Assembly: GCA_019359415.1 (NCBI GenBank)
Contig: JAHHHH010000036.1
Span: 1-64,000 of the forward strand
From: Iphinoe sp. HA4291-MV1
GTDB lineage: Bacteria > Cyanobacteriota > Cyanobacteriia > Cyanobacteriales > Nostocaceae
Length of the DNA stretch: 64,000 nucleotides
Direction: 5' to 3'
In this document: positions 1 through 64,000 of the stretch, piece by piece
Position numbering within the stretch: position 1 is the stretch's first letter
Layout of the letters: each line of letters opens with the position of its first letter
Notes under the pieces: generated by a model
What the model saw: the letters and a program-made list of their open reading frames with translations, nothing else
The model's database searches: none
Told to the model about the DNA's origin: nothing
Program-made: the position numbers and the translations under genes

Positions 1-56
1 TTATTGTTGTATGCATCAATTATTTTTTGGCGTAGATCCGTGGAGTAAGCTTTCAT
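1..56 (-). mobile_element. IS630-family transposase, 5' end only (cut by window edge)
   Basis: Reading leftwards from the ATG at 56-54, the first 18 codons give MKAYSTDLRQKIIDAYNN. This is the typical opening of cyanobacterial IS630-family (Tc1/mariner-like) transposases, whose N-terminal helix-turn-helix begins with 'MKAYS.DLRQK'. The rest of the gene lies outside the window, so it cannot be said whether the element is intact. The family assignment rests on this short N-terminal signature only. Confidence 0.7.
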
Positions 57-353
57 AGTGAAGTACTTGGTTATTGATATATTCAGATTCTCCCATACTG
101 TATTTCACTCAACTGAGAACCGCTATATAGCGTTTCCCACCTGGGTGAGGTACAAGAAGAAAGAATTAACCGCAGATAAACGCACCCTCGACGCAGATAA
201 ATCTGTACCTCATCCGGATGAGAACCGCTATATACCAAACAAATATCCTTCAGATGATTGGATATTTTTGCCCAATAACCTGGAGGATATTTGAATTTTG
301 ACATTTTTGAATTATTTTTATCCAATTTTTACTTCAAGTTGAGTCAATATTTT
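57..353. other. Intergenic stretch beside the IS630 element, with duplicated GAGAACCGCTATATA
   Basis: No convincing gene is seen; the two short overlapping open frames here look like chance. The 15-base word GAGAACCGCTATATA occurs at about 115-129 and again at about 229-243. Between them are a GGTGAGGTACA segment and a TGTACCTCATCC segment in inverted orientation. This may hold an end of the IS element or a small dispersed repeat. The exact ends are not resolved. Confidence 0.4.
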
Positions 354-743
354 CTATTTGTTGTTATCCAGATCAAGTTGCACTTGCACACCGTCATTAC
401 TGTAGAAAGACTCATCTCCTTGTGGGAAAAAAACATTATTTGGAGTTCTTAGTGGTTCTCTACGGCGTAATTCGACTTGATCGCCAAGTTGCAAAACATC
501 AGCCGGAGGTATGCTTTCTCCAAAATTTTTTCGTGAAACATTATTCGGAGAATTTTGTCCGGCAAAAAATTTTGGAAAATCATCCTCAGCTGTTCTACTA
601 TCTATCCCAACTAAAGAATTTCCTTGAATTGTGTAATCCTCAGCTTTTGAGTTTTGTGCAACTGTGGACTGTGCTTGAACTTTGCTTTCTAATCCAGCAA
701 TAGCTGCTACAATAGCCAAAGCGACAAATATCTTGGAGTTCAT
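354..743 (-). CDS. Small exported protein of unknown function
   Basis: A 129-residue protein. It starts with a clear Sec signal peptide: basic MNSK, a hydrophobic run to about residue 18, and a likely cleavage after the VQAQ region near residue 25. The mature part is polar, with no Cys and no recognisable domain. A purine-rich GAGGAAAAA lies just upstream of the ATG and supports the start. It is transcribed in the same direction as the next small exported gene (811-1134), about 70 bases away, so the two could be co-expressed. The family is not recognised. An exported or periplasmic location is inferred from the signal peptide alone. Confidence 0.6.
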   Translation of the reverse strand: MNSKIFVALAIVAAIAGLESKVQAQSTVAQNSKAEDYTIQGNSLVGIDSRTAEDDFPKFFAGQNSPNNVSRKNFGESIPPADVLQLGDQVELRRREPLRTPNNVFFPQGDESFYSNDGVQVQLDLDNNK

Positions 744-810
744 TGTTTTTCCTCAAACTTTACATTATTTTTTAGCAAATATCATATTAAGCAAGCATTT
801 TTTATCTCTA

Positions 811-1134
811 TCATAGGGTAAATGACACACAAAAATCGTATTGAGATATACCCTTTTTGAAGTTGAAATCACTATCAACTACAATATTTCCTGAAGCCGC
901 ACCAGCTGTACCAGCAGGAGTTTGCTGTCTAGTAGCTGGTGGTACGGCGTTGTCAGTAGGAACAGGAGATGGTGTTGTAGCAGCAGGCGGCTGAGTAGTG
1001 TCACCAGCAGCAGGAGATTGTGTTTCAAGCGTTATTTGCGCCATCACAGGAATACAAAAGAAGGTACTTGCACCAATAATGCCAGTAAAGACAGCTAGTT
1101 TTCTGGTTAATTGAGTTAGATCGCCAGTCTTCAT
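811..1134 (-). CDS. Small exported Pro/Thr/Ala-rich protein of unknown function
   Basis: The open frame extends upstream to 1206. The Met at 1134 is preferred because it gives a normal signal peptide (MKTGDLTQLTRKLAVF, a hydrophobic core, then PVMAQ). That leaves a protein of about 107 residues. The mature region is a low-complexity stretch rich in Pro, Thr and Ala (about residues 40-80), followed by a short C-terminal block with VVDSDFNF. No catalytic motif is visible. It resembles the many small cyanobacterial cell-surface or periplasmic proteins without known function. The start choice is an inference, and no strong Shine-Dalgarno sequence precedes any of the candidate Mets. Confidence 0.5.
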   Translation of the reverse strand: MKTGDLTQLTRKLAVFTGIIGASTFFCIPVMAQITLETQSPAAGDTTQPPAATTPSPVPTDNAVPPATRQQTPAGTAGAASGNIVVDSDFNFKKGISQYDFCVSFTL

Positions 1135-1397
1135 GATTGCTGTTGTCATCGCAAATAAATAACTGCTTTTATAAGCTATTAAAGATTTGTAAATTTTTCC
1201 TCTCATTCAAGAGATATGTCTGCAAGCATAGATGATACTTGCTAGTTTTCAAAGCGAAAAAACAACACTGGTACTATTTAGTTTTTAACGTAATGATATA
1301 GAAAAATTTTGATTCTCAAAAATGACTAGCTAAAGCAGTGTGATGACTACGCACTGACCTTTTATTTGAATGATTCTAGTACGGAAACAAACCAGCA

Positions 1398-2093
1398 ATG
1401 CCCTTTGATACCCAACTGCTACCTCGCATCAATGCCAAATCTGTGTGGGAAAATGGTAAACAATATTACGTGGATGCTAAAGGGAATCGCTTCCCTTGTG
1501 TCACGACTATATTGAATGCTACCAAACCGCAGCAGGAACGTGATAGGCTCCTAAATTGGAAAGCACGTGTGGGAATAGAAGAAGCTACCCGAATTACAAC
1601 AGAAGCCAGTCGTCGGGGAACGCAAACCCACAAACAAATTGAACGTTTTCTACTTGGTGAAAACCCTGTTTGTCCCGAAGCCAGTCGTCCTTATTGGGAA
1701 AGTATCAAACCCGTTTTAGAAGAAATTGATACAGTGAAACTTGTGGAAGGTTCAGTTTTTCATTACAACATGAGCTATTCGGGAAAAGTTGATTGTTTTG
1801 CAAGTTATAAAGGTATTCCCTGCATTTGTGAGTGGAAAACAGCAGACAAACCTAAAGGTTCAATTGAGCGTTTATACGAACATCCACTACAATTAACAGC
1901 TTATATAGGAGCATTTAACCAGTGTTATCAACAATATAATATTGAAGTAAATCATGCGCTGTTGGTTGTAGCGGTACCAGAAACAGAAGCTGAGGTATTT
2001 TGGTTTGAGCCAGAAGCGATCGCTGACTATTGGGAGCAGTGGGAACAAAGAGTTGCTGAATATTGGCAAAGAAGACGATATCGGGGTTGGTGA
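1398..2093 (+). CDS. PD-(D/E)XK (RecB/MGME1-like) exonuclease-family protein
   Basis: A 231-residue protein with the ordered motifs of the RecB-like PD-(D/E)XK nucleases. These are an RGTQTHKQIE helix near residues 75-84, GKVDCF near 130 (the metal-binding Asp), CEWKTA near 145 (the E-x-K of the active site) and QLTAYIGA near 165 (the Q-x3-Y motif). The small single-domain layout is like the MGME1-type exonucleases and stand-alone nucleases of cyanobacteria. A role in DNA end processing or repair is inferred from the family, and the substrate is unknown. The gene stands alone. Its stop codon is followed about 20 bases later by a dispersed repeat (2112-2219). No clear ribosome-binding site is seen. 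Confidence 0.75.
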   Translation: MPFDTQLLPRINAKSVWENGKQYYVDAKGNRFPCVTTILNATKPQQERDRLLNWKARVGIEEATRITTEASRRGTQTHKQIERFLLGENPVCPEASRPYWESIKPVLEEIDTVKLVEGSVFHYNMSYSGKVDCFASYKGIPCICEWKTADKPKGSIERLYEHPLQLTAYIGAFNQCYQQYNIEVNHALLVVAVPETEAEVFWFEPEAIADYWEQWEQRVAEYWQRRRYRGW

Positions 2094-2111
2094 GTGCAGT
2101 TTCCAAGTGTG

Positions 2112-2219
2112 GCGATGCTCCCAAAGGGCGATGGCGCAAAGAGCGCCCGCTGAGTCCTTTGGACACGCGCAAGGGACGCGATGGGCTTTGCCCCGCCAAG
2201 GGCGATCGCATTGGGAGCA
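2112..2219. repeat. Dispersed HIP1-containing palindromic repeat, copy 1
   Basis: This stretch contains the modules GGCGATGCTCCCA, AGGGCGATGGCGCA, GAGCGCCCGC, GATGGGCTTTGCCCCGCC and AAGGGCGATCGCA. The same modules occur in the opposite orientation at 12898-12985, inside the CheA gene. It lies between the nuclease gene and the 3' end of cnfR, which is convergent. Such GC-rich modular repeats are common in Nostocales genomes. Several small open frames crossing it are artefacts of the repeat. Confidence 0.8.
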
Positions 2220-2280
2220 TTCCAATTTTTACGTACGGTTCTGTAGCCGAGCGGAATCAATACTTGAAAATCAAAAATTG

Positions 2281-3873
2281 CTATCTAGCAATTCCCAGCA
2301 CTTTCCGCAGCACTGCTTGGTCTTCTAACTTGGCTTTTAGGCGGCCATTTTCCAAATCTCGAATCCAGCTTTGACTTTTACCTGCCAGTTTTGCCAATTC
2401 TCTTTGCGAAAGATTAAGATTTTTCCTTGCTTGCAAAATCTGTTCACCTAGCAAATACCCTGCTGTGGTTTTTGCTTTTATGCGGTTTTTTGTCGTTCGC
2501 TGCTTTTTTTCAGATTCACTGGCTTGTTGATCCCATTCTGGAGGGAGTGTAAACGACAAAATTCGGGCATTCATCAGCATATTCCACTTGCCACGTGGAC
2601 CTGTATCTGTCAAGCGTGTGTTTCCGCTAGCGTCCTTAATCCAAAACTCTAACGCATCGTCTGGATCTTCAGGAAGATCGACCAATTTCGCCCATAAGGG
2701 TTGAATCGCGCTTGGATATGTCACTGGGTCGAAAATTGGTCTCATGCCATAATGATTAAGGACTTCCAAATCGTTTTCAAAGGTTCGTAGCAGTCGCTTG
2801 CGTTCTTCCCGTTTTCTGCAAGCAAGGGTGACTTTTTCTTCGCCGTAAGCAACACGCAACAAGGTAGGAACTGTAATGCGTTGTTCTTTACCCATTTTAG
2901 TTTTAAACAGCATCCACAGCATCAGTCGCGCTGCTCCTTCGTGTTGTTGCCAAATACTCATGACTGTCGTTAACAGGGATTTAGGCAAGCTACCATATTG
3001 ATAAAATGTAGTTCGCTCTTTACATCCTTGTTTGTTTAAGAAATACTGCGCCCATATACCTGCTCTGACTTTAAAAGTGAGTCCAACTAAATATTTGCAC
3101 CCAAGGTTATCTTCTTGAAAGTGATGCTGAATTTCTATTAAGTGCCATAAGCGGATTCCTTCGACTGAAAATCCCTTAACTCGACCCTGTTGGGGCCAAT
3201 TAATGGAGGTTATCAGCGAGCAGGTTTGCTGCACCAAGTTTTTCATGAAAGCTAACTTAACAGTTTTGCTCAAGTCTTTGCGTTTTTCCAGCCCCAAATA
3301 TTTCTCAATTTGGCGATCGTCAATGATAAACTCTTGCTGCCAAGGCTTATCTAAAGTGGTCGCATGAGCTGCGAAAATCAAATGCATACAAGCTGCCCTG
3401 ATATCAAGTGCCTCAACGACTCCTAATTCTGTTGCTAGTTCGCTTGTATTATCTGGTTTGGTGATGTGAAATGCGATCGCTCCTCGCCCTTGGTTAACTT
3501 GTCGGCGATAACACGCCTTTCCGTATTCATCTATTTCCCAAGGTAGAGAGTTTCGCTGTGCCAGTACATTACAAGCTTCCCAGATGACAATTGCCGATGC
3601 AAATGGATTGCTTCTACCGTTGGCAAATAAATCTGGGGTGGTGGCATCTCTTATATCAACTTTACATCTCCCTCTTTTTGCCTGCATAGGGATGGGAGAA
3701 TGAGTGGGACAAGCAGCGACACATTGGGGTTCAGGGTAATAACCTTCGCAGTTGTTACAAAGACAAGGGTCGATCCAGTATTCATTGTTCTCTAATTTAA
3801 TTGCACCAGTAGGACATTGGGGACGGCAGTTGTCACATCCAACGCAACTGTTGTTAGGAATTGTATAAGGCAT
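2281..3873 (-). CDS. cnfR: CnfR/PatB, ferredoxin-HTH master activator of nitrogenase genes
   Basis: CnfR (PatB in Anabaena) is the transcription activator that switches on nif genes under low oxygen. The protein has two parts. At the N-terminus is a two-cluster ferredoxin domain, with CVGCDNCRPQCP at about residues 10-21, then PCLCNNCEGYYPE and CVAACP. After a long middle region comes a C-terminal XRE-type helix-turn-helix (about 475-520; LNLSQRELAKLAGKSQSW). The frame is open upstream to 3972, but the Met at 3873 (MPYTIPNN) has GTAGGAAAAAG upstream and gives 530 residues, close to the length of PatB as I recall it. The iron-sulfur part is thought to sense oxygen or redox state. It is divergent from fdxB across about 1.07 kb, and the cox2 operon follows, the arrangement I recall around Anabaena patB. 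Confidence 0.93.
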   Translation of the reverse strand: MPYTIPNNSCVGCDNCRPQCPTGAIKLENNEYWIDPCLCNNCEGYYPEPQCVAACPTHSPIPMQAKRGRCKVDIRDATTPDLFANGRSNPFASAIVIWEACNVLAQRNSLPWEIDEYGKACYRRQVNQGRGAIAFHITKPDNTSELATELGVVEALDIRAACMHLIFAAHATTLDKPWQQEFIIDDRQIEKYLGLEKRKDLSKTVKLAFMKNLVQQTCSLITSINWPQQGRVKGFSVEGIRLWHLIEIQHHFQEDNLGCKYLVGLTFKVRAGIWAQYFLNKQGCKERTTFYQYGSLPKSLLTTVMSIWQQHEGAARLMLWMLFKTKMGKEQRITVPTLLRVAYGEEKVTLACRKREERKRLLRTFENDLEVLNHYGMRPIFDPVTYPSAIQPLWAKLVDLPEDPDDALEFWIKDASGNTRLTDTGPRGKWNMLMNARILSFTLPPEWDQQASESEKKQRTTKNRIKAKTTAGYLLGEQILQARKNLNLSQRELAKLAGKSQSWIRDLENGRLKAKLEDQAVLRKVLGIAR

Positions 3874-4945
3874 AAGGCTTTTTCCTACTTTAATCGTTGA
3901 GATGTCTGGCTCAAGTCTCCCCTGGATGTGTCCTCTTAATTCACGACTCACTACCACATGATTTTCCGGCAATAATAAATGTTGCTTGCCGTACTACTTA
4001 ACCACATCCTTATTCGGACCACACTTCCAATTGGAAGCTATTTAAGGCTTGGAACCCGAGCCTAATTTTTAAGATTTCTTACTCTCTAAACATTTCATAA
4101 ATATTTATATTAATTTGTTCCTAATGAGCCTAAACATGATTTTATAGATATTATTTCTAATAAGTCATTCACTAACATTTTTGATAACTATCCAAGTGTT
4201 GATTAAGTGTTATTGACGAACAATATATTATGTTTATTCTGCCTTTTAAATAGATTATTAATAATATTAATATTTACCAAGTATTTTCATTCTGTTATTT
4301 ATTTTACATTTTTACTAATTCATATAAGTCTCTTGGCTAAAACCAAGAAGGAATGAGGAATGAAAAGCAAAGTATAAAAAGCAGTCTTTATCTTTAACGC
4401 TTGATATCTAATATTAGAGAACTTGCGAAATAGAGGCTGAGGATAAGAAGACGCAATTGATAAAGACGTAATATGTATATTTACACAATTTTGATTTTTA
4501 GTAAAGTGTACAGTTTGAATCATTTTTTTTGAAAAAAGCTCTCATCAATTGTAAATACTTTACTGCGACTTCTAAAGAGAAGAGTCATTTCTATCTGTTT
4601 CTTGGAAAGAAAAAATAATGGTTTCCTCTTAATCTTTAGGTCATACTACTCAATAATTGTGATCTGAGAAAACCTATTCCATCAAAATATCAAGTTTTTC
4701 AAAATGTTATTGGTAAACCTAGTCTTAGAAAGAAGTATTTTGTTATATAGTTACCATTAAAAACTATTTGCAATTAATTTTATTTGGAAAATTGAAGATG
4801 ACTATGAACTGAAATTTTATTTATAAGTCATCAAATTTTAATGAAAGGAAAAATCATGTTATAACTTCAAAAACAGAAAATTCAGATTATGTTAGGATGA
4901 GCGTAAATGTCAAACAGATGTGCAACGAGAGCAGAAGGTAAATTC
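3874..4945. promoter_or_regulatory. Long AT-rich divergent region between cnfR and fdxB
   Basis: About 1.07 kb without a convincing gene. A 67-codon minus-strand frame at 4320-4523 lacks any protein-like features. It should hold both the cnfR promoter or leader and the fdxB promoter. A perfect 14-base palindrome, CTTCCAATTGGAAG, lies at 4024-4037, about 150 bases upstream of the chosen cnfR start. I found no clear NtcA site (GTA-N8-TAC) by eye. The function is inferred from position only. Confidence 0.5.
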
Positions 4946-5239
4946 ATGGCAATGCTAACAGGATTAACATTTGGTGGTACAACTTGGACACCTAAATTTG
5001 TTGAGGAAATTGACCAAGAGAAATGCATCGGCTGTGGTAGATGCTTTAAAATATGTGGGCATAACGTGCTGGTCTTAAAGGCAATGAACGAAGAAGGGGA
5101 ATTTGTCGAGGATGAGGATGATGATGAAATTGAAAAAAAAGTCATGACAATTGCCCACCAAGAGAATTGCATAGGTTGTGAGGCTTGTGCAAGAATATGT
5201 TCCAAGAACTGCTATACCCACTCTGCATTGAATAACTAA
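4946..5239 (+). CDS. fdxB: FdxB, nif-specific 2[4Fe-4S] ferredoxin (ferredoxin III)
   Basis: A 97-residue ferredoxin with two cluster-binding motifs, [11 protein letters not shown] (about residues 29-39) and [15 protein letters not shown] near the C-terminus. They are separated by an acidic insertion (EDEDDDEIE) typical of the nif-linked ferredoxin III. It carries electrons in nitrogen fixation, probably for cofactor assembly or nitrogenase reduction; the exact partner is not shown by the sequence. The frame is open from 4907, but the ATG at 4946 has GAAGG seven bases upstream and gives [11 protein letters not shown], the usual family start. Its place between cnfR and the cox2 operon supports a heterocyst or diazotrophic role. 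Confidence 0.92.
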
Positions 5240-5852
5240 AGTTTTGGGTTGTTCAGAGGTAGGTTCAAGAAGATGCTGTTTGACAAAGATGTGAAGTCTA
5301 TATATCTAGAAGGCAACTTTTCACTTCAGTAACAAGTTCACTTGAGGGGAATATTTGAATTGACTGGAACGAAGAGCAAAAAGTTCACAGTAAACAATTC
5401 TGTAAATCTGAAATTGTAAGCTATTAACAAATTAAAACTTGCTACTGAGGTAGCCTTATTAATCACTAGGACTAACAGCAACCTCCTCTGCAACTCGCTG
5501 ATTGTGAAGTGCAAGGCTCCTGTACTAGGAGTTGAGAGATGGTTTTCAGTTTTGTGGGGGAGATAAGAATTAAAATATTTTAAAATTCCCCCAAGTTTTC
5601 TAGAGAAAACATAGAGAATAAGTTTGGTTAAGACAATAGCTAATTGCGTCATTAGTTATTAATTACTAGTCATTGGAACTAAACAAATGCACCAAGGTAA
5701 ATGACAAGAAACACATGACCACGGATGCTACTAGCAATTAGCCATGTAAGCAAGAAACATCAACAGTTACCAGTTACCTATGAACAATAACTTGATAACT
5801 GTTCACTGATAACTAATGACTGATTGAACGACGTTTTACTGACCAGGTATTT
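5240..5852. promoter_or_regulatory. Intergenic region upstream of the cox2 operon
   Basis: 613 bases with no convincing gene; a 104-codon minus-strand frame at 5338-5652 has no recognisable features. Degenerate copies of the TTAGTCATT/TAATGAC heptamer family occur around 5650-5680 and 5800-5825. The promoter of coxBAC must lie here. No consensus regulator site could be assigned by eye. Confidence 0.4.
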
Positions 5853-6866
5853 ATGCAACAAATTCCTGTTTCACTATGGACCCTAATTGCTGGGATATTA
5901 GTCACAATTATCAGCATTTGGGTTGGACAAAACCACAGTCTACTACCGGTGCAAGCATCGCAACAAGCGCCTTTGGTAGACGGGTTTTTTAACGTTATGC
6001 TTTCCATTGCCACTGCCCTGTTTTTGGTAGTAGAAGGAACCATTCTGATTTTTTTGGTTAAGTATCGTCGCCGCCCTGGAGATGACACGGATGGCGTACA
6101 TGTTGAAGGCAACTTTCCCTTAGAAATTTTTTGGACAGCTGTCCCATCTATTATCGTCCTCTGCTTGGGAATCTACAGTGTCGATGTTTTTAACCGAATG
6201 GGAGGGTTTGAACCTGGGAGTCCTCATAACATGGCTCATAGCCATTCCCCGGCTCATGTTGCCCAGATACCAGGAAGCGCTATTGCTGCTACCCTGAGTG
6301 ACGCCTCACAGAACGAGTCAGAAATGGCAGCACCAGCAGATACTCCCAAAATTGGCATTGGCGCGACTCCCAAAGAACAAGGCAAAAGTGCCGATTTGGT
6401 TGTCAACGTTACAGGAATGCAGTTTGCTTGGCTCTTCGACTATCCCGAAAGTGGAGTGAATGCTGGAGAATTACACGTTCCAGTTGGCGCTGACGTGCAA
6501 CTCAACATTTCTGCAACGGATGTGATTCACTCGTTTTGGGTGCCGCAATTCCGGCTCAAGCAAGACGCCATTCCTGGGATACCCACCGAACTGCGATTTG
6601 TTGCTACCAAACCAGGCACATATCCTGTCGTTTGTACTGAACTTTGCGGCGGCTACCACGGCTCAATGAGATCACAGGTTGTTGTTCACACACCAGAAGA
6701 GTTTGAAAGCTGGCTCTCTGAAAACCGCATTGCCCAAAAGCAAGACATGCAAAAAGCCGTTGCAGTGAATCCAGCAGACTTATCAACATCAGAGTTTCTC
6801 GCTCCTTACACTCAAGAAATGGGAGTTAGTTCAGCAACCCTCAAGTCATTAGTCATGAGTCATTAG
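5853..6866 (+). CDS. coxB: Cytochrome c oxidase subunit II, heterocyst-type Cox2
   Basis: Subunit II of an aa3-type terminal oxidase, which takes electrons from cytochrome c6 or plastocyanin through the CuA centre. The 337 residues include an N-terminal hydrophobic anchor (about 8-25), a second membrane helix pair (about 45-105), a long loop rich in Ala, Pro and His, and the periplasmic/lumenal CuA cupredoxin domain. CuA ligands are visible: His in VIHSFWVPQF (about 227) and CTELCGGYHGSM (about 266-277). It is the first gene of coxB-coxA-coxC. The match to the heterocyst-specific cox2 set of Anabaena is inferred from its place beside cnfR and fdxB. The last codons and the TAG stop lie inside a short AGTCATT heptamer array. 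Confidence 0.93.
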   Translation: MQQIPVSLWTLIAGILVTIISIWVGQNHSLLPVQASQQAPLVDGFFNVMLSIATALFLVVEGTILIFLVKYRRRPGDDTDGVHVEGNFPLEIFWTAVPSIIVLCLGIYSVDVFNRMGGFEPGSPHNMAHSHSPAHVAQIPGSAIAATLSDASQNESEMAAPADTPKIGIGATPKEQGKSADLVVNVTGMQFAWLFDYPESGVNAGELHVPVGADVQLNISATDVIHSFWVPQFRLKQDAIPGIPTELRFVATKPGTYPVVCTELCGGYHGSMRSQVVVHTPEEFESWLSENRIAQKQDMQKAVAVNPADLSTSEFLAPYTQEMGVSSATLKSLVMSH

Positions 6867-6936
6867 GAGGCAGTGCGCCCTTGCGGGTTCCCCGCGTTGT
6901 AGCACCTGCCGTTCATTGGTAACAACAGACAAAAAT

Positions 6937-8625
6937 ATGACCCAAGTAGAACTTCCACGGAACACTCCACCCGAAGACAATCAATCCGATATTCACGTGG
7001 TTGCTCATACAGAGCATAAGGTATGGAAATGGTACGATTACTTTACGTTTAATACTGACCACAAAGTTATCGGTCTCCAATACCTGGTTACGGCGTTTGT
7101 GTTCTACATCATTGGTGGACTCATGGCTGTTGTCATGCGTGCCGAACTGGCGACACCAGATGCAGATTTAATCGACCCCAACCTGTATAACGCTTTCATG
7201 ACCAATCACGGGACGATCATGATTTTTCTATGGATCGTACCCAGTGCAATTGGTGGATTTGGTAACTACTTAGTACCATTGATGATTGGTGCTAGGGATA
7301 TGGCTTTCCCCAAGCTAAATGCGATCGCCTTTTGGTTGAACCCACCCGCAGGCTTGCTGCTAGCAGCTAGCTTCTTCTTTGGTGGCTCACAGTCTGGTTG
7401 GACAGCTTACCCACCCTTAAGCTTGGTTACAGCTAATACCGCGCAAACGCTGTGGATACTTGCCGTTGTCTTGGTGGGGACATCTTCAATTTTGGGTTCG
7501 CTGAACTTTGTGATCACTATCTGGAAGATGAAAGTTCCCAGCATGAGATGGGATCAATTGCCCTTGTTCTGCTGGGCAATTTTGGCAACCTCCGTGCTTG
7601 CACTACTCTCCACACCTGTGTTAGCGGCGGGGTTAATACTGCTTTTGTTTGACCTCCACTTTGGAACGTCGTTCTTTAAACCAGAGGCAGGTGGTAACGT
7701 TGTTCTTTACCAGCACCTATTCTGGTTCTATTCCCACCCGGCAGTTTATTTGATGATTCTGCCTATCTTCGGCATTATGTCCGAGGTGATTCCGGTTCAC
7801 TCCCGCAAGTCAATCTTTGGGTATAAGGCGATCGCCTATTCCAGTTTGGCAATCTGCCTTGTGGGTTTATTCGTCTGGGTACACCATATGTTTACCAGCG
7901 GTACACCCGGTTGGATGCGGATATTCTTCACTATTTCCACCCTCATCGTTGGCGTACCCACTGGTGTCAAGATTTTCGGCTGGACTGCGACCCTTTGGGG
8001 TGGTAAAATTCGCTTCACATCTGCCATGCTCTTCGCCCTTGGCTTGTTGTCCATGTTTGTCATGGGTGGCTTGAGCGGCGTGACAATGGGAACAGCCCCT
8101 TTTGATATTCACGTCCACGACACTTATTATGTGGTGGCACACTTCCACTACGTCTTGTTTGGTGGTTCTGTGTTTGGCATTTACGCCGGAATGTATCACT
8201 GGTTCCCCAAAGTGACGGGACGGATGGTGAATGAACCCCTAGGTCGGATTCACTTTATCCTCACCTTCATCGGTACAAATCTCACCTTCCTACCCATGCA
8301 CGAGTTGGGTTTGCAAGGAATGCCCCGACGAGTGGCAATGTATGATCCGCAATTTGTCTTTCTCAATCAGATTTGTACCATTGGTGCTTATGTCCTGGCG
8401 GTCTCGGTAATTCCGTTCACCATCAACATTGTTTGGAGTTGGTTCGCGGGAGCAAAAGCAGGTGATAATCCTTGGAACGCTCTGACTTTAGAATGGACTA
8501 CTAGCTCGCCACCGCTGATTGAAAACTGGGAAGAATTGCCCGTCGTCACTCACGGTCCTTACGATTACGGCTTGAATCGCAGTGCTGAGGTACAGCCGTC
8601 TCCTGCGACTGAGGTTGGTGCTTAG
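6937..8625 (+). CDS. coxA: Cytochrome c oxidase subunit I, heterocyst-type Cox2
   Basis: The catalytic heme a/a3-CuB subunit, which reduces oxygen to water and pumps protons. It is a membrane protein with about 12 helices. Family motifs are present: NHGTIMIFLW (heme a His), SHPAVYLMILP (CuB His and cross-linked Tyr), HHMFTSG (two CuB His) and HFHYVLFGGSVF (heme a3/heme a His). The frame is open from a TTG at 6916, but the ATG at 6937 (MTQVELPRN) is preferred. It is separated from coxB by 70 bases. In heterocysts this oxidase helps remove oxygen to protect nitrogenase. That role comes from work on the Anabaena cox2 operon and is inferred here by synteny. Confidence 0.95.
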   Translation: MTQVELPRNTPPEDNQSDIHVVAHTEHKVWKWYDYFTFNTDHKVIGLQYLVTAFVFYIIGGLMAVVMRAELATPDADLIDPNLYNAFMTNHGTIMIFLWIVPSAIGGFGNYLVPLMIGARDMAFPKLNAIAFWLNPPAGLLLAASFFFGGSQSGWTAYPPLSLVTANTAQTLWILAVVLVGTSSILGSLNFVITIWKMKVPSMRWDQLPLFCWAILATSVLALLSTPVLAAGLILLLFDLHFGTSFFKPEAGGNVVLYQHLFWFYSHPAVYLMILPIFGIMSEVIPVHSRKSIFGYKAIAYSSLAICLVGLFVWVHHMFTSGTPGWMRIFFTISTLIVGVPTGVKIFGWTATLWGGKIRFTSAMLFALGLLSMFVMGGLSGVTMGTAPFDIHVHDTYYVVAHFHYVLFGGSVFGIYAGMYHWFPKVTGRMVNEPLGRIHFILTFIGTNLTFLPMHELGLQGMPRRVAMYDPQFVFLNQICTIGAYVLAVSVIPFTINIVWSWFAGAKAGDNPWNALTLEWTTSSPPLIENWEELPVVTHGPYDYGLNRSAEVQPSPATEVGA

Positions 8626-8931
8626 TTTGTCCCCTCCCAACCGCCAGGAAATTTCTTTCCTGGCAGATTAGGGATTTCCAATTAAAAAATATCCCATTTA
8701 CGTGGTGCGTTAGGCGAAGCGCCATAACGCACCCTACAACTTCTTTGCCAAGGGTTGGAAACTCTATAGCGAGTAGCAAAAGTCTCTCAAGAGGACTAAA
8801 AGCTTAAATTACCAAAGTGGTTTTCAGTCCATTTTAATGGACTTGGGCTATTAGCCCGGAACTTCAGTTCTGGGCGGGTAAGGGGTCTTCGCTTCACCCG
8901 TTTTGAACACTTAATTCACAATGCAGACGAT
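8626..8931. repeat. coxA-coxC spacer with two structured repeats
   Basis: This 306-base spacer interrupts the cox operon. At 8704-8733 is an inverted repeat, GGTGCGTTA / TAACGCACC, around a GGCGAAGCGCC core, a common Nostocales dispersed palindrome. At 8827-8900 is a run of four hairpins: GTCCATTTTAATGGAC (8827-8842), GGGCTATTAGCCC (8845-8857), GAAC-TTCA-GTTC (8860-8870) and CGGGT...ACCCG (8875-8900). No gene is seen. The hairpin run resembles structured ends of small insertion elements. It could also process or attenuate the cox transcript. Confidence 0.7.
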
Positions 8932-9525
8932 ATGGCTATAGCGACAACGACGAGTGTAGAACACCATTACGAAGAACATCCAGATTTGCGAGTCTGGGGG
9001 CTGTTAGTATTCCTCGTCTCCGAATCTCTAATGTTTGGCGGATTTTTTGCCACTTATTTATTCTTTCGAGGCGGTGCCGAAGTTTGGCCTCCAGAAGGGA
9101 CTGAGGTAGAGTTATTGGTGCCGACAATCAACACCATTATTCTGGTTTCCAGTAGTTTCGTTATTCACTTTGGCGATACAGCAATTAAAAAGAATAATGT
9201 CCAAAGTATGCGGAAGTGGTACATCATCACTGCTGTCATGGGCGCAATTTTCTTGTTGGGTCAGATTTATGAGTACATGAGTTTAGGATACGGTCTGACT
9301 ACCAACATATTTGCCAACTGTTTTTACTTAATGACTGGATTTCACGGTTTGCACGTTTTCGTGGGACTGTTGTTAATTTTGGGTGTGTTGTGGCGTTCCC
9401 GTCGTTCCGGTCACTATTCTGCTACTAAACACACTGGCGTTGAAATGGCAGAAATTTACTGGCACTTCGTAGACATCATTTGGGTTATTCTCTTCACCCT
9501 ACTTTACATTCTCACTAGGTTTTAA
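8932..9525 (+). CDS. coxC: Cytochrome c oxidase subunit III, heterocyst-type Cox2
   Basis: Subunit III of the oxidase: 197 residues with five membrane-spanning helices. The family signatures are GLLVFLVSESLMFGGFFATY (helix 1, with the conserved Glu), TGFHGLHVFVGLLL (about 143-156) and EMAEIYWHFVDIIWVILF near the C-terminus. It stabilises subunit I and completes the three-gene coxBAC set. Unlike coxB-coxA, it is separated from coxA by a 306-base spacer carrying two repeats. Its mRNA level could therefore differ from coxBA. That is an inference. Confidence 0.93.
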   Translation: MAIATTTSVEHHYEEHPDLRVWGLLVFLVSESLMFGGFFATYLFFRGGAEVWPPEGTEVELLVPTINTIILVSSSFVIHFGDTAIKKNNVQSMRKWYIITAVMGAIFLLGQIYEYMSLGYGLTTNIFANCFYLMTGFHGLHVFVGLLLILGVLWRSRRSGHYSATKHTGVEMAEIYWHFVDIIWVILFTLLYILTRF

Positions 9526-9530
9526 ATTGA

Positions 9531-9570
9531 GAATCGGGAATAGGGAGTTGATAAAACATATTCCCGATTC
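9531..9570. terminator. Inverted repeat GAATCGGGAAT/ATTCCCGATTC after coxC
   Basis: Two perfect 11-base arms (9531-9541 and 9560-9570) enclose an 18-base loop, directly between coxC and the next gene. There is no T-run on the plus strand, so it is not a classical intrinsic terminator. It may act as an mRNA stability or attenuation hairpin. Confidence 0.4.
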
Positions 9571-9585
9571 CTAAAGGAGATTTCT

Positions 9586-10071
9586 ATGCAAGCTGATGCA
9601 GAAAGAGTTTCATGGTTTCAGGTTCCAGAAGACATCAAACAGTTATTGATATTGGCGGCAGAACATTGGGAAAATACTTCAGAATCAGAAAAGTATATTA
9701 ACCAAGCTTTAGCCAAAACAGAAGAATCTACAGACGTTTTGGTAGCAGCATATAGATACTTTTTCTATAAAAATAATTATCATATGGCATTGCAAACAGC
9801 AGTCAAAGTTATAAATAAAATTAAACTATCAGAGCAAATACCTGAGAAATGGGAGCTAAGTAAACCAATATTAATCAGTCGTAAAGAAGATCCTAAAATA
9901 AGATTATACCTAAATGCCTATGCTGCTTATGGATTGGTTTTGGCAAAGTTAGGAGACATAGATAAAGCTAAAGAAATCAGTATTCAAGTAAAGGGAATTG
10001 ATAACAAAAATGAATTTGGAGCAAGCATTTTATACAGCATCTTGACATGTCCAATCGAAGAAGACGAATGA
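9586..10071 (+). CDS. Helical (TPR-like) protein of unknown function in the nif/cox2 island
   Basis: A 161-residue soluble protein, almost wholly helical by composition. Two stretches read like TPR or half-TPR helices: ILAAEHWENTSESEKYINQA (about 22-41) and LNAYAAYGLVLAKLGDIDKA (about 109-128). There is no signal peptide, no membrane segment and no catalytic motif. An AAAGGAGA Shine-Dalgarno lies 8 bases before the ATG. It follows coxC by 60 bases and precedes the cupin gene by 63, so the set may be one transcript. A scaffold role in oxidase or nitrogenase assembly is only a guess from position. Confidence 0.6.
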   Translation: MQADAERVSWFQVPEDIKQLLILAAEHWENTSESEKYINQALAKTEESTDVLVAAYRYFFYKNNYHMALQTAVKVINKIKLSEQIPEKWELSKPILISRKEDPKIRLYLNAYAAYGLVLAKLGDIDKAKEISIQVKGIDNKNEFGASILYSILTCPIEEDE

Positions 10072-10134
10072 ATTATACATAGTTAATTATCAGGTTTCTG
10101 TTCAAATTATCATTTATTCTATGGTTTAAAACAT

Positions 10135-10746
10135 ATGAAAGGAAGGGATTGGCTTGTCACTAAAGACGGACAGTATCAAATCTGTCAATCTGTAAGAGCA
10201 TGGGACTTACTGAGAGATAATTATCGCTTTTATCGATTTTTAACTGAAGTAGAAGATATCCTCAATGATACTGAAGAGGAAACTAGGCATCTTCCAGAAA
10301 TTAGGATGCTGGTCAGGCGGTTGATTGTTAACTCCTACTGGGTACAAAGTCAATATTTAGAGCCTTGTTCTAAAACAGGAATCTCAGTTGTTCTCCTTTA
10401 TGATGAGTTAGGTTTTCCGTTTACTGTGCAAACGGTAACATTTGCACCAGGAACGTTATCAACTATTCACAATCATGGAACTTGGGGTGTTGTTGCTGTG
10501 TTAAAAGGAGAAGAGAGAAATACATTTTGGCAACGAACACCTAATTCAAAATTTAAAGATCAAATTGAACGAACAGGAGAATTAACTTTATTTCCAGGGG
10601 ATATTATTAGCTTTACTCCTAATGCAATTCATAGCGTGGAAGCAGTGGGTACTCAACCAACTGTGACTTTTAATATTTATGGCGAAACTCATATGCGAGA
10701 GCGTTTTGAGTTTGACCATGCTACCCATACGGCTAGGAATTTTTAA
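10135..10746 (+). CDS. Cysteine-dioxygenase-like cupin
   Basis: A 203-residue single-domain cupin of the CDO/thiol dioxygenase type. The metal site is readable: TIHNHGTWG gives the H-x-H pair (about residues 117-119), followed by GEERNTFW, and AIHSVEA gives the third His (about 177). A Gly-Thr-Trp follows the H-x-H, where animal CDO has the cross-linking Cys, so this belongs to the bacterial-type proteins without that cross-link. The likely chemistry is iron-dependent oxygenation of a small thiol; the substrate cannot be read. It lies between the helical protein and the NifO-like gene. A link to sulfur or cysteine supply for iron-sulfur clusters, or to oxygen scavenging, is plausible but unproven. 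Confidence 0.75.
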   Translation: MKGRDWLVTKDGQYQICQSVRAWDLLRDNYRFYRFLTEVEDILNDTEEETRHLPEIRMLVRRLIVNSYWVQSQYLEPCSKTGISVVLLYDELGFPFTVQTVTFAPGTLSTIHNHGTWGVVAVLKGEERNTFWQRTPNSKFKDQIERTGELTLFPGDIISFTPNAIHSVEAVGTQPTVTFNIYGETHMRERFEFDHATHTARNF

Positions 10747-10915
10747 GTAGGACTGGGAGATGAGGGGGATGTTTATTTATCTAATGCTTTGATTTCACAA
10801 CTCAAATAGGACTGCAATAGATAAATTATTTGTGTGCATCTGCAGTTCTAAATATCCATTAATCATACTTTTGTAAGAAGTCTAATGACTAATAATTAAT
10901 CACGGAGAAACTTAA

Positions 10916-11377
10916 ATGGCAAGAGTCATTTTCTATGAAAAACCAGGCTGTAAAGGTGGTACTAAGCAAAAAACTTTGCTAACAGCTGCAGGTCATGAAG
11001 TTGTAGCGTACAACTTGCTAACAGAACCTTGGACTGCTGAACGTTTACGCTCATTTTTTGGCGATCGCTCTGTTGTCGAGTGGTTCAATCGTGCCTCTCC
11101 ACGGGTACAATCCGGTGAGATAGTTCCTGAAAAGTTGGATAGTGAAACCGCCTTAGTACTGATGCTCAAAGATCCGCTGTTGATTCGCCGTCCTTTGATT
11201 GAAGTGGGCGATCGCCGTGAGGTCGGTTTCGATGTCGAACTTATAGATGCTTGGATTGGCTTAAAGTCCAAGGATGCAACTCTTAAGGAAATTAGTGAAA
11301 AGCTGATGAACCAAGATTTGCAAACCTGTTCCCACAAGCATGAACACAAACATGAGCAAGGTTCGTGCAAGCACTAG
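10916..11377 (+). CDS. NifO-like, ArsC/Spx-fold nitrogenase-associated protein
   Basis: 153 residues with the thioredoxin-like ArsC fold. The opening MARVIFYEKPGCKGG has the single active-site-position Cys (Cys12), and the family's RSVVEWFNRASP, EIVPEKLD and LLIRRPLIEVGDRREVGFD blocks follow. This matches the 'nitrogenase-associated protein' group related to Azotobacter NifO rather than arsenate reductases. The C-terminal tail is unusual: CSHKHEHKHEQGSCKH has six His and two Cys in 16 residues, a likely metal-binding tail. A GGAGAAACTTAA sequence lies just before the start. It ends the island that begins with cnfR. A role in metal handling for nitrogenase is inferred. Confidence 0.8.
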   Translation: MARVIFYEKPGCKGGTKQKTLLTAAGHEVVAYNLLTEPWTAERLRSFFGDRSVVEWFNRASPRVQSGEIVPEKLDSETALVLMLKDPLLIRRPLIEVGDRREVGFDVELIDAWIGLKSKDATLKEISEKLMNQDLQTCSHKHEHKHEQGSCKH

Positions 11378-11609
11378 ATGAATTTGTTTAGTGCTGAGAT
11401 GATTTCTATACCGATGAGAGACTAGGATGTCTTGGGCGATCGCATTTCAGCGATGCGCCCTTTTTGCTAGTAAACTCCGAGGTAGTAGAGTGATGTCATA
11501 GTTGTCTAAAGTTTAATTACAGTGCATAAGTAAATTTTGCTAACACCTATTAAAACTAGAAGGGACGTTTTGAAGGAATGATATTTTTTTCTCAAAGGAG
11601 TTAAAACTT

Positions 11610-11855
11610 ATGTCCGGACAAGCTGTAGGTACTGTCAATATGCCTAGATTAAGTAAAAATAATCAGGGTCAGGCTGTCACGTTTTTACAACTGCTTTTAG
11701 ACAACTTTCATGGTTACTCAATTGCAGTTGACGGCAAATTTGGTCCGAACACAGAGAATGCTGTTAAAGACTTTCAAAATTCCCGTGATTTTGTGAATGA
11801 CCCTCCAGGAGTTGTGGGTTATCAAACTTGGGAGGCGTTGGCTAATAGACAATAA
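11610..11855 (+). CDS. Small peptidoglycan-binding-domain protein
   Basis: An 81-residue protein consisting of one PG_binding_1 domain. The features are LSKNNQGQAVTFLQLLL (the G-x-x-V-x-x-LQ pattern), VDGKFGPNTENAVKDFQ (about 40-56) and VVGYQTWEAL. There is no signal peptide. A strong AAAGGAG lies 9 bases before the ATG. A short hairpin with some T residues follows (11868-11894), so it is probably a single-gene transcript. The domain binds murein in exported proteins, and how this one would reach the wall is unclear. Confidence 0.75.
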   Translation: MSGQAVGTVNMPRLSKNNQGQAVTFLQLLLDNFHGYSIAVDGKFGPNTENAVKDFQNSRDFVNDPPGVVGYQTWEALANRQ

Positions 11856-11867
11856 TTAGTGTTTACT

Positions 11868-11894
11868 AAAGGTGGGGTAATCCCACCTTTCTAT
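11868..11894 (+). terminator. Hairpin terminator after the PG-binding gene
   Basis: AAAGGTGGG (11868-11876) pairs with CCCACCTTT (11882-11890) around a small loop, followed by CTATTTT. It fits a Rho-independent terminator for the plus-strand gene. It also lies beyond the end of the minus-strand pix operon and could serve both. Confidence 0.65.
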
Positions 11895-11937
11895 TTTGAC
11901 TAGAATAGGAAAAATTTTTTAAGTACGTGTGTACTAG

Positions 11938-12393
11938 TCAAACAGGCTCAGCGATACGCTTCAAATTGAGCAAAAATATTGTCTTTATATCCTCTTTCTG
12001 GGATAAGACAGCGACATGGCTGACTATCTCAATGATAGGTTTGCTATGATTGGTAGACTTTGGTAACGAGCGAATCGTTTCTGGCAGCAATTCCACTATA
12101 TCGGGTGGTTCATCCACCAAAATCCCATAGAGTTCCCCTTGTGAATCATGTGCAACCACCAAAAAAGATGGGTCAGATGAGTGAGAGAAAGTATCTGAAC
12201 CCAACTGTTGATGCAAATCTAAAACCTTAATCGTGTACTTGCCTATCTGCACTAGCCCCATTGTTGGAAGCCTTTTGCTATTTACAGGTGACAAATTCAC
12301 TACCCTCAGCACATCGCTAATCGGGAGCGCTAAGAGATGATCTGCAATTTTAAAAACAAGAAACTTATTTAACTGTGACTCATTGTGGTACAT
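11938..12393 (-). CDS. CheW-like adaptor, last gene of the pix operon
   Basis: A 151-residue CheW-domain protein (FLVFKIADHLLALPISDVLRV at about 10-30, IKVLDLHQQLG, YGILVDEPPDIVELLPE). CheW adaptors couple receptors to the CheA kinase. Its ATG overlaps the TAA stop of the CheA gene by one base, so translation is probably coupled. It is a second CheW beside PixI, which lies further upstream in the operon. Two adaptors in one operon could tune receptor arrays or replace each other. Distribution outside this locus is not known from the window. Confidence 0.85.
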   Translation of the reverse strand: MYHNESQLNKFLVFKIADHLLALPISDVLRVVNLSPVNSKRLPTMGLVQIGKYTIKVLDLHQQLGSDTFSHSSDPSFLVVAHDSQGELYGILVDEPPDIVELLPETIRSLPKSTNHSKPIIEIVSHVAVLSQKEDIKTIFLLNLKRIAEPV

Positions 12394-15300
12394 TACTCTC
12401 TCCCAGCAACAGCTTCAGTATTTTTCTCAAGAACATCTGCTAGTGTTGCCAACAGCATATGCTCCAAATAAGGTTTGGTGATATAAGCATTGGCTCCCAA
12501 CTTATAAGCAAGCAAACGGTGCTTTTCGCTACTTCGGGAAGTGAGCATCACGACAGGAATATCTGCCAAAGCAGGGTCTTGCTGACGGTTTTTGAGAAAC
12601 TCAAACCCATTCATACGTGGCATCTCGATGTCACAGAACACTAGATGAATATCTGTGTGACCTTGGAGTAGCTCGATTGCTTCGTAACCGTCTTTTGCCT
12701 GAAGCACTTGATAGCCTGCTTTTTCTAGGGTCAAAGCTAAAGTTTGGCGTACGGTAATCGAATCGTCCACTAGGAGAATAGTTTTTTTTGGTTTTGCTCT
12801 GTAGTTATTTGCTGCTGGTAACACAGCATCAGCCTGAGCCAGTAATCGCGGCTGTCCTATCCTGGACGTGAGAATGAGGGGCGTTGAACTCACGGAATTG
12901 CGATCGCCCTTGGCGGGGCAAAGCCCATCGCGAAGCGGGCGCTCTGCGCCATCGCCTTCTGGGCGTCTCCCTCTGGGAGCATCGCCGCTTGCAGCGCTGT
13001 TTTTTGCCCAACTATTATCCTCTTTTTGCTGTTCAGACAAATATTCCATCAAAGCTGACCCATCAAGTACCAACGTCAGCTGACCATCGGGTAGAATACT
13101 ACTTCCATAGATGTAGCGAGGAGGCACAATCATTGCTCCTAATGGACGGATAACCAATTCCTGATCACCAATGAACTGGTCTACTTCCAAACCAAGAAGT
13201 TTATCTTGATAACGAATGAGAATTATTGGCATTTCCTGTTCTGGAGAAACACGGGAAGGCTTAGTCTTAAAAACTGAAGATTGAATGACGGATGGGAAAT
13301 AATTCAGGACTTTTGTGAGTTGGTAGACTGGAATCAGTTTTATAGAATCATCCTTACTCCATCGGAGGACTTTGCCTCCTTCCCACCACCGAATCTGGTC
13401 TGCTGTAGGAATAAGAATTTCTTCAATAGAATTAGTAAACAAGGCGTAGATTTGGTCGCCAGCTTGACAGAGCAATAAGTTGGCGATCGTTAAGCTTAGA
13501 GGAACTTGCAGTTTGAACGTTGTCCCCCGATTGAATTGAGAAGAAATTTCAACTGAGCCTTGGATGACTTGCAAATGTGTGCGAACCACATCAAGACCAA
13601 TTCCTCGTCCAGAGAGGTCATTGACCTGAGAAGCTGTGGAAAAACCTGGTTGAAAAATGAACTCTGTTAGTTGAGCTGCGCTCAGACTACTAGCCTGTTC
13701 CAGTGAGACAAGTTGACGTTCTACTACCTTAGCGCGAATCTTTTCAAAATCTAATCCTTGACCATCATCCCGAACTTCAATCATCAAGTACTTACCCTGA
13801 TGGTAGGCAGAGATTTCTATCTGACCTTTTTCTGGCTTACCCAGTTTTTGTCGGATTGAGGGGGATTCAATTCCGTGGTCAAAGGCATTGCGAAGCAGAT
13901 GTAGCAGAGGATCATACAGTTTTTCAACCACGACTTTGTCAACTAAGGTGTCACTTCCATGGAAATTTAGTGTTATCTGTTTTTTATGTATAATTTCTAA
14001 CTGATGCAAAATACGGGGAAAGCGTTCAAACAGGTGTTCCAAGGGTAACATCCGGGCTTCCATGAGAGAATCACGGGTATGAGTCAATAACCGACGTTGT
14101 TTTTCTAAACTCTCCTGAGACTGGCGAGCAAACATTTCAATAGTGTCGGTAGTTTCTCCTAATTGCACGATGTCTTCTAGAAGCGATTGAATGAGGTTAT
14201 GAAACTCGGTGTAACGAGTCGTCAGTTCTAGAGAATCGAAAAATTTACTATCTTGCCTATTGCGAACCAACCACTGTTGTTCTGGAACATTAACTTGGCG
14301 TTGAGAAAAATCTTGTAACTGATTAAGCAACTGCTGATGCTGTTGTAGTTTTGTCAGGAGTACTCCAACAGCAGTCCACAGTTGTTGGTTTTGGAGAGAT
14401 TGGCGATTTTGGTTTGTTAGCAATTCTCCGATGAAGTAATTCAGTTGTTCTAAATTCTCAACATTAACTCGTACCGTACGAGTTGAGGAGATGGGAGGTT
14501 GGGTAGGTGAAGAGATGAACAGATGAGGAGATGAGGGAAAAGAGTCGGGTTCCTTGGTCGTTTGATCACCAGAGGCTGATTCCTCACGATGTGCTTCAGT
14601 GTCAGGTGTCGCTTGAGTTACCAACTCTTGAGTTGGAACTGGTGCATTATGGGATGCTGGGGGTGAATCGTGGAGTATTCCGCTAAGTTGTTGTAATTCT
14701 AAGGATACTTGACCGCCCTGACTTCTGTCACCGTTGAGCACGGCTTTTCGTGCTTCTTCGAAGTTTGCTAAAGCAATGCAGGCAATAACCATCACTTGAT
14801 TGAGGTCGTTGTCCAAAGCAGTCAGCGCCGTTTGAGCTATAGCTCCAAACCCTGGTAAATCTAAAGATTCAGCTAAACCAAGGAAAACTTCTGCCTGTAC
14901 CCTCAGCGTAGTAGCAACTTGTTTGGGATGACCGTTGGTTATGGCTGTAGCCAACTGGTCTAACCGTTGGGTGACTCCGACTTCAAAGATGGACTGCGTT
15001 AAGTCAAAGCCCAATTCTTGTGAACTGGGAATCTCAGTTTCCTGACTAAAACAGTCTTCTAACTTCTCGTGCAATTGAGCAAAAATACTAGTGGTTCGGT
15101 CTAGAACTTCAACATCATTGATTGGTCCTCCTGTCAGTTCAGTGGATAAAGCTAGGCGCAAACATTCATAACTCTCGAAGAGTAAGGCTTCTACTTCTGA
15201 GTCAATCGATAAGTCGGGTTTGCAGATAGCTCTAAAAATATCTTCCAATGTGTGAGCCACGGTTTTAATCGTTTCCAAACCGACGCTGGCTGCTGCTCCT

Positions 15301-15458
15301 TTGAGGGTGTGAGTCGCACGCATCAACGTATAAACTTTGTTGATACTAAAGTCTTCTCTAAGACTGAACAATTCTTGTTCTATGACTTGCAGCAGTTCCG
15401 GTGCTTCTTGAAGAAAGTAGCGGTGGCTTTGCTCTTGAATGGTGGGGTCGTTAGTCAT
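12393..15458 (-). CDS. pixL: PixL-type hybrid CheA histidine kinase (Hpt-CheA-CheW-REC)
   Basis: 1021 residues. The N-terminal Hpt domain has the phospho-accepting His in ATHTLKGAA (about 49-57). A low-complexity linker leads to the dimerisation and ATPase domain (LLHLLRNAFDHGIE N-box, VRDDGQGLDFEKI and GRGIGLDVVR G-boxes), then a CheW-like domain, then a C-terminal receiver (TILLVDDSITVR, with the phospho-Asp in VFCDIEMP). It phosphorylates PixG/PixH-type regulators to steer type IV pili for phototaxis. Residues about 822-855, between the CheW and receiver domains, are translated from a dispersed genomic repeat. The ATG lies in a heptamer array. The gene ends one base into the next cheW. Confidence 0.93.
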   Translation of the reverse strand: MTNDPTIQEQSHRYFLQEAPELLQVIEQELFSLREDFSINKVYTLMRATHTLKGAAASVGLETIKTVAHTLEDIFRAICKPDLSIDSEVEALLFESYECLRLALSTELTGGPINDVEVLDRTTSIFAQLHEKLEDCFSQETEIPSSQELGFDLTQSIFEVGVTQRLDQLATAITNGHPKQVATTLRVQAEVFLGLAESLDLPGFGAIAQTALTALDNDLNQVMVIACIALANFEEARKAVLNGDRSQGGQVSLELQQLSGILHDSPPASHNAPVPTQELVTQATPDTEAHREESASGDQTTKEPDSFPSSPHLFISSPTQPPISSTRTVRVNVENLEQLNYFIGELLTNQNRQSLQNQQLWTAVGVLLTKLQQHQQLLNQLQDFSQRQVNVPEQQWLVRNRQDSKFFDSLELTTRYTEFHNLIQSLLEDIVQLGETTDTIEMFARQSQESLEKQRRLLTHTRDSLMEARMLPLEHLFERFPRILHQLEIIHKKQITLNFHGSDTLVDKVVVEKLYDPLLHLLRNAFDHGIESPSIRQKLGKPEKGQIEISAYHQGKYLMIEVRDDGQGLDFEKIRAKVVERQLVSLEQASSLSAAQLTEFIFQPGFSTASQVNDLSGRGIGLDVVRTHLQVIQGSVEISSQFNRGTTFKLQVPLSLTIANLLLCQAGDQIYALFTNSIEEILIPTADQIRWWEGGKVLRWSKDDSIKLIPVYQLTKVLNYFPSVIQSSVFKTKPSRVSPEQEMPIILIRYQDKLLGLEVDQFIGDQELVIRPLGAMIVPPRYIYGSSILPDGQLTLVLDGSALMEYLSEQQKEDNSWAKNSAASGDAPRGRRPEGDGAERPLRDGLCPAKGDRNSVSSTPLILTSRIGQPRLLAQADAVLPAANNYRAKPKKTILLVDDSITVRQTLALTLEKAGYQVLQAKDGYEAIELLQGHTDIHLVFCDIEMPRMNGFEFLKNRQQDPALADIPVVMLTSRSSEKHRLLAYKLGANAYITKPYLEHMLLATLADVLEKNTEAVAGRE
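12898..12985. repeat. Dispersed HIP1-containing repeat, copy 2, inside pixL
   Basis: The same module family as 2112-2219, in opposite orientation: GCGATCGCCCTTGGCGGGGC, CAAAGCCCATCGCG, GCGGGCGCTC, TGCGCCATCGCC and GGGAGCATCGCC. It is read in frame on the minus strand as about 30 residues (SGDAPRGRRPEGDGA, then ERPLRDGLCPAKGDR) within the CheW-receiver linker of PixL. It introduces no stop codon. Confidence 0.85.
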
Positions 15459-15499
15459 TGGTCATTAGTCATTAGTCATTAGTCATTAGTCATTAGTCA
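15451..15499. repeat. Heptanucleotide tandem array (TTAGTCA)7 at the pixL start
   Basis: Seven consecutive heptamers; one is TTGGTCA and the rest are TTAGTCA. The ATG of pixL (15458-15456) is inside the first unit, so the first codons MTND are repeat-encoded. It belongs to the short tandemly repeated repetitive sequences known from heterocyst-forming cyanobacteria. Confidence 0.9.
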
Positions 15500-15525
15500 T
15501 TAGTTTTTAGTTGGCGAATATAACC

Positions 15526-15585
15526 TAGGGTGGGCACTGACTACTTTCCTATATCATGGGTGAGCAGTGAACAGTGCCCACCCTA
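15526..15585. repeat. Inverted repeat TAGGGTGGGCACT between pixJ and pixL
   Basis: Two perfect 13-base arms, TAGGGTGGGCACT (15526-15538) and AGTGCCCACCCTA (15573-15585), enclose 34 bases. It sits in the 186-base gap between pixJ and pixL. It is a REP-like cyanobacterial palindrome and could influence the relative amounts of the two mRNA parts. Confidence 0.7.
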
Positions 15586-15644
15586 CAAATTAAGATTTTC
15601 AGTCATTCGCGCTCCAACATAAATTCGCTTGCAATGACTATTCA

Positions 15645-18600
15645 TCAATCGACCTTGAATTGGTCAGCACTAGCCTGGAGATTTTGAGCCATTGTTCGGA
15701 GTTCTTTAAAGGATGTGGAAATTTCCATCGAATCCTCCTTTGTCTGGTCGGCAATAGCTGCTACCTCTGTCATGGTTTGCGTGACTGATTGGATTTGCTG
15801 ACTCTGTACCTGCGTTGCTTGAGTGATACTCTCCACGAGTTGGCTGATTTGAGTTGTGGCTGCAACAATGGCGTTCAGATTCTGGCGAGCCTCGTGCACC
15901 TGCGTTGTTCCTGTCGCAACTTGATGAATAGCATTTTCCATTGCTACAGAAACCTCTGCTGTCCCTTTTTGGATTTCTTGAACCAGCTGCTCTATCTCAG
16001 TCGCAGCTTCAGCAGACTGACGCGCCAAAGAACGCACCTCATCGGCGACAACTGCAAAACCACGTCCGTACTGTCCGGCTCTGGTTGCTTCAATCGCCGC
16101 ATTTAGGGCAAGCAGTTGGGTCTGAGTTGTAAAGTTGCTAATCAAATTCACGACCTTGGAAACCTTCTGGGAAGATTCCGAAAAGCGCTTGAGGCGCTTA
16201 CTGGTTTCCGCCACTGTCTCTCGGATGTCAAGAATTCCGTCAACAGTACGGTTAATCGCTGCATCTCCTAGCTGGATGGTTTGGTTTGCCACCTGCACTG
16301 CTTCTTCCACTTTTTGGGCGTTCGTTGTGACAGCTTTCGTGGAATTGACCATCGTTTGGATTTGCTCCAAAGCATTGCTGAGGAACTGAAACTGCTGCTG
16401 CGCTTGGGTGGCTAAACCAACAACAGAGGATTCGTTTGCTTGAGAGGTTTGGGCGAGTTGCCTTGATGCTGTCTGCATCTGTGTAACGATTTTTCGCAGG
16501 CTTTGCAGGGTGATGTTGTAGACGTCAGCGATCGTGCCCACTTCACCTTCCGTCACAGGTACTCGAATAGTAAGGTTCCCTTGCAGTGCGGGTTGCACTG
16601 CTGACAGCAACTGCATCACCTCCCGTTGGAGTTGCTCTTTTGCTGCTTTTTCCCTTTCGCCTGCTTCTGCCAATTGCTGTGCTTGAGTTTTCAGTTGCTC
16701 CAAGTATTCTGCTTGTTGTAAAGCAAGACCAACTTGCACCCCTACTTGAGCTAGCAAGTTGACATCTATTTGCTCCCAATGACGTGGTGCATCATTCTGA
16801 TAAGCCCCCAATAATCCCCAAAGTTGGTCGCCCTTGAAAATGGGAGCAGCCATATTAGCCTTTACTTCCCACTGTTCTAGAAGTTTCATATAGCATTCAC
16901 TATATCCAGAAGCTCTGAGATTATCGGTGCTGAGAGTTTCTTTACGGCGAAACCGACCACCATTTGTTTCTCGAAGACAGGGATCGTCGGCTAGAGATAG
17001 CTCACTTCCCACAAGTTTGACCCAATTGCTACCAACATCTTCAACGATAAATTCACCACTCCAGTCAGGAGCAAAGCGGAAGATGACGACTCGATCAGCT
17101 TTCAGCAGTCTCCGTAATTCCGTAACAGCCATCTTGAGTAGATTGGAGAGTGAAAAATTCTCTTGAATCAGAGCTAACCCAAGTCTATAAACCAGTTTGC
17201 TGTAAAGTGTTTCCTGTTCAACTGACTTGGCTAACTTCTGTGACTGCACACGCAGTTCTTCAATATACTCTGTCTGCTGTAGAGCGACTCCTAGTTGCGA
17301 ACCAATTTGCACCAGTACCTTCACTTCACCATCTTCCCAGTGCCGTGGTCCACTGTGTTGAAAAGCTGACAACAAACCCCAGAGTTTCTGCCCTTTGAAG
17401 ATAGAAACGACAACACAGGATTTAACTCCAAATACCTCCAAAGCTTCTATATGGCAATCGGTGAAATTGGCGTTGTAGATATCATCCACAACAAAAGGTT
17501 CATTGTTACGGAATCGACCACCTTTGTGTTCGTTCAAATAAGCATCCTCCCAACCACTGCCAACCAATTTTGGCCATCCGCCGGACTCAGACTCAACGAT
17601 AAAGTCACCGAAATAATTTGGGCGAAACTTGTAGATAGCCACTCGCTCCACACCCAGAAGTTTTCTCACTTCTTGCGTTGTTGTCCGGAAAATGGTGTCA
17701 ATATCTGATGTTTGGCGAATCTTTTCGATAACCTTGACTATTGCTCGTTCCCGCTCTGCGGTTGTGGCTATCACAGTGGCTTGTTCCTGTAGTTGTTTGA
17801 GGTACTCTGCCTGCTGTATAGCTATCCCCAGTTGATTGCTAATTTGGATCAGTACCTTAATTTCATGCTCTTCCCAATCACGCGGACTAGAGTTTTGATA
17901 TGCCGCTAATAGACCCCAAAGCCTTTCTCCTGTGACAATCGGAGTAATGACGTAAGCTCTTGCTTGGAACCGCTCCAAAATGTCAATGTAACAAGGTGAA
18001 AATCCTGCTTGGTAAATATCGCTGACAACCCTAAAGTTTGTTTTCGTGGAAAATTGTCCTCCTTGAGTTTGTTGTAGATAGGTGTCTGTAACACTGGCTT
18101 TTCCTTCACCAAGAATTTTGGCACTGCACTCGCTAACATTTTCTCGCAGGATGGGGTTGTCCAATTGCTCCTGCATGACAGATTTCCATTCACTGGATAC
18201 CGACTCAGCAACAAACTCACCACTCCAATCCACCTCGAAGCGATAAATAATGACACGCTCTGCTTTTAGCAGACTTCGGACTTCATGAGTTGTCGTCTTG
18301 AAAATGGAGTTAATCTCAGAAAATTGACGAATTCGATCAATAGCGTTCGCCACGATTCGTTCCCGCTCAGCCACCAGTTGCTCTGATTTCAGTTTGAGCT
18401 GAGCCGAGAAGTCAGCCTGCATGAGAATAGCGCCCAGACGATGACTAACTAGTGACAACAGAGCAACTTCTGAATCCTGCCAACGTCGAGGTCCAGAGTT
18501 CTGATACACACCCAGTAGACCCCAGAGTTGTTCTCCTTCAAAAATTGGAGCAATGATGTAGGCTCTACTCTGGAATTTCTCCTGAGTTTTGATGTAGCAG

Positions 18601-19772
18601 TCAGGAAAACCAGCAGCATAGATGTCGTCCACACGCTTAACTGCTTTATATTTGACAAAACTTCCTCCTTGTGTATCCTTCAAGTAGGTGTCGTCGGCGT
18701 CAAGGCTAGTAGGAATGCCTAGCATCTTCACAGTGCAGCGGTCATCATCAACTTTATCTTTTGACTTCAAACTGACATCTTTCTCTTGCTCTTGTATCAA
18801 AGCAACCCAGCCCGAGGTGACAGATTCAGCAATCAACGCGCCACTCCAATCAGAGTTGAAGCGATAAACTATGACTCGGTCAGCTTTGAAAAACTGTCGC
18901 ACCTCTTGGGTGATGTTTCCAAGGGTAACGCTTGTATTAGAAGATGGTGGTATTTTTTCTAGGATTTGAGCTAAGACCTTTTCTTGCTTAGCCTCCTCTT
19001 TTTGTTGGGTAAGAAGTTCTACTGTTTGTAGATTTAGCCTCAGTTCAGTGACAACTTGGGAAAGTAGGCTAACCTCAACTTCTTGCCATTGACGAGAAGC
19101 TGAGCATTGCTGCATCACAAGCAAGCCCCATACTTGTCCATCTATGACAATGGGCAAACTCAAACTGGCTTGGACTTGAAAGTGTTTTAGTAGTTGGTGT
19201 TGATGAGCACTCTTGACGTTTTCGTAAACATTGTCTTGGACAACGACTTGCTGTTGCTCGTAGTTCTGTCGATTCTCACTACCAAAGGCGATCGCACTCA
19301 CAGATTCCCCTAAGCTAGGAGTATAACCTGCAACCATTGACTCAGCTATCACGATGCCATGCTTTTCAGACTGAAAACGGTAGATCAGCGCCCGATCTAC
19401 CTGTAAAAGCTTACGAATATCAATGACTGTCGTTCTCAACAAGGCATCAACATTTGCGGCTTGGCGCATCTGAGCGAAAATGGTGAATAACCTTTGCCGA
19501 GTCTGCTTTACATGTTGCTCACAAGCGACAGCTAGATGAGCTTGATATTCTGTTTGCAACTGTTGAACCCACTTCTCTAGCTGGAGAACTTTTTGGTGAG
19601 CTTCAGGTTTGAGCGAATCTCCTATTTGTTGGAGATCTGCTTTAATAGCGTTGACTAATTCAAAAGCTTGGTGTGGCTCAAAATGATTTATGAACTCTGC
19701 TGTTTCTAAATCGCCATTTTGGGACTGGGAATTGAATATCTGCTTAGTTTGCTCAAAATTCTGTAATACCAT
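15645..19772 (-). CDS. pixJ: PixJ-type phototaxis receptor with five GAF domains and MCP signalling domain
   Basis: A 1375-residue methyl-accepting chemotaxis protein without obvious membrane helices. GAF domains lie at about 105-250, 275-450, 485-650, 690-830 and 870-1015, then a HAMP-like segment (about 1055-1105) and the MCP signalling domain with its hairpin tip ([22 protein letters not shown]). GAF2-GAF5 carry a Cys in the cyanobacteriochrome pattern: DCYIK (Cys392), PCYID (Cys594), DCHIE (Cys773) and ECYMK (Cys960). GAF5 also has DDPCL (Cys932), 28 residues before Cys960, the spacing known for dual-Cys (DXCF) blue/green sensors such as TePixJ. GAF1 lacks such a Cys. It lies in the pixGHIJL order and likely directs phototaxis of hormogonia. 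Confidence 0.9.
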
Positions 19773-19847
19773 ATTTGAATCCTTGGAGATTATATCCCTT
19801 TGATTAACTGAGTTTCTTCAGTTATCGAAATGACAAAGTGTAAAACT

Positions 19848-20381
19848 TTATGAAACTCCTGTTTGATGTACTTGCCACAGGGGACATTGAGTAATAGCTG
19901 TCATGTCTAAAACAGTACTACCATTAGGCAGAGCACCTAGAACAAAAGGTTGGAGTTTGGGAGGAAATAAGCCAGCCACTGCTTTTTGCATTTGTTGCAA
20001 GTCGTGTAACTCAATGTCATCAACTTGCGACACGACCAAACCCACAGCTTGTTCGTTGACTATAACGACTATTGCTACAGGAGTTCCCCCTGCACTCAGC
20101 AGACGATACCCAACAAGATGGTTTAGGTCTACAAGCCACAGCATTTCTCCTCGCCAATTATAGATTCCCAAAATACAACTTGGCATTTCAGGAACAGGTA
20201 GAATTTCTGCTAAGTTAACCCTGATAATTTCTGCGATTTGTTCTATAGGTAATAGCGCACTGTCCAGAAGTCCAAGAGGAAAGCGAAGCAATTTAGAAAG
20301 GTTGGTTTCTGGGGGAAGTGGGTCTAGTCCTAGTAGCTCAAGACTAGTCACGGCGAGTACAGATTTCGGCTCTGTCTGCAT
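19848..20381 (-). CDS. pixI: PixI-type CheW adaptor
   Basis: A 177-residue CheW-domain protein. The core motifs are LPVPEMPSCILGIYNWRGEM (about 59-78) with the conserved NWRG, then LVVSQVDDIELHDL. It bridges the PixJ receptor and the PixL kinase. It lies 75 bases upstream of pixJ and downstream of pixH, the conserved pix/tax1 order. No strong ribosome-binding site is seen, which fits translation within a polycistronic mRNA. Confidence 0.88.
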   Translation of the reverse strand: MQTEPKSVLAVTSLELLGLDPLPPETNLSKLLRFPLGLLDSALLPIEQIAEIIRVNLAEILPVPEMPSCILGIYNWRGEMLWLVDLNHLVGYRLLSAGGTPVAIVVIVNEQAVGLVVSQVDDIELHDLQQMQKAVAGLFPPKLQPFVLGALPNGSTVLDMTAITQCPLWQVHQTGVS

Positions 20382-20453
20382 AAATTTTATAGTTATAAAT
20401 TATCATCAATAACTGCTACTTAATTAAAAACTTAATAAATGAATGACGAATGA

Positions 20454-20849
20454 TTAAATAATAATTCGACCATTCCAAGGTTGAAAGCCTGAAGTCAATT
20501 GCTGAATTGTTTGAACTAGGTGTTGCTGATTTACCGGCTTAGGTATATAAGCATCAGCACCCAACATCGTACCCCAAAGTTTATCAGCTTCAGTTCCTTT
20601 AGTCGAACATATCACTACTGGAATTCGCTGGGTATTGATATTAGTCTTGAGTTCACGGCATAATTCAAACCCACTTTGCCCCGGCAAAATGACATCAATA
20701 ATAAACAAATCAGGCATCTGGAATTGTAATTTTATCTGTGCCTCTTCACTGCTTTTAGCTGTGACCACTGTTAAACCTGCTTGCTTGAGATAACGGGTTA
20801 GCACTTCAGTTTCGGTTAAGCTATCTTCAACTAAAAGGACTGTAGTCAT
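20454..20849 (-). CDS. pixH: PixH-type CheY response regulator
   Basis: A stand-alone receiver domain of 131 residues. The start at 20849 (MTTVLLVEDSLTETEV) is preferred over an upstream in-frame Met at 20870. Visible are the acidic pair in LVEDS, the phospho-acceptor Asp in LFIIDVILPGQSG (about 54), the Thr/Ser switch in VVICSTKGTE and the Lys in PKPV (about 106). It is phosphorylated by PixL and acts with PixG on the pilus motor system. It lies between pixG and pixI. Confidence 0.9.
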   Translation of the reverse strand: MTTVLLVEDSLTETEVLTRYLKQAGLTVVTAKSSEEAQIKLQFQMPDLFIIDVILPGQSGFELCRELKTNINTQRIPVVICSTKGTEADKLWGTMLGADAYIPKPVNQQHLVQTIQQLTSGFQPWNGRIII

Positions 20850-20986
20850 AAAAAATATTCCTGTACACAAGACTATTTAAAATCTTTGCTAAACTTCACT
20901 CATTGTGCTGACATTAAATTTTTTCACATCAATCATGTACAACTGTTTGTTAACTTTACTTGGATATCAATCTGCCCATCTACAAA

Positions 20987-22354
20987 CTAAATTTGAACTG
21001 TTTGTAGACTTTGAGAATGGACAGGCAGGGAATTTGGTAGATACCTCTTGAGGATTTTTAGTATCTTTTCTGTGGTAATTGGCTTTGCTAAAAAACCAGA
21101 AGAGCCAACTATCTTTGCTCTTACCCTGTCGATTATACCGTCATTGTTAGTAAGAATAATGACAGGTGTATTCCGGAAAGTTGACACACGGCGAATTCGA
21201 CTACAGATTTCATACCCGTTGGCGATCGGCATAACTAAGTCCAAGAAAATGAGGCTTGGTTTGTGCTCTAACAATATCGGCAGTGCTGTGACTGGATCTT
21301 GAACATTGATAAATCTATAGCCAGCTTTGGTAAGAATGTCACCCATTATGAGGCTATCGCTTTGGCTATCATCTATGTAGGCTATTAAACAGCCAGCCTC
21401 TTTAAGTTGAACCAAGTCTATTGGTGGAGAGTCAAAGGTTGACTGAGGGTGAGTGGCTTGAGATGAATGCACGAAATTGTATTTCTCAGCTTTAGTAAAT
21501 TCTATTAACTGTGGAGTGAGATGGGAGTGAGTTTTTGTTAAAGGATTAGAAAAGTATTGAGACGATGAAGTCTGTATTCCGTTACCAACAGAAACATCCA
21601 AAGCTTGGGTTTGTTTTTTTGTCGAGGGTACTGATATTGTTACTCCGACTGGAAAAGGTAAGTCTGGAACGATTAAGAGTTCTAAAACACCCTGATGCGC
21701 CAAACCTTGTACAACACTTGCCACAGATATCACACTTTGTTCCGTTTGTAAAGCAATGTCCCAAATGGTGTTTTCGCCATTGAGTAGCTGGCTGAGACTG
21801 AAGATAGTTTTAGAAATTTTCAAATTTTGCTCAAAAATGGGCTGTTTAAAAATCGGTGCCATGTCAGGGCAAAGTGTTCCTAAACCCATACTTTGCCATT
21901 GCTTGCATAGATCAAAAGCTGTGTATAACAATTGCTTTACCTCTAGCAAGGCAATAGGATGCAGTTTTTTGGGCATCCAAAGGCTTCTCAAATCCGAATG
22001 ACCTACTACAGTAAAGTAAACCTCTTGAACAATTTTTTCAATAATACTTTTTGATTGGGTTAGAGTTAACTGGTTTTGATTGATAGCCCAGTTCAGTAGA
22101 TGATATTCCCATAGTTCATCCTCTTTCAAATGAGGAATATCCAATTTCAAGCCAGGGCAACTTTGTGTTACTGCTCTATGCCAACGCCGAACGCGGTGAA
22201 CGCCTCCCGTAGCATATAGCAAACGTCCCAAGAAGAAATACATATGCCACTGGTTAGCACCTGATGACAAGATCAGTTCTCCAGTAGCTCGTTGCTGGCT
22301 TAACACTGCTAACCTTTCGGTAATATTCGCAAAGCTTGGAGAACCTGGTTGCAT
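20987..22354 (-). CDS. pixG: PixG/PatA-type response regulator
   Basis: 455 residues. The N-terminal PATAN (DUF4388-type) region begins with NITERLAVLSQQRATGELIL and is followed by a helical middle part. The C-terminal receiver domain (about 325-445) carries IAYIDDSQSD, the phospho-Asp in LIFLDLVMP, IILTNN and AKPIT. It is the same architecture as PatA and PixG/TaxP1. It is the first gene of the operon, so the promoter should be in the 22355-22560 stretch. A PatA-type role in heterocyst patterning is less likely given the clear pix operon context. Confidence 0.88.
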   Translation of the reverse strand: MQPGSPSFANITERLAVLSQQRATGELILSSGANQWHMYFFLGRLLYATGGVHRVRRWHRAVTQSCPGLKLDIPHLKEDELWEYHLLNWAINQNQLTLTQSKSIIEKIVQEVYFTVVGHSDLRSLWMPKKLHPIALLEVKQLLYTAFDLCKQWQSMGLGTLCPDMAPIFKQPIFEQNLKISKTIFSLSQLLNGENTIWDIALQTEQSVISVASVVQGLAHQGVLELLIVPDLPFPVGVTISVPSTKKQTQALDVSVGNGIQTSSSQYFSNPLTKTHSHLTPQLIEFTKAEKYNFVHSSQATHPQSTFDSPPIDLVQLKEAGCLIAYIDDSQSDSLIMGDILTKAGYRFINVQDPVTALPILLEHKPSLIFLDLVMPIANGYEICSRIRRVSTFRNTPVIILTNNDGIIDRVRAKIVGSSGFLAKPITTEKILKILKRYLPNSLPVHSQSLQTVQI

Positions 22355-22657
22355 TACGTAATTTCCCTTAATGAAAAGTTACTCCTTTGATGAGATGAGG
22401 AAGTTGCACCCAGTTGTTCCCAATTTTTAGCATTCGGTTATTACCGTTAAACAGCAACACTTCCGCTATTTTACTTATGGTAGATTAATTGTTATTCAAT
22501 GTTATATTAACAAGATTACTTACAAAACAATGAATTTTTAAAGAATTGTGAAGGAAACGTAAGGTCATAGTCAAGGCAGATGGGCGTATTGAAAGGCGGC
22601 ATAGCAGTTTTTATATCGGCTTATATGGTGAGCCAGCGCGGATAATGATTGCTACAC
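22355..22657. promoter_or_regulatory. Region upstream of pixG
   Basis: About 300 bases, AT-rich up to about 22560, with no gene. It should contain the promoter of the pix operon. No specific operator was recognised. Confidence 0.35.
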
Positions 22658-22659
22658 AT

Positions 22660-22782
22660 GTAGGTTGGGGAGCGTAAGCTCCAGGAGGGTTTCTCGACAG
22701 AGGCGTCTGGCGTTTGAGGCACGAAACCCAACGCCTACAATGCCTGTAAATGTTGGGTTTCGCTCCGCTCTACCCAACCTAC
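22660..22782. repeat. Inverted-repeat element bounded by GTAGGTTGGG/CCCAACCTAC
   Basis: Ten-base arms at 22660-22669 and 22773-22782 bound about 123 bases. The interior holds the duplicated phrases ACCCAACGCC and GTTGGGTTTCGCTCCGCT, a palindromic family common in Nostocales. No coding capacity is seen. Confidence 0.65.
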
Positions 22783-22844
22783 GCATCTGTCGCATTCTGT
22801 TCTCAAATCGGTATAACCCACCATTTTTATGCTTTAGAGCATGA

Positions 22845-22876
22845 TTTTAAGCCAGAGCGATCGCTCTGGCTTAAAA
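22845..22876. repeat. Perfect 32-base palindrome centred on GCGATCGC
   Basis: The half TTTTAAGCCAGAGCGA (22845-22860) is followed directly by its exact reverse complement (22861-22876), with no loop. The centre is the HIP1 octamer GCGATCGC. As RNA it would form a hairpin ending in A/U-rich arms on both strands, so it could terminate in both directions. Confidence 0.85.
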
Positions 22877-22919
22877 AACACAGTTCATCACTCATCACTC
22901 TCAAGCTCTTCTACCTTAT

Positions 22920-23415
22920 GAAGCCCAAGTTCAGCATTTCCTGAGGAGATGCCAGCAAATCGATCGCCACAAAGAAAATCTTGCCTTGTGGATTGAGCAA
23001 GAACCGCCATGGGCGTAGAGTCCTGCAAACAGTATGTGCTGATGATAGCTTGATTATTGCGGCATCTGGTCAGATTGTGACCGAACCCGTCCTTGATTGT
23101 GCCCGGACTTACGGTAAAGAGGCAGAGTTGCTGAACGCCGTGGGTCTGACTCTGGCAACCGCAGTCCATTATACCGCAAGTGACACATGGTTAGAAACCA
23201 AAGTTCAACGAAAATTCCCCTTGAGAGCTAGAATGATTTAGACCGCAAGTGACACATGGTTAGAAACCAAAGTTCAACTGCGCGATGCTCCCGCGTTGCC
23301 CAAGAGAACCTCAACACCTTCTGGCAAACCCTGCAACAGAAGGCAGAAGAGTTACAAGAACGCAGGGCGCGGGCAAGCAAAAAGCAACGAATTGAACATC
23401 GCAACTTGAAGTAGC
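22920..23415 (+). pseudogene. Degenerate coding remnant with a 37-base direct repeat
   Basis: Protein-like segments appear in different plus-strand frames. One reads AQVQHFLRRCQQIDRHKENL at about 22923, another LIIAASGQIVTEPVLDCART at about 23050, and a third AQENLNTFWQTLQQKAEELQ ending in a stop near 23415. No single frame is intact. A 37-base sequence (ACCGCAAGTGACACATGG...) is repeated exactly at 23173-23209 and 23242-23278, an offset of 69 bases. I do not recognise the parent; an old transposase or mobile gene is the most likely source. Confidence that it is a remnant is moderate, and the identity is unknown. Confidence 0.4.
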
Positions 23416-23492
23416 TGCAACAGTCTAGAATCCCTCTTTTTCTAAAAAAAAAAGGGAGTGTCAAAAACAATTTTGCACAAAAGTATGGTAAT

Positions 23493-23531
23493 AAGTGGGA
23501 GCCTAGGATTGCTCCCACTTGTGTCTTTTTT
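23493..23531. terminator. Strong hairpin terminator AAGTGGGAGC...GCTCCCACTT
   Basis: Arms AAGTGGGAGC (23493-23502) and GCTCCCACTT (23511-23520) enclose an 8-base loop, followed on the plus strand by GTGTCTTTTTT. It would end transcripts coming from the left. On the minus strand it lies just past the desaturase gene. Confidence 0.7.
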
Positions 23532-23554
23532 GCATGCATTGGGATGCTCCCTCC

Positions 23555-24471
23555 TTAATCGGCATTGCTATCATCAATCCTTATAATTTGAGACGTTTTA
23601 TTTTTAAGTGTTGAAGACAAATGATCATAGATTTGGCTGGGAGGAGTTCTTAAATTCCAAACGATTCCTAGCCATGAAAGTAGCTTAAGAATATAATGTG
23701 TAATATCTATTTCCCACCAGTAGAAACCTTGCCGTTCTGAAGCAGGATAGTAATGATGATTATTATGCCAACCTTCACCTAGAGTAATGAGAGCTAAAAA
23801 CAAATTGTTGCGACTACTATCTGTTGTGTCAAAACGACGATAACCAAAGATATGCGCGAGAGAATTAATCGTAAAAGTCGTGTGATAAAGCAGCAAAGTA
23901 CTTAAACAAAATCCCCACACAAACATCTGTAAACCAGTCGTTTTTAGCTGAGGAATATACTGCTGACACAGTATTCCAATTGCTGTCAAAGTGATTCCTA
24001 GCACGGTAGGAACAATCAGATGAAAACGGTTTAAGTACCGCAACTCCGGATATTGGGCAAAATCTCGAACGTTCTGTTCATTGGTTTTGGAATATTGAGG
24101 ACACATCACCAGCCAACGTGCGACCACCAGAAACCATGAACAATGGGAGAATGAATATCTTGTTCTGTATCTGCATAACGGTGGTGATGACGATGATGCG
24201 CTGCCCACCAGAGTGGACCTAACTGAGCTGTGGAATTGCCTAGAATAGCAAGAAGAAACTGGAACCAACGCGTTGTTTTGTAAGCGCGATGGGAAAAATA
24301 ACGGTGGTATCCTGCTGTCACTCCAAACATCCGCACGAACCACAGTGCAAGGCATGCAATGAGCGCAACCCAACTAAAGCCCACCCAAAAAATGAACAGG
24401 CAACCGATATGAATGGATATAAAAGGGATATTGCCTAGAATATCTATTTTATGTTCTTGTCTTGATAGCAT
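23555..24471 (-). pseudogene. Acyl-lipid delta-9-type fatty acid desaturase, broken by a frameshift
   Basis: Two overlapping minus-strand frames make one desaturase of about 305 residues. The N-terminal part (24471-24106) carries HRYFSH (H-x4-H) and HRHHH (H-x2-HH) and ends HGFWWSHVGW-stop. The second frame resumes at about 24115 with MCPQYSKTNEQNVRDF and carries HNNHH, the third His box. A single-base loss near 24106-24112, just after GW, explains the break: restoring one base gives GW-x-MCPQ. All three His boxes and the membrane segments are otherwise preserved, so the loss is recent or a sequencing error. Intact DesC-like enzymes introduce a double bond into membrane acyl chains. Confidence 0.85.
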
Positions 24472-25143
24472 ATGTCATCTCTTGAGTTAGGTTTGCAAAT
24501 AGCAAAAATGACTATAAAAAAATCTTCGGGGACTACCGCCGCGAAGATGTCGGTGTTCATGGAGAAATTCTTATCTGTGTACTTCTACAGCATGGCAGAT
24601 GGGTACTTGAGTAATGGTTTTATCAAAGGTTTGAGATGTATAAAATCAGTTTATAGTGTTTGATTTTGTTACAAAACGTTAAAAAAAGAATTATAACTTA
24701 GTACCATTTGTCATTCAGAGTCGTTCCAAAATACGTTGAAGCCCAAAACTCAACATTCATAGGGTCTTTGGGGGATTAATTTCACAAGTTCACCTAGAAT
24801 TTTCAGTGTGAATAACTTTTCGGTTGGTTTGATTTCGATAAAACTAGAGTAAAGTTCTGAAATTTTGTATAACTCTCCTTTAAGTTAGAGTTTTTACCAC
24901 AGAAAACGCTATAAAATCAATAAGCGTTCATAAAAGTTTAGCTTATTGATTTTAGGAGCAAGGTATTTGTCCTATGGTCAGGCGATCGCACTGTTGTCCA
25001 TTAGGAGCCAAAAGTCTAGAAATGCTTATCCTAGAACGGCTTGTGCGAATTCTTTAAAGTTTTTTATAAAAATATAAACCTTAATACTATCAAAAAAACT
25101 TTGCCGCAATCAATTCTTATTCAAAAAATGTTATCATTTAAAT
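24472..25143. other. Intergenic region, 672 bases, no gene recognised
   Basis: AT-rich; it contains one HIP1-type site (about 24983) and a small CTTCGGGGA / CGCGAAG near-palindrome at about 24522-24548. A 63-codon plus-strand frame at 24472 has no recognisable features and overlaps the desaturase upstream region, so it is not called. Nothing else was recognised. Confidence 0.3.
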
Positions 25144-25470
25144 ATGAAAGAACAAAAAGAAAATACAGGCTCACGTACGATCACCTTAGAAAAAGAGGTA
25201 GTAGCGTATCACAAGAGTGATGGTAGTGAACTCATACCCGCTGAGGTACAAGCGAATGTCGGTCATAATGGCAGTCAATTGCTTGATCTGCCTCTTGCAA
25301 CTGGCTACACCATAGATGATGAGGGGATCATCAATAACTACGCAATTCAGCCTGATATGTCCTTGGCAGAGTATCCCTCAGCAAAACAGCAACGGCGTTA
25401 TTTCTTCTTAGGAATAGGAGCTATCCTGTTCGTTGCTGTGATAGCGCTGATTGCATTTGCTCTTAGCTAG
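25144..25470 (+). CDS. Small membrane protein of the ssl1498/light-harvesting-like family
   Basis: 108 residues. The C-terminal half matches the cyanobacterial ssl1498-type pattern: YTIDDEGIINNYAIQP, then PSAKQQRRYFFLG and one membrane helix (about 88-107). The N-terminal 50 residues (a Lys/Glu-rich start, VVAYHKSDGSELIPAEVQ) are an extension not usual in that family. The family is linked to thylakoid membranes, but its function is not established. It stands alone. The family name is from memory of sequence style and has moderate certainty. Confidence 0.6.
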   Translation: MKEQKENTGSRTITLEKEVVAYHKSDGSELIPAEVQANVGHNGSQLLDLPLATGYTIDDEGIINNYAIQPDMSLAEYPSAKQQRRYFFLGIGAILFVAVIALIAFALS

Positions 25471-25701
25471 GCGTAACAATAGCTAAGTATTTAGCTTCAG
25501 TCCAAGATATCTAGCTAGCACTGATCCTCTGGTTTTCGCCCTCCTCGCATATATGCTTTGAAGAATGCCAGGGACTGAAAATGGTGCCAGAGCGAGGCGT
25601 TGTTGAGACGGTTAAAGAGGGTTATACCCAGGGCAAACGCATCTAAATCTGGCACACAAGGAATTGATTATCATACGTATATGTGCATGAGGTGAACAAA
25701 G

Positions 25702-25941
25702 ATGATTAGACGTTACAATCATCCTGCGCTCCACGAAGAACCCCGAAACCAGCCAGCACAGATTCGCTTTATAAAAGAAGAAGAATCTCTTTACGGCTGG
25801 ATTGAAAGCACAGGTCGATTCAAATCGTATGAGTCTGATGAACTCCATGCCGATGAGATGTTAGAAGAACTGGAAGATATTATGGACACATCAATGTATG
25901 ATCTAGAGAAAGAGGAAGAAGCGGAAGAATTGTATCTTTGA
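25702..25941 (+). CDS. Small acidic protein, DUF3134-like
   Basis: 79 residues. The opening (YNHPALHEEPRNQPAQIRF) and the ESLYGWIESTGRF block match the small cyanobacterial DUF3134 proteins. The last 35 residues are strongly acidic (ELEDIMDTSMYDLEKEEEAE). There is no membrane segment or signal peptide. GAGGTG lies about 10 bases before the ATG and supports the start. The function is unknown. Confidence 0.65.
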   Translation: MIRRYNHPALHEEPRNQPAQIRFIKEEESLYGWIESTGRFKSYESDELHADEMLEELEDIMDTSMYDLEKEEEAEELYL

Positions 25942-26038
25942 CACTCCTGCTATACCCTCAAGACACTATTTCAAGACACTATTATAGACTATTTTAGTGA
26001 TTGCCTATTTCCCGAAAATGCTAAAAACAAAACTACCC

Positions 26039-26140
26039 AGGACTTACGCAACCAAACCAGGTTTCTACCAAACATCGTCTGTTTCGCAACCAAATACGAA
26101 CGAATAAACCGGGTTTCACAGCAGATGGTGCGTAAGTCCT
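26039..26140. mobile_element. MITE-like element with AGGACTTACGCA termini
   Basis: Perfect 12-base terminal inverted repeats, AGGACTTACGCA (26039-26050) and TGCGTAAGTCCT (26129-26140), enclose a 102-base non-coding element. The flanks read CTACCC on the left and ATACCC on the right, so a TACCC target duplication is possible if one extra base belongs to the element. Elements with these ends are widespread in Nostocales and are presumably moved by a transposase encoded elsewhere. Confidence 0.75.
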
Positions 26141-26200
26141 ATACCCTCTAACTTATCCTTGCTGTGCAAGAAATCAGATAGAGGGCGTTTTGTTTTTAGC

Positions 26201-26242
26201 CGCCTGATATCCCCACCGCATAAGCGGTGGGGATATCAGGCG
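26201..26242. repeat. 19-base-pair perfect hairpin with ATAA loop
   Basis: CGCCTGATATCCCCACCGC (26201-26219), loop ATAA, then the exact reverse complement (26224-26242). The flanks are T-rich on both sides (GTTTTTAGC and CTTTTGAT). A 19-base-pair perfect stem is longer than most intrinsic terminators. It could be a bidirectional terminator or a processed RNA hairpin. Confidence 0.75.
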
Positions 26243-26250
26243 CTTTTGAT

Positions 26251-26512
26251 AAAAAATAGTACAATTTTACAAAAGTTTTTCCGTCGTTTATTGTTGCCTT
26301 TTTAAGAGAAAGTATAAAAATATGACTTCAATTGTTTGACTACATAATTAATTTTTGCAAATTAGCTGTAATGCTTGGTGCATGACACTTCGTTAACGCC
26401 ACTCTACCCATTTAAGATAAATTATAATAATCACTTCTTAGGGACATTCAGCTAGAGTTGGATAGTAATCGAACTACGGAAAAATTATTTTGGTTCTGAA
26501 TGAGGAAATTGT
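26251..26512. promoter_or_regulatory. Leader of the GTPase/SrfB-like gene set
   Basis: About 260 AT-rich bases between the long hairpin and the GTPase start. It presumably holds the promoter for the following plus-strand genes. A GAGG lies about 10 bases before the ATG (ATGAGGAAATTGT). No operator was recognised. Confidence 0.35.
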
Positions 26513-29077
26513 ATGAACAGCGACATAACAGTAGAGAAATTACGCCGCTATAAAGAGTATGGGGAATCTGTCATCCAGAGCCTTGAGTTGGTTTCACAGA
26601 ACCCACCTCCTCAAGAAAATTGGGTTCCTAATAGCCTTCATGAAAGTCTTCAGCACCTTCATCAGTCTGCTCAGAGAACAGTGCAACTTGCATCCTCGCC
26701 AGTCAAAATCGGCGTCATGGGGGAATTCAGTAGTGGAAAAACTTTACTTCTAGGTAGTTTGATTGGCTACGCAGATGCTTTACCAGTCAGTGAAACCCCA
26801 ACAACAGGTAACGTGACTGCTATTCACCTCGTTCAACAACCGGACTTTCAGACAACAAAACTTGGCAAGTTTACAGTTGAATATCTTTCTAGTGAAGGGG
26901 TAAAAGAATGTCTGCGCTTCATGTTAGAGGAAGCACAACAACGAGCAAAAGCTACAGAACTCCCTTCAGCACAGCTTGCGGCTCTGAAAAGTTTATATCC
27001 TGTAAGAGAAATTGACATTAATGGTATCCTGAGATGGTGCGAGCAAGCGTGGAAGCTTCAGAGCTTGGAATTACGCTCTCTGCTTAGGGAACTGGTTATT
27101 TTCCTCCGTACGTACACCGTTTACAAAGAAGATATCTGTGGGAAAAGTTACCAGATTGACAACCCGACTGCTCACAAGGGACTGAGGCTAGCAGAGCCGC
27201 CTATAAATATCTTAGAACTCAGCTTTGACTATCTACCGCCTCCTCCCAAACGCTGGGAGAATTTAGCACAGCCAAGAGCGCAAGACTTGCTCAATAGCTT
27301 CTCGATTATTCGCCGTATAGACATCACAGTTGAAGTATCAAAAGAAATTTGGGATTTATCTTCTTTACAAGGAACTAATGAATTTGTTCTTCTGGACTTT
27401 CCAGGATTGGGAGCAGCTAATTCTGGCGTGCGGGATGCTTTTTTATCTTTGCGAGAACTCACAGATGTGCAAACCATCCTACTGTTACTCAACGGTAGAT
27501 ATCCTGGTGGTGCAACCGCAGCGAAAATCCGCAGTATGCTGGAACGGGATAAGGGACAAGACCTGAGAGATCGTATTATTGTTGGCGTGGGACGCTTCAA
27601 TCAACTTCCCCTCACAAGCAGCGATGAACACATTATTGATGACCTTTTATATGAGATTCTCCTTTCAGAAGAAGCTGTTCTTGATAGCCTCAGTATTCTC
27701 AAACTGGTGATCGCCAGTGCGAACAATTTAACGACAGAAAAAAAGAATATTGTTCTGTTGTCGCAACTTTATGGATTGACTAAACTAGCAGAACTTTCTT
27801 CCCTTTTGCAAGTTTGCTCAAAAGAATTCTTGAGCGAACTGGACAAACCTAACAAACCAGAGGAGTTTGAACTGCGGAAGAAATGGCAGCAATTGAGTGA
27901 AATGATACCTCCTTCTAGTACCCTGCACAAACAATTGAGTGACTATGCTGAAGATGGTGGTATTGGCAGATTGCGTTCATTACTGAGAGAACATGTTGCT
28001 CTTCATGGTATGAAGCAACTTGTAGAAGACACTCAAAGAGCTGCTGAGTCTGTGCACAAAGAGCAGCATAACCTAAAAAATCTGCTAGAGGAAATCCCAG
28101 CTTACATACCAGTTGTAGAAAGTTCTGATTTTCTTACTCTGCGAGAAGCGATTGAAAATTTAGTGACGACTTACAGACGATTCCAAGAAGATTTAGAGAA
28201 GCAGCCTATTTTAAAGAACCGTCATAGTGTAGCAGTGAGCGATGTTGTTAAGGATGAATTAACGAATAAAATCTTCTTTGATTGGAGCGAGTGGACTTTG
28301 CTTTTTGATAGAACTAAAAATGGAACAATATCTCTGACAAAAAGTGAAAGCTTTTTTGAAGAAGATGAAGCTGACGATTTTATTCCTACAAAAAGCGATG
28401 ATTTTTATGCAGCATTTGTCAATACTGTGAAAGAAATGCAAGCTTTTGCTCATGAGAAAACAACAGAGGGTGTGACAGATTTTTTCAACAAATTATCTGC
28501 TGATGTACAACTAGAACGCGAAAAACTCAGGACTATTTTGCTACCAGAGAAAGAACAGCAAATTGAACAAAAATTTGGAAAAAGTCAAGTCCGCTTTTTC
28601 AGAAACCTCCTGCGTGCTGTTGACCCCGCTACGAGATGGCAAAATCTTATCATTCAGCACAGTGGACTCGCTAATAGTGCTGCTCCTATCAATGCTGACG
28701 CCTTATTCCCTCTAGCACGCAAAGACGACAGACACCAGAACGGTCAAATTTTTGACTGGAGTCCTGATAAACAGTTTCCTGTTCCCCCAAGACCATTCAA
28801 TCACCAAATTGCCGTTTTACGACTGCGAGACGAAATAACTGCTAGTGCAGGGTTACACCTTGTGCAGTATGTGAGTCAGTTAACCAAACAGGTCAAATCT
28901 TCGTTTTCTAGAGCTTTGAAAGATATTGTAGACAATCTGCAAGAACTTTTAAAATCGAAACATGAACCTTTACTCAGATACATAGCCTCTGCACAAGAGC
29001 CTACTTCCACTCCTATTCCACCCTGGTTAGAAACTCTTTCCCAAATTCCAACAATTTCATATCCTGATGAATGTTAA
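26513..29077 (+). CDS. Dynamin-like large GTPase (possible SrfC counterpart)
   Basis: 854 residues. A GTPase domain is near the N-terminus: P-loop GEFSSGKT (about 73-80), the TPTTGNVTAI switch region with the G2 Thr, and LLDFPGLGAANSG (G3, about 292-304). A degenerate G4 may be VGRFNQLPL. The remainder is long and helical (about 430-850), as in bacterial dynamin-like proteins, with no clear membrane anchor. Such proteins remodel membranes or act in stress or conflict responses. It is the first gene of a three-gene set with the SrfB-like ATPase and a 376-residue protein. In enterobacteria SrfB and SrfC also pair an Hsp70-like and a GTPase-like protein; the equivalence is my inference. Confidence 0.75.
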   Translation: MNSDITVEKLRRYKEYGESVIQSLELVSQNPPPQENWVPNSLHESLQHLHQSAQRTVQLASSPVKIGVMGEFSSGKTLLLGSLIGYADALPVSETPTTGNVTAIHLVQQPDFQTTKLGKFTVEYLSSEGVKECLRFMLEEAQQRAKATELPSAQLAALKSLYPVREIDINGILRWCEQAWKLQSLELRSLLRELVIFLRTYTVYKEDICGKSYQIDNPTAHKGLRLAEPPINILELSFDYLPPPPKRWENLAQPRAQDLLNSFSIIRRIDITVEVSKEIWDLSSLQGTNEFVLLDFPGLGAANSGVRDAFLSLRELTDVQTILLLLNGRYPGGATAAKIRSMLERDKGQDLRDRIIVGVGRFNQLPLTSSDEHIIDDLLYEILLSEEAVLDSLSILKLVIASANNLTTEKKNIVLLSQLYGLTKLAELSSLLQVCSKEFLSELDKPNKPEEFELRKKWQQLSEMIPPSSTLHKQLSDYAEDGGIGRLRSLLREHVALHGMKQLVEDTQRAAESVHKEQHNLKNLLEEIPAYIPVVESSDFLTLREAIENLVTTYRRFQEDLEKQPILKNRHSVAVSDVVKDELTNKIFFDWSEWTLLFDRTKNGTISLTKSESFFEEDEADDFIPTKSDDFYAAFVNTVKEMQAFAHEKTTEGVTDFFNKLSADVQLEREKLRTILLPEKEQQIEQKFGKSQVRFFRNLLRAVDPATRWQNLIIQHSGLANSAAPINADALFPLARKDDRHQNGQIFDWSPDKQFPVPPRPFNHQIAVLRLRDEITASAGLHLVQYVSQLTKQVKSSFSRALKDIVDNLQELLKSKHEPLLRYIASAQEPTSTPIPPWLETLSQIPTISYPDEC

Positions 29078-29091
29078 CAAGTACAGATGAT

Positions 29092-29241
29092 AATATCACG
29101 CAAAGACGCTAAGAAAACCTTTGTGCCTTTGCGACGCCAGATACCTACGGTAAGTCCTGCGGAGGCTTGCGCCAACGCGTAGCGTCTCCGCTATTGAGAG
29201 GGAGACCCTCATCAAGTACTGGCTCGTCTTTGCGTGATATT
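29092..29241. mobile_element. MITE-like element between the GTPase and SrfB-like genes
   Basis: Perfect 16-base inverted ends, AATATCACGCAAAGAC (29092-29107) and GTCTTTGCGTGATATT (29226-29241), bound a 150-base element. Its interior has GGAGGCTTGCGCCAACGCG and GGAGACCCTC modules. It fills almost the whole gap between two genes of one set. Its right end contains an in-frame GTG (29234) upstream of the SrfB-like ATG. Confidence 0.8.
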
Positions 29242-29272
29242 TAAAGAAAAATCATTTCAAGGAAGAGATGAA

Positions 29273-32200
29273 ATGGCTGTTAAGATTGAGCTTTTAAACC
29301 GCTACCAACTGCGTAAAAAAGATAATGACTTATTACTCCTACCTGTTATTGAAATAAAACCTACTGAGGGTTTTAATTTACCCCATATCTCCAAAATTGA
29401 TATTGTTGTCAGTGGAACGCCAGAAGACTTAGCAGCACAGATACAATCTGCCTACAAAAGTGTTAATTTTAGCACGAGTAAATTACTGAAACTTTCTACA
29501 CCACAGCGATTAAAGCAAACCGACTGTAGGTGGGATGAACCATTGCCAGCAGGTGTGAACTGCACTTTGCAGGTGACTGTAGAGTATTTTGACTCGGATG
29601 AAATAGGTAACCCAAATTTATCTAAAAGCAGAAACTCTACAGTTGAGTGCAATATATGGACTTATGCAGGCATCGAAGATAACGTAATACAAATGCCAGT
29701 GAGAGATAGACTACCATTGCCACTACCAGTACCTTTTTACAAACCTGAACCACCTCAAGAAAGCAAAAAGCCAGAAATTACCTATCCAGGATGGTTCGCC
29801 ATTGATTTCGGCACCTCTAATTCTACAGTCACACTCTACGATCCCAAAGTCATCGTCACTCCAGATAGTTTACCTGGCGAACAAGAGGTGCGTCTACGGG
29901 AACGTATGGCAGCATGGTTAAATCAACGTCCCGTTGATGATGATACACTAGGTATCAGTCGGAATGCTTGGGAGCAGGAGTGGCAAAAGTTTTTAACTGA
30001 ACTAAGTAAAGATTTTGTTTCAATTCCTGATTCTGTTCACCACAATTTGGGGGAACAACTCTTTCGAAGCGTTGATAGTACTGAGTTATTAGAAGCTATC
30101 CGACAGATAGAAATTTGTGTGAGCAAACGCTTAGATTGGTTTCGTCGCGCTGCTAGCAAACGATTGAATCAAATCTATCACGAAGTTTTCCGCGTACCAC
30201 CCCTAGAGTGGCAAAGTTTGATTCCTGTAGAACTGGATAAAAACCGTCGTCTCAATGAAATTCCCAGTGAATTAGAAGTTGTTAATCTCCAACCTGCTTT
30301 GCCAAAAGATGATCCAGCAAAAGTGAAAGTCATCTTGGGTGAACAAGCTAGACAACACAGACTAGACACGATCGCGAATGAAGAGGAAATTGAAGGAAGG
30401 TTTCTACACTCACCCAAGCGCTATTTTGGTCAAGAACGCTCTTTTAAAATTACGCTTAACGGCAAAGAAGACACAATAGAAGTGAATAAGCTTCTTCAAT
30501 CTGCTTATGCACAACTTATTGAGTTGACTGAGAATTATCGTCAACGCTACCCAGGTAAATGTTCTGAGGGTAAGTTTTACCGCGCAGTGGTAACTTACCC
30601 AACGATCGCTTCACCATTTGTGCGTCGTGAGATCGAGAACCTGGTGAAACAACTGGATATCGAAGATGTGCAGATGGCTTATGACGAAGCGATATCAGTA
30701 GCTATCTTCTTTTTGTGGCGAGAATTTGGTGGTGACTTGAATGTGGGGATTGAATCTTTCAAAACCCGCTGCCGTTACAATGGGGATAAATGGTGGCAAA
30801 ATGTCCTCGTTTTGGATATTGGTGGCGGAACCACGGATTTAGCACTCATTCGCCTGACACTGGAAGAAATTAACCCTTTTGAGCCAGGAGAAGACCGAGG
30901 CGACGGCGGGCGCTACTATAAATTAACTCCTAAACTATTGGGTTCTTCCGGTCATTTGCAGTTGGGTGGCGAGTTAATTACCTTGCGGCTGTTTTTGTTA
31001 TTGAAGGCGGCGATCGCAGATTGTTTGCTGAGTGCCGTGACTGAAGAAAGTTTACCAAAAGATGTTTTGAAAGTACAGCCAGAAGAGTTGAGCGATCGCT
31101 TCCTAGATAACAGCAAATTCTTACCTGGTAGCCTGTTGGCGTCTGTGGATAAAGAAATTCGAGAAGGCGATGCTTACAAAGATGCTTTAAATGCTGCAGA
31201 AAAAGTGCTACCCACCCGGTGGAAATCTTCATCATCTCGCGCACAAGCTTTCTACACCCTTTGGGAACAAGCAGAAAATGCCAAAATGACACTAGGTCAA
31301 AAGCGCCAACAAGATGCACCCGAACCAATCTTCACTCTTGATGGACAAAAAATATCCGAACTACTGCAACAAAACGATATTGAATTATCAAGTGAAGTTA
31401 TAGATAATTTGAATGTCACACTCACAGTGCAGCAATTTGAAAGAGCGGTATCTCCTGTGGTTCGAGAAGCCGTTGGTATTGCTCAAGGATTGATAGAGAA
31501 TGCTTTAGGAAATAAGTCTTCCAATTTTCTGAATTCTCCAGGTAGCAAAGAGCAAGTCGATTGGTTGATTCTGTCTGGAAAAACCTGCAATCTTGAATTA
31601 GTCGAACGTGAACTTTATCGAGTTTTTAGCAAGTCTGACTATTTTGTTTGGAATGAGGAGCGAGTCACCTTTGAACCCGAATATACCAAGCTTGCAACCT
31701 CGGCTGGAGCTTGTTTTGCAGAGAAACTGAGACAATTGGGTTTTGCACCTAAAGAGTCCAAAGAATTGCTACGTAGAGGAGCTAACCAACTCTATATTGA
31801 TGTCAAAAATCTATTTTATTTTCTGCCGTGCTCTTTTAAAAGAGAGGTCATTGGAGGAGCTTTAGATCCAATTTTTCTGGCTGGTCAAGAACTTTATCAA
31901 CTTAAAGTTGACGATGCAATGGCGAAATTCCGCAGTAGTTGGCAGGGCGTGCAATTGACTAATAATATTATTCGTCAGGATTTTGAAAACATCAAACCTC
32001 AACTTTGGGGAAGTTATAACGGGGATGCTTTGAGAAATAAACTGAAGATGACTGTGGAGGATTTTCAAAGTTATATCAAAGTCCAGTTTGAAATTAATCA
32101 AAAGCTTGATATCGATTTGCTGTTTTGCCGAGGAAATCCTCACTATTTAATTCCTGTGAACATTCCCTGTCTTGATGCTGCAAAAGCAATAGGCAAATCA

Positions 32201-32692
32201 GAAGTTATTTCTGATGAAAATCGAGTAGTATGCGATATTGCTGTTAATGTCGCTGAATCAGCAAATGCTCTCAAAACAGATACTCATAACGTCGTATTTC
32301 ATGCTGATAAAGACTACAGCAAGGATTTGAGAGTTTTTCGATATGACGATGGTGCTATACAACCAGAAATCATGGGATTAATTTCTGAATTACCACCATT
32401 TCCTATCAGTGGTAAACACACATTCTACTTTCAATTTCATAACCCACAATCTAACAAGTGGGAACTCATTGGCGAATTACCTGAACCAGAAGTCAAAAGT
32501 GAATATCCTTGCCGATATTATGTCTCTCTCAACAAAAAAGGTATCCTGAGAGTGCATGCATTTGAGGTACCTTATTTAACATCAACAAATCCAGAATGTC
32601 TGAAGCAAGAGGGATGCGTTTTTCGAGACAATCTTCAACCACAGCCTAATGATGTTAAAGCAGAGCGGGACCCGTTTTCTGGAGAACATTGA
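29273..32692 (+). CDS. Large Hsp70/actin-fold ATPase resembling virulence factor SrfB
   Basis: About 1139 residues. The ATG at 29273 (MAVKIELLNRYQ) has AAGGAAG seven bases upstream and is preferred over a GTG at 29234 in the upstream repeat. After about 170 residues with a Pro-rich linker (PLPLPVPFYKPEPP) comes an actin-like ATPase domain: phosphate-1 AIDFGTSNSTVTLYD (about 178), phosphate-2 VLDIGGGTTDLA (about 515) and an adenosine-type LILSGKTCNLELVE. The long insertions, great length and lack of a DnaK peptide-binding domain fit the SrfB family better than DnaK. It is preceded by a dynamin-like GTPase and followed by a 376-residue protein, and is probably co-transcribed. The cellular role is unknown. 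Confidence 0.7.
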   Translation: MAVKIELLNRYQLRKKDNDLLLLPVIEIKPTEGFNLPHISKIDIVVSGTPEDLAAQIQSAYKSVNFSTSKLLKLSTPQRLKQTDCRWDEPLPAGVNCTLQVTVEYFDSDEIGNPNLSKSRNSTVECNIWTYAGIEDNVIQMPVRDRLPLPLPVPFYKPEPPQESKKPEITYPGWFAIDFGTSNSTVTLYDPKVIVTPDSLPGEQEVRLRERMAAWLNQRPVDDDTLGISRNAWEQEWQKFLTELSKDFVSIPDSVHHNLGEQLFRSVDSTELLEAIRQIEICVSKRLDWFRRAASKRLNQIYHEVFRVPPLEWQSLIPVELDKNRRLNEIPSELEVVNLQPALPKDDPAKVKVILGEQARQHRLDTIANEEEIEGRFLHSPKRYFGQERSFKITLNGKEDTIEVNKLLQSAYAQLIELTENYRQRYPGKCSEGKFYRAVVTYPTIASPFVRREIENLVKQLDIEDVQMAYDEAISVAIFFLWREFGGDLNVGIESFKTRCRYNGDKWWQNVLVLDIGGGTTDLALIRLTLEEINPFEPGEDRGDGGRYYKLTPKLLGSSGHLQLGGELITLRLFLLLKAAIADCLLSAVTEESLPKDVLKVQPEELSDRFLDNSKFLPGSLLASVDKEIREGDAYKDALNAAEKVLPTRWKSSSSRAQAFYTLWEQAENAKMTLGQKRQQDAPEPIFTLDGQKISELLQQNDIELSSEVIDNLNVTLTVQQFERAVSPVVREAVGIAQGLIENALGNKSSNFLNSPGSKEQVDWLILSGKTCNLELVERELYRVFSKSDYFVWNEERVTFEPEYTKLATSAGACFAEKLRQLGFAPKESKELLRRGANQLYIDVKNLFYFLPCSFKREVIGGALDPIFLAGQELYQLKVDDAMAKFRSSWQGVQLTNNIIRQDFENIKPQLWGSYNGDALRNKLKMTVEDFQSYIKVQFEINQKLDIDLLFCRGNPHYLIPVNIPCLDAAKAIGKSEVISDENRVVCDIAVNVAESANALKTDTHNVVFHADKDYSKDLRVFRYDDGAIQPEIMGLISELPPFPISGKHTFYFQFHNPQSNKWELIGELPEPEVKSEYPCRYYVSLNKKGILRVHAFEVPYLTSTNPECLKQEGCVFRDNLQPQPNDVKAERDPFSGEH

Positions 32693-32769
32693 GGAAAGTT
32701 ATGAGTTAAGAAAAAATATCTAATTCAAAACTTTAAACTCAAAAACTCAAAATTTAGAACGGAGGATGT

Positions 32770-33900
32770 ATGCAGCACCTGAGTAAGTTATTAGAGATTG
32801 ACAACTCAAATTTAGCTTGGGTACTGCGGTTGAACTTGTACGGACTGCGGACACAATTACAGGAAGCTTTAAAAACAGCAACTACAGACCCAGGAAACAG
32901 TGCTTGTCAAGAATTGCTTAGGGAATTAGATATTCTTTTAAAATCAGCATCTCAAGAGACTTTGAGTGGGGAGACTGTCTTGTCCTCCGAGGAGAATTCC
33001 TCTTGGGAAGATGTCTTAGAGCCAGTCACCAATGAAAAGAATGAACTCAAATTAAGACAAATTGGTGAGGCTTTGCTGTCTGACCGGGAACTCTCGAACT
33101 ATATCGGTCATTACCAATTTCTCAGCACCAATGATGGTGATTTGTGGAACGAGATACAACGTTTACTGCTGCGCGTTCCTGAGAAAATAGCTGATGCTTG
33201 GCGAGAGCAAATATTGACTGAAGCGAGTCAAATAGGTGCTATGGAAGATAAGCATGTTGCCCATGATGAATGTATCTATCCTGGTTTGACAGGAAAGGTC
33301 AAAGCGACTGGATTGTGCTTGTCAAACCAATTTGAATTCGATCCGCGATTAATGGTGGAAACACGCAACGAGGAACTTGATTTGTTAGCTGGGGTTGTTT
33401 CTACTTGTCTTAAGTTTATTGAACTAGATTCATCTTTACACCACGCTCTCAAAAGTGTAGATAGATTCGGTGTCAGGTCTTTGAACGATGAAAGAGAAAA
33501 GTCTAAATATGTTACAGCATTGATAGACCGCTTCCGACGAGCACAAACAACTACTGATAATGTCGATCCAGTTGTCGCTTTGCGTGCCAGACTTGATTTA
33601 GATGAGGCGATTCACTCTTTGGTATATTTGCCGTGTGCTGACCGCTACTCTTGGTGGGGTAAATTGCAACAAGAAGCACGGCGTACTCTTGACCCAGTGG
33701 TTGAGAAGGCGCGTCATACTGGTTACCATGTGCAAATTCGTCCGTTGTGGGGAACCTATGCGGATGTTTTTAATTGGTCAAAGGACGATTTGCAGCTAGA
33801 TGTTGGTGGGGTACGCGGTGAGGTGTCTGCATGTTTGAGGGTTTATGCCAAGATTCAAGATGAGGTGCTTCCTGGTCGGGTTCTTTTTCGTTCTTCTTGA
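32770..33900 (+). CDS. Unrecognised 376-residue protein, third gene of the GTPase/SrfB-like set
   Basis: A soluble, mostly helical protein with an acidic N-terminal half and a more structured C-terminal part (VHIRPLWGTY-like block VQIRPLWGTYADVFNW at about 321-336, then LDVGGVRGEVSACLRVYAKI). There is no signal peptide or membrane segment. GGAGG lies four bases before the ATG, a strong ribosome-binding site, and the gap to the upstream gene is 77 bases. I do not recognise the family. Its fixed place after the SrfB-like gene makes it a candidate partner; whether it corresponds to enterobacterial SrfA needs a profile search. Confidence 0.6.
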   Translation: MQHLSKLLEIDNSNLAWVLRLNLYGLRTQLQEALKTATTDPGNSACQELLRELDILLKSASQETLSGETVLSSEENSSWEDVLEPVTNEKNELKLRQIGEALLSDRELSNYIGHYQFLSTNDGDLWNEIQRLLLRVPEKIADAWREQILTEASQIGAMEDKHVAHDECIYPGLTGKVKATGLCLSNQFEFDPRLMVETRNEELDLLAGVVSTCLKFIELDSSLHHALKSVDRFGVRSLNDEREKSKYVTALIDRFRRAQTTTDNVDPVVALRARLDLDEAIHSLVYLPCADRYSWWGKLQQEARRTLDPVVEKARHTGYHVQIRPLWGTYADVFNWSKDDLQLDVGGVRGEVSACLRVYAKIQDEVLPGRVLFRSS

Positions 33901-34008
33901 GTAAGGATTTTTCCTTTATGAGTCTAAATATAGCGTTTCCTTGTCTACTGAGGGGCGATCGCTGGTTTTTGGGTTCATCTCACGCTCATCGCATTGCTCC
34001 CTTTTGCT

Positions 34009-34031
34009 GTTGTGCATTTTTAATGCACAAC
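34009..34031. terminator. Hairpin between convergent genes
   Basis: GTTGTGCATT (34009-34018) and AATGCACAAC (34022-34031) form a 10-base-pair stem with a TTT loop. It lies between the convergent 376-residue and 689-residue genes. Neither strand has a clear T-run after it, so termination is only inferred from position. Confidence 0.45.
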
Positions 34032-34040
34032 AACTTATTA

Positions 34041-36110
34041 CTACTGCCCGTTAAGAATCGTTGGTTGCTCAGGCAAAGATTCTTGTGGATATTCCTGTGG
34101 CTGTGGCTGAGGATTAAGATACTCTTGCCATGCTCTAATTTGTTCTCGTGCAGCGCTATAGGCAGAAGTTCCTCTTAGAATCAACCTAGCTGTCTCAATA
34201 GCTCTAGGAATATCAGATTCTCCCTGAGCGCGAGCAATATCCAACAATTGCTGACTCCATTGGTCAATAGTGATGTTAACATCACTGCGTAGAATGCTGT
34301 TATCCGGTACTCTATTTGCTATCCTAATAGCTTTTGCCAAAGCTTCTGGAGTTCCGGTGACTGCGATTTCGCGTGCTCTCTTCCAATTTTGTCTAGCACG
34401 AATTTGTCCTTGCCACTCATCTATAGCTGCTTGCGCTTCACCCGATAGTGCTCGTCCTGATGCGATTTGTTGAGCTGTTGCAATAGCAGAGGGTAAGTCG
34501 CCCCGATCAGCTAGGTTTTTTGCTTGGTCTAAGTAAGGCTGGTCTTCAACACGTTGAATCTTTGCTGTCCAAATCCCAATTTTTCTTCGCGCTTCTGGAT
34601 ACAATGCACGACCTCGTTGAATTTGACCTGCCTCTGCGATCGCTGTCTGTAAAGAGTTCACATCCTCAAACATTGCGACTTGTTCCGCACGATCCAAATA
34701 CGGACGGTCTTCGATTGTCTGTATTTGAGCAACCCAACTACCAATTTCTTTTTTTGCTTCCTGTGTACGAGGGTTGCCATCAGGAATCTGTTGTGCTTCA
34801 GCTATAGCTGCTGCATAATCGTTGATTGAACCTTGGCTGGCAAATACTCTTGCTTTCTCTAGATGGGCGACATCTTGAATTTCTAGTTGCCAGCTTGCGA
34901 TGAGTTCTTGCGCTTTTTCGTATGATGGTCTTGTTGCCTCTATTTGTTGAGCCTGAGAAATTGCCACCTCTAAACTGGCAGTTGTCCCTAACCATGCATT
35001 CTTTTGCGCTTCAGCTAAGGCAATAAAGTCCTCTATTTCCATCTGGTGTCCAGTGCTGGGAGGAATTTTTTGGGCTATGGATATGGCTTCGTCTGCATCT
35101 CGTCTGTCCAGTTTTGCTTGCGCCAACTCCAGTATCTCGCGTCCAAATTCTGGAAGAACTTCCTGCGCTTTAGGATAAACGTAACTGTCCTGCTGAATCG
35201 ACTCTGCCAGCTTGATGGCTTTGAGGAGATTATCAACTACCTTACTTTCGGCTAAAGTTTTCGCTTTTGCTAACTTATCACCATCTTCCCGCGCACTCAC
35301 AATCAAACGATCCAATTGCTCGTATTTTGTCGTCGCCCAGTATTTATTTTCGACACGCAACAGTTTTGCTGCTAACATAAATGCTTGGTGCCATTTCTGG
35401 TCGCGCATTTGAGCTTCTGCTTCCTGGTAGATACCAACGGCCGTTGACCAGATAGATTGCCATTTGGAAATTTGCGCTTCTACCAATTGATGAGCAGATT
35501 CCTCTTTCGGAACTTGGCGAGCAGTAGCGATCGCTTCATCTAGCTGACCGGCCTGGAAACTCTGGTCAGCTAATAGTAAAATATCCCGTGACCACTCTTC
35601 TATCAAACGGTCTATTTCTTTACGAAGCGGATGATTTTTTGGCAGTTCTTTCACTAAAGCGATCGCCACTAGAAGGTCTTTTACCGTTTGCTTGGAAGCT
35701 GCTAGCTGAGCACAATGCAACCGCACCGATGCACTAGCTAAGGGCCAGAAAATCGATGGACAGTTGGGCGCAGATGGCAGCTTAAGTAACATTGCTGTTG
35801 CCATTAAGCCTACTGCGCCAGGAACCAACGCTAACAATAACGTCCATAACACCCAGCTTTTTGTCCATTTCGGCAATTTCCAAGAACTTCTGGTGAGTGA
35901 ACCTGTTTCTTGCGGCTCTTTGTCTACAAGTAGTTGTTCAGAATCAGTTTGTGTTGAGCGTTTCACAGACTCGATCATAGAACCAGTTACTGGAACTCCA
36001 GACGTATGCGTTTCACTAGATTGTTGCTTTCGGGATGTTCTAGTCATATTGTTATCTGGCTCTCTTGCTTTGCCTGGTAACCAATTTTCTGGTATGTCCC
36101 GCTCTGTCAT
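34041..36110 (-). CDS. Membrane-anchored helical-repeat protein of unknown function
   Basis: 689 residues. The N-terminal 80 residues are charged and disordered-looking (cytoplasmic), followed by one membrane helix (about 86-110, WVLWTLLLALVPGAVGLMAT). About 550 residues then form an array of helical repeats, recurring as 'A-x-A-x-Q-I-x-x-G-R-A-L...EA...I...W...I'. Examples are AEAGQIQRGRALYPEARRKI, TAQQIASGRALSGEAQAAID and TARLILRGTSAYSAAREQIR. The Pro/Gln-rich tail ends PTILNGQ. The repeats are TPR-like in pitch (about 45-55 residues) but not canonical TPR. It is convergent with the GTPase/SrfB-like set and upstream neighbours are divergent, so a shared job is not indicated. The function is unknown. 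Confidence 0.65.
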   Translation of the reverse strand: MTERDIPENWLPGKAREPDNNMTRTSRKQQSSETHTSGVPVTGSMIESVKRSTQTDSEQLLVDKEPQETGSLTRSSWKLPKWTKSWVLWTLLLALVPGAVGLMATAMLLKLPSAPNCPSIFWPLASASVRLHCAQLAASKQTVKDLLVAIALVKELPKNHPLRKEIDRLIEEWSRDILLLADQSFQAGQLDEAIATARQVPKEESAHQLVEAQISKWQSIWSTAVGIYQEAEAQMRDQKWHQAFMLAAKLLRVENKYWATTKYEQLDRLIVSAREDGDKLAKAKTLAESKVVDNLLKAIKLAESIQQDSYVYPKAQEVLPEFGREILELAQAKLDRRDADEAISIAQKIPPSTGHQMEIEDFIALAEAQKNAWLGTTASLEVAISQAQQIEATRPSYEKAQELIASWQLEIQDVAHLEKARVFASQGSINDYAAAIAEAQQIPDGNPRTQEAKKEIGSWVAQIQTIEDRPYLDRAEQVAMFEDVNSLQTAIAEAGQIQRGRALYPEARRKIGIWTAKIQRVEDQPYLDQAKNLADRGDLPSAIATAQQIASGRALSGEAQAAIDEWQGQIRARQNWKRAREIAVTGTPEALAKAIRIANRVPDNSILRSDVNITIDQWSQQLLDIARAQGESDIPRAIETARLILRGTSAYSAAREQIRAWQEYLNPQPQPQEYPQESLPEQPTILNGQ

Positions 36111-36274
36111 CTCTCACACCAAAATAAACAATGTCTTTTAGCGATCTGTTATAGCTCCAAACTTTTGCCCCTGACATCGTAACTTTCTCCAGACCAAAAA
36201 AGTTACTTCTTACATGATCATATGTCCTCCACTGATATCATGTATCCTTAAGATAAAAAGTACCTTTTTATACT

Positions 36275-37180
36275 TTATACTCTTGCTGAAGCTTCTGCTT
36301 GCAAATCTACAACAAGTTGAGTCAAGTCATCTCTACTTGCTTGGTAGACTGTACCACAAAAATCGCAAGTTGCCTCAGCACCATTGTCTTTGACAATCAT
36401 GTCTTGCAGTTCTACTTCTCCCAACATCTTGAGTGCTCCTAGCACGCGGTCAAAGGAGCAACCACAGTGGTAGCGTAAAATTTGGGTTTCGGGAAAGATC
36501 ACAAGTCCCATATCTCCCAGTAAGTCTTGAAAGATGTCTGTTAAAGATTTCCCAGCTTGCAACAAAGGTGTAAATCCTGATAACGCGGCGACACGTGATT
36601 CTAAAGTTTCTACTAGAGCTTCGTCTCTAGCGGCTTTAGGCAAAACTTGTACCAGTAACCCTCCAGCAGCGCTCACTCCGCTTGCTCCTACGAACACGCC
36701 TAAAACTACGGCTGAAGGTGTTTGTTCCGAACTGATAAGGTAATGAGCCACGTCGTCTCCAATTTCACCAGAAACGAGTTTTACCGTACTGGAGTAAGGG
36801 TAGCCGTATCCAATATCACGTACAACGTAAAGAAAACCATTACCAACTGCACCACCAACGTCAAGCTTACCTTTGCTATTGGTAGGCAGTTCCACAGATG
36901 GATTTTCTACGTAGCCGCGTACTGTTCCATCTAACCCTGCATCTATCAATATACCACCCAAAGGTCCATCGCCTTTTACCCGGACATTGACTCTAGACTC
37001 AGATCGCTTCATACTAGAGGCCATCAACAAGCCTGCTGTCATAGTTCGACCTAGTGCAGCTGTCGCCACATAAGAAAGCTCATGTCTAGTCCTTGCTTCT
37101 TCTGTTAAGCGTGTGGTAATTGCACCAACTGCACGAATTCCGCCTTCGGCTGCTGTGGCGCGAATTAATTGATCCGCCAT
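36275..37180 (-). CDS. hslO: Hsp33 redox-regulated chaperone
   Basis: 301 residues, the usual Hsp33 length. The N-terminal chaperone domain opens MADQLIRATAAEGGIRAVGA. The C-terminal zinc centre is intact: YHCGCS (C-x-C, about 239-241) and ATCDFCG (C-x2-C, about 271-274). Oxidation of these Cys releases zinc and activates the holdase, protecting proteins during oxidative stress in the cytoplasm. The start is supported by conservation. It lies 164 bases upstream of the repeat protein on the same strand and is divergent from the SRPBCC gene. Confidence 0.95.
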   Translation of the reverse strand: MADQLIRATAAEGGIRAVGAITTRLTEEARTRHELSYVATAALGRTMTAGLLMASSMKRSESRVNVRVKGDGPLGGILIDAGLDGTVRGYVENPSVELPTNSKGKLDVGGAVGNGFLYVVRDIGYGYPYSSTVKLVSGEIGDDVAHYLISSEQTPSAVVLGVFVGASGVSAAGGLLVQVLPKAARDEALVETLESRVAALSGFTPLLQAGKSLTDIFQDLLGDMGLVIFPETQILRYHCGCSFDRVLGALKMLGEVELQDMIVKDNGAEATCDFCGTVYQASRDDLTQLVVDLQAEASARV

Positions 37181-37441
37181 GAAAAAACCTTACTAATAAT
37201 TTCTTACCGAAATTCCCTGCTTTTTACAAAGGAATGTATAGTTATCTTAGTATAACAAAACTTAACTTAACTTAAACACGTGTGTCATCAGTGGGTTAGA
37301 ATGATGCTATGAAGCAACTACAGAATTGGTGTTGATAGAGCGGCAGAATAATTTAGCAGTAGCAGCATCATTTGTGCAAACAGCCTTTGTAGTTAGTAAA
37401 ACACAAAACAACGAATAATTTATAATTTACCAATAACAAAA

Positions 37442-37828
37442 ATGCTGGGTAACTATCAACAAAGCCAAATACGGATAGAAGTTGATGCATCCCTCACTGC
37501 AATTCGCGACTGTCTGCTGCGTCCTACGGAACTAGAAAAATGGCTCCCCACAGGTCGCTTTGCTATGGGAATGCCAGAAGAACTGCATCCTGGATTCGAG
37601 TTTACTACCCAAATGGGACCAGTCTCGATTCATCATCAAGTTGATGTGGCACGTCCTAATTGCTTGCGCTTGTTACTAAGTCAAGGAATAGATGGCTTTC
37701 ACGAATGGTACTGGGGAGAAGGTTGGGTGCAATCTCGTCTTGAGGGGGTAACAATTATACCACTTTCTTTGGGACAAACTTTAAGTTTGTTGAGTTTGCG
37801 TCAGTTTTTGATCACAAAAGGACGTTGA
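37442..37828 (+). CDS. SRPBCC (START-like) small protein
   Basis: 128 residues with the cyclase/dehydrase-like START layout. It has a first strand with the substrate-pocket start (QIRIEVDASLTAIRDCLLRP), LEKWLPTGRF, a G-P-V-S-I-H-H strand, and a C-terminal helix starting near SLGQTLSLLSLRQFL. Such proteins bind lipids or other hydrophobic ligands; the ligand here cannot be told. It is a single gene ending in a strong bidirectional terminator shared with the Deg-type protease. The assignment is by fold pattern only. Confidence 0.6.
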   Translation: MLGNYQQSQIRIEVDASLTAIRDCLLRPTELEKWLPTGRFAMGMPEELHPGFEFTTQMGPVSIHHQVDVARPNCLRLLLSQGIDGFHEWYWGEGWVQSRLEGVTIIPLSLGQTLSLLSLRQFLITKGR

Positions 37829-37836
37829 CTCAAAAG

Positions 37837-37867
37837 AAACCCGGCTTTTTGAAGAAGCCGGGTTTTT
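37837..37867. terminator. Bidirectional intrinsic terminator
   Basis: AAACCCGGCTT (37837-37847) and AAGCCGGGTTT (37855-37865) with a 7-base loop and T-run on the plus strand, A-run on the other side. It serves the plus-strand SRPBCC gene and the minus-strand protease, which end on either side. Confidence 0.9.
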
Positions 37868-37884
37868 ATCACAGTCTAAGATTT

Positions 37885-39108
37885 TTACGAGGCATTTTGC
37901 ATCTGAGCAGTGCGTATCGATAGCTGTTGTGTTCGGTTACCCCTTTGCACTTTTAACTGCAATTCCTGACCAACACGACTATTTTCTACAATGTCAAGCA
38001 ACTGTGTGCCTTTTGTGATGCGCTGTCCATCAACCTGAACAATCACATCCCCCGGACGTATTCCCGCAGCGGCTGCTGGTGAGTTGGGTACCACTTGACT
38101 AACTAAAACCCCATTAATTTCTGGTAATCGAATAGGAGAATTAGGGTTAGAGTTGAACTGCCTTGCTAGTTCTGGCGTTATCTCTGTCATTTGCACACCT
38201 ATGAATGGGTGAGCAATTGTTTCTCCTCGTTCCAGCTTGGCTGCAACTGTTTTCGCTTTATCAATGGGGATGGCAAACCCAATACCCATCGCGTCACCAC
38301 GAATAGCTGTGTTGATACCAATAACTTCACCTTGAGCATTCAATAGTGGTCCACCAGAGTTACCTGGGTTGATAGCGGCGTCGGTTTGAATGAAATCTAA
38401 GCGTTTGTTACCAATGCCAACCGCAAAACTGGAACGTCTGAGGGTGCTGATAATTCCCAGAGTAACAGTATTATCTAATCCTAGTGGGTTACCAACTGCG
38501 ATCGCCCAATCACCCACTTGTACATTAGTTGAAGAACCCAAAGGTGCGACTGGTAAATCACCACCAGCGTTGATTTTGACGACTGCTAAATCAGTCACTT
38601 CATCCACGCCTTGTACCTTTCCTTCAAAGCTGCGTCCATCCTTAAGGCGGACTGTCACCTTATCAGCCTTGTCCACCACATGAGCATTCGTCAGAATTAA
38701 CCCACTCTTATCAATGATAAAGCCGGAACCAAGACCACTTAATTGCTCGGAAGGCTGCTGCTGCGGAAAACTGTTACCAAAAAACCGTCGGAAAAACGGA
38801 TCGTCAAAAAATGGATCGGGGACACGTCGAGTAATGGTGCGCTCAGTGTCTATCCTCACAACTGCTGATCCAACGCGATTTACTGCTGCTGTCACAAAGC
38901 TACTGCTACCAATAGCAGCAGTGGTTGGTGATTGTCTTTGAGCAACAAGTTGTGATGAATTAGCAGTCACGAAACTTGGCGCTGGTTCTGCTTGGGAGGG
39001 TGAGACTCGTAAAGTGCCAACAGTTAGCAAAACTCCCAAAATTACGGCTAACACATGAGTACTGAGTTGGCGTACTGACCGGGGTAGTTTGGAAAATCGC
39101 ATAACCAC
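37885..39108 (-). CDS. hhoA: HhoA/HtrA-type Deg serine protease
   Basis: 407 residues: a signal or anchor sequence (about 15-40), a trypsin-like protease domain and one C-terminal PDZ domain (about 310-400). The catalytic triad is visible as NAHVV (His, about 141), TDLAV (Asp, about 172) and NPGNSGGPL (Ser, about 250). A single PDZ domain and cyanobacterial GLGSGFIIDKSG style fit the HhoA/HhoB/HtrA group. The protein removes damaged periplasmic or thylakoid-lumen proteins. Which of the three paralogues it is cannot be fixed without a tree, so the symbol is tentative. Confidence 0.85.
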   Translation of the reverse strand: MVMRFSKLPRSVRQLSTHVLAVILGVLLTVGTLRVSPSQAEPAPSFVTANSSQLVAQRQSPTTAAIGSSSFVTAAVNRVGSAVVRIDTERTITRRVPDPFFDDPFFRRFFGNSFPQQQPSEQLSGLGSGFIIDKSGLILTNAHVVDKADKVTVRLKDGRSFEGKVQGVDEVTDLAVVKINAGGDLPVAPLGSSTNVQVGDWAIAVGNPLGLDNTVTLGIISTLRRSSFAVGIGNKRLDFIQTDAAINPGNSGGPLLNAQGEVIGINTAIRGDAMGIGFAIPIDKAKTVAAKLERGETIAHPFIGVQMTEITPELARQFNSNPNSPIRLPEINGVLVSQVVPNSPAAAAGIRPGDVIVQVDGQRITKGTQLLDIVENSRVGQELQLKVQRGNRTQQLSIRTAQMQNAS

Positions 39109-39405
39109 AACCTAATATTTCAGCCTAATTGTTGCTTATATTGTGAAAAATCTTTCTATAGCTATTTTTACAGGTCTTACTATCTATTGACGTTCGTTTA
39201 TGGCTTGATGTTTCGCCCTCTATCCCTAATCTTTCAAAATCAGGTATTACCAAAATTAAGTATTATGTAAGTTCTTTATCATTTAATTCTTTATTATTTA
39301 ATTTATTCTATATAGTGCTTTTCTCCATCTTCTCATCACCCCTCATCCCTTCCTCTCTCCTCTAGGTTACGATCTTATTTATTGGCAGCACCTATATAAA
39401 AACCT
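39109..39405. promoter_or_regulatory. Divergent promoter region, protease / metal sensor
   Basis: 297 AT-rich bases between two divergent genes. Pyrimidine-rich runs (CTCATCACCCCTCATCCC) occur at about 39330-39350, but no clear G-tract operator of the CsoR type was resolved by eye. Nothing coding is seen. Confidence 0.35.
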
Positions 39406-39810
39406 ATGAATAGCTCGAACCGATTAACAAAACAATCCTCACCCACACCTGATCAGAATGAGGATTTTCTCTTTGAGGATAAAGACCAAAACGACAATAC
39501 ACAGCATATTCACAACCAAAAACAGTCGGTTCATTCTCACATTCACAGCGAAGAGTCTTTGCGGCGAATCGTCAATAGACTTTCGCGTATAGAAGGGCAC
39601 ATTCGTGGTATCAAAACAATGGTGCAGCAAAGTAGCCCTTGTCCTGATGTCTTACTACAAATTGCCGCAGTGCGGGGAGCGCTGGATCGGGTGGCGCGAA
39701 TTGTCTTAGATGAACATTTAACAGAATGTATTGCTAGAGCGGCAAAAGAGGGCAATATTGAAGTTGAAATTGAACAGCTTAAAGCGGCTTTGGATAGGTT
39801 TTTACCGTAA
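39406..39810 (+). CDS. CsoR/RcnR-family metal sensor, InrS-like
   Basis: 134 residues, an all-helical DUF156 repressor with a His-rich N-terminal extension (QHIHNQKQSVHSHIHS). The metal ligands can be read: Cys79 (SPCPDV), His104 and Cys108 (EHLTEC), the Cys-25-His-4-Cys spacing of CsoR. His47 lies 32 residues before Cys79, the same spacing as His21 in the nickel sensor InrS of Synechocystis (His21, Cys53, His78, Cys82). So nickel is a good guess, copper the alternative. RLSRIEGHIRGI is the DNA-binding helix. The expected target would be an exporter gene, but no exporter lies beside it; the next gene is a sugar-ABC permease. Confidence 0.82.
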   Translation: MNSSNRLTKQSSPTPDQNEDFLFEDKDQNDNTQHIHNQKQSVHSHIHSEESLRRIVNRLSRIEGHIRGIKTMVQQSSPCPDVLLQIAAVRGALDRVARIVLDEHLTECIARAAKEGNIEVEIEQLKAALDRFLP

Positions 39811-39921
39811 GGGATATCCAAGTAAGTCTTGGCGAAGTGGAAATCGCACGCCAGTTGCAACAAGAGCGGTTAGAATTAATGTCATTTATTAGTGTTAGCG
39901 CAATTTGTCTTCTCTTGACAG

Positions 39922-40752
39922 ATGACTAATTTGAAAATCCAAAATCGGTTATTGATGTACATGCCATTGGTGGTTATAGCAATATTGACACTATTTCCCC
40001 TGTTTTGGCTTATCAGTACAGCGTTAAAATCTTCAACAGAAAATATTTTTCAATTCCCCCCGCAGTTGTTGCCAAGTCAACCAACCATTGAGAATTTTAT
40101 TAATGTTTGGCAAACCAATCCCTTTGGACAATATCTGTTCAACAGCACCTTAGTGGCGGTGCTAACTGTGTGCCTAAATCTCATTTTTTGCGCTTTAGCT
40201 GCTTATCCATTAGCAAGACTGTCATTTCCAGGAAGAGATTGGATTTTTCTTGCCATTGTTTCCACGATTATGATTCCTTTTCAAATCGTGATGATTCCAC
40301 TGTACATTTTGACAGTCCAATTGGGTTTAAGAAATACTTATTTGGGAATGATTTTTCCTAGCTTGGCTTCTGCTTTTGGAATTTTTCTGTTACGACAAGC
40401 TTTTATGAGCGTCCCCAAAGAAATGGAAGAAGCAGCACGCATGGATGGCTGTTCGGAATTGGGCATATGGTGGTTCGTCATGCTTCCAGCAATTCGTCCA
40501 GCACTCGTCACTCTGTCAATTTTCGTATTTATCGGCTCTTGGAGTGACTTTCTTTGGCCCTTAATTGTTATTCAAGACGAAAACTTATACACTCTTCCTT
40601 TGGGAGTCGCGAAGCTAGCGGGTACATTTTCCTTAAACTGGCGGTTAGTAGCTGCAGGCTCAGTCATTTCTATCGCTCCAGTACTGTTATTATTCCTGTT
40701 TTTACAACGCTATATTGTTCCTACAGAAACTGGTAGCGGTGTGAAAGGTTAA
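39922..40752 (+). CDS. MalG-type sugar ABC transporter permease, orphan
   Basis: 276 residues with six membrane helices. The cytoplasmic EAA loop that docks with the ATPase is clear: EEAARMDGCSELGIWW (about 173-188). The LFPLFWLISTALKSS opening is typical of carbohydrate (CUT1) permeases of the MalG/GgtD group. No partner permease, binding protein or ATPase lies next to it, so it must work with components encoded elsewhere. The gene ends before a strong terminator at 40924. The sugar cannot be inferred. Confidence 0.85.
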   Translation: MTNLKIQNRLLMYMPLVVIAILTLFPLFWLISTALKSSTENIFQFPPQLLPSQPTIENFINVWQTNPFGQYLFNSTLVAVLTVCLNLIFCALAAYPLARLSFPGRDWIFLAIVSTIMIPFQIVMIPLYILTVQLGLRNTYLGMIFPSLASAFGIFLLRQAFMSVPKEMEEAARMDGCSELGIWWFVMLPAIRPALVTLSIFVFIGSWSDFLWPLIVIQDENLYTLPLGVAKLAGTFSLNWRLVAAGSVISIAPVLLLFLFLQRYIVPTETGSGVKG

Positions 40753-40830
40753 GCAGTGCGAGTGCATAATTATATCAATCTAGTGGTCTATCGCATTAGT
40801 TTTGATTGATTTATGTATTATCAAAAACCT

Positions 40831-40858
40831 GTAGAGACGTTGCATGCAACATCTCTAC
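40831..40858. repeat. Near-perfect palindrome GTAGAGACGTTGCATG...
   Basis: A 28-base near-palindrome centred on GTTGCATGCAAC with GTAGAGA/TCTCTAC ends (one mismatched pair). It is a familiar dispersed cyanobacterial repeat, lying between the permease gene and its terminator. Confidence 0.65.
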
Positions 40859-40923
40859 AACTCACCAGAATTAATGAGACAGACCATTAGTACTCGACCA
40901 CACAAGTTTTGACAGATTATCAG

Positions 40924-40955
40924 AAACCGGGTTTCTTTAAGAAACCCGGTTTTTA
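40924..40955. terminator. Intrinsic terminator with 12-base-pair stem
   Basis: AAACCGGGTTTC (40924-40935), loop TTTAA (40936-40940), GAAACCCGGTTT (40941-40952), then TTA. It lies between the convergent permease and PstS-like genes and can serve both. Confidence 0.88.
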
Positions 40956-40992
40956 GCCCTCACTACCCGTCAGGTGTTACTGTGGTGGACTA

Positions 40993-42099
40993 CTAGCGAA
41001 CTCTAATAAATCCAGCCTGCTCAATCGCTTTTTGCCCTTGATCGGTCAATAAAAGTCTAGCGTAGGCTTCCCCAGCCTGTTGTTCCCGACCGTTGTTATG
41101 CTTAATAATGACAAACAGGTCAGTGGTGAGTGGATAACTGCCATTTTTGATGGCTTCAGTATTAAGCTGATTGCGCTTCTGCGGGCACTCCTGATCTGAC
41201 ACTTTCGGTTCGCGGTAGGGGGGAATGAGTGCAGTCGGAGTATGACCTAGTGGCAAAGGTTTCACACTACATTGAGGCACTACTGTACGAGCAGAAGCGT
41301 AATACAAACCACCAGGGGTTTTACTGATCTGACGTAGTGCTTGTGTAGTAGAGTAGACATACTTCACGTGAGAGCTAAATGCTTGATTGTTTAAGTCTTT
41401 ATTATTATTTGATTTGTTGCTTGAAAATATTGTTGTGTCTGAGTCCTGTGGGCGCTGGGCAAAAGGAGTGATGGGTAGATTTGGTCCATCTAGTTGTTTC
41501 CAATTAGTAATTTGTCCTTGATAAATCTGTTGCAATTGGTCAATTGTTAAACCGGGTACCGTGAGTGATGAGTTAACTACCACCGCTATTCCATCAATAC
41601 CAACTCGACGTTGTTCAAGTGTGAAACCTCGCTGCTTGGCTGTGGTGGATTCTTCAATTGTCAGCGGACGAGAAGACTGTGCGAAGTCCAATTGCCCGTC
41701 AAGCAACATACGAATGCCAGAACCAGAACCAGGACTCGCGTTAGTAGGTTCTATGTAGTACAACTGTAGTTCCGGGCGAGCGTTTTGGATCTGAGAATCT
41801 ACCAATTGTCGAATAGGTGCCCAGGCTGTACTACCACCATATTTGAATGAGCCGATAGGAATACCAGTAGCTTTCTGAAAGGCTAATGTAGCACTAGAGA
41901 CAGTGTTTAAACTTTGACTAGACAAAGAGTTAGAAGAGTTAGCGATGTTGCTAACCAACAAACGTGGCCATATCAGCCACCAGAACAGTCCACCAATAAC
42001 CAGAAGTGTCAACACTTTGCCAATAATTAGACCTCGGAGAAGGACTGCCATTTCTCCTTTAATTAAGAGTTTCTTTCGGTTTGTACTTGTATGATCCAT
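40993..42099 (-). CDS. PstS-like phosphate-type substrate-binding protein, membrane-anchored
   Basis: 368 residues. An N-terminal membrane anchor lies at about 28-48 (KVLTLLVIGGLFWWLIWP). The PBP-like domain follows: FKYGGSTAWAPIRQLV, PGSGSGIRMLLDGQLDFAQSSRP (the phosphate-site region), RRVGIDGIAVVVN, LPITPFAQRPQDSDT and NNGREQQAGEAYARLLLTDQG. The domain order is that of PstS/SphX-type proteins. An anchor in place of a lipobox suggests a membrane-tethered sensor or binding protein. No pstABC genes adjoin it. A first Met at 42099 or one at 42051 (MAVLLRGL) are both possible. Confidence 0.75.
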   Translation of the reverse strand: MDHTSTNRKKLLIKGEMAVLLRGLIIGKVLTLLVIGGLFWWLIWPRLLVSNIANSSNSLSSQSLNTVSSATLAFQKATGIPIGSFKYGGSTAWAPIRQLVDSQIQNARPELQLYYIEPTNASPGSGSGIRMLLDGQLDFAQSSRPLTIEESTTAKQRGFTLEQRRVGIDGIAVVVNSSLTVPGLTIDQLQQIYQGQITNWKQLDGPNLPITPFAQRPQDSDTTIFSSNKSNNNKDLNNQAFSSHVKYVYSTTQALRQISKTPGGLYYASARTVVPQCSVKPLPLGHTPTALIPPYREPKVSDQECPQKRNQLNTEAIKNGSYPLTTDLFVIIKHNNGREQQAGEAYARLLLTDQGQKAIEQAGFIRVR

Positions 42100-42457
42100 A
42101 ATTTTTTATATTGACCCTTCTAGGGGAAAGCTGAGGGTATTTTTAACCGCGATAAATTAAGTAAACAAATCATCCCTTTTCTATGTGAAATAGGAAAAAA
42201 GGAAAGTTTAACAAAGTGATTTTTTGTCAAAAAAGTTACTTTTCATCTAAATATATATACACACTTGCACGTTGCAAGAGTTTAATCTGGCAAATGCTTG
42301 CGACAAGTATCAGCAACTTGCCTACTTTTGTTCCCTATAGATATATGAAATTATCACATCTTGCATAAAGGAACAAGAGATGGGAGAAAATAGCGTGGCA
42401 AAGAAAGTGTCAGTACTAAGTTCGCATTATTAAGATATGTTATTTTCTGCTAAGGGG
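42100..42457. promoter_or_regulatory. Region upstream of the PstS-like gene
   Basis: 358 AT-rich bases with TATATATACACAC near 42250 and the small hairpin TTGCACGTTGCAA near 42268. No gene is seen. It should include the PstS-like gene promoter. A Pho-box was looked for but not confidently found. Confidence 0.35.
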
Positions 42458-45400
42458 TTACTCAACAACTCCCAAGGCGAAATGAACCGTATAAGCTTCC
42501 TCTAGAGATTGCTGAATACTAGCTTTGATGGCGTCGAGATAACGAGCAACAGCTTGCAGTCGTTCAGCATTGGGACGATAAGTGAGACTTCCTTGTTTTT
42601 CAAAAAGTGGTGCAGCGGTTATCGCCTTATAGTCAGAATTTTCACAAGAACTTTGGGTGAGCCAGATAGCATCTAAGCTGGTGGGAACCAAACCAGAAGG
42701 TAACTCACCTTCTAAGAAAGCTAGCAGACGTTGCTGACAACTGCGGGTATTAATGCCACGATTCTCAAATAACTGGATAACTTCGCCAAAGGATATGGCT
42801 CTTGATGGCAGAATTCGCAGCAATTCTGTGAATAGGAAATAATCGGTATACTGTTGTCTAGGGACTTCTAAGATTTGAGGATGCAGAGGTAGTACCGCCA
42901 AACCATATGTGACCCGACTACAAGTGGGAGAGCCATTCTCACTGAAATACAAATCTTGGATAATCTTGGCGTTGGGTAGTTTTTGCTGTAGCCAACGACT
43001 CACCGCCCCTAAAGAAGCAACTCCGCCTGTTAGGATAGTTTGATTTATTGCTTCTGTAGGTATGCCTTTCGCAACTAGTAACCTGTTGAGTTCTCGATTG
43101 AGGCGGCGCACAAATGGGACAAATACTTGGCTTTCCAAATCTCGTCGCTGCAAGAACCATCGTTGATCTGCCAGTTCTAGAGTAAAAGATTCTTGGTTTT
43201 GCAAAATCAGCTTGAGGGCGATCGCTGCATCAATAATCGCCTTTCCTAAAAGTGAACTTTCCAACCGTTGCTGTAAGCGAATGCGTTCTACGACATCAGG
43301 TTCGCCAGCTTGAGGGAGATTCAATTCTTCCAAGCCTAAACTAGAAAAGCGCATCTGATCTAAACCAGGAATCGCTGGTTGCCAATGCGAGGAATTACTG
43401 GTAGTCGTTTCGCTATTTTCCTGTCCACTCGTGCGTGATTGTCGCCATTTTGATGGTAAGAGCAGTTGACAGATAATGTCTTGCTCTAATCCTTTGCCAG
43501 CATAAGCAAAACCGTGAAGCATAAAATCACTATGGGTGAGGTCTTCCAGGTTTTCTGGCAAATCAACTAGTGCCATTTCTGTTGCACTAGCACCGATATT
43601 GAGGACAAGGGTATTACCTACTAGAGGATGGTCACTAGTTCTTGCAGGACGAGTACCCTGACGACCTCTGATTTTTACGATTTCACCCTCAGCACCGTCA
43701 AGTTCCGAAAGCACACAAGCAATCCCTTCTTCCACAAAAAAGACTTGTTGCGGATGCTGTACTAATTTGCTGATGAGTATTGCTTCCCGGATGTTGAGGC
43801 GGTATTGTTCCGACCAATTGGATGGGCAAGTGCAAATGACGCCAGTAAGATCATTCATAATACTACTGAAGGTTTCTTGCTCTAGACCAACAGCAGCTGC
43901 GGTTAAACCCAAGGTGGTGCTACTGCGATCCGCCATTAACGTCAACAGCAATTTTGAGAGCGATCGCACAACCCAAACTAATGGAATGGTAGAAAATTCG
44001 TTTAATTGTAAAACTGGTTCCCAGTTTTGCCGTTGACTTTTGTAGGGTAAGGCAACTTGCAAACAAGGCTTCAACTGCGCCGAGAATAAGTTATGCCCTG
44101 AAGCAGTCGACTGAGGTGGTGTAGAACCCATAGCCATATTCTCAGGTACTTTTTCTTCAGCGACAGCCGCTGGTGCTGTCTGCTCATGTGCTTCCTTGCT
44201 TTCTGTTTCCCCAGCACTCACCGAAGCAGTTGGCAGATAAACTTCTGCTGGCAAACGAAACGAGCGTTTTGATGAAGTTGCTTCGCTTTGGGTTTGTGCT
44301 AACCAGTAGAGAGGATACACCTCAGTTGTGGAGCGATTTAACAAAGCAGCAGAAATTCCGGTTGTACCCAAATCAATTGCTAAATACCAAATCGGTTTAC
44401 GAGCATCTTGTGAAATGTCTATATTATTTGTTGAATCAGAAATTGAAACAGAAGAACTGTTCAGTTCTTCTGTCGCTACGTTTTTCTCCAGTTCCGCCAC
44501 CTGTGCTCCTGTTGCACTTGGGTCTTTTTCAGTGTCTACTGGCTGTGGCAAGGGAGACAAGCTTTCTGGTTGTTCTTGATTTTCGCGTTGAGTTAAAGGC
44601 TCCAACAGAGCATTTATCTCCCAATCAAAACTCGCTAAATCTTCTTCCAATTGCTGCAATAGCGCTTCTTCCCAAGAAGAATCAACCATTTGTGTAGATT
44701 GATTTTCTTCTGGTGAAGCAGGAATATAGTTATCTGAAGATTCATCTAGATCACGATTTTGAATCTCGACTGCTGAAGTTTCAGCAACAGTTGTCTCTGC
44801 GGGAGTGACTACGGCTTCTGAAGTGGCGGGTGCTGTGCTTGTTGCTGCAGCAGAGGATGATATTTCAAGCAACTGCTCATGGCTGATATCGGTCAATAAA
44901 TCAGTCAGTGCTGTCACTGTATCTTCACTTGCTGGACTGAGTAGGCTGGTACTGTCCAAAGCAGGCGGTAACTCGGCAAATGTATTTTCTTGAGGAATGA
45001 ATAATTGTTCTGTGGTTTCTAAGGGAATATTTTGTGTATTTTTGGCGTCATGACTACTGGGTTCCACAAGATCTGCTTTTGATTGCTCCAACCAGGGATC
45101 TGGAATCTTAACAACAGAATTGACTTGTTCTTGGTTTGTTACCGCGTCTGGAGAAGTTTCAGAGAGATTTGACACTGGCGAAGGAGTTGTGACATCCGTA
45201 GCTTGTTCTGTTACTACTTGTGGTGCTTCAAAAGTTATCTCATACGGAAACTCTGATTGCGGTTGATGAGTTGCTGTTGGCTCATCAAATAACTCATCTA
45301 TAACATTTGTGACCTCAACTGTTGCCACATCGTCATTATCCGTTGTCAGGGCAGGTGGGGTTGTCGCTTGCTCGAAAAAATCATCTGTAAAATTTGCGAC

Positions 45401-46762
45401 TTCCAGCGTTGTCAAATCTGTAATATCTATATCATTATCTGTTGTCGTCGCAGGTGAGGTTGTCGTTTCCTCAAATAACTCATCTGTAGTCTCAGTGGAG
45501 GCGGACGTAGATAAGCTATCTGTGACCTCATTGACAGCTGATGGAGTTGCTGTTGGCTCATCCAATAACTCATCTGTAACATTGGTGACCTTATCCGTTG
45601 CTACATCTGTCACTTCAACACCAAACAAACTCGCGTAAAGTTGGTCTACTTCATCACGAATTAACGGCGAACTAGACTGGTGTATGCTACTAGTATGAGG
45701 AGTCTCTCCGGAGCCTTGTGTGTCTTGCCCATGTTGAGAAAGCACCGCATCCAAATCTGATGCATTAGCATTCTCCTCTTGTGCTTCTAAGCTAATTGGT
45801 TGGTTATCTTGCGTGAGTTCAGGTAACTCTGAAGCTAGCTGCCTAGATTCTAATAACTGTGGTACTTCATCTTTTACATCCTGAATCGGTTCGTTGATGG
45901 AAGTTTGTTGCTGCAACAGAGAAGTCAAATTGCTGATTAAACTTGCCAACAACTGCTCCCCTTGCACTCCTTTGCTGTGCATTCTCGCCAGTGCTTGGGA
46001 CAAAGACTCGTGATAAGTGTGAACATTGCGCTGTAATGCCTCAAAAACAACATTCACAGTTCCATCAAGGGCGAGTAATTTTTGATCCAACTCCTGAGCA
46101 AGCCTTGATAATCGCTCCACTTGATCTGGTGATTCCAGTGCAGGTGAAGTCGAAAAGGTTGCAGATTCTGTATGATCCGCATGACTTGTCAACAAAGGAG
46201 CATTATCAATTGTGAAATTTTGCATTTGAGAACTTGCGGCAGTCTCTTGTTGTGTTAAGTTAGACACAATACGACTTCTTAGCACCTGCAAAAATTCTGA
46301 AATCATCTGCTCCTGATTCGCTAATTGCTGTGCTAGGGAGTAGTTATGTAGCCGCTTTTGTTCTAATTGCCTGATTTCCTCCACAAGATTTGCTCGCTCT
46401 TGCAACAGTGCTTTTATTTCTTCTTGCAACGGTGCTAGCACTGTTGCAAATGGATTGCTTTGTTGTCCCGCTATAACCTGAATATTTTCATCCTGATGGG
46501 GTGTATTCTGTTGTGGTAGAGACTGGTGATGACCCTGCTCAACAAATTTTGCCAGTAGAGGAGATTGTTGCGGCTGTAGCTCTTGCGGGGTTTGAGCTTG
46601 AGCATGACTTTCTGATAAATTGACTAAGAAGTCGCGAATTCGTTCTAAAACTTGTCTTGTTTCTGATGGCTGATTGGAGAGAAACCTAGACAAGCGCTTG
46701 TTGGTGAGTAAGCGGTCAATATCTGCGATCAGTTGTTGAGTTTCTGTTGCGCGGGAAGTCAC
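42458..46762 (-). CDS. 1434-residue Hsp70-like protein with coiled-coil and acidic repeat region
   Basis: The N-terminal 300 residues are coiled-coil rich (EEIKALLQERANLVEEIRQL). Residues about 390-780 are a low-complexity Thr/Glu/Asp-rich region with imperfect repeats of DELFDEPTATP / DELFEETTTSPATT / DDFFEQATTPPALTT type. From about 788 to the end is an actin/Hsp70-type ATPase core: phosphate-1 YLAIDLGTTGISAALL, phosphate-2 LVLNIGASATEMALVDL and the adenosine motif ILTGGVASLGAVS. A DnaK-type substrate-binding domain is missing. This layout suggests a scaffold whose ATPase part controls assembly. The gene is not in an operon. No known function is assigned. Confidence 0.7.
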   Translation of the reverse strand: MTSRATETQQLIADIDRLLTNKRLSRFLSNQPSETRQVLERIRDFLVNLSESHAQAQTPQELQPQQSPLLAKFVEQGHHQSLPQQNTPHQDENIQVIAGQQSNPFATVLAPLQEEIKALLQERANLVEEIRQLEQKRLHNYSLAQQLANQEQMISEFLQVLRSRIVSNLTQQETAASSQMQNFTIDNAPLLTSHADHTESATFSTSPALESPDQVERLSRLAQELDQKLLALDGTVNVVFEALQRNVHTYHESLSQALARMHSKGVQGEQLLASLISNLTSLLQQQTSINEPIQDVKDEVPQLLESRQLASELPELTQDNQPISLEAQEENANASDLDAVLSQHGQDTQGSGETPHTSSIHQSSSPLIRDEVDQLYASLFGVEVTDVATDKVTNVTDELLDEPTATPSAVNEVTDSLSTSASTETTDELFEETTTSPATTTDNDIDITDLTTLEVANFTDDFFEQATTPPALTTDNDDVATVEVTNVIDELFDEPTATHQPQSEFPYEITFEAPQVVTEQATDVTTPSPVSNLSETSPDAVTNQEQVNSVVKIPDPWLEQSKADLVEPSSHDAKNTQNIPLETTEQLFIPQENTFAELPPALDSTSLLSPASEDTVTALTDLLTDISHEQLLEISSSAAATSTAPATSEAVVTPAETTVAETSAVEIQNRDLDESSDNYIPASPEENQSTQMVDSSWEEALLQQLEEDLASFDWEINALLEPLTQRENQEQPESLSPLPQPVDTEKDPSATGAQVAELEKNVATEELNSSSVSISDSTNNIDISQDARKPIWYLAIDLGTTGISAALLNRSTTEVYPLYWLAQTQSEATSSKRSFRLPAEVYLPTASVSAGETESKEAHEQTAPAAVAEEKVPENMAMGSTPPQSTASGHNLFSAQLKPCLQVALPYKSQRQNWEPVLQLNEFSTIPLVWVVRSLSKLLLTLMADRSSTTLGLTAAAVGLEQETFSSIMNDLTGVICTCPSNWSEQYRLNIREAILISKLVQHPQQVFFVEEGIACVLSELDGAEGEIVKIRGRQGTRPARTSDHPLVGNTLVLNIGASATEMALVDLPENLEDLTHSDFMLHGFAYAGKGLEQDIICQLLLPSKWRQSRTSGQENSETTTSNSSHWQPAIPGLDQMRFSSLGLEELNLPQAGEPDVVERIRLQQRLESSLLGKAIIDAAIALKLILQNQESFTLELADQRWFLQRRDLESQVFVPFVRRLNRELNRLLVAKGIPTEAINQTILTGGVASLGAVSRWLQQKLPNAKIIQDLYFSENGSPTCSRVTYGLAVLPLHPQILEVPRQQYTDYFLFTELLRILPSRAISFGEVIQLFENRGINTRSCQQRLLAFLEGELPSGLVPTSLDAIWLTQSSCENSDYKAITAAPLFEKQGSLTYRPNAERLQAVARYLDAIKASIQQSLEEAYTVHFALGVVE

Positions 46763-47285
46763 GTTAATTTACCTTAATCTAGAACTTTAAGTCAGGTGGT
46801 TATAGAAATTGTTTTTAACTGTTGCAATTTATGTTAGGCATCAGGGAGGTGTTCAACAATATTATTGTCAATCAACTTTGCTCTAAACCCGTAACGGCTT
46901 TCCGTAGGAGTAGACGGTCTTAGCCGCACCGAAAGAGTCAGTCGTCGCTTGCTGAAAACAGCTAAAAATTATAGATTAGCAAAAATCAATTACCATGAGT
47001 ATTATTTATTTAGTTTGCCTATAATTTTGAGTTTTAAGTATTGATGTTTACAGTACTGCTAGCCTTTAACCATAGAATGGCAAGCCGTACACCGTTTCTT
47101 GTAAAACTTTTGCTAAATTTTAAACTATGACGCAATACTTTTTATAAAAAAAACGCTTGGTTCGTTTTATTGTGTAACATAGTCTATTTTTTAGATTCTA
47201 GTGGCTGTACTTTGATAGCTTAAGCTTATAGAGGTACTGTTATTTTTTGTGCATATCACAGCTTTTATCAATTAAAGATGTTGTA
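46763..47285. promoter_or_regulatory. Divergent region between the Hsp70-like and Crp genes
   Basis: 523 bases without a gene. A GC-richer island at about 46880-46965 (AACCCGTAACGGCTTTCCG, then GTCGTCGCTTGC) stands out from AT-rich surroundings and could be a small RNA or repeat, but no stem was resolved. TGTGCATATCACA at 47246-47258, close to the Crp-family start, resembles two Crp half-sites with wrong spacing. Confidence 0.35.
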
Positions 47286-47984
47286 ATGGAAGACAGGTAT
47301 AGCTTGCAAGCACTTACCAATCCCCTAATGTACTTGGCACCCTTTTTTGGTGGGTTACCAGAAACCGTTGTCGAACAAGCTCTTACTCATCTAGTAACCC
47401 GTACTCATCCAGCTAATCAAGTAATTTTGTTGGAGAATGACTGGGGCGGCTCTGTATATTTTATTATAAGTGGCTGGGTAAAAATACGTACTTATAATTT
47501 GGAAGGCAAAGAAGTAACGCTGAATATTTTGGGCAAGGGAGAACTGTTTGGTGAAATGGCGGCTCTTGATGAAGTGCCTCGTTCCACTGATGTCATTACG
47601 CTGACTTCTACGGCTATTGGCAGTATGCCAGCACAAGATTTTGTCAAGTTACTTCACACAGAGCCAATGGCGGGAGTCCGACTGGCGCAACTGATGGCAC
47701 GTCGGTTACGGCAAGTCAATCGGCGATTGCGGTTAAGGGAATCTGACAGTCAATCACGGGTAGCAGACACGTTATTGTTTTTAGCAGAGGGACAAGGAAA
47801 GAAAGGGGAAGGGGGAACCAAAATTCCCAATTTACCTCACCGGGAATTGAGTAGTTTAAGTGGACTGGCACGGGAAACAGTCACACGAGTATTGACAAGG
47901 CTCGAAAAAAAAGGATTGATTAAACGGGATCAAGAAGTGATTTGCATTCCTGATTTATCAGCCTTAGAAAGAATGATAGTTTAA
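47286..47984 (+). CDS. Crp/Fnr-family transcription regulator
   Basis: About 232 residues from the ATG at 47286 (MEDRYSLQALTN), preferred over a GTG at 47247. The cyclic-nucleotide-binding beta-roll carries GELFGEMAALDEVPRSTDV (about 93-111), which keeps the Glu and Arg-Ser of the cAMP-binding phosphate cassette. A dimerisation helix and a Crp-type HTH follow: LPHRELSSLSGLARETVTRVLTRLEKKG. It is not NtcA, whose start and effector region are different, nor is the cassette degenerate as in many Fnr proteins. So it probably binds cAMP or a similar ligand. Its targets are unknown. The next gene starts 31 bases after the stop. Confidence 0.85.
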   Translation: MEDRYSLQALTNPLMYLAPFFGGLPETVVEQALTHLVTRTHPANQVILLENDWGGSVYFIISGWVKIRTYNLEGKEVTLNILGKGELFGEMAALDEVPRSTDVITLTSTAIGSMPAQDFVKLLHTEPMAGVRLAQLMARRLRQVNRRLRLRESDSQSRVADTLLFLAEGQGKKGEGGTKIPNLPHRELSSLSGLARETVTRVLTRLEKKGLIKRDQEVICIPDLSALERMIV

Positions 47985-48015
47985 CAGAGTCAGGCGGGAA
48001 TTCCCTTTGAAATTA

Positions 48016-48678
48016 ATGGTCAGGCAAACAAAAGACTCTAACAAAACTTCAATGAAGGTGGAAGTGCCGTTAAGAATAGTCGAAACGGCGTTTTTAGCTA
48101 GCACCGCTAGCTTGATTTGGTTTATTAATTATTACTTTCCTTTAGGACCTCTGTTACGGATATTTTTCCCCGTACCAATTGCCCTAGTATACCTTCGTTG
48201 GGGCAAACGAGCGGCATGGATGGCAGCAATCACCTCTGGGTTACTGCTTGCGGTGCTGATGGGACCAATCCGCAGTCTACAGTTTGTCATGCCCTTTGCC
48301 TTTATGGGCGTACTTTTAGGAGCAACATGGAATCGTCGTGTTCCTTGGATTGTTTCCATCACCTTGGGTACGCTGTTGGGTACCATAGGATTCTTTTTTC
48401 GTATATGGTTGATGTCCGTGCTGACAAATGAAGACCTTTGGATTTATGTCATTAACCAGGTGACAGATTTTGTAGAATGGCTATTCCTCAGACTGGGAAT
48501 TTTGGTGAGTCCCAGTGTGTTTTGGATTCAAGTAGGAGCGATCGCCTTAATTGTCGTCAACAACTTTATATACCTATTCACGGTACATATAGCAGCATGG
48601 CTACTGTTAGATCGCCTGGGTAACCCAATTCCTCGCCCTCCACGCTGGGTGCAAGTCATCATGGATTATGAAGGATAG
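48016..48678 (+). CDS. DUF2232-family membrane protein
   Basis: About 220 residues with roughly six membrane helices. The block LLRIFFPVPIALVYLRWGKRAAWMAAI is typical of DUF2232 proteins, which resemble the substrate-binding (S) components of ECF-type vitamin transporters. The ATG at 48016 is chosen over a TTG at 48007; a third Met at 48052 is also possible. It is followed by the CobT-type gene. In cyanobacteria these two are often neighbours as I recall, so a link to cobamide or benzimidazole uptake is plausible, but the substrate is not known. Confidence 0.7.
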   Translation: MVRQTKDSNKTSMKVEVPLRIVETAFLASTASLIWFINYYFPLGPLLRIFFPVPIALVYLRWGKRAAWMAAITSGLLLAVLMGPIRSLQFVMPFAFMGVLLGATWNRRVPWIVSITLGTLLGTIGFFFRIWLMSVLTNEDLWIYVINQVTDFVEWLFLRLGILVSPSVFWIQVGAIALIVVNNFIYLFTVHIAAWLLLDRLGNPIPRPPRWVQVIMDYEG

Positions 48679-48825
48679 CCAACCCCCTACAGAGGAATTT
48701 AAAATTCAAAATGACTTTTTTTATAGCGAAGCGTGTCACGAAAGTGCCATACTTTGAACTTTGACTTTTGAATTTGAGCACAGCGAGGGTCATTTGTCAT
48801 TATTTGAATAATTCTTAACTAATAA

Positions 48826-48889
48826 CTAATGACTAATGACTAATGACTAATGACTAATGACTAATGACTAATGACTAATGACTAATGAC
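48826..48889. repeat. Heptanucleotide tandem array (TAATGAC)~9 at the cobT start
   Basis: About nine head-to-tail TAATGAC units. The cobT ATG (48878) lies inside a unit, so codons 1-4 (MTND) are repeat-encoded. Because a unit is 7 bases, each earlier ATG in the array runs into a TAA two or three codons later. Confidence 0.9.
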
Positions 48890-50185
48890 TTTATTCGCAT
48901 TTATACTCAGATTGAAGAGGCTCAGGAATGGACTACTAAGTATCGCGGTTATTTACCCGTATTTGTCTGTGTTTTAGGATTTACTGAAACTGGTTTGATT
49001 CCTGGAATTTCTGCAGCAGGTCGTACTTGTGAGGATAGAAAATATACTGCTTGTGCAGATGCAGAGTTTTTATACTATGGTTCAGAACATAAGCCTAAGC
49101 ATCCTTTACCACCACTAGCGGCTGGGGCGTCTCCTGTCTTCATTTCCCGCGCTGTGGTTGAGGCGCTCAATATTCCAGTTTATCTATTTAATGCTGGTTT
49201 ACCTCAGCCCCCTGCTGTCCCAGCCATTAATTTAGATGGCTATCCAGCTAGGTGTTTGAGTCAAGGCGCTGCTATGGAACTAGAAATAGTACACCACTTG
49301 TTCAAGCAGGGGCTGGTTTGGGGAGAACGACTGGGTACAGAAATCCAAAACGGTTATTTCATTTTGAGCGAATGCGTTGTAGGAGGAACGACAACCGCCC
49401 TAGCAATTTTAACTGGCTTAGGCATACCAGCAGCAGGAAAAATTAACAGCAGTCACCCAGTTTGCAATCACGCGCAAAAGTGGGCGCTGGTGCAGGCTGG
49501 GCTGGAGAAGATGAGGAGTGGAAGACAAATCAATTCAAAATCACCGTTCGCGCAAGCGTGCCCTACGGGCAAGATTGGAGTCTCCTCCGGAGACGCTTCA
49601 CGAACGGAGGAAACCTCCGCTCCAACTTCTCTCAAAATTCAAAATTCAAAATTAGGAGTCTCTCCCTCATCTCTCTCATCTCCCTCATCCTCCTCATCTT
49701 CCCTGATTGATCCCCTTGAGTTAGTTGCAGCGGTAGGCGATCCCATGCAAGTCGTAGTTGCTGGAATGGCGATCGCTCTTAGTTGCAGTTGTGGTGTTTT
49801 GCTTGCCGGTGGGACGCAAATGCTGGCAGTATATGCTCTGATGAGTGCCATTGCTCAAGCTTACGCCTTATCCTGGCGACCAGAAGAAGTCGTTGTAGGA
49901 ACAACCCGTTGGGTCGCAGAAGATCCAACAGGGGGCACAATCGAGCTAGCGCAGCTCATTGGTAAGAGTAGCATCGCTTGTGACGGAGTGACTCCGCCGC
50001 TACTAGCTACTGAATTGAGTTTTGCGGATTCGCGTTATCCCCAACTCAGAGCCTACGAGCAGGGTTTTGTCAAAGAAGGCGTGGGCGCTGGAGGCGCTTG
50101 TATAGCTGCTCATCTCAGCCGAGGTTGGCAGCAACATCAACTTTTGCAAGCAATTGAAGCCCAGTTAGAGAAATATCAACGGTAA
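48878..50185 (+). CDS. cobT: Nicotinate-nucleotide-dependent phosphoribosyltransferase CobT (TIGR00303 type) with insert
   Basis: A 435-residue protein of the cyanobacterial/archaeal CobT type, which activates the lower-ligand base of cobamides. Family blocks are GLIPGISAAGRT, FLYYGSEH, FILSECVVGGTTTALAIL, VAAVGDPMQVVVAGMAIA, GGTQMLAVYAL and EGVGAGGACIAAHL. Residues about 212-276 (MRSGRQIN...SSSSSSLI) have no counterpart in the family and come from repeat-like DNA (49511-49705), making the protein about 65 residues longer than usual. The ATG lies in a heptamer array. The insert is in frame, so the gene still reads through, but activity is uncertain. Confidence 0.82.
   Translation: MTNDFIRIYTQIEEAQEWTTKYRGYLPVFVCVLGFTETGLIPGISAAGRTCEDRKYTACADAEFLYYGSEHKPKHPLPPLAAGASPVFISRAVVEALNIPVYLFNAGLPQPPAVPAINLDGYPARCLSQGAAMELEIVHHLFKQGLVWGERLGTEIQNGYFILSECVVGGTTTALAILTGLGIPAAGKINSSHPVCNHAQKWALVQAGLEKMRSGRQINSKSPFAQACPTGKIGVSSGDASRTEETSAPTSLKIQNSKLGVSPSSLSSPSSSSSSLIDPLELVAAVGDPMQVVVAGMAIALSCSCGVLLAGGTQMLAVYALMSAIAQAYALSWRPEEVVVGTTRWVAEDPTGGTIELAQLIGKSSIACDGVTPPLLATELSFADSRYPQLRAYEQGFVKEGVGAGGACIAAHLSRGWQQHQLLQAIEAQLEKYQR
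49511..49705. repeat. Composite repeat insert inside cobT
   Basis: The block contains GTTCGCGCAAGCGTGCCCTA/CGGGCA and CTCCTCCGGAGACGC modules (about 49545-49595), then TCAAAATTCAAAATTCAAAA and TCTCTCATCTCCCTCATCCT-type runs (about 49630-49700). These are features of Nostocales intergenic repeats, not of coding DNA. Flanking residues (ALVQAGLEK and DPLELVAAV) are normal for CobT. Confidence 0.8.
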
Positions 50186-50236
50186 AGAAACCCCGAAGCT
50201 GAGTTTCTACCGGAGGAGTTCTAAATTCTTTGTTGA

Positions 50237-50617
50237 TTAAGAGTGAATTCTTTTAAGCAGTAATTGCTCTTCCAAAGCAGCAATGCGATTGTATGCTGCT
50301 GTTAATTGCGCTGTTAGACGTTGGATTTGAATTTCTGGTGTTAAATTTTTCTCTGGGTCTTGAAGATTAGTGTCTGGATAAATGCCATCCGCTATGACGT
50401 CCTTATGTTCAAGCTCTGAATTGAAACTGATTTGCCCTTTTAACTGATAGCGCCTTGTGTCGCGATTCTCCAGTAAGTTATCGTTAGCCTCTTGTGCTTT
50501 GATGAAGCAGCCCTCTGATAAAGCTTGAGAAACTTTACTGTCAAGCTGCTCAACCATTTGATTGAGGGCATCTAGTTTATGACCCAAAGTTAGGATCTGC
50601 TTTTGTAATGGCTCCAT
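50237..50617 (-). CDS. Coiled-coil hypothetical protein
   Basis: 126 residues: an N-terminal heptad helix (LGHKLDALNQMVEQLDSKV), a middle non-helical block (RRYQLKGQISFNSELEHK) and a C-terminal coiled coil (IQIQRLTAQLTAAYNRIAAL). There is no catalytic motif, signal peptide or membrane segment. It is convergent with cobT. Codon use looks ordinary, so it is probably a real cyanobacterial gene of unknown function. Confidence 0.55.
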   Translation of the reverse strand: MEPLQKQILTLGHKLDALNQMVEQLDSKVSQALSEGCFIKAQEANDNLLENRDTRRYQLKGQISFNSELEHKDVIADGIYPDTNLQDPEKNLTPEIQIQRLTAQLTAAYNRIAALEEQLLLKRIHS

Positions 50618-51047
50618 TTAATACCCTCATCTGCTTATTTTTCTCTATGGTATTCAATCTCTTGACAATGTTAACCATACTTATGATTTTTTTAACTTTT
50701 AATATATTCTGTTGAAATGCAATACTTGAATCAGAAATGAGAAATATATTTACATATCACGTATAAGTATGACTAAAGGCTCGTATTGAGAAAAGTTAAC
50801 TTTATGGACTTATTTTGAGAAAACTTGCATCTCGCGTTTTAATAGTGCTGAGTATATGGGAACACAAAATCCTCTGCCTTCGCAAGTTCTAAGTAAATCT
50901 TTCCTGACTAAAAAAACTTGGACAATTAGCTATATTGACTAGATTGGCTAAAAATAAATATTTTTTTCAAATTCAAATTATAAATTAAGCCAACAAGAAA
51001 CCAAAATCTCACCACAACTACAGATGCCTTGAGAACATTTTGCTTTA
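50618..51047. other. AT-rich intergenic region, nothing recognised
   Basis: About 430 AT-rich bases upstream of the coiled-coil gene. No repeat, gene or clear promoter element was recognised. Confidence 0.3.
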
Positions 51048-51140
51048 TACAGCAGCAATTCCTGAGTCAGGAGTAAAAAGGGCTTAGAGTCTGGCTTTTA
51101 GCTCTCAGTGTTGTACTTCATTTACTTGCAATGTGCTGTA
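51048..51140. repeat. Dispersed repeat with TACAGCAG/CTGCTGTA-type ends, copy A
   Basis: It starts TACAGCAG and ends TGCTGTA, with internal AGTCAGGAGT, TCTGGCTTT and GTACTTCA. The same order of modules occurs at 60938-61042. The element is about 93 bases here and is non-coding. Confidence 0.65.
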
Positions 51141-51157
51141 AGAAAGTAGGCTGAAAA

Positions 51158-51256
51158 CCCCTAGCCTTTAAGCTAGGGGACGCCACATGCCTACGGAGGG
51201 AGACCCTCCTCATGCAGCTGTGGCTCATGAAAGCCACGACGCAGGTTTTAACCTGC
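51158..51256. repeat. Array of four hairpins next to the RHH gene
   Basis: The four stems are CCCCTAGC/GCTAGGGG (51158-51179), GGAGGG/CCCTCC (51195-51209), GTGGCT/AGCCAC (51220-51237) and GCAGGTT/AACCTGC (51241-51256). The last overlaps the stop of the RHH gene. Such arrays are seen at the ends of IS200/IS605-type elements, but no tnpA or tnpB is present. Confidence 0.7.
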
Positions 51257-51397
51257 CGTGATGTTTGGCTTCGGGAGACTAGAAATAAACTTTCTGATGA
51301 GATCAGACATTGAAACACCTTGCTTGTGTGCCTCTTGCTTAAGCTGATCGAACTCATAATCAGAAACTCTGATTTTTAGCATCTTTTCCCTTGACAT
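51248..51397 (-). CDS. Ribbon-helix-helix (CopG-like) small protein
   Basis: About 49 residues from the Met at 51397: MSREKMLKIRVSDYEFDQLK, then SMSDLIRKFISS. The beta-strand (LKIRV) plus two helices is the RHH/CopG DNA-binding fold. The frame extends upstream to 51454, but that part is not typical of the family. It stands between a hairpin array and an unexplained structured stretch. In cyanobacteria similar small RHH genes sit in or next to IS605-type elements, so this may be the last gene of a decayed one. Confidence 0.65.
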   Translation of the reverse strand: MSREKMLKIRVSDYEFDQLKQEAHKQGVSMSDLIRKFISSLPKPNITAG

Positions 51398-51716
51398 ACA
51401 CCCACAATTGTACCTACAATATAAATATAACAAAAAAGCAATCCACCACGGCAACGTGAGTTAGACCGGATGTCATCGGTATAATGTCATCGGTATAAAA
51501 GATGGGGACGTACGAAAGCCTAGGGATTGGGGTGATGCACAGAGGATATGAAATGACCTCTTTAAAAACCTAGTCGTCACCTAGCACATGGCGCGTGAAC
51601 CTAGTTAAAAAAACAACTTAAATAAACAACGTAGCCATGGGAGTGTCAATATTGCTACACTTGGATTTGGTGAAACTGCTACTACTAATGCTTTTCCAAG
51701 CTAAAAGTCAAAATCA
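51398..51716. other. Unexplained stretch with 14-base tandem duplication
   Basis: ATGTCATCGGTATA is repeated head to tail at 51470-51483 and 51484-51497. The following 110 bases are GC-rich and evenly spaced with short complementary words (GGTGATGCAC, AGGATATGAAATGACCTC, CTAGTCGTCACC). No coding frame is seen. It could be a structured RNA or the left end of an element linked to the RHH gene. Confidence 0.4.
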
Positions 51717-52868
51717 ATGGAGCGACGGTCTTTTTTGCTAGGTACAGGTTCCCTAGCACTTTCACAACTGCTTGGTGGGTGTGCTGACAAGAAACAGGTG
51801 ACATTAAACGTGCAACTGTTGAAAGGTTCCATCCCCGCTCAGGTGGTTAATCGATTCAGTCAAGGTTTACAGCAAAAAGTGCAGTTAAAGTTTGCCCCTG
51901 TAGAACAGTTCCAGGATTTATTTCAAAAATTGCAAACTTGGCAGAAAAAAACGAATACCACCGACAAAAAAGGATTGCGTCGCCTTTTGCCATTTGCTCA
52001 ATCTCAAAGAGTCACCAAAGCTGACTTAGTGACGTTGGGAGATTATTGGATAGGTTCTGCAATTGAGAAGAAACTCATACAACCACTTGATGTGACCAAG
52101 ATAGAACGTTGGTCCGCTTTACCCAAGCGATGGCAAGAATTGGTGACGCGCAACAACCAAGGTCTAGTTGATCCTAAAGGAAACGTTTGGGCTGTTCCTT
52201 TCCGTTGGGGTAGTACGGTGATGATTTATCGTCGGGACAAGTTTCAAGAATTGGGTTGGACACCGAGAGATTGGAGTGATTTATGGCGAAATGAACTACA
52301 AGGGCGCATTTCTCTTTTAAATCAACCACGAGAAGTGATTGGTCTGGTTTTAAAGAAGCTGGGAAAATCTTACAATACAGAAAACTTAGATACAGTTCCA
52401 GATTTAGAAAAGGAACTGCGGTTATTAAACCAACAGGTAAAATTCTACGATTCTACTAAATACTTAGAACCTCTGATCATTGGGGATACTTGGTTGGCAG
52501 TTGGCTGGTCAAACGATGTTGCATCACTCATTGGGCGCTATCCACAACTTGCCACAGTGATTCCTCAGTCAGGAACTGCACTTTGGGCAGATGTATGGGT
52601 AACTCCTGTAGGTCAAGATAGGCAACCTTTATTGTATCAATGGATAGATTTTTGTTTAAGCCCTGACATTGCTAAAAAAATATCTTTACTGACCAAAACG
52701 AATTCACCAATTCCTACAAAAATTGCTGCGTCTGATTTTCAAGAATCATTACACAGCTTGTTACTCATTAATTCTGAAATTTTTGATAAAAGTGATTTTT
52801 TACTTCCTCTACCCCAACCAGTAGCGACTCAGTACGAATCTTTATTCGCCAAAATGAAGAGGTTATGA
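51717..52868 (+). CDS. Extracellular solute-binding lipoprotein
   Basis: 383 residues. The N-terminus combines a twin-Arg-like MERRSFLLGTGSLALSQL with a lipobox-like LLGGCADK, so it is probably a membrane-anchored periplasmic lipoprotein. The body has the PotD/iron-binding-type fold: LVTLGDYWIGSAIEK, VWAVPFRWGSTVMIYRRDKF, LGWTPRDWSDLW and DTWLAVGWSND. It is a type II periplasmic binding protein of the spermidine/putrescine class, though the ligand cannot be known from this. No ABC partners adjoin it. The start is supported by the signal structure. Confidence 0.75.
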   Translation: MERRSFLLGTGSLALSQLLGGCADKKQVTLNVQLLKGSIPAQVVNRFSQGLQQKVQLKFAPVEQFQDLFQKLQTWQKKTNTTDKKGLRRLLPFAQSQRVTKADLVTLGDYWIGSAIEKKLIQPLDVTKIERWSALPKRWQELVTRNNQGLVDPKGNVWAVPFRWGSTVMIYRRDKFQELGWTPRDWSDLWRNELQGRISLLNQPREVIGLVLKKLGKSYNTENLDTVPDLEKELRLLNQQVKFYDSTKYLEPLIIGDTWLAVGWSNDVASLIGRYPQLATVIPQSGTALWADVWVTPVGQDRQPLLYQWIDFCLSPDIAKKISLLTKTNSPIPTKIAASDFQESLHSLLLINSEIFDKSDFLLPLPQPVATQYESLFAKMKRL

Positions 52869-52961
52869 CACATTTTCGTGCTGTTGAGAGATGAATTCCT
52901 AGTTGGGAAAGTGCAAGCTGAAAGAGCAAATTAAGATTACAACAGCCTTTAAGCCTAATTC

Positions 52962-53697
52962 ATGATTGCTAATCTACATCAACAGGGTTGGGAAGTTATT
53001 TACCATCGCGCCCATGCTTTACTTGCTGCTCAAATAGCGGGACATTGGCACTCAGAAAAACGCCCGTTGCGTTGGCTGGAGACAATCGCCGCCATTTCCC
53101 ATCACGACGATTTGGAAAAGGAATGGGAAGGCAATCACCTCACTGAAGCTGGCGCACCGCTAGATTTTACCTTAGCTACGAAAACTGATGTAACCAAGTT
53201 GCAGCAACTCACGCAAAATGCGCGATATCGCGGACGATGGGTAGTGATGCTGTTCTATGCATATGAGCTTTCTCAATGAGGGTAAGCGTGGAGAATCACC
53301 AGAATTGGATAGCTTTTTAGACGAACAACTCCAGAATCAAGAGCAATGGCGAAAGGAGCTAAACATTACAAAGGATGAAGCAGAGCAAGCTTATGCATTT
53401 TTTCAATGGTGCGATCGCCTTTCACTCATCTTCTGTAATCGTGTGTTACCTGCTGGTGAACGTGCGCTAGAAATAGCGACTCTTCCAGACGGCAAACGTT
53501 ACGATGTGGTACAATCTAGCGATGGAAATGTTACAGTACAACCCTGGCCTTTCCTAGAAGAAAAGTTTACTGTCAATGTGGAAGCTAGCTACCTAGAGCA
53601 ACTGAAATTTGACAGTAATGATGAACTCACGCAAGCACTTCAGACAGCACCGATAAAAACTTTGGAGTGGACATTTGTGCGATCGCATTTTAACTGA
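52962..53697 (+). pseudogene. DUF3891-family protein, split by a frameshift
   Basis: Two plus-strand frames overlap around 53257-53279. The first (52962-53279) ends RWVVMLFYAYELSQ-stop, and the second begins SMHMSFLNEGKRGES and runs to 53697. Joined, they give about 245 residues in the DUF3891 pattern: HDDLEKEWEGN, DNAR-like NARYRGRWVVML, MHMSFL, EQAYAFFQWCDRLSLIFC and WTFVRSHFN. The break is next to CTGTTCTATGCATATGAGC; losing two bases (or gaining one) after ATGCTG accounts for it. The function of the family is unknown. The gene may be dead, or the shift may be a sequencing error. Confidence 0.8.
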
Positions 53698-54187
53698 ACA
53701 GCTTTTCTCGTCTAGAACGCCCTTGTGGTTTGACCAAAGAAGTAGTCAGGAGTAGGGTCCAGAAGTCAGAATGGCGAGTGTGCGAATGGTGGATAACTTG
53801 GGGGTACACCCGCCCCACTAATTGCATTCTGACTCGCCCCAATTGCTGAATTCTTCTTTTTGATATGTGCTCTAAATTCCATCAAAACGTCAATGGATAA
53901 CTAGACACTGGCAAACTTTACTCTCTTCTGGCTCACCTTCCAAGTCGTGTAATTATCAGAAAGAACTCAGGAGTCAGGAGTCAGGAGAAACAAGAATTGG
54001 AAGAGATAGTCCACTGACTCCTGTACAACTGACGAATGAGTATACGGGTTTAAAACCCCCTCCTTTTAGGAGGTCTTTAATTGGGAGGAGTAAGAATCTC
54101 CTTCCAATTTCTTATTCTGACTCCTGAATTCTTCTTCAATAGTTTTAGTTGTTGGTTGAATTCTACTAACTCATAACTACTCATTTT
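53698..54187. other. Intergenic region with AGGAGTC heptamers
   Basis: 490 bases. AGGAGTC-type units recur at about 53955-53985 (ACTCAGGAGTCAGGAGTCAG) and single copies lie at about 53750 and 54000-54025. A small hairpin, CCTCCTTTTAGGAGG, is at about 54059-54073. No gene is seen. Confidence 0.45.
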
Positions 54188-54913
54188 ATGACGACTGGAA
54201 GTAACTTGATTCTTTTACAAGAGATAGCAGAATTTCTCGACCAATTGTTTGCTGTTGAGCGCTACAGTCAAGAGGAAAGAGGTGGTGTGTATTTACCTTC
54301 AACACGTCCTATTAGACGTTTCGGCTTGGTATTAGAACCGTGTGCGCAGTTACAGGAATGGACAAGCGCTCAAGATATAGATGCACTGTTCTTACATCGT
54401 CCTTGGAAACTTGAACCAGGACAACTGTCACCAGATATCGGTGTTATATCTTATCATTTACCATTTGATGAGTGCTTGACATTTTCTTTCAATTCCAGAT
54501 TGGCACAAGTGTTGGCAATGTCTGGTTTAGAAGTGTTGGGAAAGAAAGATGGTAGAGCAATCGGTATGATTGGAGAGATTCCGACTCAAAACTTTACCCG
54601 TTTATGTCATTGTGTCAATCAAGTATTTGGTAGATATGAGCAAGTACGTGCGGGAGAACACCCTGAAGTAACACGAATTGCTGTTGTTGGTGCAATGACT
54701 GACTCACTGGTACGTGAAGCAGCAACCCGTGGTGCTAATGTTTATATTACCGGACAGTTACGACAGCCTGCTGAACAAGCATTGCTAGAAACGAAAATTG
54801 GTGCGATCACAGTTGGTCATCTTCGTGGTGAAGTATGGGGTTTACGCGCACTCGCTGGAGTATTACGCGAACGGTGGTCTAGTTTAGAGATGGTTATGCT
54901 TCACCATTCATGA
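54188..54913 (+). CDS. NIF3-family (YbgI-like) protein
   Basis: 241 residues. Landmarks are the N-terminal EIAEFLDQLFAVERY, DALFLHRPWKL (a metal-side His), FNSRLAQVLAMSGLEVLG, RIAVVGAMTDSLVREAATRGANVYITGQ and the C-terminal GHLRGEVWGLRAL, corresponding to the NIF3 GH-x-x-x-E region. Proteins of this family form hexamers with a dinuclear metal site and may act as GTP cyclohydrolase-like or metal-insertion enzymes; the true reaction is not settled. 'NIF3' here refers to a yeast interaction and not to nitrogen fixation. It is 165 bases upstream of hemC. Confidence 0.7.
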   Translation: MTTGSNLILLQEIAEFLDQLFAVERYSQEERGGVYLPSTRPIRRFGLVLEPCAQLQEWTSAQDIDALFLHRPWKLEPGQLSPDIGVISYHLPFDECLTFSFNSRLAQVLAMSGLEVLGKKDGRAIGMIGEIPTQNFTRLCHCVNQVFGRYEQVRAGEHPEVTRIAVVGAMTDSLVREAATRGANVYITGQLRQPAEQALLETKIGAITVGHLRGEVWGLRALAGVLRERWSSLEMVMLHHS

Positions 54914-55078
54914 TGAAGTTATTTTTTAGTTTAAATAAAATTCATAAATTTTTTTTAAAATATCTTAAGAAGATAAAAAATAAACTTGCACTTCATAGAG
55001 GCAATAAAAAGGTTATAAGTCACGCACTGCGGTAGTCTAGATAAAGTGAATTTATCTCCTGAGTTGATATATTTCTTT

Positions 55079-56050
55079 ATGACATCTGTTGTTTCCAGTT
55101 CCACACGCACAATTCGCATTGGTTCTCGCAAAAGCCAACTGGCTCTTATTCAAACTTACTGGGTACAAGAACAACTTCAGAAAAGCTTTCCTGATATCTC
55201 TTTTGAAGTCCACACCATGTCTACCCACGGTGACAAAGTCCTGGACGTTGCCTTAGCTAAAATTGGCGATAAGGGATTATTCACCAAAGAACTCGAACTG
55301 GGGATGCTTGAGCAGGAGATTGATTTTGCCGTTCACTCTCTCAAAGATTTGCCGACTCGCTTACCAGAAGGGTTAGTCCTCGCAGCGATTACAGAACGGG
55401 AAAACCCAGCAGATGCTTTAGTTGTGCATGAAAAACACAAAGATAAGCAAATTGATACACTGCCAGAAGGTGCTGTTATCGGTACGTCTTCCCTACGACG
55501 CTTAGCACAGTTACGGTATCATTTCCCTCACCTACAGTTTAAAGATGTGCGGGGAAATTTAAACACCCGTATGTCAAAACTGGACGCAGGTGAGTACGAC
55601 GCGCTGATTTTAGCAGTTGCAGGTTTACAGCGATTGGGAATGGGCGATCGCATCCACCAAATCTTACCAAAAGAAATTTCTCTCCATGCTGTTGGGCAAG
55701 GAGCTTTAGGGATTGAATGTCGAGAGGACGATAGCGAACTGCTATCACTACTCAAAGCTATTGAACATCACCAAACACGCGATCGCTGTCTTGCCGAGCG
55801 AGCCTTTTTACGTGACTTAGAGGGCGGTTGTCAAGTCCCCATTGGTGTAAATACAGAAATCAACGGAGATAATTTAACCCTAATGGGTATAGTTGCAAGT
55901 GTAGATGGTCAAAAGGTTGTCAAAGATACAGTTGCAGGTAATGCTCAAGATGCTGAACAGCTGGGCAAAGAACTAGCACAGCGCTTGCGTAAGCAAGGAG
56001 CACAGGAAATCTTGGATGAAATTTTCGCTCAAATTCAACGGGGTTCTTAA
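55079..56050 (+). CDS. hemC: Hydroxymethylbilane synthase (porphobilinogen deaminase)
   Basis: 323 residues from the ATG at 55079 ([20 protein letters not shown]); a GTG at 55046 would add 11 residues. It condenses four porphobilinogens to hydroxymethylbilane for heme, chlorophyll and bilins. Signatures are [30 protein letters not shown] (about 92-105), [11 protein letters not shown] and the dipyrromethane cofactor Cys in [11 protein letters not shown] (about 255). It follows the NIF3 gene and precedes glgA. After the stop are three copies of AACAGTG and AGTCACCGAGTC runs. Confidence 0.95.
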
Positions 56051-56235
56051 AACAGTGAACAGTGAACAGTGAAGGAGTCACCGAGTCAGGAGTCACCGAG
56101 TCAGAAGTCAGAAAACTAAATTCTTTATTTCTTCCTTCCTTCTGAATCAAGAATTGCTGTATTCTGAATTCTTCTTCCAACTGATAACTGATAACTGGTT
56201 GAGCTTTTCCGCGACCAGTATATGTGGTTAGATTG

Positions 56236-56284
56236 TAGGGTGGGCAATGCCCACCAACACTCTCTGTGTGGGGCGTTGCCCAAC
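56236..56284. repeat. REP-like GTAGGGTGGGCAATGCCCACC repeat upstream of glgA
   Basis: A palindromic GGGTGGGCAATGCCCACC core, then AACACTCTCTGTGTGGGG and CGTTGCCCAACC. It is a common Nostocales dispersed repeat and it adds a spurious 37-codon upstream extension to the glgA frame. Confidence 0.65.
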
Positions 56285-56332
56285 CAGTGGTGGAATTCTA
56301 ACCTAGGCAGAATCGAGGGGACACAGATTATC

Positions 56333-57784
56333 ATGCGGATTTTATTTGTTGCAGCAGAAGCAGCTCCCATTGCGAAAGTTGGTGGAATGGGTGATGTTGT
56401 CGGAGCACTCCCCAAAATCTTGAGGAAAATGGGGCATGATGTACGGATATTCTTGCCTTACTACGGTTTTCTCCCAGACAAAATGGAAATTCCCAAAGAT
56501 CCAATTTGGCGAGGATTTGCCATGTTCCAAGATTTTACGGTTTACGAAACCGTTCTGCCTGGTAGTGATGTTCCCTTGTACTTGTTTGGACATCCAGCTT
56601 TTTCGCCCCGACGAATTTATTCTGGAGAAGATGAAGACTGGCGATTTACATTATTCGCCAACGGAGCAGCAGAGTTTTGCTGGAATTATTGGAAGCCAGA
56701 AATTGTCCATTGTCATGATTGGCATACAGGAATGATTCCTGTGTGGATGCATCAATCTTCTGATATTACCAGTGTTTTTACGATACACAACTTGGCTTAT
56801 CAAGGTCCGTGGCGCTGGTATTTAGAGAAAATTACTTGGTGTCCTTGGTATATGCAAGGACACAACACAATGGCAGCTGCGGTACAGTTTGCCAACAAAG
56901 TGAATACTGTCTCCCCAACTTATGCTGAGCAAATCAAGACAGCTGCTTACGGTGAAACTTTAGAAGGGTTATTGTCTTTTATTAGTGGCAAGTTGTCGGG
57001 TATTATCAATGGCATTGATACACAAGTTTATGACCCAGCCACCGATAAGTACATTGCCCAAACCTTCAACGCTGAGACTTTAGACAAACGCAAGGCAAAC
57101 AAAATTGCTTTGCAAGAAGAAGTGGGGTTAGAAGTCAACTCCAATGCCTTTTTTATTGGTATAGTAACGCGGTTGGTGGAACAAAAAGGCATCGATTTGA
57201 TATTGAATATTCTGGATCGCTACTTGGCGTATACAGATGCACAGTTTGTCTTGTTGGGGACGGGCGATCGCTACTACGAAAGCCAAATGTGGCAAATGGC
57301 ATCGCGCTTTCCCGGACGCATGGCAACTTACCTACTTTATAACGATGCCTTGGCTCGTCGCATCTATGCTGGTACCGATGCCTTCCTCATGCCAAGCCGT
57401 TTTGAACCCTGTGGTATCAGCCAAATGTTAGCCTTGCGTTATGGTTGTGTGCCAATAGTCCGCCGTACTGGGGGATTAGTTGATACTGTATCCCATCATG
57501 ACCCCATAAATCATGCAGGTACTGGTTACTGCTTTGACCGTTATGAACCACTGGATCTGTTTACCTGTATGATACGGGCTTGGGAAGGTTTCCGTTACAA
57601 AGATTACTGGCAACAGCTACAGCAACGCGGTATGAGTCAAGACTTTAGTTGGTATCAATCTGCTAAGCAATACGTGAAGCTGTACAGATCGATTTATGGG
57701 TTACCGGAGGAAGAAGAGCAACTTTTACAGCCGGAGGCGCAAGTTGATGAGCCAGTAGCGAGCAGTAATATCATGTCCGGTTAA
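56333..57784 (+). CDS. glgA: Glycogen synthase, GlgA1-like
   Basis: 483 residues from the ATG at 56333 ([20 protein letters not shown]). The frame is open from 56222, but that part is made from the GTAGGGTGGGCAATGCCCACC repeat, and GAGGGG lies 13-18 bases before the ATG. It transfers glucose from ADP-glucose to glycogen. [10 protein letters not shown] (about 15-24) binds ADP-glucose, [15 protein letters not shown] is the family block, [17 protein letters not shown] and [11 protein letters not shown] are the C-terminal lobe motifs. It resembles the GlgA1 of Synechocystis more than GlgA2. The last five residues (NIMSG) and the stop are encoded by an inverted-repeat element. Confidence 0.93.
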
Positions 57785-57920
57785 TTGCTTATAAATCCCG
57801 CACAACCCCACCCCGGTTTTGTTTTGCGCCAAAACCGCCCCTCCCCTTACTAACGGGAGGGGATTAAGGGGTGGGGTGCAGATATTGCGGGAATCACAAC
57901 TAATCAACCGGACATGATAT
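57768..57920. mobile_element. MITE-like element overlapping the 3' end of glgA
   Basis: Left arm ATATCATGTCCGGTTAATTG (from 57768) and right arm CAATCAACCGGACATGATAT-like (to 57920) are inverted copies, with further matching AATCCCGCA/TGCGGGAAT and ACCCCACCCC/GGGGTGGGGT. The element is about 153 bases. Its left arm supplies the last codons (NIMSG) and TAA stop of glgA. Confidence 0.85.
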
Positions 57921-58269
57921 AACCCTGTTTTGTCACTCTGGGGAGATAAAAATCGAGGCTAAATGATGAAACTCAGATTTGGTAAGGGGATTAGCTTTCT
58001 CAAACTAATAGAAACTTCCAAACGAAGCTTTATAGGTAAAATCCTATCTGGATAAGGGTTTCAGCTTTTCCTCCGGCGAGAGTGATAAAAGAGGGATAAG
58101 TCCTAAATGCACAACTTTCACGTCGTGCAACAAGCGATAGTATCGCTACTTAATGCCATCGGTTACCCTGTTCGCTAAACGAGCATCAATTTGCATAAAT
58201 TTTCGGCTACTGTAACTATATTTTTTCATTAGCCGTCAAAACTGCCTGGATTTGTAACCCCCAAGCTGG
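57921..58269. other. Region with a decayed copy of the neighbouring small ORF
   Basis: Reading on the minus strand, an ATG at 58159-58157 gives MALSSDTIACC, then a stop. This parallels the MAISSDIIQ start of the ORF at 58470. The bases on both sides also match the spacer before 58470 (TCGCTACTTA...GCCAT and ATAAATTTTCGGC). So this looks like an old duplicate of the 58270-58726 pair. No intact gene is seen. Confidence 0.55.
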
Positions 58270-58470
58270 TTATTTCTGTTTCTGGGCAGTTTCCAACCAC
58301 CTTTTACCCATTTCAATCGGGATACCCAACGGTGGACAAAGGATTTTAATGAATTCAAGTGTATTCATGCCTAGCGATCGCATTAAATATCCTTTACGCT
58401 GGCTTTCGCTTTGCATAAGCGGTCTAAGCAGACACAATAATTTTTGGATGATGTCGCTACTTATCGCCAT
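58270..58470 (-). CDS. Short effector-associated-domain-like ORF
   Basis: 66 residues. The segment LLRPLMQSESQRKGYLMRSL (about 14-33) resembles the first helices of cyanobacterial effector-associated domains, which couple STAND NTPases and other conflict proteins to their effectors. The protein is shorter than a full domain. Its ATG comes seven bases after the stop of the 58478-58726 ORF, as in an operon. Given the decayed copy nearby, it may be a fragment. The domain call is by eye only. Confidence 0.4.
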   Translation of the reverse strand: MAISSDIIQKLLCLLRPLMQSESQRKGYLMRSLGMNTLEFIKILCPPLGIPIEMGKRWLETAQKQK

Positions 58471-58477
58471 TGCCTAA

Positions 58478-58726
58478 CTATATCGCCAAACTAGTATAAA
58501 TTTCCGGTGCGTTGTTTCTCAAGTCGTTTAAGAGAGCTACTGCACTCGTCCCTGCATTACGTAAATGCCTTCGCTGCGTACTTGGTTCCAGAAAGATTAA
58601 GGGTTTGCCCAAGTCGGGGACATTTTTCAGGGTTACTACTCTAAAATCCAGTTCTTTGTTAGTGTAAAAAGTACTATCCGCTAAAGCCCCAATAATCTTT
58701 TCTTTGATATCAGCAGTATTATCCAT
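58478..58726 (-). pseudogene. 5'-truncated ORF of unknown family
   Basis: 82 residues from the only Met (58726), but the frame stays open upstream for about 65 more codons to near 58930 with no ATG or GTG start. That part reads like protein (FTRDEDKDFIVELFQNYPLD, then VPVSPSRGINNWRG). It stops next to the start of the M23 peptidase gene, so the original N-terminus seems lost. The family is not recognised. It is followed closely by the effector-associated-like ORF and is probably a relic of the same operon. Confidence 0.4.
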
Positions 58727-58920
58727 TCCCCTCCAGTTGTTAATTCCACGGCTAGGACTGACTGGAACATCAAGCGGGTAATTCTGAAATAGCTCTACTA
58801 TAAAATCTTTATCCTCATCCCGAGTAAAGGGCTGCTGACACTCCTGATGTTGTTGATTTAAGACTGTAACAGCAAATAACTCAAGACATCCTGAACCATT
58901 TTTCTTACAAGCTCTAACTG

Positions 58921-59856
58921 ATGAAAAAAGTTACTATCGCTCAAATCTGTATGTATAGCTTGATAGGGTTAACGTCTTTAACTGCTGTGATAGGTATAAA
59001 CATGAGGGTTTTGACTCAAACAGCAAAAAGCTCCAATACTCCACAAAAATCTCTTCCTTCTGATTTGATTTGGCCTGCTCAGGGAATTATTTCTCAGGGT
59101 TTTCGCAAATATCAACATGAAGGAATTGATATCGCAGGAGCAACTGGTACTCCTATTGTTGCTGCCGCATCTGGTACAGTAGCCAAAGCAGGCTGGAACG
59201 AATGGGGATTAGGAAATGTCGTAGTGATTGAACATCCCGATGGGAGTGTTACAGTATACGGTCACAATAGCCGCCTTTTGGTGAAACAGGGTCAACAGGT
59301 CACTCAAGGACAAGTCATTGCTGAAATGGGATCGACAGGCAATAGTACAGCACCTCACCTGCACTTTGAAGTTCGTAAGAATCATCGTTTTGCTGTTGAC
59401 CCGTTGACTACATTACCATCTTTGGTTGCAGGAAAAATTCCACAACCGCAGATGACAAATTATGCTTCTTTGGCTTCCCAGACAAATCATGATATCAGCC
59501 AAGTCTCTCCAGCACAGAGATCACAGCAAGTTTCACCTTCGCAACCAATTCCAGTGGCTGTTGGATCTCAGATGGCTGATACTAAATGCAGTGGCACTAC
59601 AGTGATTGAAGGCGAAACAACAAATGTTTTTGTGAAAGTCTGTCAGGAAAATGGTCAGTTGTTTTATATCGGGCAATTAAAGCAAGACCCAAACCAACCT
59701 GTACGTCTTCCTGCTTGGAGTGTTGGTAGTTCTCGGTATCGGGCAGATAATGGTAGTTTTTCCTATGTTGTTAGCCCTGATGGAGTAGAAGTTTGGCGAA
59801 ATGGTCAGCAGGTACGTTCTGATAGTTTTTCCATTTCAAAGCAGTTTACTCGATAA
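58921..59856 (+). CDS. M23-family (LytM) peptidase
   Basis: 311 residues with an N-terminal signal or anchor (about 10-28). The M23 domain has SQGFRKYQHEGIDIAG (first His and Asp zinc ligands, about 66-70) and APHLHFEVR (H-x-H, about 146-148), so the zinc site is complete. The enzyme would cut peptide cross-links of murein in the periplasm. After the domain, a Ser/Gln-rich linker leads to a beta-rich C-terminal part (KVCQENGQLFYIGQLKQ) seen in cyanobacterial proteins. It is upstream of two SH3/peptidoglycan-binding genes. Confidence 0.88.
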   Translation: MKKVTIAQICMYSLIGLTSLTAVIGINMRVLTQTAKSSNTPQKSLPSDLIWPAQGIISQGFRKYQHEGIDIAGATGTPIVAAASGTVAKAGWNEWGLGNVVVIEHPDGSVTVYGHNSRLLVKQGQQVTQGQVIAEMGSTGNSTAPHLHFEVRKNHRFAVDPLTTLPSLVAGKIPQPQMTNYASLASQTNHDISQVSPAQRSQQVSPSQPIPVAVGSQMADTKCSGTTVIEGETTNVFVKVCQENGQLFYIGQLKQDPNQPVRLPAWSVGSSRYRADNGSFSYVVSPDGVEVWRNGQQVRSDSFSISKQFTR

Positions 59857-60145
59857 GGTTGAATCATCTGCTCTTGCAAATACTTACGCGACGCTTTGCG
59901 CCATCTTCTCTGGCGTTGTGCTTCACCTCATCGCATAGTCTTTTCAAGAGCAATTGGGCAAAACCCAGTGTTGCAAGTGGCAATCGTATCTTCCGGATTT
60001 TTTTACAAAAATTATGTTTTCTTAATTATGTTCTAGGTAAAAAGCCTTTACTATAAAGCGTAATTTAAGTTACATTAGACGAAAATCACTGCAAAATGAA
60101 GTAAAACTCTGCATTTGTGAATTTTTCAGTATTAAGGAGCTTAAT
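59857..60145. promoter_or_regulatory. Region upstream of the first SH3/PG-binding gene
   Basis: 289 bases with a scrambled GCGACGCTTTGCGCCATC-type repeat piece near 59887. An AAGGAG six bases before the GTG start at 60146 is a clear ribosome-binding site. No other gene is seen. Confidence 0.45.
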
Positions 60146-60760
60146 GTGGAATATCTTGCTTATTCTCTCATGGATAGTGCCTACGCAGAGGCAATTCAAG
60201 ATACAGAATTTAGCCTTCCAGAATTAAAACTGAAATTTAACTGGAACAGAAATTTCAAATCTGCATGGTTAACTTTCGCTAGCATCGGTGTGTTGTTAGC
60301 AATTTTAGCTCAAGCTCAAACAGCTTCAGCAACGTACTACGGTCCAGGAAGAGACTATTATGTTAGGACAAATGGCGGTGATCTCGTAGTCCGCAAAGGT
60401 CCTGGCGCAAATTATGCTCCTGTTGCATATTACCGCAATGGCTCACGACTTCCACGAGTCGTAGCATATGCAAATGGATTTGCTAAGCTATCCAATGGTT
60501 ATTACGTTGGTGCTAATTGGATTAGCAATAAACCTGGCAAAGGATACACTCCTGGTCCTGGTGTTGGTGGTCCTTACACTTTGAGTGTAGGCTCTCAGAG
60601 TTCTGCTGTTGCAAGACTGCAAAGAAGTCTGGGAATCGCATCTACTGGATACTACGGTTCAGCGACGGCAAATGCAGTCCGGAACTACCAAGCAAGAAAT
60701 GGTTTACTTGTGGATGGAATCGCTGGACCACAAACGCTATCTGCTTTGGGAGTGTATTAA
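60146..60760 (+). CDS. Exported SH3b / peptidoglycan-binding protein, paralogue 1
   Basis: 204 residues starting at GTG (AAGGAG at 60134-60139). An unusual leader of about 45 residues (MEYLAYSLMDSAYAEA...FNWNRNFKSAW) precedes the hydrophobic segment (LTFASIGVLLAILAQAQTASA) and a likely signal cleavage. Next is a bacterial SH3 domain (VRTNGGDLVVRKGPGANY, FAKLSNGYYVGANWI) and one peptidoglycan-binding domain (SSAVARLQRSLGI, GSATANAVRNYQARNGL). It would sit in or on the murein. The 35-base start region is identical to that of the gene at 61138. Confidence 0.85.
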   Translation: MEYLAYSLMDSAYAEAIQDTEFSLPELKLKFNWNRNFKSAWLTFASIGVLLAILAQAQTASATYYGPGRDYYVRTNGGDLVVRKGPGANYAPVAYYRNGSRLPRVVAYANGFAKLSNGYYVGANWISNKPGKGYTPGPGVGGPYTLSVGSQSSAVARLQRSLGIASTGYYGSATANAVRNYQARNGLLVDGIAGPQTLSALGVY

Positions 60761-60840
60761 TAAGAAACTGGTTTTCCGATCACAAGAATTGGTATTCAAC
60801 CAAGGTGTTAGCAAAACCACATCTTTCCTGATAAATGCTC

Positions 60841-60885
60841 CCCTGTCTGTTCGGGGCAAAAAGCGGACAGGGATTTTTATTTTTG
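60841..60885 (+). terminator. Terminator-like hairpin after paralogue 1
   Basis: CCCTGTC (60841-60847) and GACAGGG (60866-60872) form a stem with a long loop, followed by ATTTTTATTTTT. It matches an intrinsic terminator of moderate strength. Confidence 0.6.
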
Positions 60886-60937
60886 CAAAATTCACTTAAA
60901 TTTCTGATTTTGCTCTAGCCCCTGTCACAATTTTATA

Positions 60938-61042
60938 TACAGCAGAATAAAGGCGTCAGTCGTCAGGAGTCAGAAGTAAAACAGTCTTATATCTGGCTTT
61001 GAGGTCTAGGTTCTGTACCTCACTTAGTTGCAAACTGCTGTA
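60938..61042. repeat. Dispersed repeat with TACAGCAG/CTGCTGTA ends, copy B
   Basis: The second copy of the 51048-51140 element: TACAGCAG at 60938 and CTGCTGTA at 61035-61042, with GTCAGGAGTCAG, TATCTGGCTTT and CTGTACCTCA inside. It is non-coding and about 105 bases. Confidence 0.65.
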
Positions 61043-61137
61043 AAACAGCAAAGCTCCACTTAGACGAAAAGATCTAGGGAAGAGCAAAGGAAAATTTTTG
61101 TACTAATCAAACAACTTTCGGTACAAAGGAGAATATT

Positions 61138-62379
61138 GTGGAATATCTTGCTTATTCTCTCATGGATAGTGCATATGCAAAGGTAACTGCAGATACCGAA
61201 TTCTGTCTTCCTGAGTTTAAATTCACATTTAATTGGCAAAAATATTTCAAATCTACATGGTTGACTTTTGCTAGCATCAGTACTTTGTTGGCAATTCTAG
61301 CTCAAGCCGGGGTCGCGTCGGCGGCATACTATGGTCCGGGTAGGTACATTGTTAGAACTAATGGCAGCTGTCTTAATGTCCGTACAGGTCCTAGCACCTG
61401 CGATCGCTCTGTGAGATGTTACTCCAATGGCTCACGATTGCCACGAGTCGTAGGATATAGGAATGGATTTGCTCGGACGTCTACAGGTTATTACGTTTCT
61501 GCGAATTGGATCAACACGAACGCCAGCAGGGGATATACTCCTCGCCGCATTCCGAGAGGAGATACTTTTAACAATGGCATTGGCGGTAGCATCACTCTTA
61601 GAAGAGGTTACCGAAGTGATGCTGTAAGACAACTTCAAAGAGCTTTGGGTAATGTCCCAGTTACTGGATACTATGGTTCGGTAACTGAAACAGCAGTCAG
61701 AAACTTCCAGGTAAGAAATGGCTTGCGTGCAGATGGTGTGGCTGGGGCGGAAACTCTCAGTTATTTGGGGTTGGGGAATATTGGCGGATCATCTGTAGAT
61801 AATAATCGCTACCCTAATGATAGGTTTAATGATGGATTTTATGATCGCGTCACTTTAAGAAGAGGCTCCCGAGGTGAAAGGGTGGCAGAACTTCAGAGAG
61901 CTTTAGGTAATGTCTCTGTCAGCGGATATTATGATCCCTCAACTGAAAGAGCAGTCAGAAACTTTCAAGCAAGTGTTGGCTTACCTGTTAATGGAGTCGC
62001 TGGGGCGGAAACTCTCAGTTATCTGGGGTTGGGGAATATTGGCGGATCATCTGTAGATAATAATCGCTACCCTAATGATAGGTTTAATGATGGATTTTAT
62101 GATCGCGTCACTTTAAGAAGAGGCTCCCGAAGTCAAAGGGTGGCAGAACTTCAGAGAGCTTTAGGTAATGTCTCTGTCAGCGGATATTATGATCCCTCAA
62201 CTGAAAGAGCAGTCAGAAATTTCCAAGCAAGTATTGGCTTGCGTGCAGATGGAGTCGCCGGGGCGGAAACGCTCAGCGCTCTGGGGTTGGGGAATCCTAG
62301 TACCCAACCATATAATACAGATTATCTCAGGAATTCTGGATATTCTGGATATTCCGGTATTAGTGTTGGCGGTCCTTAA
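61138..62379 (+). CDS. Exported SH3b / triple peptidoglycan-binding protein, paralogue 2
   Basis: 413 residues starting at GTG (AAGGAG nine bases upstream). It has the same long leader (MEYLAYSLMDSAYAKV) and signal segment as paralogue 1, then an SH3 domain with extra Cys (NGSCLNVRTGPSTCD and RSVRCYSNG), then three peptidoglycan-binding domains (about 150-215, 235-300, 320-390). The last two are a near-identical 86-residue tandem duplication (offset 258 bases at DNA level). Because the copies differ at only a few sites, the duplication is recent. A Gly/Ser/Tyr-rich tail (SGYSGYSGI) ends it. A cell-wall-bound role is inferred. Confidence 0.85.
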   Translation: MEYLAYSLMDSAYAKVTADTEFCLPEFKFTFNWQKYFKSTWLTFASISTLLAILAQAGVASAAYYGPGRYIVRTNGSCLNVRTGPSTCDRSVRCYSNGSRLPRVVGYRNGFARTSTGYYVSANWINTNASRGYTPRRIPRGDTFNNGIGGSITLRRGYRSDAVRQLQRALGNVPVTGYYGSVTETAVRNFQVRNGLRADGVAGAETLSYLGLGNIGGSSVDNNRYPNDRFNDGFYDRVTLRRGSRGERVAELQRALGNVSVSGYYDPSTERAVRNFQASVGLPVNGVAGAETLSYLGLGNIGGSSVDNNRYPNDRFNDGFYDRVTLRRGSRSQRVAELQRALGNVSVSGYYDPSTERAVRNFQASIGLRADGVAGAETLSALGLGNPSTQPYNTDYLRNSGYSGYSGISVGGP

Positions 62380-62456
62380 GGGGCTTCCAAATAAAAAAAT
62401 ATCCAAGATGACTTGTGTGTACACGGTAGGGAACTCCAAGCGTAGCTTTACGGAGG

Positions 62457-63569
62457 CTAGGGGTTCTCCAAGTAATTTTGCACAATTTGCAAAATTCGTT
62501 TGGCTGCATAACCATCCCCAAAGGGATTAATTGCATTTGCCATTGCTTCATAAGCAGTTGAGTCAGATAGCAATTGAGCTGCAGTCGCAAAAATTTTCTC
62601 TGATTTCGTTCCCACTAGTTTAGCTGTACCCGCAGTCACTGCTTCAGGTCTTTCTGTCGTTTCTCTCAAAACCAGAACTGGCTTTCCAAGGCTAGGTGCT
62701 TCTTCTTGTAAGCCACCAGAGTCAGTGAGTAAAAGGTGCGATCGCATAATCGCTCCTACTAATTCACCATAATCTAAAGGTTCTGTTAAAAAAACGCGGG
62801 GATGATTTCCTAATAGTGCTTGCAACGGTTCTCGCACTATTGGATTACGGTGCAATGGCAGTAGTAAAGCTGTATCAGGGAACTTATCTAGTAACCATAA
62901 AAATCCTTGAGCAATATCATGCAGTGGTTCTCCCCAATTTTCACGGCGGTGAACTGTTGCTAGCAGGACATGATATTTTTCCCATTCTAATCCAGGTATA
63001 TGACAGGCAGGCACATTTGCAGCCACAGTCAACAGGGCATCAATCACTGTATTCCCTGTTAGGTGAATTTCACCCAAAACTCCGGAATGCTCCAAATTTT
63101 TCACTGCTAAAGATGTTGGGGCAAAGTGCAATTGAGTCAGTTGAGAAATCAGCCGCCGATTAGCTTCTTCCGGATAAGGATTAAATAAGTCATCTGTTCT
63201 TAACCCAGCTTCTACATGTCCTACAGGAATTTTTTGGTAGAATGCAGCCAAAGTCGCAGCAAAAGCCGTTGTCGTATCTCCCTGCACTATCACTAAATCT
63301 GGCTTACTCTGTTGGAATAATCCTTCCAAACCTCGTAAACTACGACAAGTAATGTCACTAAGAGATTGCTTTGGTTGCATAATCTCCAAGTCATAAGTAG
63401 CTCTGAGGTTGAACAACTCCATCACTTGCTCAACCATCTCACGATGCTGTCCTGTCAAAATCACAGATGTGTTAAAACTTGAGGAGTTTTGGAAAACCTG
63501 AATGACTGGAGCTAATTTGATTGCTTCCGGACGAGTACCCAATATAATGTAAATTTGCTTTTTAGTCAT
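62457..63569 (-). CDS. wecB: UDP-N-acetylglucosamine 2-epimerase (non-hydrolysing)
   Basis: 370 residues. It converts UDP-GlcNAc to UDP-ManNAc for surface polysaccharides. The family blocks are YIILGTRPEAIKLAPVI (about 7-23), LTGQHREMVEQ, VQGDTTTAFAATLAAFY, GHVEAGLRT, NPYPEEANRR, TVHRRENWGEPL, LLLPLHRNP and LTDSGGLQEEAPSLGKPVL. Catalytic Asp, Glu and His of the family are within these. The ATG (63569) lies inside a TAGTCAN heptamer array. The stop lies near a small GGAGGCTAGGGG repeat edge. No other polysaccharide gene is next to it in the window. Confidence 0.95.
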   Translation of the reverse strand: MTKKQIYIILGTRPEAIKLAPVIQVFQNSSSFNTSVILTGQHREMVEQVMELFNLRATYDLEIMQPKQSLSDITCRSLRGLEGLFQQSKPDLVIVQGDTTTAFAATLAAFYQKIPVGHVEAGLRTDDLFNPYPEEANRRLISQLTQLHFAPTSLAVKNLEHSGVLGEIHLTGNTVIDALLTVAANVPACHIPGLEWEKYHVLLATVHRRENWGEPLHDIAQGFLWLLDKFPDTALLLPLHRNPIVREPLQALLGNHPRVFLTEPLDYGELVGAIMRSHLLLTDSGGLQEEAPSLGKPVLVLRETTERPEAVTAGTAKLVGTKSEKIFATAAQLLSDSTAYEAMANAINPFGDGYAAKRILQIVQNYLENP

Positions 63570-63625
63570 TAGTCACTAGTCAATAGTCACTAGTCAATAG
63601 TCACTAGTCAATAGTCATTAGTCAA
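63563..63625. repeat. Heptanucleotide array (TAGTCAN)9 at the wecB start
   Basis: Nine units, mainly alternating TAGTCAC and TAGTCAA. The wecB ATG (63569-63567) lies in the first one. It is related to the arrays at 15451 and 48826 but with a different last-base pattern. Confidence 0.88.
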
Positions 63626-63663
63626 TAGCGATCATCCGGAAATAACAAAGGACAAAAAAGCAT

Positions 63664-63690
63664 GAAAAAACCCGGCTTAACCGGGCAGAT
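63664..63690. terminator. Short CCCGG hairpin after the partial gene
   Basis: AAACCCGG and CCGGGC around CTTAA (about 63667-63685), next to a run of A on the plus strand (T on the minus strand). It would terminate the minus-strand membrane-protein gene that ends at 63720. Confidence 0.6.
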
Positions 63691-63719
63691 GTACTGTTTG
63701 TCGAATTGAGCAGTGATGG

Positions 63720-64000
63720 TTACGGTTTAATTTCACAAGTTAATGGGCAAGAGGCATAAATAGCAGTTGTTTGCATATTGTCTTCTTCTCCATGCAACCA
63801 ACTCAACCATTGGACTTCGCTGGGGTGAACTCCCTTAAGAGTTAGAACTCCAGCAGCCATCACAACCGCCATTACATTAAACATGATTAAACCACCTGCA
63901 ACAAGCAAAACTGCACTGACAGGCATCACCGATTGTAAAACAACTGACAACAGACATCCGACCGTAGCCATTAAAACAACTAAAGGAAAACCGACAACCA
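63720..64000 (-). CDS. Membrane protein of unknown function, partial (start outside window)
   Basis: The minus-strand frame is open to the window end; the Met at 63971 is probably internal because the coding-like stretch VVGFPLVVLMATVG continues above it. The visible part of about 93 residues has two or three hydrophobic helices (LLSVVLQSVMPVSAVLLVAG, FNVMAVVMAAGVLTL), then a polar tail with HPSEVQWLSWLHGEEDNM and two Cys near the end (ASCPLTCEIKP). The family is not recognised. The N-terminus is missing. Confidence 0.55.
   Translation of the reverse strand, partial: VVGFPLVVLMATVGCLLSVVLQSVMPVSAVLLVAGGLIMFNVMAVVMAAGVLTLKGVHPSEVQWLSWLHGEEDNMQTTAIYASCPLTCEIKP

Follow-up and report, generated by a model that had tools for sequence, protein, structure and literature searches.

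Introduction

In the enterobacterial SrfABC operon, a large actin/Hsp70-type protein adjoins a P-loop GTPase within a three-gene set. Among bacterial dynamins, the closest described relatives by predicted structure of the GTPase reported here are SynDLP of Synechocystis and BDLP of Nostoc punctiforme. Most work on bacterial dynamins has involved no ATPase partner; SynDLP and BDLP are not known to have a dedicated ATPase partner, nor is DynA of Bacillus subtilis known to have one of the Hsp70/actin type. In open-licence literature searched by title and the start of the abstract, nothing on such a trio in cyanobacteria was among the matches listed.

DynA is described as a bacterial dynamin that acts at the membrane during phage attack and provides phage tolerance; it is a different dynamin from the one studied here, and the likeness is that of a membrane-acting dynamin under phage attack (PMC8844932). 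The concept of a GTPase combined with an HSP70-type ATPase is shared by the ternary conflict systems of DO-GTPase, HSP70 and iSTAND. The DO-GTPases are described as a separate TRAFAC family whose members often carry Zn ribbons and which has GAP1 partners; the term SrfB is absent from the main text of that paper, and dynamin is absent among the matches listed for it (PMC7159879).

Results

Organization of the locus

The window, a 64,000-nucleotide stretch of the genome of Iphinoe sp. HA4291-MV1, was found from its open reading frame list to carry three intact co-directional genes encoding a dynamin-like GTPase (DLP), an SrfB-like ATPase and a third protein, T376 (Table 1). A preliminary description of this DNA had reported three intact genes on one strand and an ATPase of about 1139 residues, which was confirmed by the reading frames and by a shared ATG start. 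The ATPase frame (29234-32692) opened at a GTG and corresponded to 1152 aa, whereas the ATG at residue 14 was the start common to most relatives. The strong ribosome-binding site reported for the third gene was recognized as a GGAGG box 4 bases upstream of the T376 start. The intergenic gaps were 195 bases between the DLP and the ATPase and 77 bases between the ATPase and T376. The wider gap is probably partly an insertion, because a stretch within it looks like a 150-bp inserted element. A hairpin was detected 3' of T376; terminator-like hairpins were not commoner here than in shuffled sequence.

Table 1. Coordinates of the features in the window.
Feature	Position	Strand	Description
DLP	26513..29077	+	dynamin-like GTPase, 854 aa; Dynamin_N 4.5e-8 and predicted fold
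G1/P-loop GEFSSGKT of DLP	26720..26743	+	residues 70-77
G3 motif DFPGLG of DLP	27395..27412	+	residues 295-300
MITE-like stretch, 150 bp	29092..29241		17-bp perfect terminal inverted repeats, DLP-SrfB gap
SrfB-like actin/Hsp70-superfamily ATPase	29273..32692	+	1139 aa from ATG 29273
Phosphate-1 motif DFGTSNST of ATPase	29804..29827	+	residues 178-185
Phosphate-2 motif DIGGGTTD of ATPase	30815..30838	+	residues 515-522
T376	32770..33900	+	third conserved protein, 376 aa, of no known family
Terminator-like hairpin	34008..34032	+	3' of T376

Conservation of the linkage

The trio was a real unit. Of 40 cyanobacterial regions, 35 kept the same order and strand, as did 42 of at least 49 named loci, including those of Streptomyces and Nocardia; the linkage on which the preliminary description depended held. 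No other neighbour gene was shared by more than 14 of these 40 regions; the linkage spanned phyla with flanking genes that were otherwise unconserved. The conservation of all three proteins across phyla rules out a chance pattern.

The dynamin-like GTPase and T376

The identity of the first protein as a dynamin-like GTPase was borne out by its predicted fold. The model resembled dynamin along its whole length, with a GTPase domain and a long helical neck/stalk formed by the N- and C-terminal parts, and was classed as a dynamin fold; the best matches in the structure comparison were SynDLP, mitofusins and BDLP. The whole-length architecture was predicted to be like that of SynDLP and BDLP at an identity of about 11-15% in structural alignments, but the DLP differed from both in its long G1-G3 stretch and in belonging to a three-gene set. 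The window DLP scored above the Dynamin_N cut-off (33.7 against 27), and Dynamin_N was matched by 26/26 DLP members at E up to 1. Both GTPase motifs noticed earlier were intact; the G1 P-loop (GxxxxGK[ST]) was kept in 91 and the G3 motif (DxPG) in all of the 93 distinct relatives of at least 780 aa, shorter and broken copies being excluded.

T376 adjoined the DLP and the ATPase as the usual third gene. It gave no interpretable fold match in the structure comparison and matched no known family in profile searches, and no model linked it to SrfA.

The ATPase and its kinship to SrfB

Judged by its sequence, the second protein is a member of the actin/Hsp70 superfamily with a complete motif set and large extra parts. 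The motifs, assigned as phosphate-1, connect-1, phosphate-2, adenosine and connect-2, were present in 93, 94, 95, 93 and 94, respectively, of 95 distinct relatives of at least 900 aa (shorter and broken copies excluded). The two phosphate motifs that had been described as intact were among them.

SrfB (PF07520) was the best-scoring family for the window ATPase in the profile search. However, the match was below the cut-off (18.6 versus 27.1 bits), covered about 70 of 992 positions and was confined to a short stretch around phosphate-2; for Hsp70 proper (PF00012), the window ATPase was also under the Pfam cut-off (11.8 versus 20.6 bits). At E up to 1, SrfB, MreB and HSP70 were matched by 21, 17 and 14 of 21 ATPase relatives, respectively, with a best SrfB E value of 7e-6. 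The SrfB cut-off was exceeded in 5 of 292 cyanobacterial genomes, the Streptomyces ATPase fell just below it (26.9 against 27.1 bits), and in the Myxococcota member HSP70 (0.0053) was slightly ahead of SrfB (0.0084). The expected profile match stood as to the family but not as to the cut-off, below which the ATPase fell in most genomes searched; its kinship to enterobacterial SrfB is distant.

The SrfC model PF10139 was matched by one of the 26 DLPs profiled (Nocardia, 0.011), by none of the cyanobacterial DLPs among these 26, and by one further actinobacterial DLP (0.0078). Neither match was significant, and both fell at the N-terminal P-loop of the model. A kinship of the DLP to SrfC is only hinted at by these matches.

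Distribution and genomic contexts

Of the 211 genomes searched in the family to which the window belongs, 207 had the ATPase, mostly as one match per genome; when 386 genomes of the phylum were searched, each of the 43 matches fell in that family. It was not found in four family genomes (G428, G018, G540 and G548), in which a search for the DLP gave nothing in two and short near-P-loop matches in the other two (8e-5 and 1e-4). Small genomes (3.8-4.1 Mb; G019, G022 and G260) had retained the ATPase, and it also occurred in Oscillatoria, Hormoscilla and Okeania, which are non-heterocystous. Outside the cyanobacteria, members were found in Streptomyces, Nocardia and one Myxococcota genome. The tree of the main copy, judged by eye, tracked genera as far as the names allow, and no plasmid or viral relative was confirmed.

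Two diverged second copies lay in conflict modules, and a conflict context was seen at these two loci only. At L077, the second-copy DLP was fused to a TIR domain. At L187, a DLP-SrfB pair ended an operon with iSTAND, AAA and vWA genes, with no T376 within 10 kb; this operon constitutes a likeness to the iSTAND conflict systems (PMC7159879). Within the 109-locus set, BLAST found no relatives of the L077 TIR part or of the L187 conflict proteins in other loci, except in L255, which belongs to the same genome as L187, nor in the window. Ten flanking genes were analyzed by Pfam (eight loci, two genes from L077), and the only possible conflict gene was Uma2 endonuclease-like (L268); the Pfam analysis covered some of the flanking genes, and defence genes may lie near other loci.

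The PADLOC matches of the window proteins were weak or partial. The DLP matched LeoA (3.1e-4) around its P-loop and PDC-M01B (0.023), T376 matched SAVED3 (0.0072), and the ATPase had no match. In a further PADLOC comparison, an ATPase matched PDC-M61B (7.5e-4), and the TIR part and AAA protein gave stronger matches. No DO-GTPase or GAP1 model, both presumably represented in Pfam, was among the Pfam matches listed for the three proteins.

Discussion

We tentatively proposed, with somewhat less than even confidence, that, in a response to stress or infection, a dynamin acting on membranes assembles under the control of the ATPase and T376. The trio would then be one NTP-driven machine, for which we infer a physical complex, an order of action, a membrane target and a trigger. 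By analogy with its nearest structural relatives, the DLP would probably assemble on a membrane and tether, fuse or stabilise it. The SrfB-like ATPase most likely binds the DLP, or the target of the DLP, in an ATP-dependent cycle that would switch DLP assembly on and off, and T376 is probably its adaptor or co-chaperone. The unit would most likely respond to damage or infection at the cell membrane, and the stress or phage response suggested earlier, though not the membrane action, gains plausibility from the TIR and iSTAND/AAA/vWA contexts. A more specific version, which we consider rather unlikely, is a dynamin served by a dedicated ATPase of the actin/Hsp70 type for disassembly or loading, with T376 as the co-factor, a counterpart of the recycling of coats by Hsc70 in eukaryotes. 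It would be core in cyanobacteria of the heterocyst lineage, and multicellular bacteria would have reused it as the executing arm of their TIR and iSTAND-MoxR-vWA immune systems.

With an actin/Hsp70-type ATPase in a standing set of partners, the regulation of bacterial dynamin assembly would become accessible to study. Near-universal in one large, genetically tractable group of multicellular cyanobacteria, the trio also contains a third protein that is unannotated, and it touches on the role of SrfB-type proteins, which has stayed obscure. If the conflict link is true, immunity in multicellular bacteria would gain a membrane-acting effector.

A serious rival, doubtful but quite possible in our estimation, is a housekeeping machine of filamentous cyanobacteria for the upkeep of thylakoid, septal or envelope membranes or for differentiation (e.g., of heterocysts); the conflict-linked copies would then be cases in which a useful membrane-remodelling pair was co-opted later. 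The near-universal, mostly single main copy and the tree following genera, both unlike typical defence genes, argue for this rival and against a stress or infection machine, as does the lack of BLAST conflict relatives near the main copies. Retention in small genomes and a cyanobacterial dynamin, SynDLP, as the nearest structural relative of the DLP also favour housekeeping. The stress or infection machine is further weakened by the absence of a confirmed plasmid or viral relative, the weak or partial PADLOC matches, the single Uma2-like gene among the flanks, the restriction of conflict contexts to two loci, one of them without T376 within 10 kb, and the lack of an interpretable fold match for T376. 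On the other hand, the four family genomes in which the ATPase was not found count against housekeeping, and its occurrence in non-heterocystous genera and other phyla means that it is not tied to heterocysts or thylakoids.

The trio could also be a true SrfABC homologue, with the DLP as SrfC, the ATPase as SrfB and T376 as SrfA, possibly acting in secretion or cytotoxicity. The SrfB matches of all 21 relatives, the five genomes above the cut-off, the nearly passing Streptomyces member, the two actinobacterial contacts with the PF10139 P-loop and the similar three-gene layout are consistent with it; the shortness of the SrfB match, the slight lead of HSP70 in Myxococcota and the insignificant, exclusively actinobacterial PF10139 matches speak against it, and we consider it improbable. 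Co-inherited proteins kept adjacent by co-regulation only, rather than a single machine, are somewhat less probable still. Such an arrangement would agree with a DLP about 360 kb from the SrfB gene in one genome (G016), with five loci having no T376 nearby (L075, L080, L158, L182 and L187) and with gaps between the trio genes of up to 1.5-2 kb in some loci. However, it can hardly account for the linkage across phyla despite unconserved flanks, or for the overlapping frames in actinobacteria.

Gene Organization and Conservation of the Unit

The genes of a dynamin-like GTPase (DLP), an SrfB-like ATPase and a 376-residue protein (T376) form a three-gene unit, as the preliminary description had proposed. 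In the window, their open reading frames (ORFs) were arranged head to tail. The ATG at 29273 was the start of the ATPase common to most relatives, and a GGAGG box was located 4 bases 5' of the T376 start. A fatty-acid desaturase was encoded nearby on the upstream side, and a 689-residue protein and Hsp33 were encoded downstream on the opposite strand. The former, convergent with T376, had no clear Pfam family and showed, by eye, one hydrophobic segment and repeat-like helices. Ten ORFs flanking the set in the window were tested, and a response-regulator protein was the single one with relatives in the 40 fetched regions. The ATPase was single-copy in the window's genome (7.36 Mb, 140 contigs).

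Coordinates of the features at the window locus and at related loci
Feature	Position	Strand	Remark
DLP ORF	26513-29077	+	854 aa
SrfB-like ATPase	29273-32692	+	1139 aa; ORF opens at GTG 29234
T376	32770-33900	+	376 aa
689-aa protein	34041-36110	-	
MITE-like stretch	29092-29241		150 bp; 17-bp perfect terminal inverted repeats; DLP-SrfB gap
Copy of the MITE-like end	28713-28727		inside DLP
Hairpin	26201-26242		19-pair stem, 4-base loop
Okeania T376 homologue	L170:13737-15527		596 aa
Myxococcota ORF	L194:4347-7391		1014 aa
DnaB helicase gene	L261:2283-4040		intein domain

The linkage was assessed in 40 regions, none longer than 20 kb, from 39 cyanobacterial genomes. All three genes were found in 35 of these regions, and in 35 of 35 the order was DLP-SrfB-T376 on one strand. 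In a set of 49 loci from named genomes, overlapping the former in some genomes, 42 carried all three genes, likewise in this order and on one strand (among the matches listed). When neighbouring ORFs of at least 100 aa were clustered over the 40 regions, SrfB was recovered in 39, DLP in 37 and T376 in 37; the next cluster occurred in 23 regions, its three listed examples lying antisense inside DLP, and the one thereafter in 14. Five of the twelve exceptions were cut by or close to contig ends (L063, L150, L156, L192, L194), and in genome G016 (L066) the DLP was kept elsewhere. T376 was not seen nearby at five others (L075, L080, L158, L182, L187), of which L080 and L158 apparently represent one genome. 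At L078 of the otherwise complete genome G023, SrfB and DLP were broken into several pieces with stops and T376 was not detected; in this genome the set is apparently in decay.

In Streptomyces, Nocardia and Myxococcota, the SrfB and third frames shared a 4-base overlap, and the DLP and SrfB frames overlapped to the same extent in one genome from the Streptomyces phylum. In the Myxococcota genome, DLP and the SrfB N-terminus were placed on a separate short contig; an ORF without a Pfam match was noted 15 bases 3' of its third gene. The pairwise distances of the trio proteins at 79 cyanobacterial loci correlated at 0.985, 0.936 and 0.941, much of which is due to common descent alone.

The SrfB-Like ATPase

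The ATPases of cyanobacteria, Streptomyces, Nocardia and one Myxococcota genome were aligned (29-58% identity to the window protein), and the actin/Hsp70 signatures were invariant or almost so. The five motifs, which we take to be phosphate-1, connect-1, phosphate-2, adenosine and connect-2, were present in 93, 94, 95, 93 and 94 of 95 distinct ATPases of at least 900 aa, respectively, and 94 of the 95 ended in PFxGxH or near it. The best Pfam family of the window protein was SrfB (18.6 bits versus a cut-off of 27.1, over ~70 positions), and the SrfB model matched 21 of 21 relatives (E up to 1; best 7e-6), with 26.9 bits in Streptomyces. In the Myxococcota protein HSP70 (0.0053) was slightly ahead of SrfB (0.0084). 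A search with the SrfB family matched 32 of 292 cyanobacterial genomes, five above the cut-off, and none of 14 control genomes. On these matches, the ATPase and SrfB are probably distantly related. Judged by score, the window protein does not belong to Hsp70 proper (11.8 bits against the 20.6 needed). In several Nostoc-type loci (L172, L174, L175, L177-L180, L095) the ORF comprised 991 aa and lacked at least the first 135 model residues, so the N-terminal part seems to be dispensable.

The Third Protein

T376 of the window shared 43-74% identity with 19 other cyanobacterial members, and those of Myxococcota, Streptomyces and Nocardia were still recognisable at 23-26%. The C-terminal part was the most conserved, with GRV[ILVF][FY] in 88 of 89 proteins. 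The window protein matched no family above its cut-off, and no family was matched by more than two of 20 members. The predicted fold (pLDDT 84.6) consisted largely of helices, plus a small beta part at the C-terminus, and its structure comparison gave no interpretable match. In the Okeania homologue, the N-terminal part of the model was matched three times.

Distribution and Phylogeny

Within the window's family, Nostocaceae, the ATPase was found in 207 of 211 genomes and 53 of 56 genera. A phylum-wide draw gave 43 matching genomes out of 386, 43 of 43 being of this family; in a set of 41 genomes, one from another family matched. Oscillatoria princeps, Hormoscilla and Okeania, which we take to lack heterocysts, carried the ATPase outside the usual heterocyst-forming genera (among the matches listed). 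Two of 346 genomes matched in the phylum to which the Streptomyces locus belongs, and one of five in that of the Myxococcota genome, a small phylum; the query's own genome was included in the first case and was the only match in the second. Searches confirmed no homologue in plasmids or viruses. In a tree of 96 ATPases, the cyanobacterial members fell mostly into two deep groups tracking genera, judged by eye as far as names tell, and several second copies formed branches of their own. The placement of the non-cyanobacterial members was unsure owing to long branches.

Second Copies in Conflict Contexts

The DLP of one second copy (L077, genome G012) carried ~360 extra N-terminal residues matching TIR_2 (1.4e-19), and that of another (L187, Nostoc sp. 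KVJ20) ~248 extra residues. At L187, DLP and SrfB ended a co-directional run of EAD1-trypsin, EAD1-VMAP-M1-iSTAND (iSTAND 2.3e-20), AAA and VWA_CoxE (2e-11) genes, with frames overlapping from iSTAND through DLP. The AAA protein (AAA 1.5e-11, AAA_5 5.4e-9, bpMoxR only 0.0014) may be MoxR-like. The ATPases of L077 and L187 were sisters in the tree. The conflict context rests on these two loci, because BLAST over a 109-locus set and the window found relatives of the L077 TIR part and the L187 conflict proteins nowhere except L255 of G491, which encodes the same proteins as L187; because ten flanking genes from eight loci (two from L077) included one Uma2 endonuclease-like protein (L268) and no further conflict gene; and because PADLOC matches to the core proteins were weak. 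Near another second copy, a DnaB helicase gene was observed.

Proposed Function

It was proposed that the DLP, modelled with a dynamin fold, would undergo GTP-dependent assembly, most likely on a membrane, and that the ATPase could load, hold or dismantle this assembly. T376 might serve as an adaptor or co-chaperone, since it almost always accompanies the other two. The analysis shows the unit itself and the dynamin fold of the DLP model; we infer the interaction of the three proteins, the membrane target and the trigger, which the conflict contexts suggest may be infection or membrane damage. A precedent for a bacterial dynamin in phage response is DynA of Bacillus subtilis, which is reported to delay lysis by phage (PMC8844932). 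A housekeeping role of the trio is nearly as likely, because nearly every genome of the window's family retains the main copy.

Bacterial dynamins are already known, as are SrfB-type proteins and GTPase/HSP70 conflict systems. The three-gene set of cyanobacteria, actinobacteria and the Myxococcota genome was not found in the open-licence literature among the matches listed; within that scope, the trio across these phyla, the unannotated third protein and the two conflict-module copies are apparently new.

Repeats and Hairpins at the Locus

A terminator-like hairpin was found 3' of T376, such hairpins being no commoner here than in shuffles. The end of the MITE-like stretch recurred with one mismatch inside the DLP gene, and a very strong hairpin was present upstream of it.
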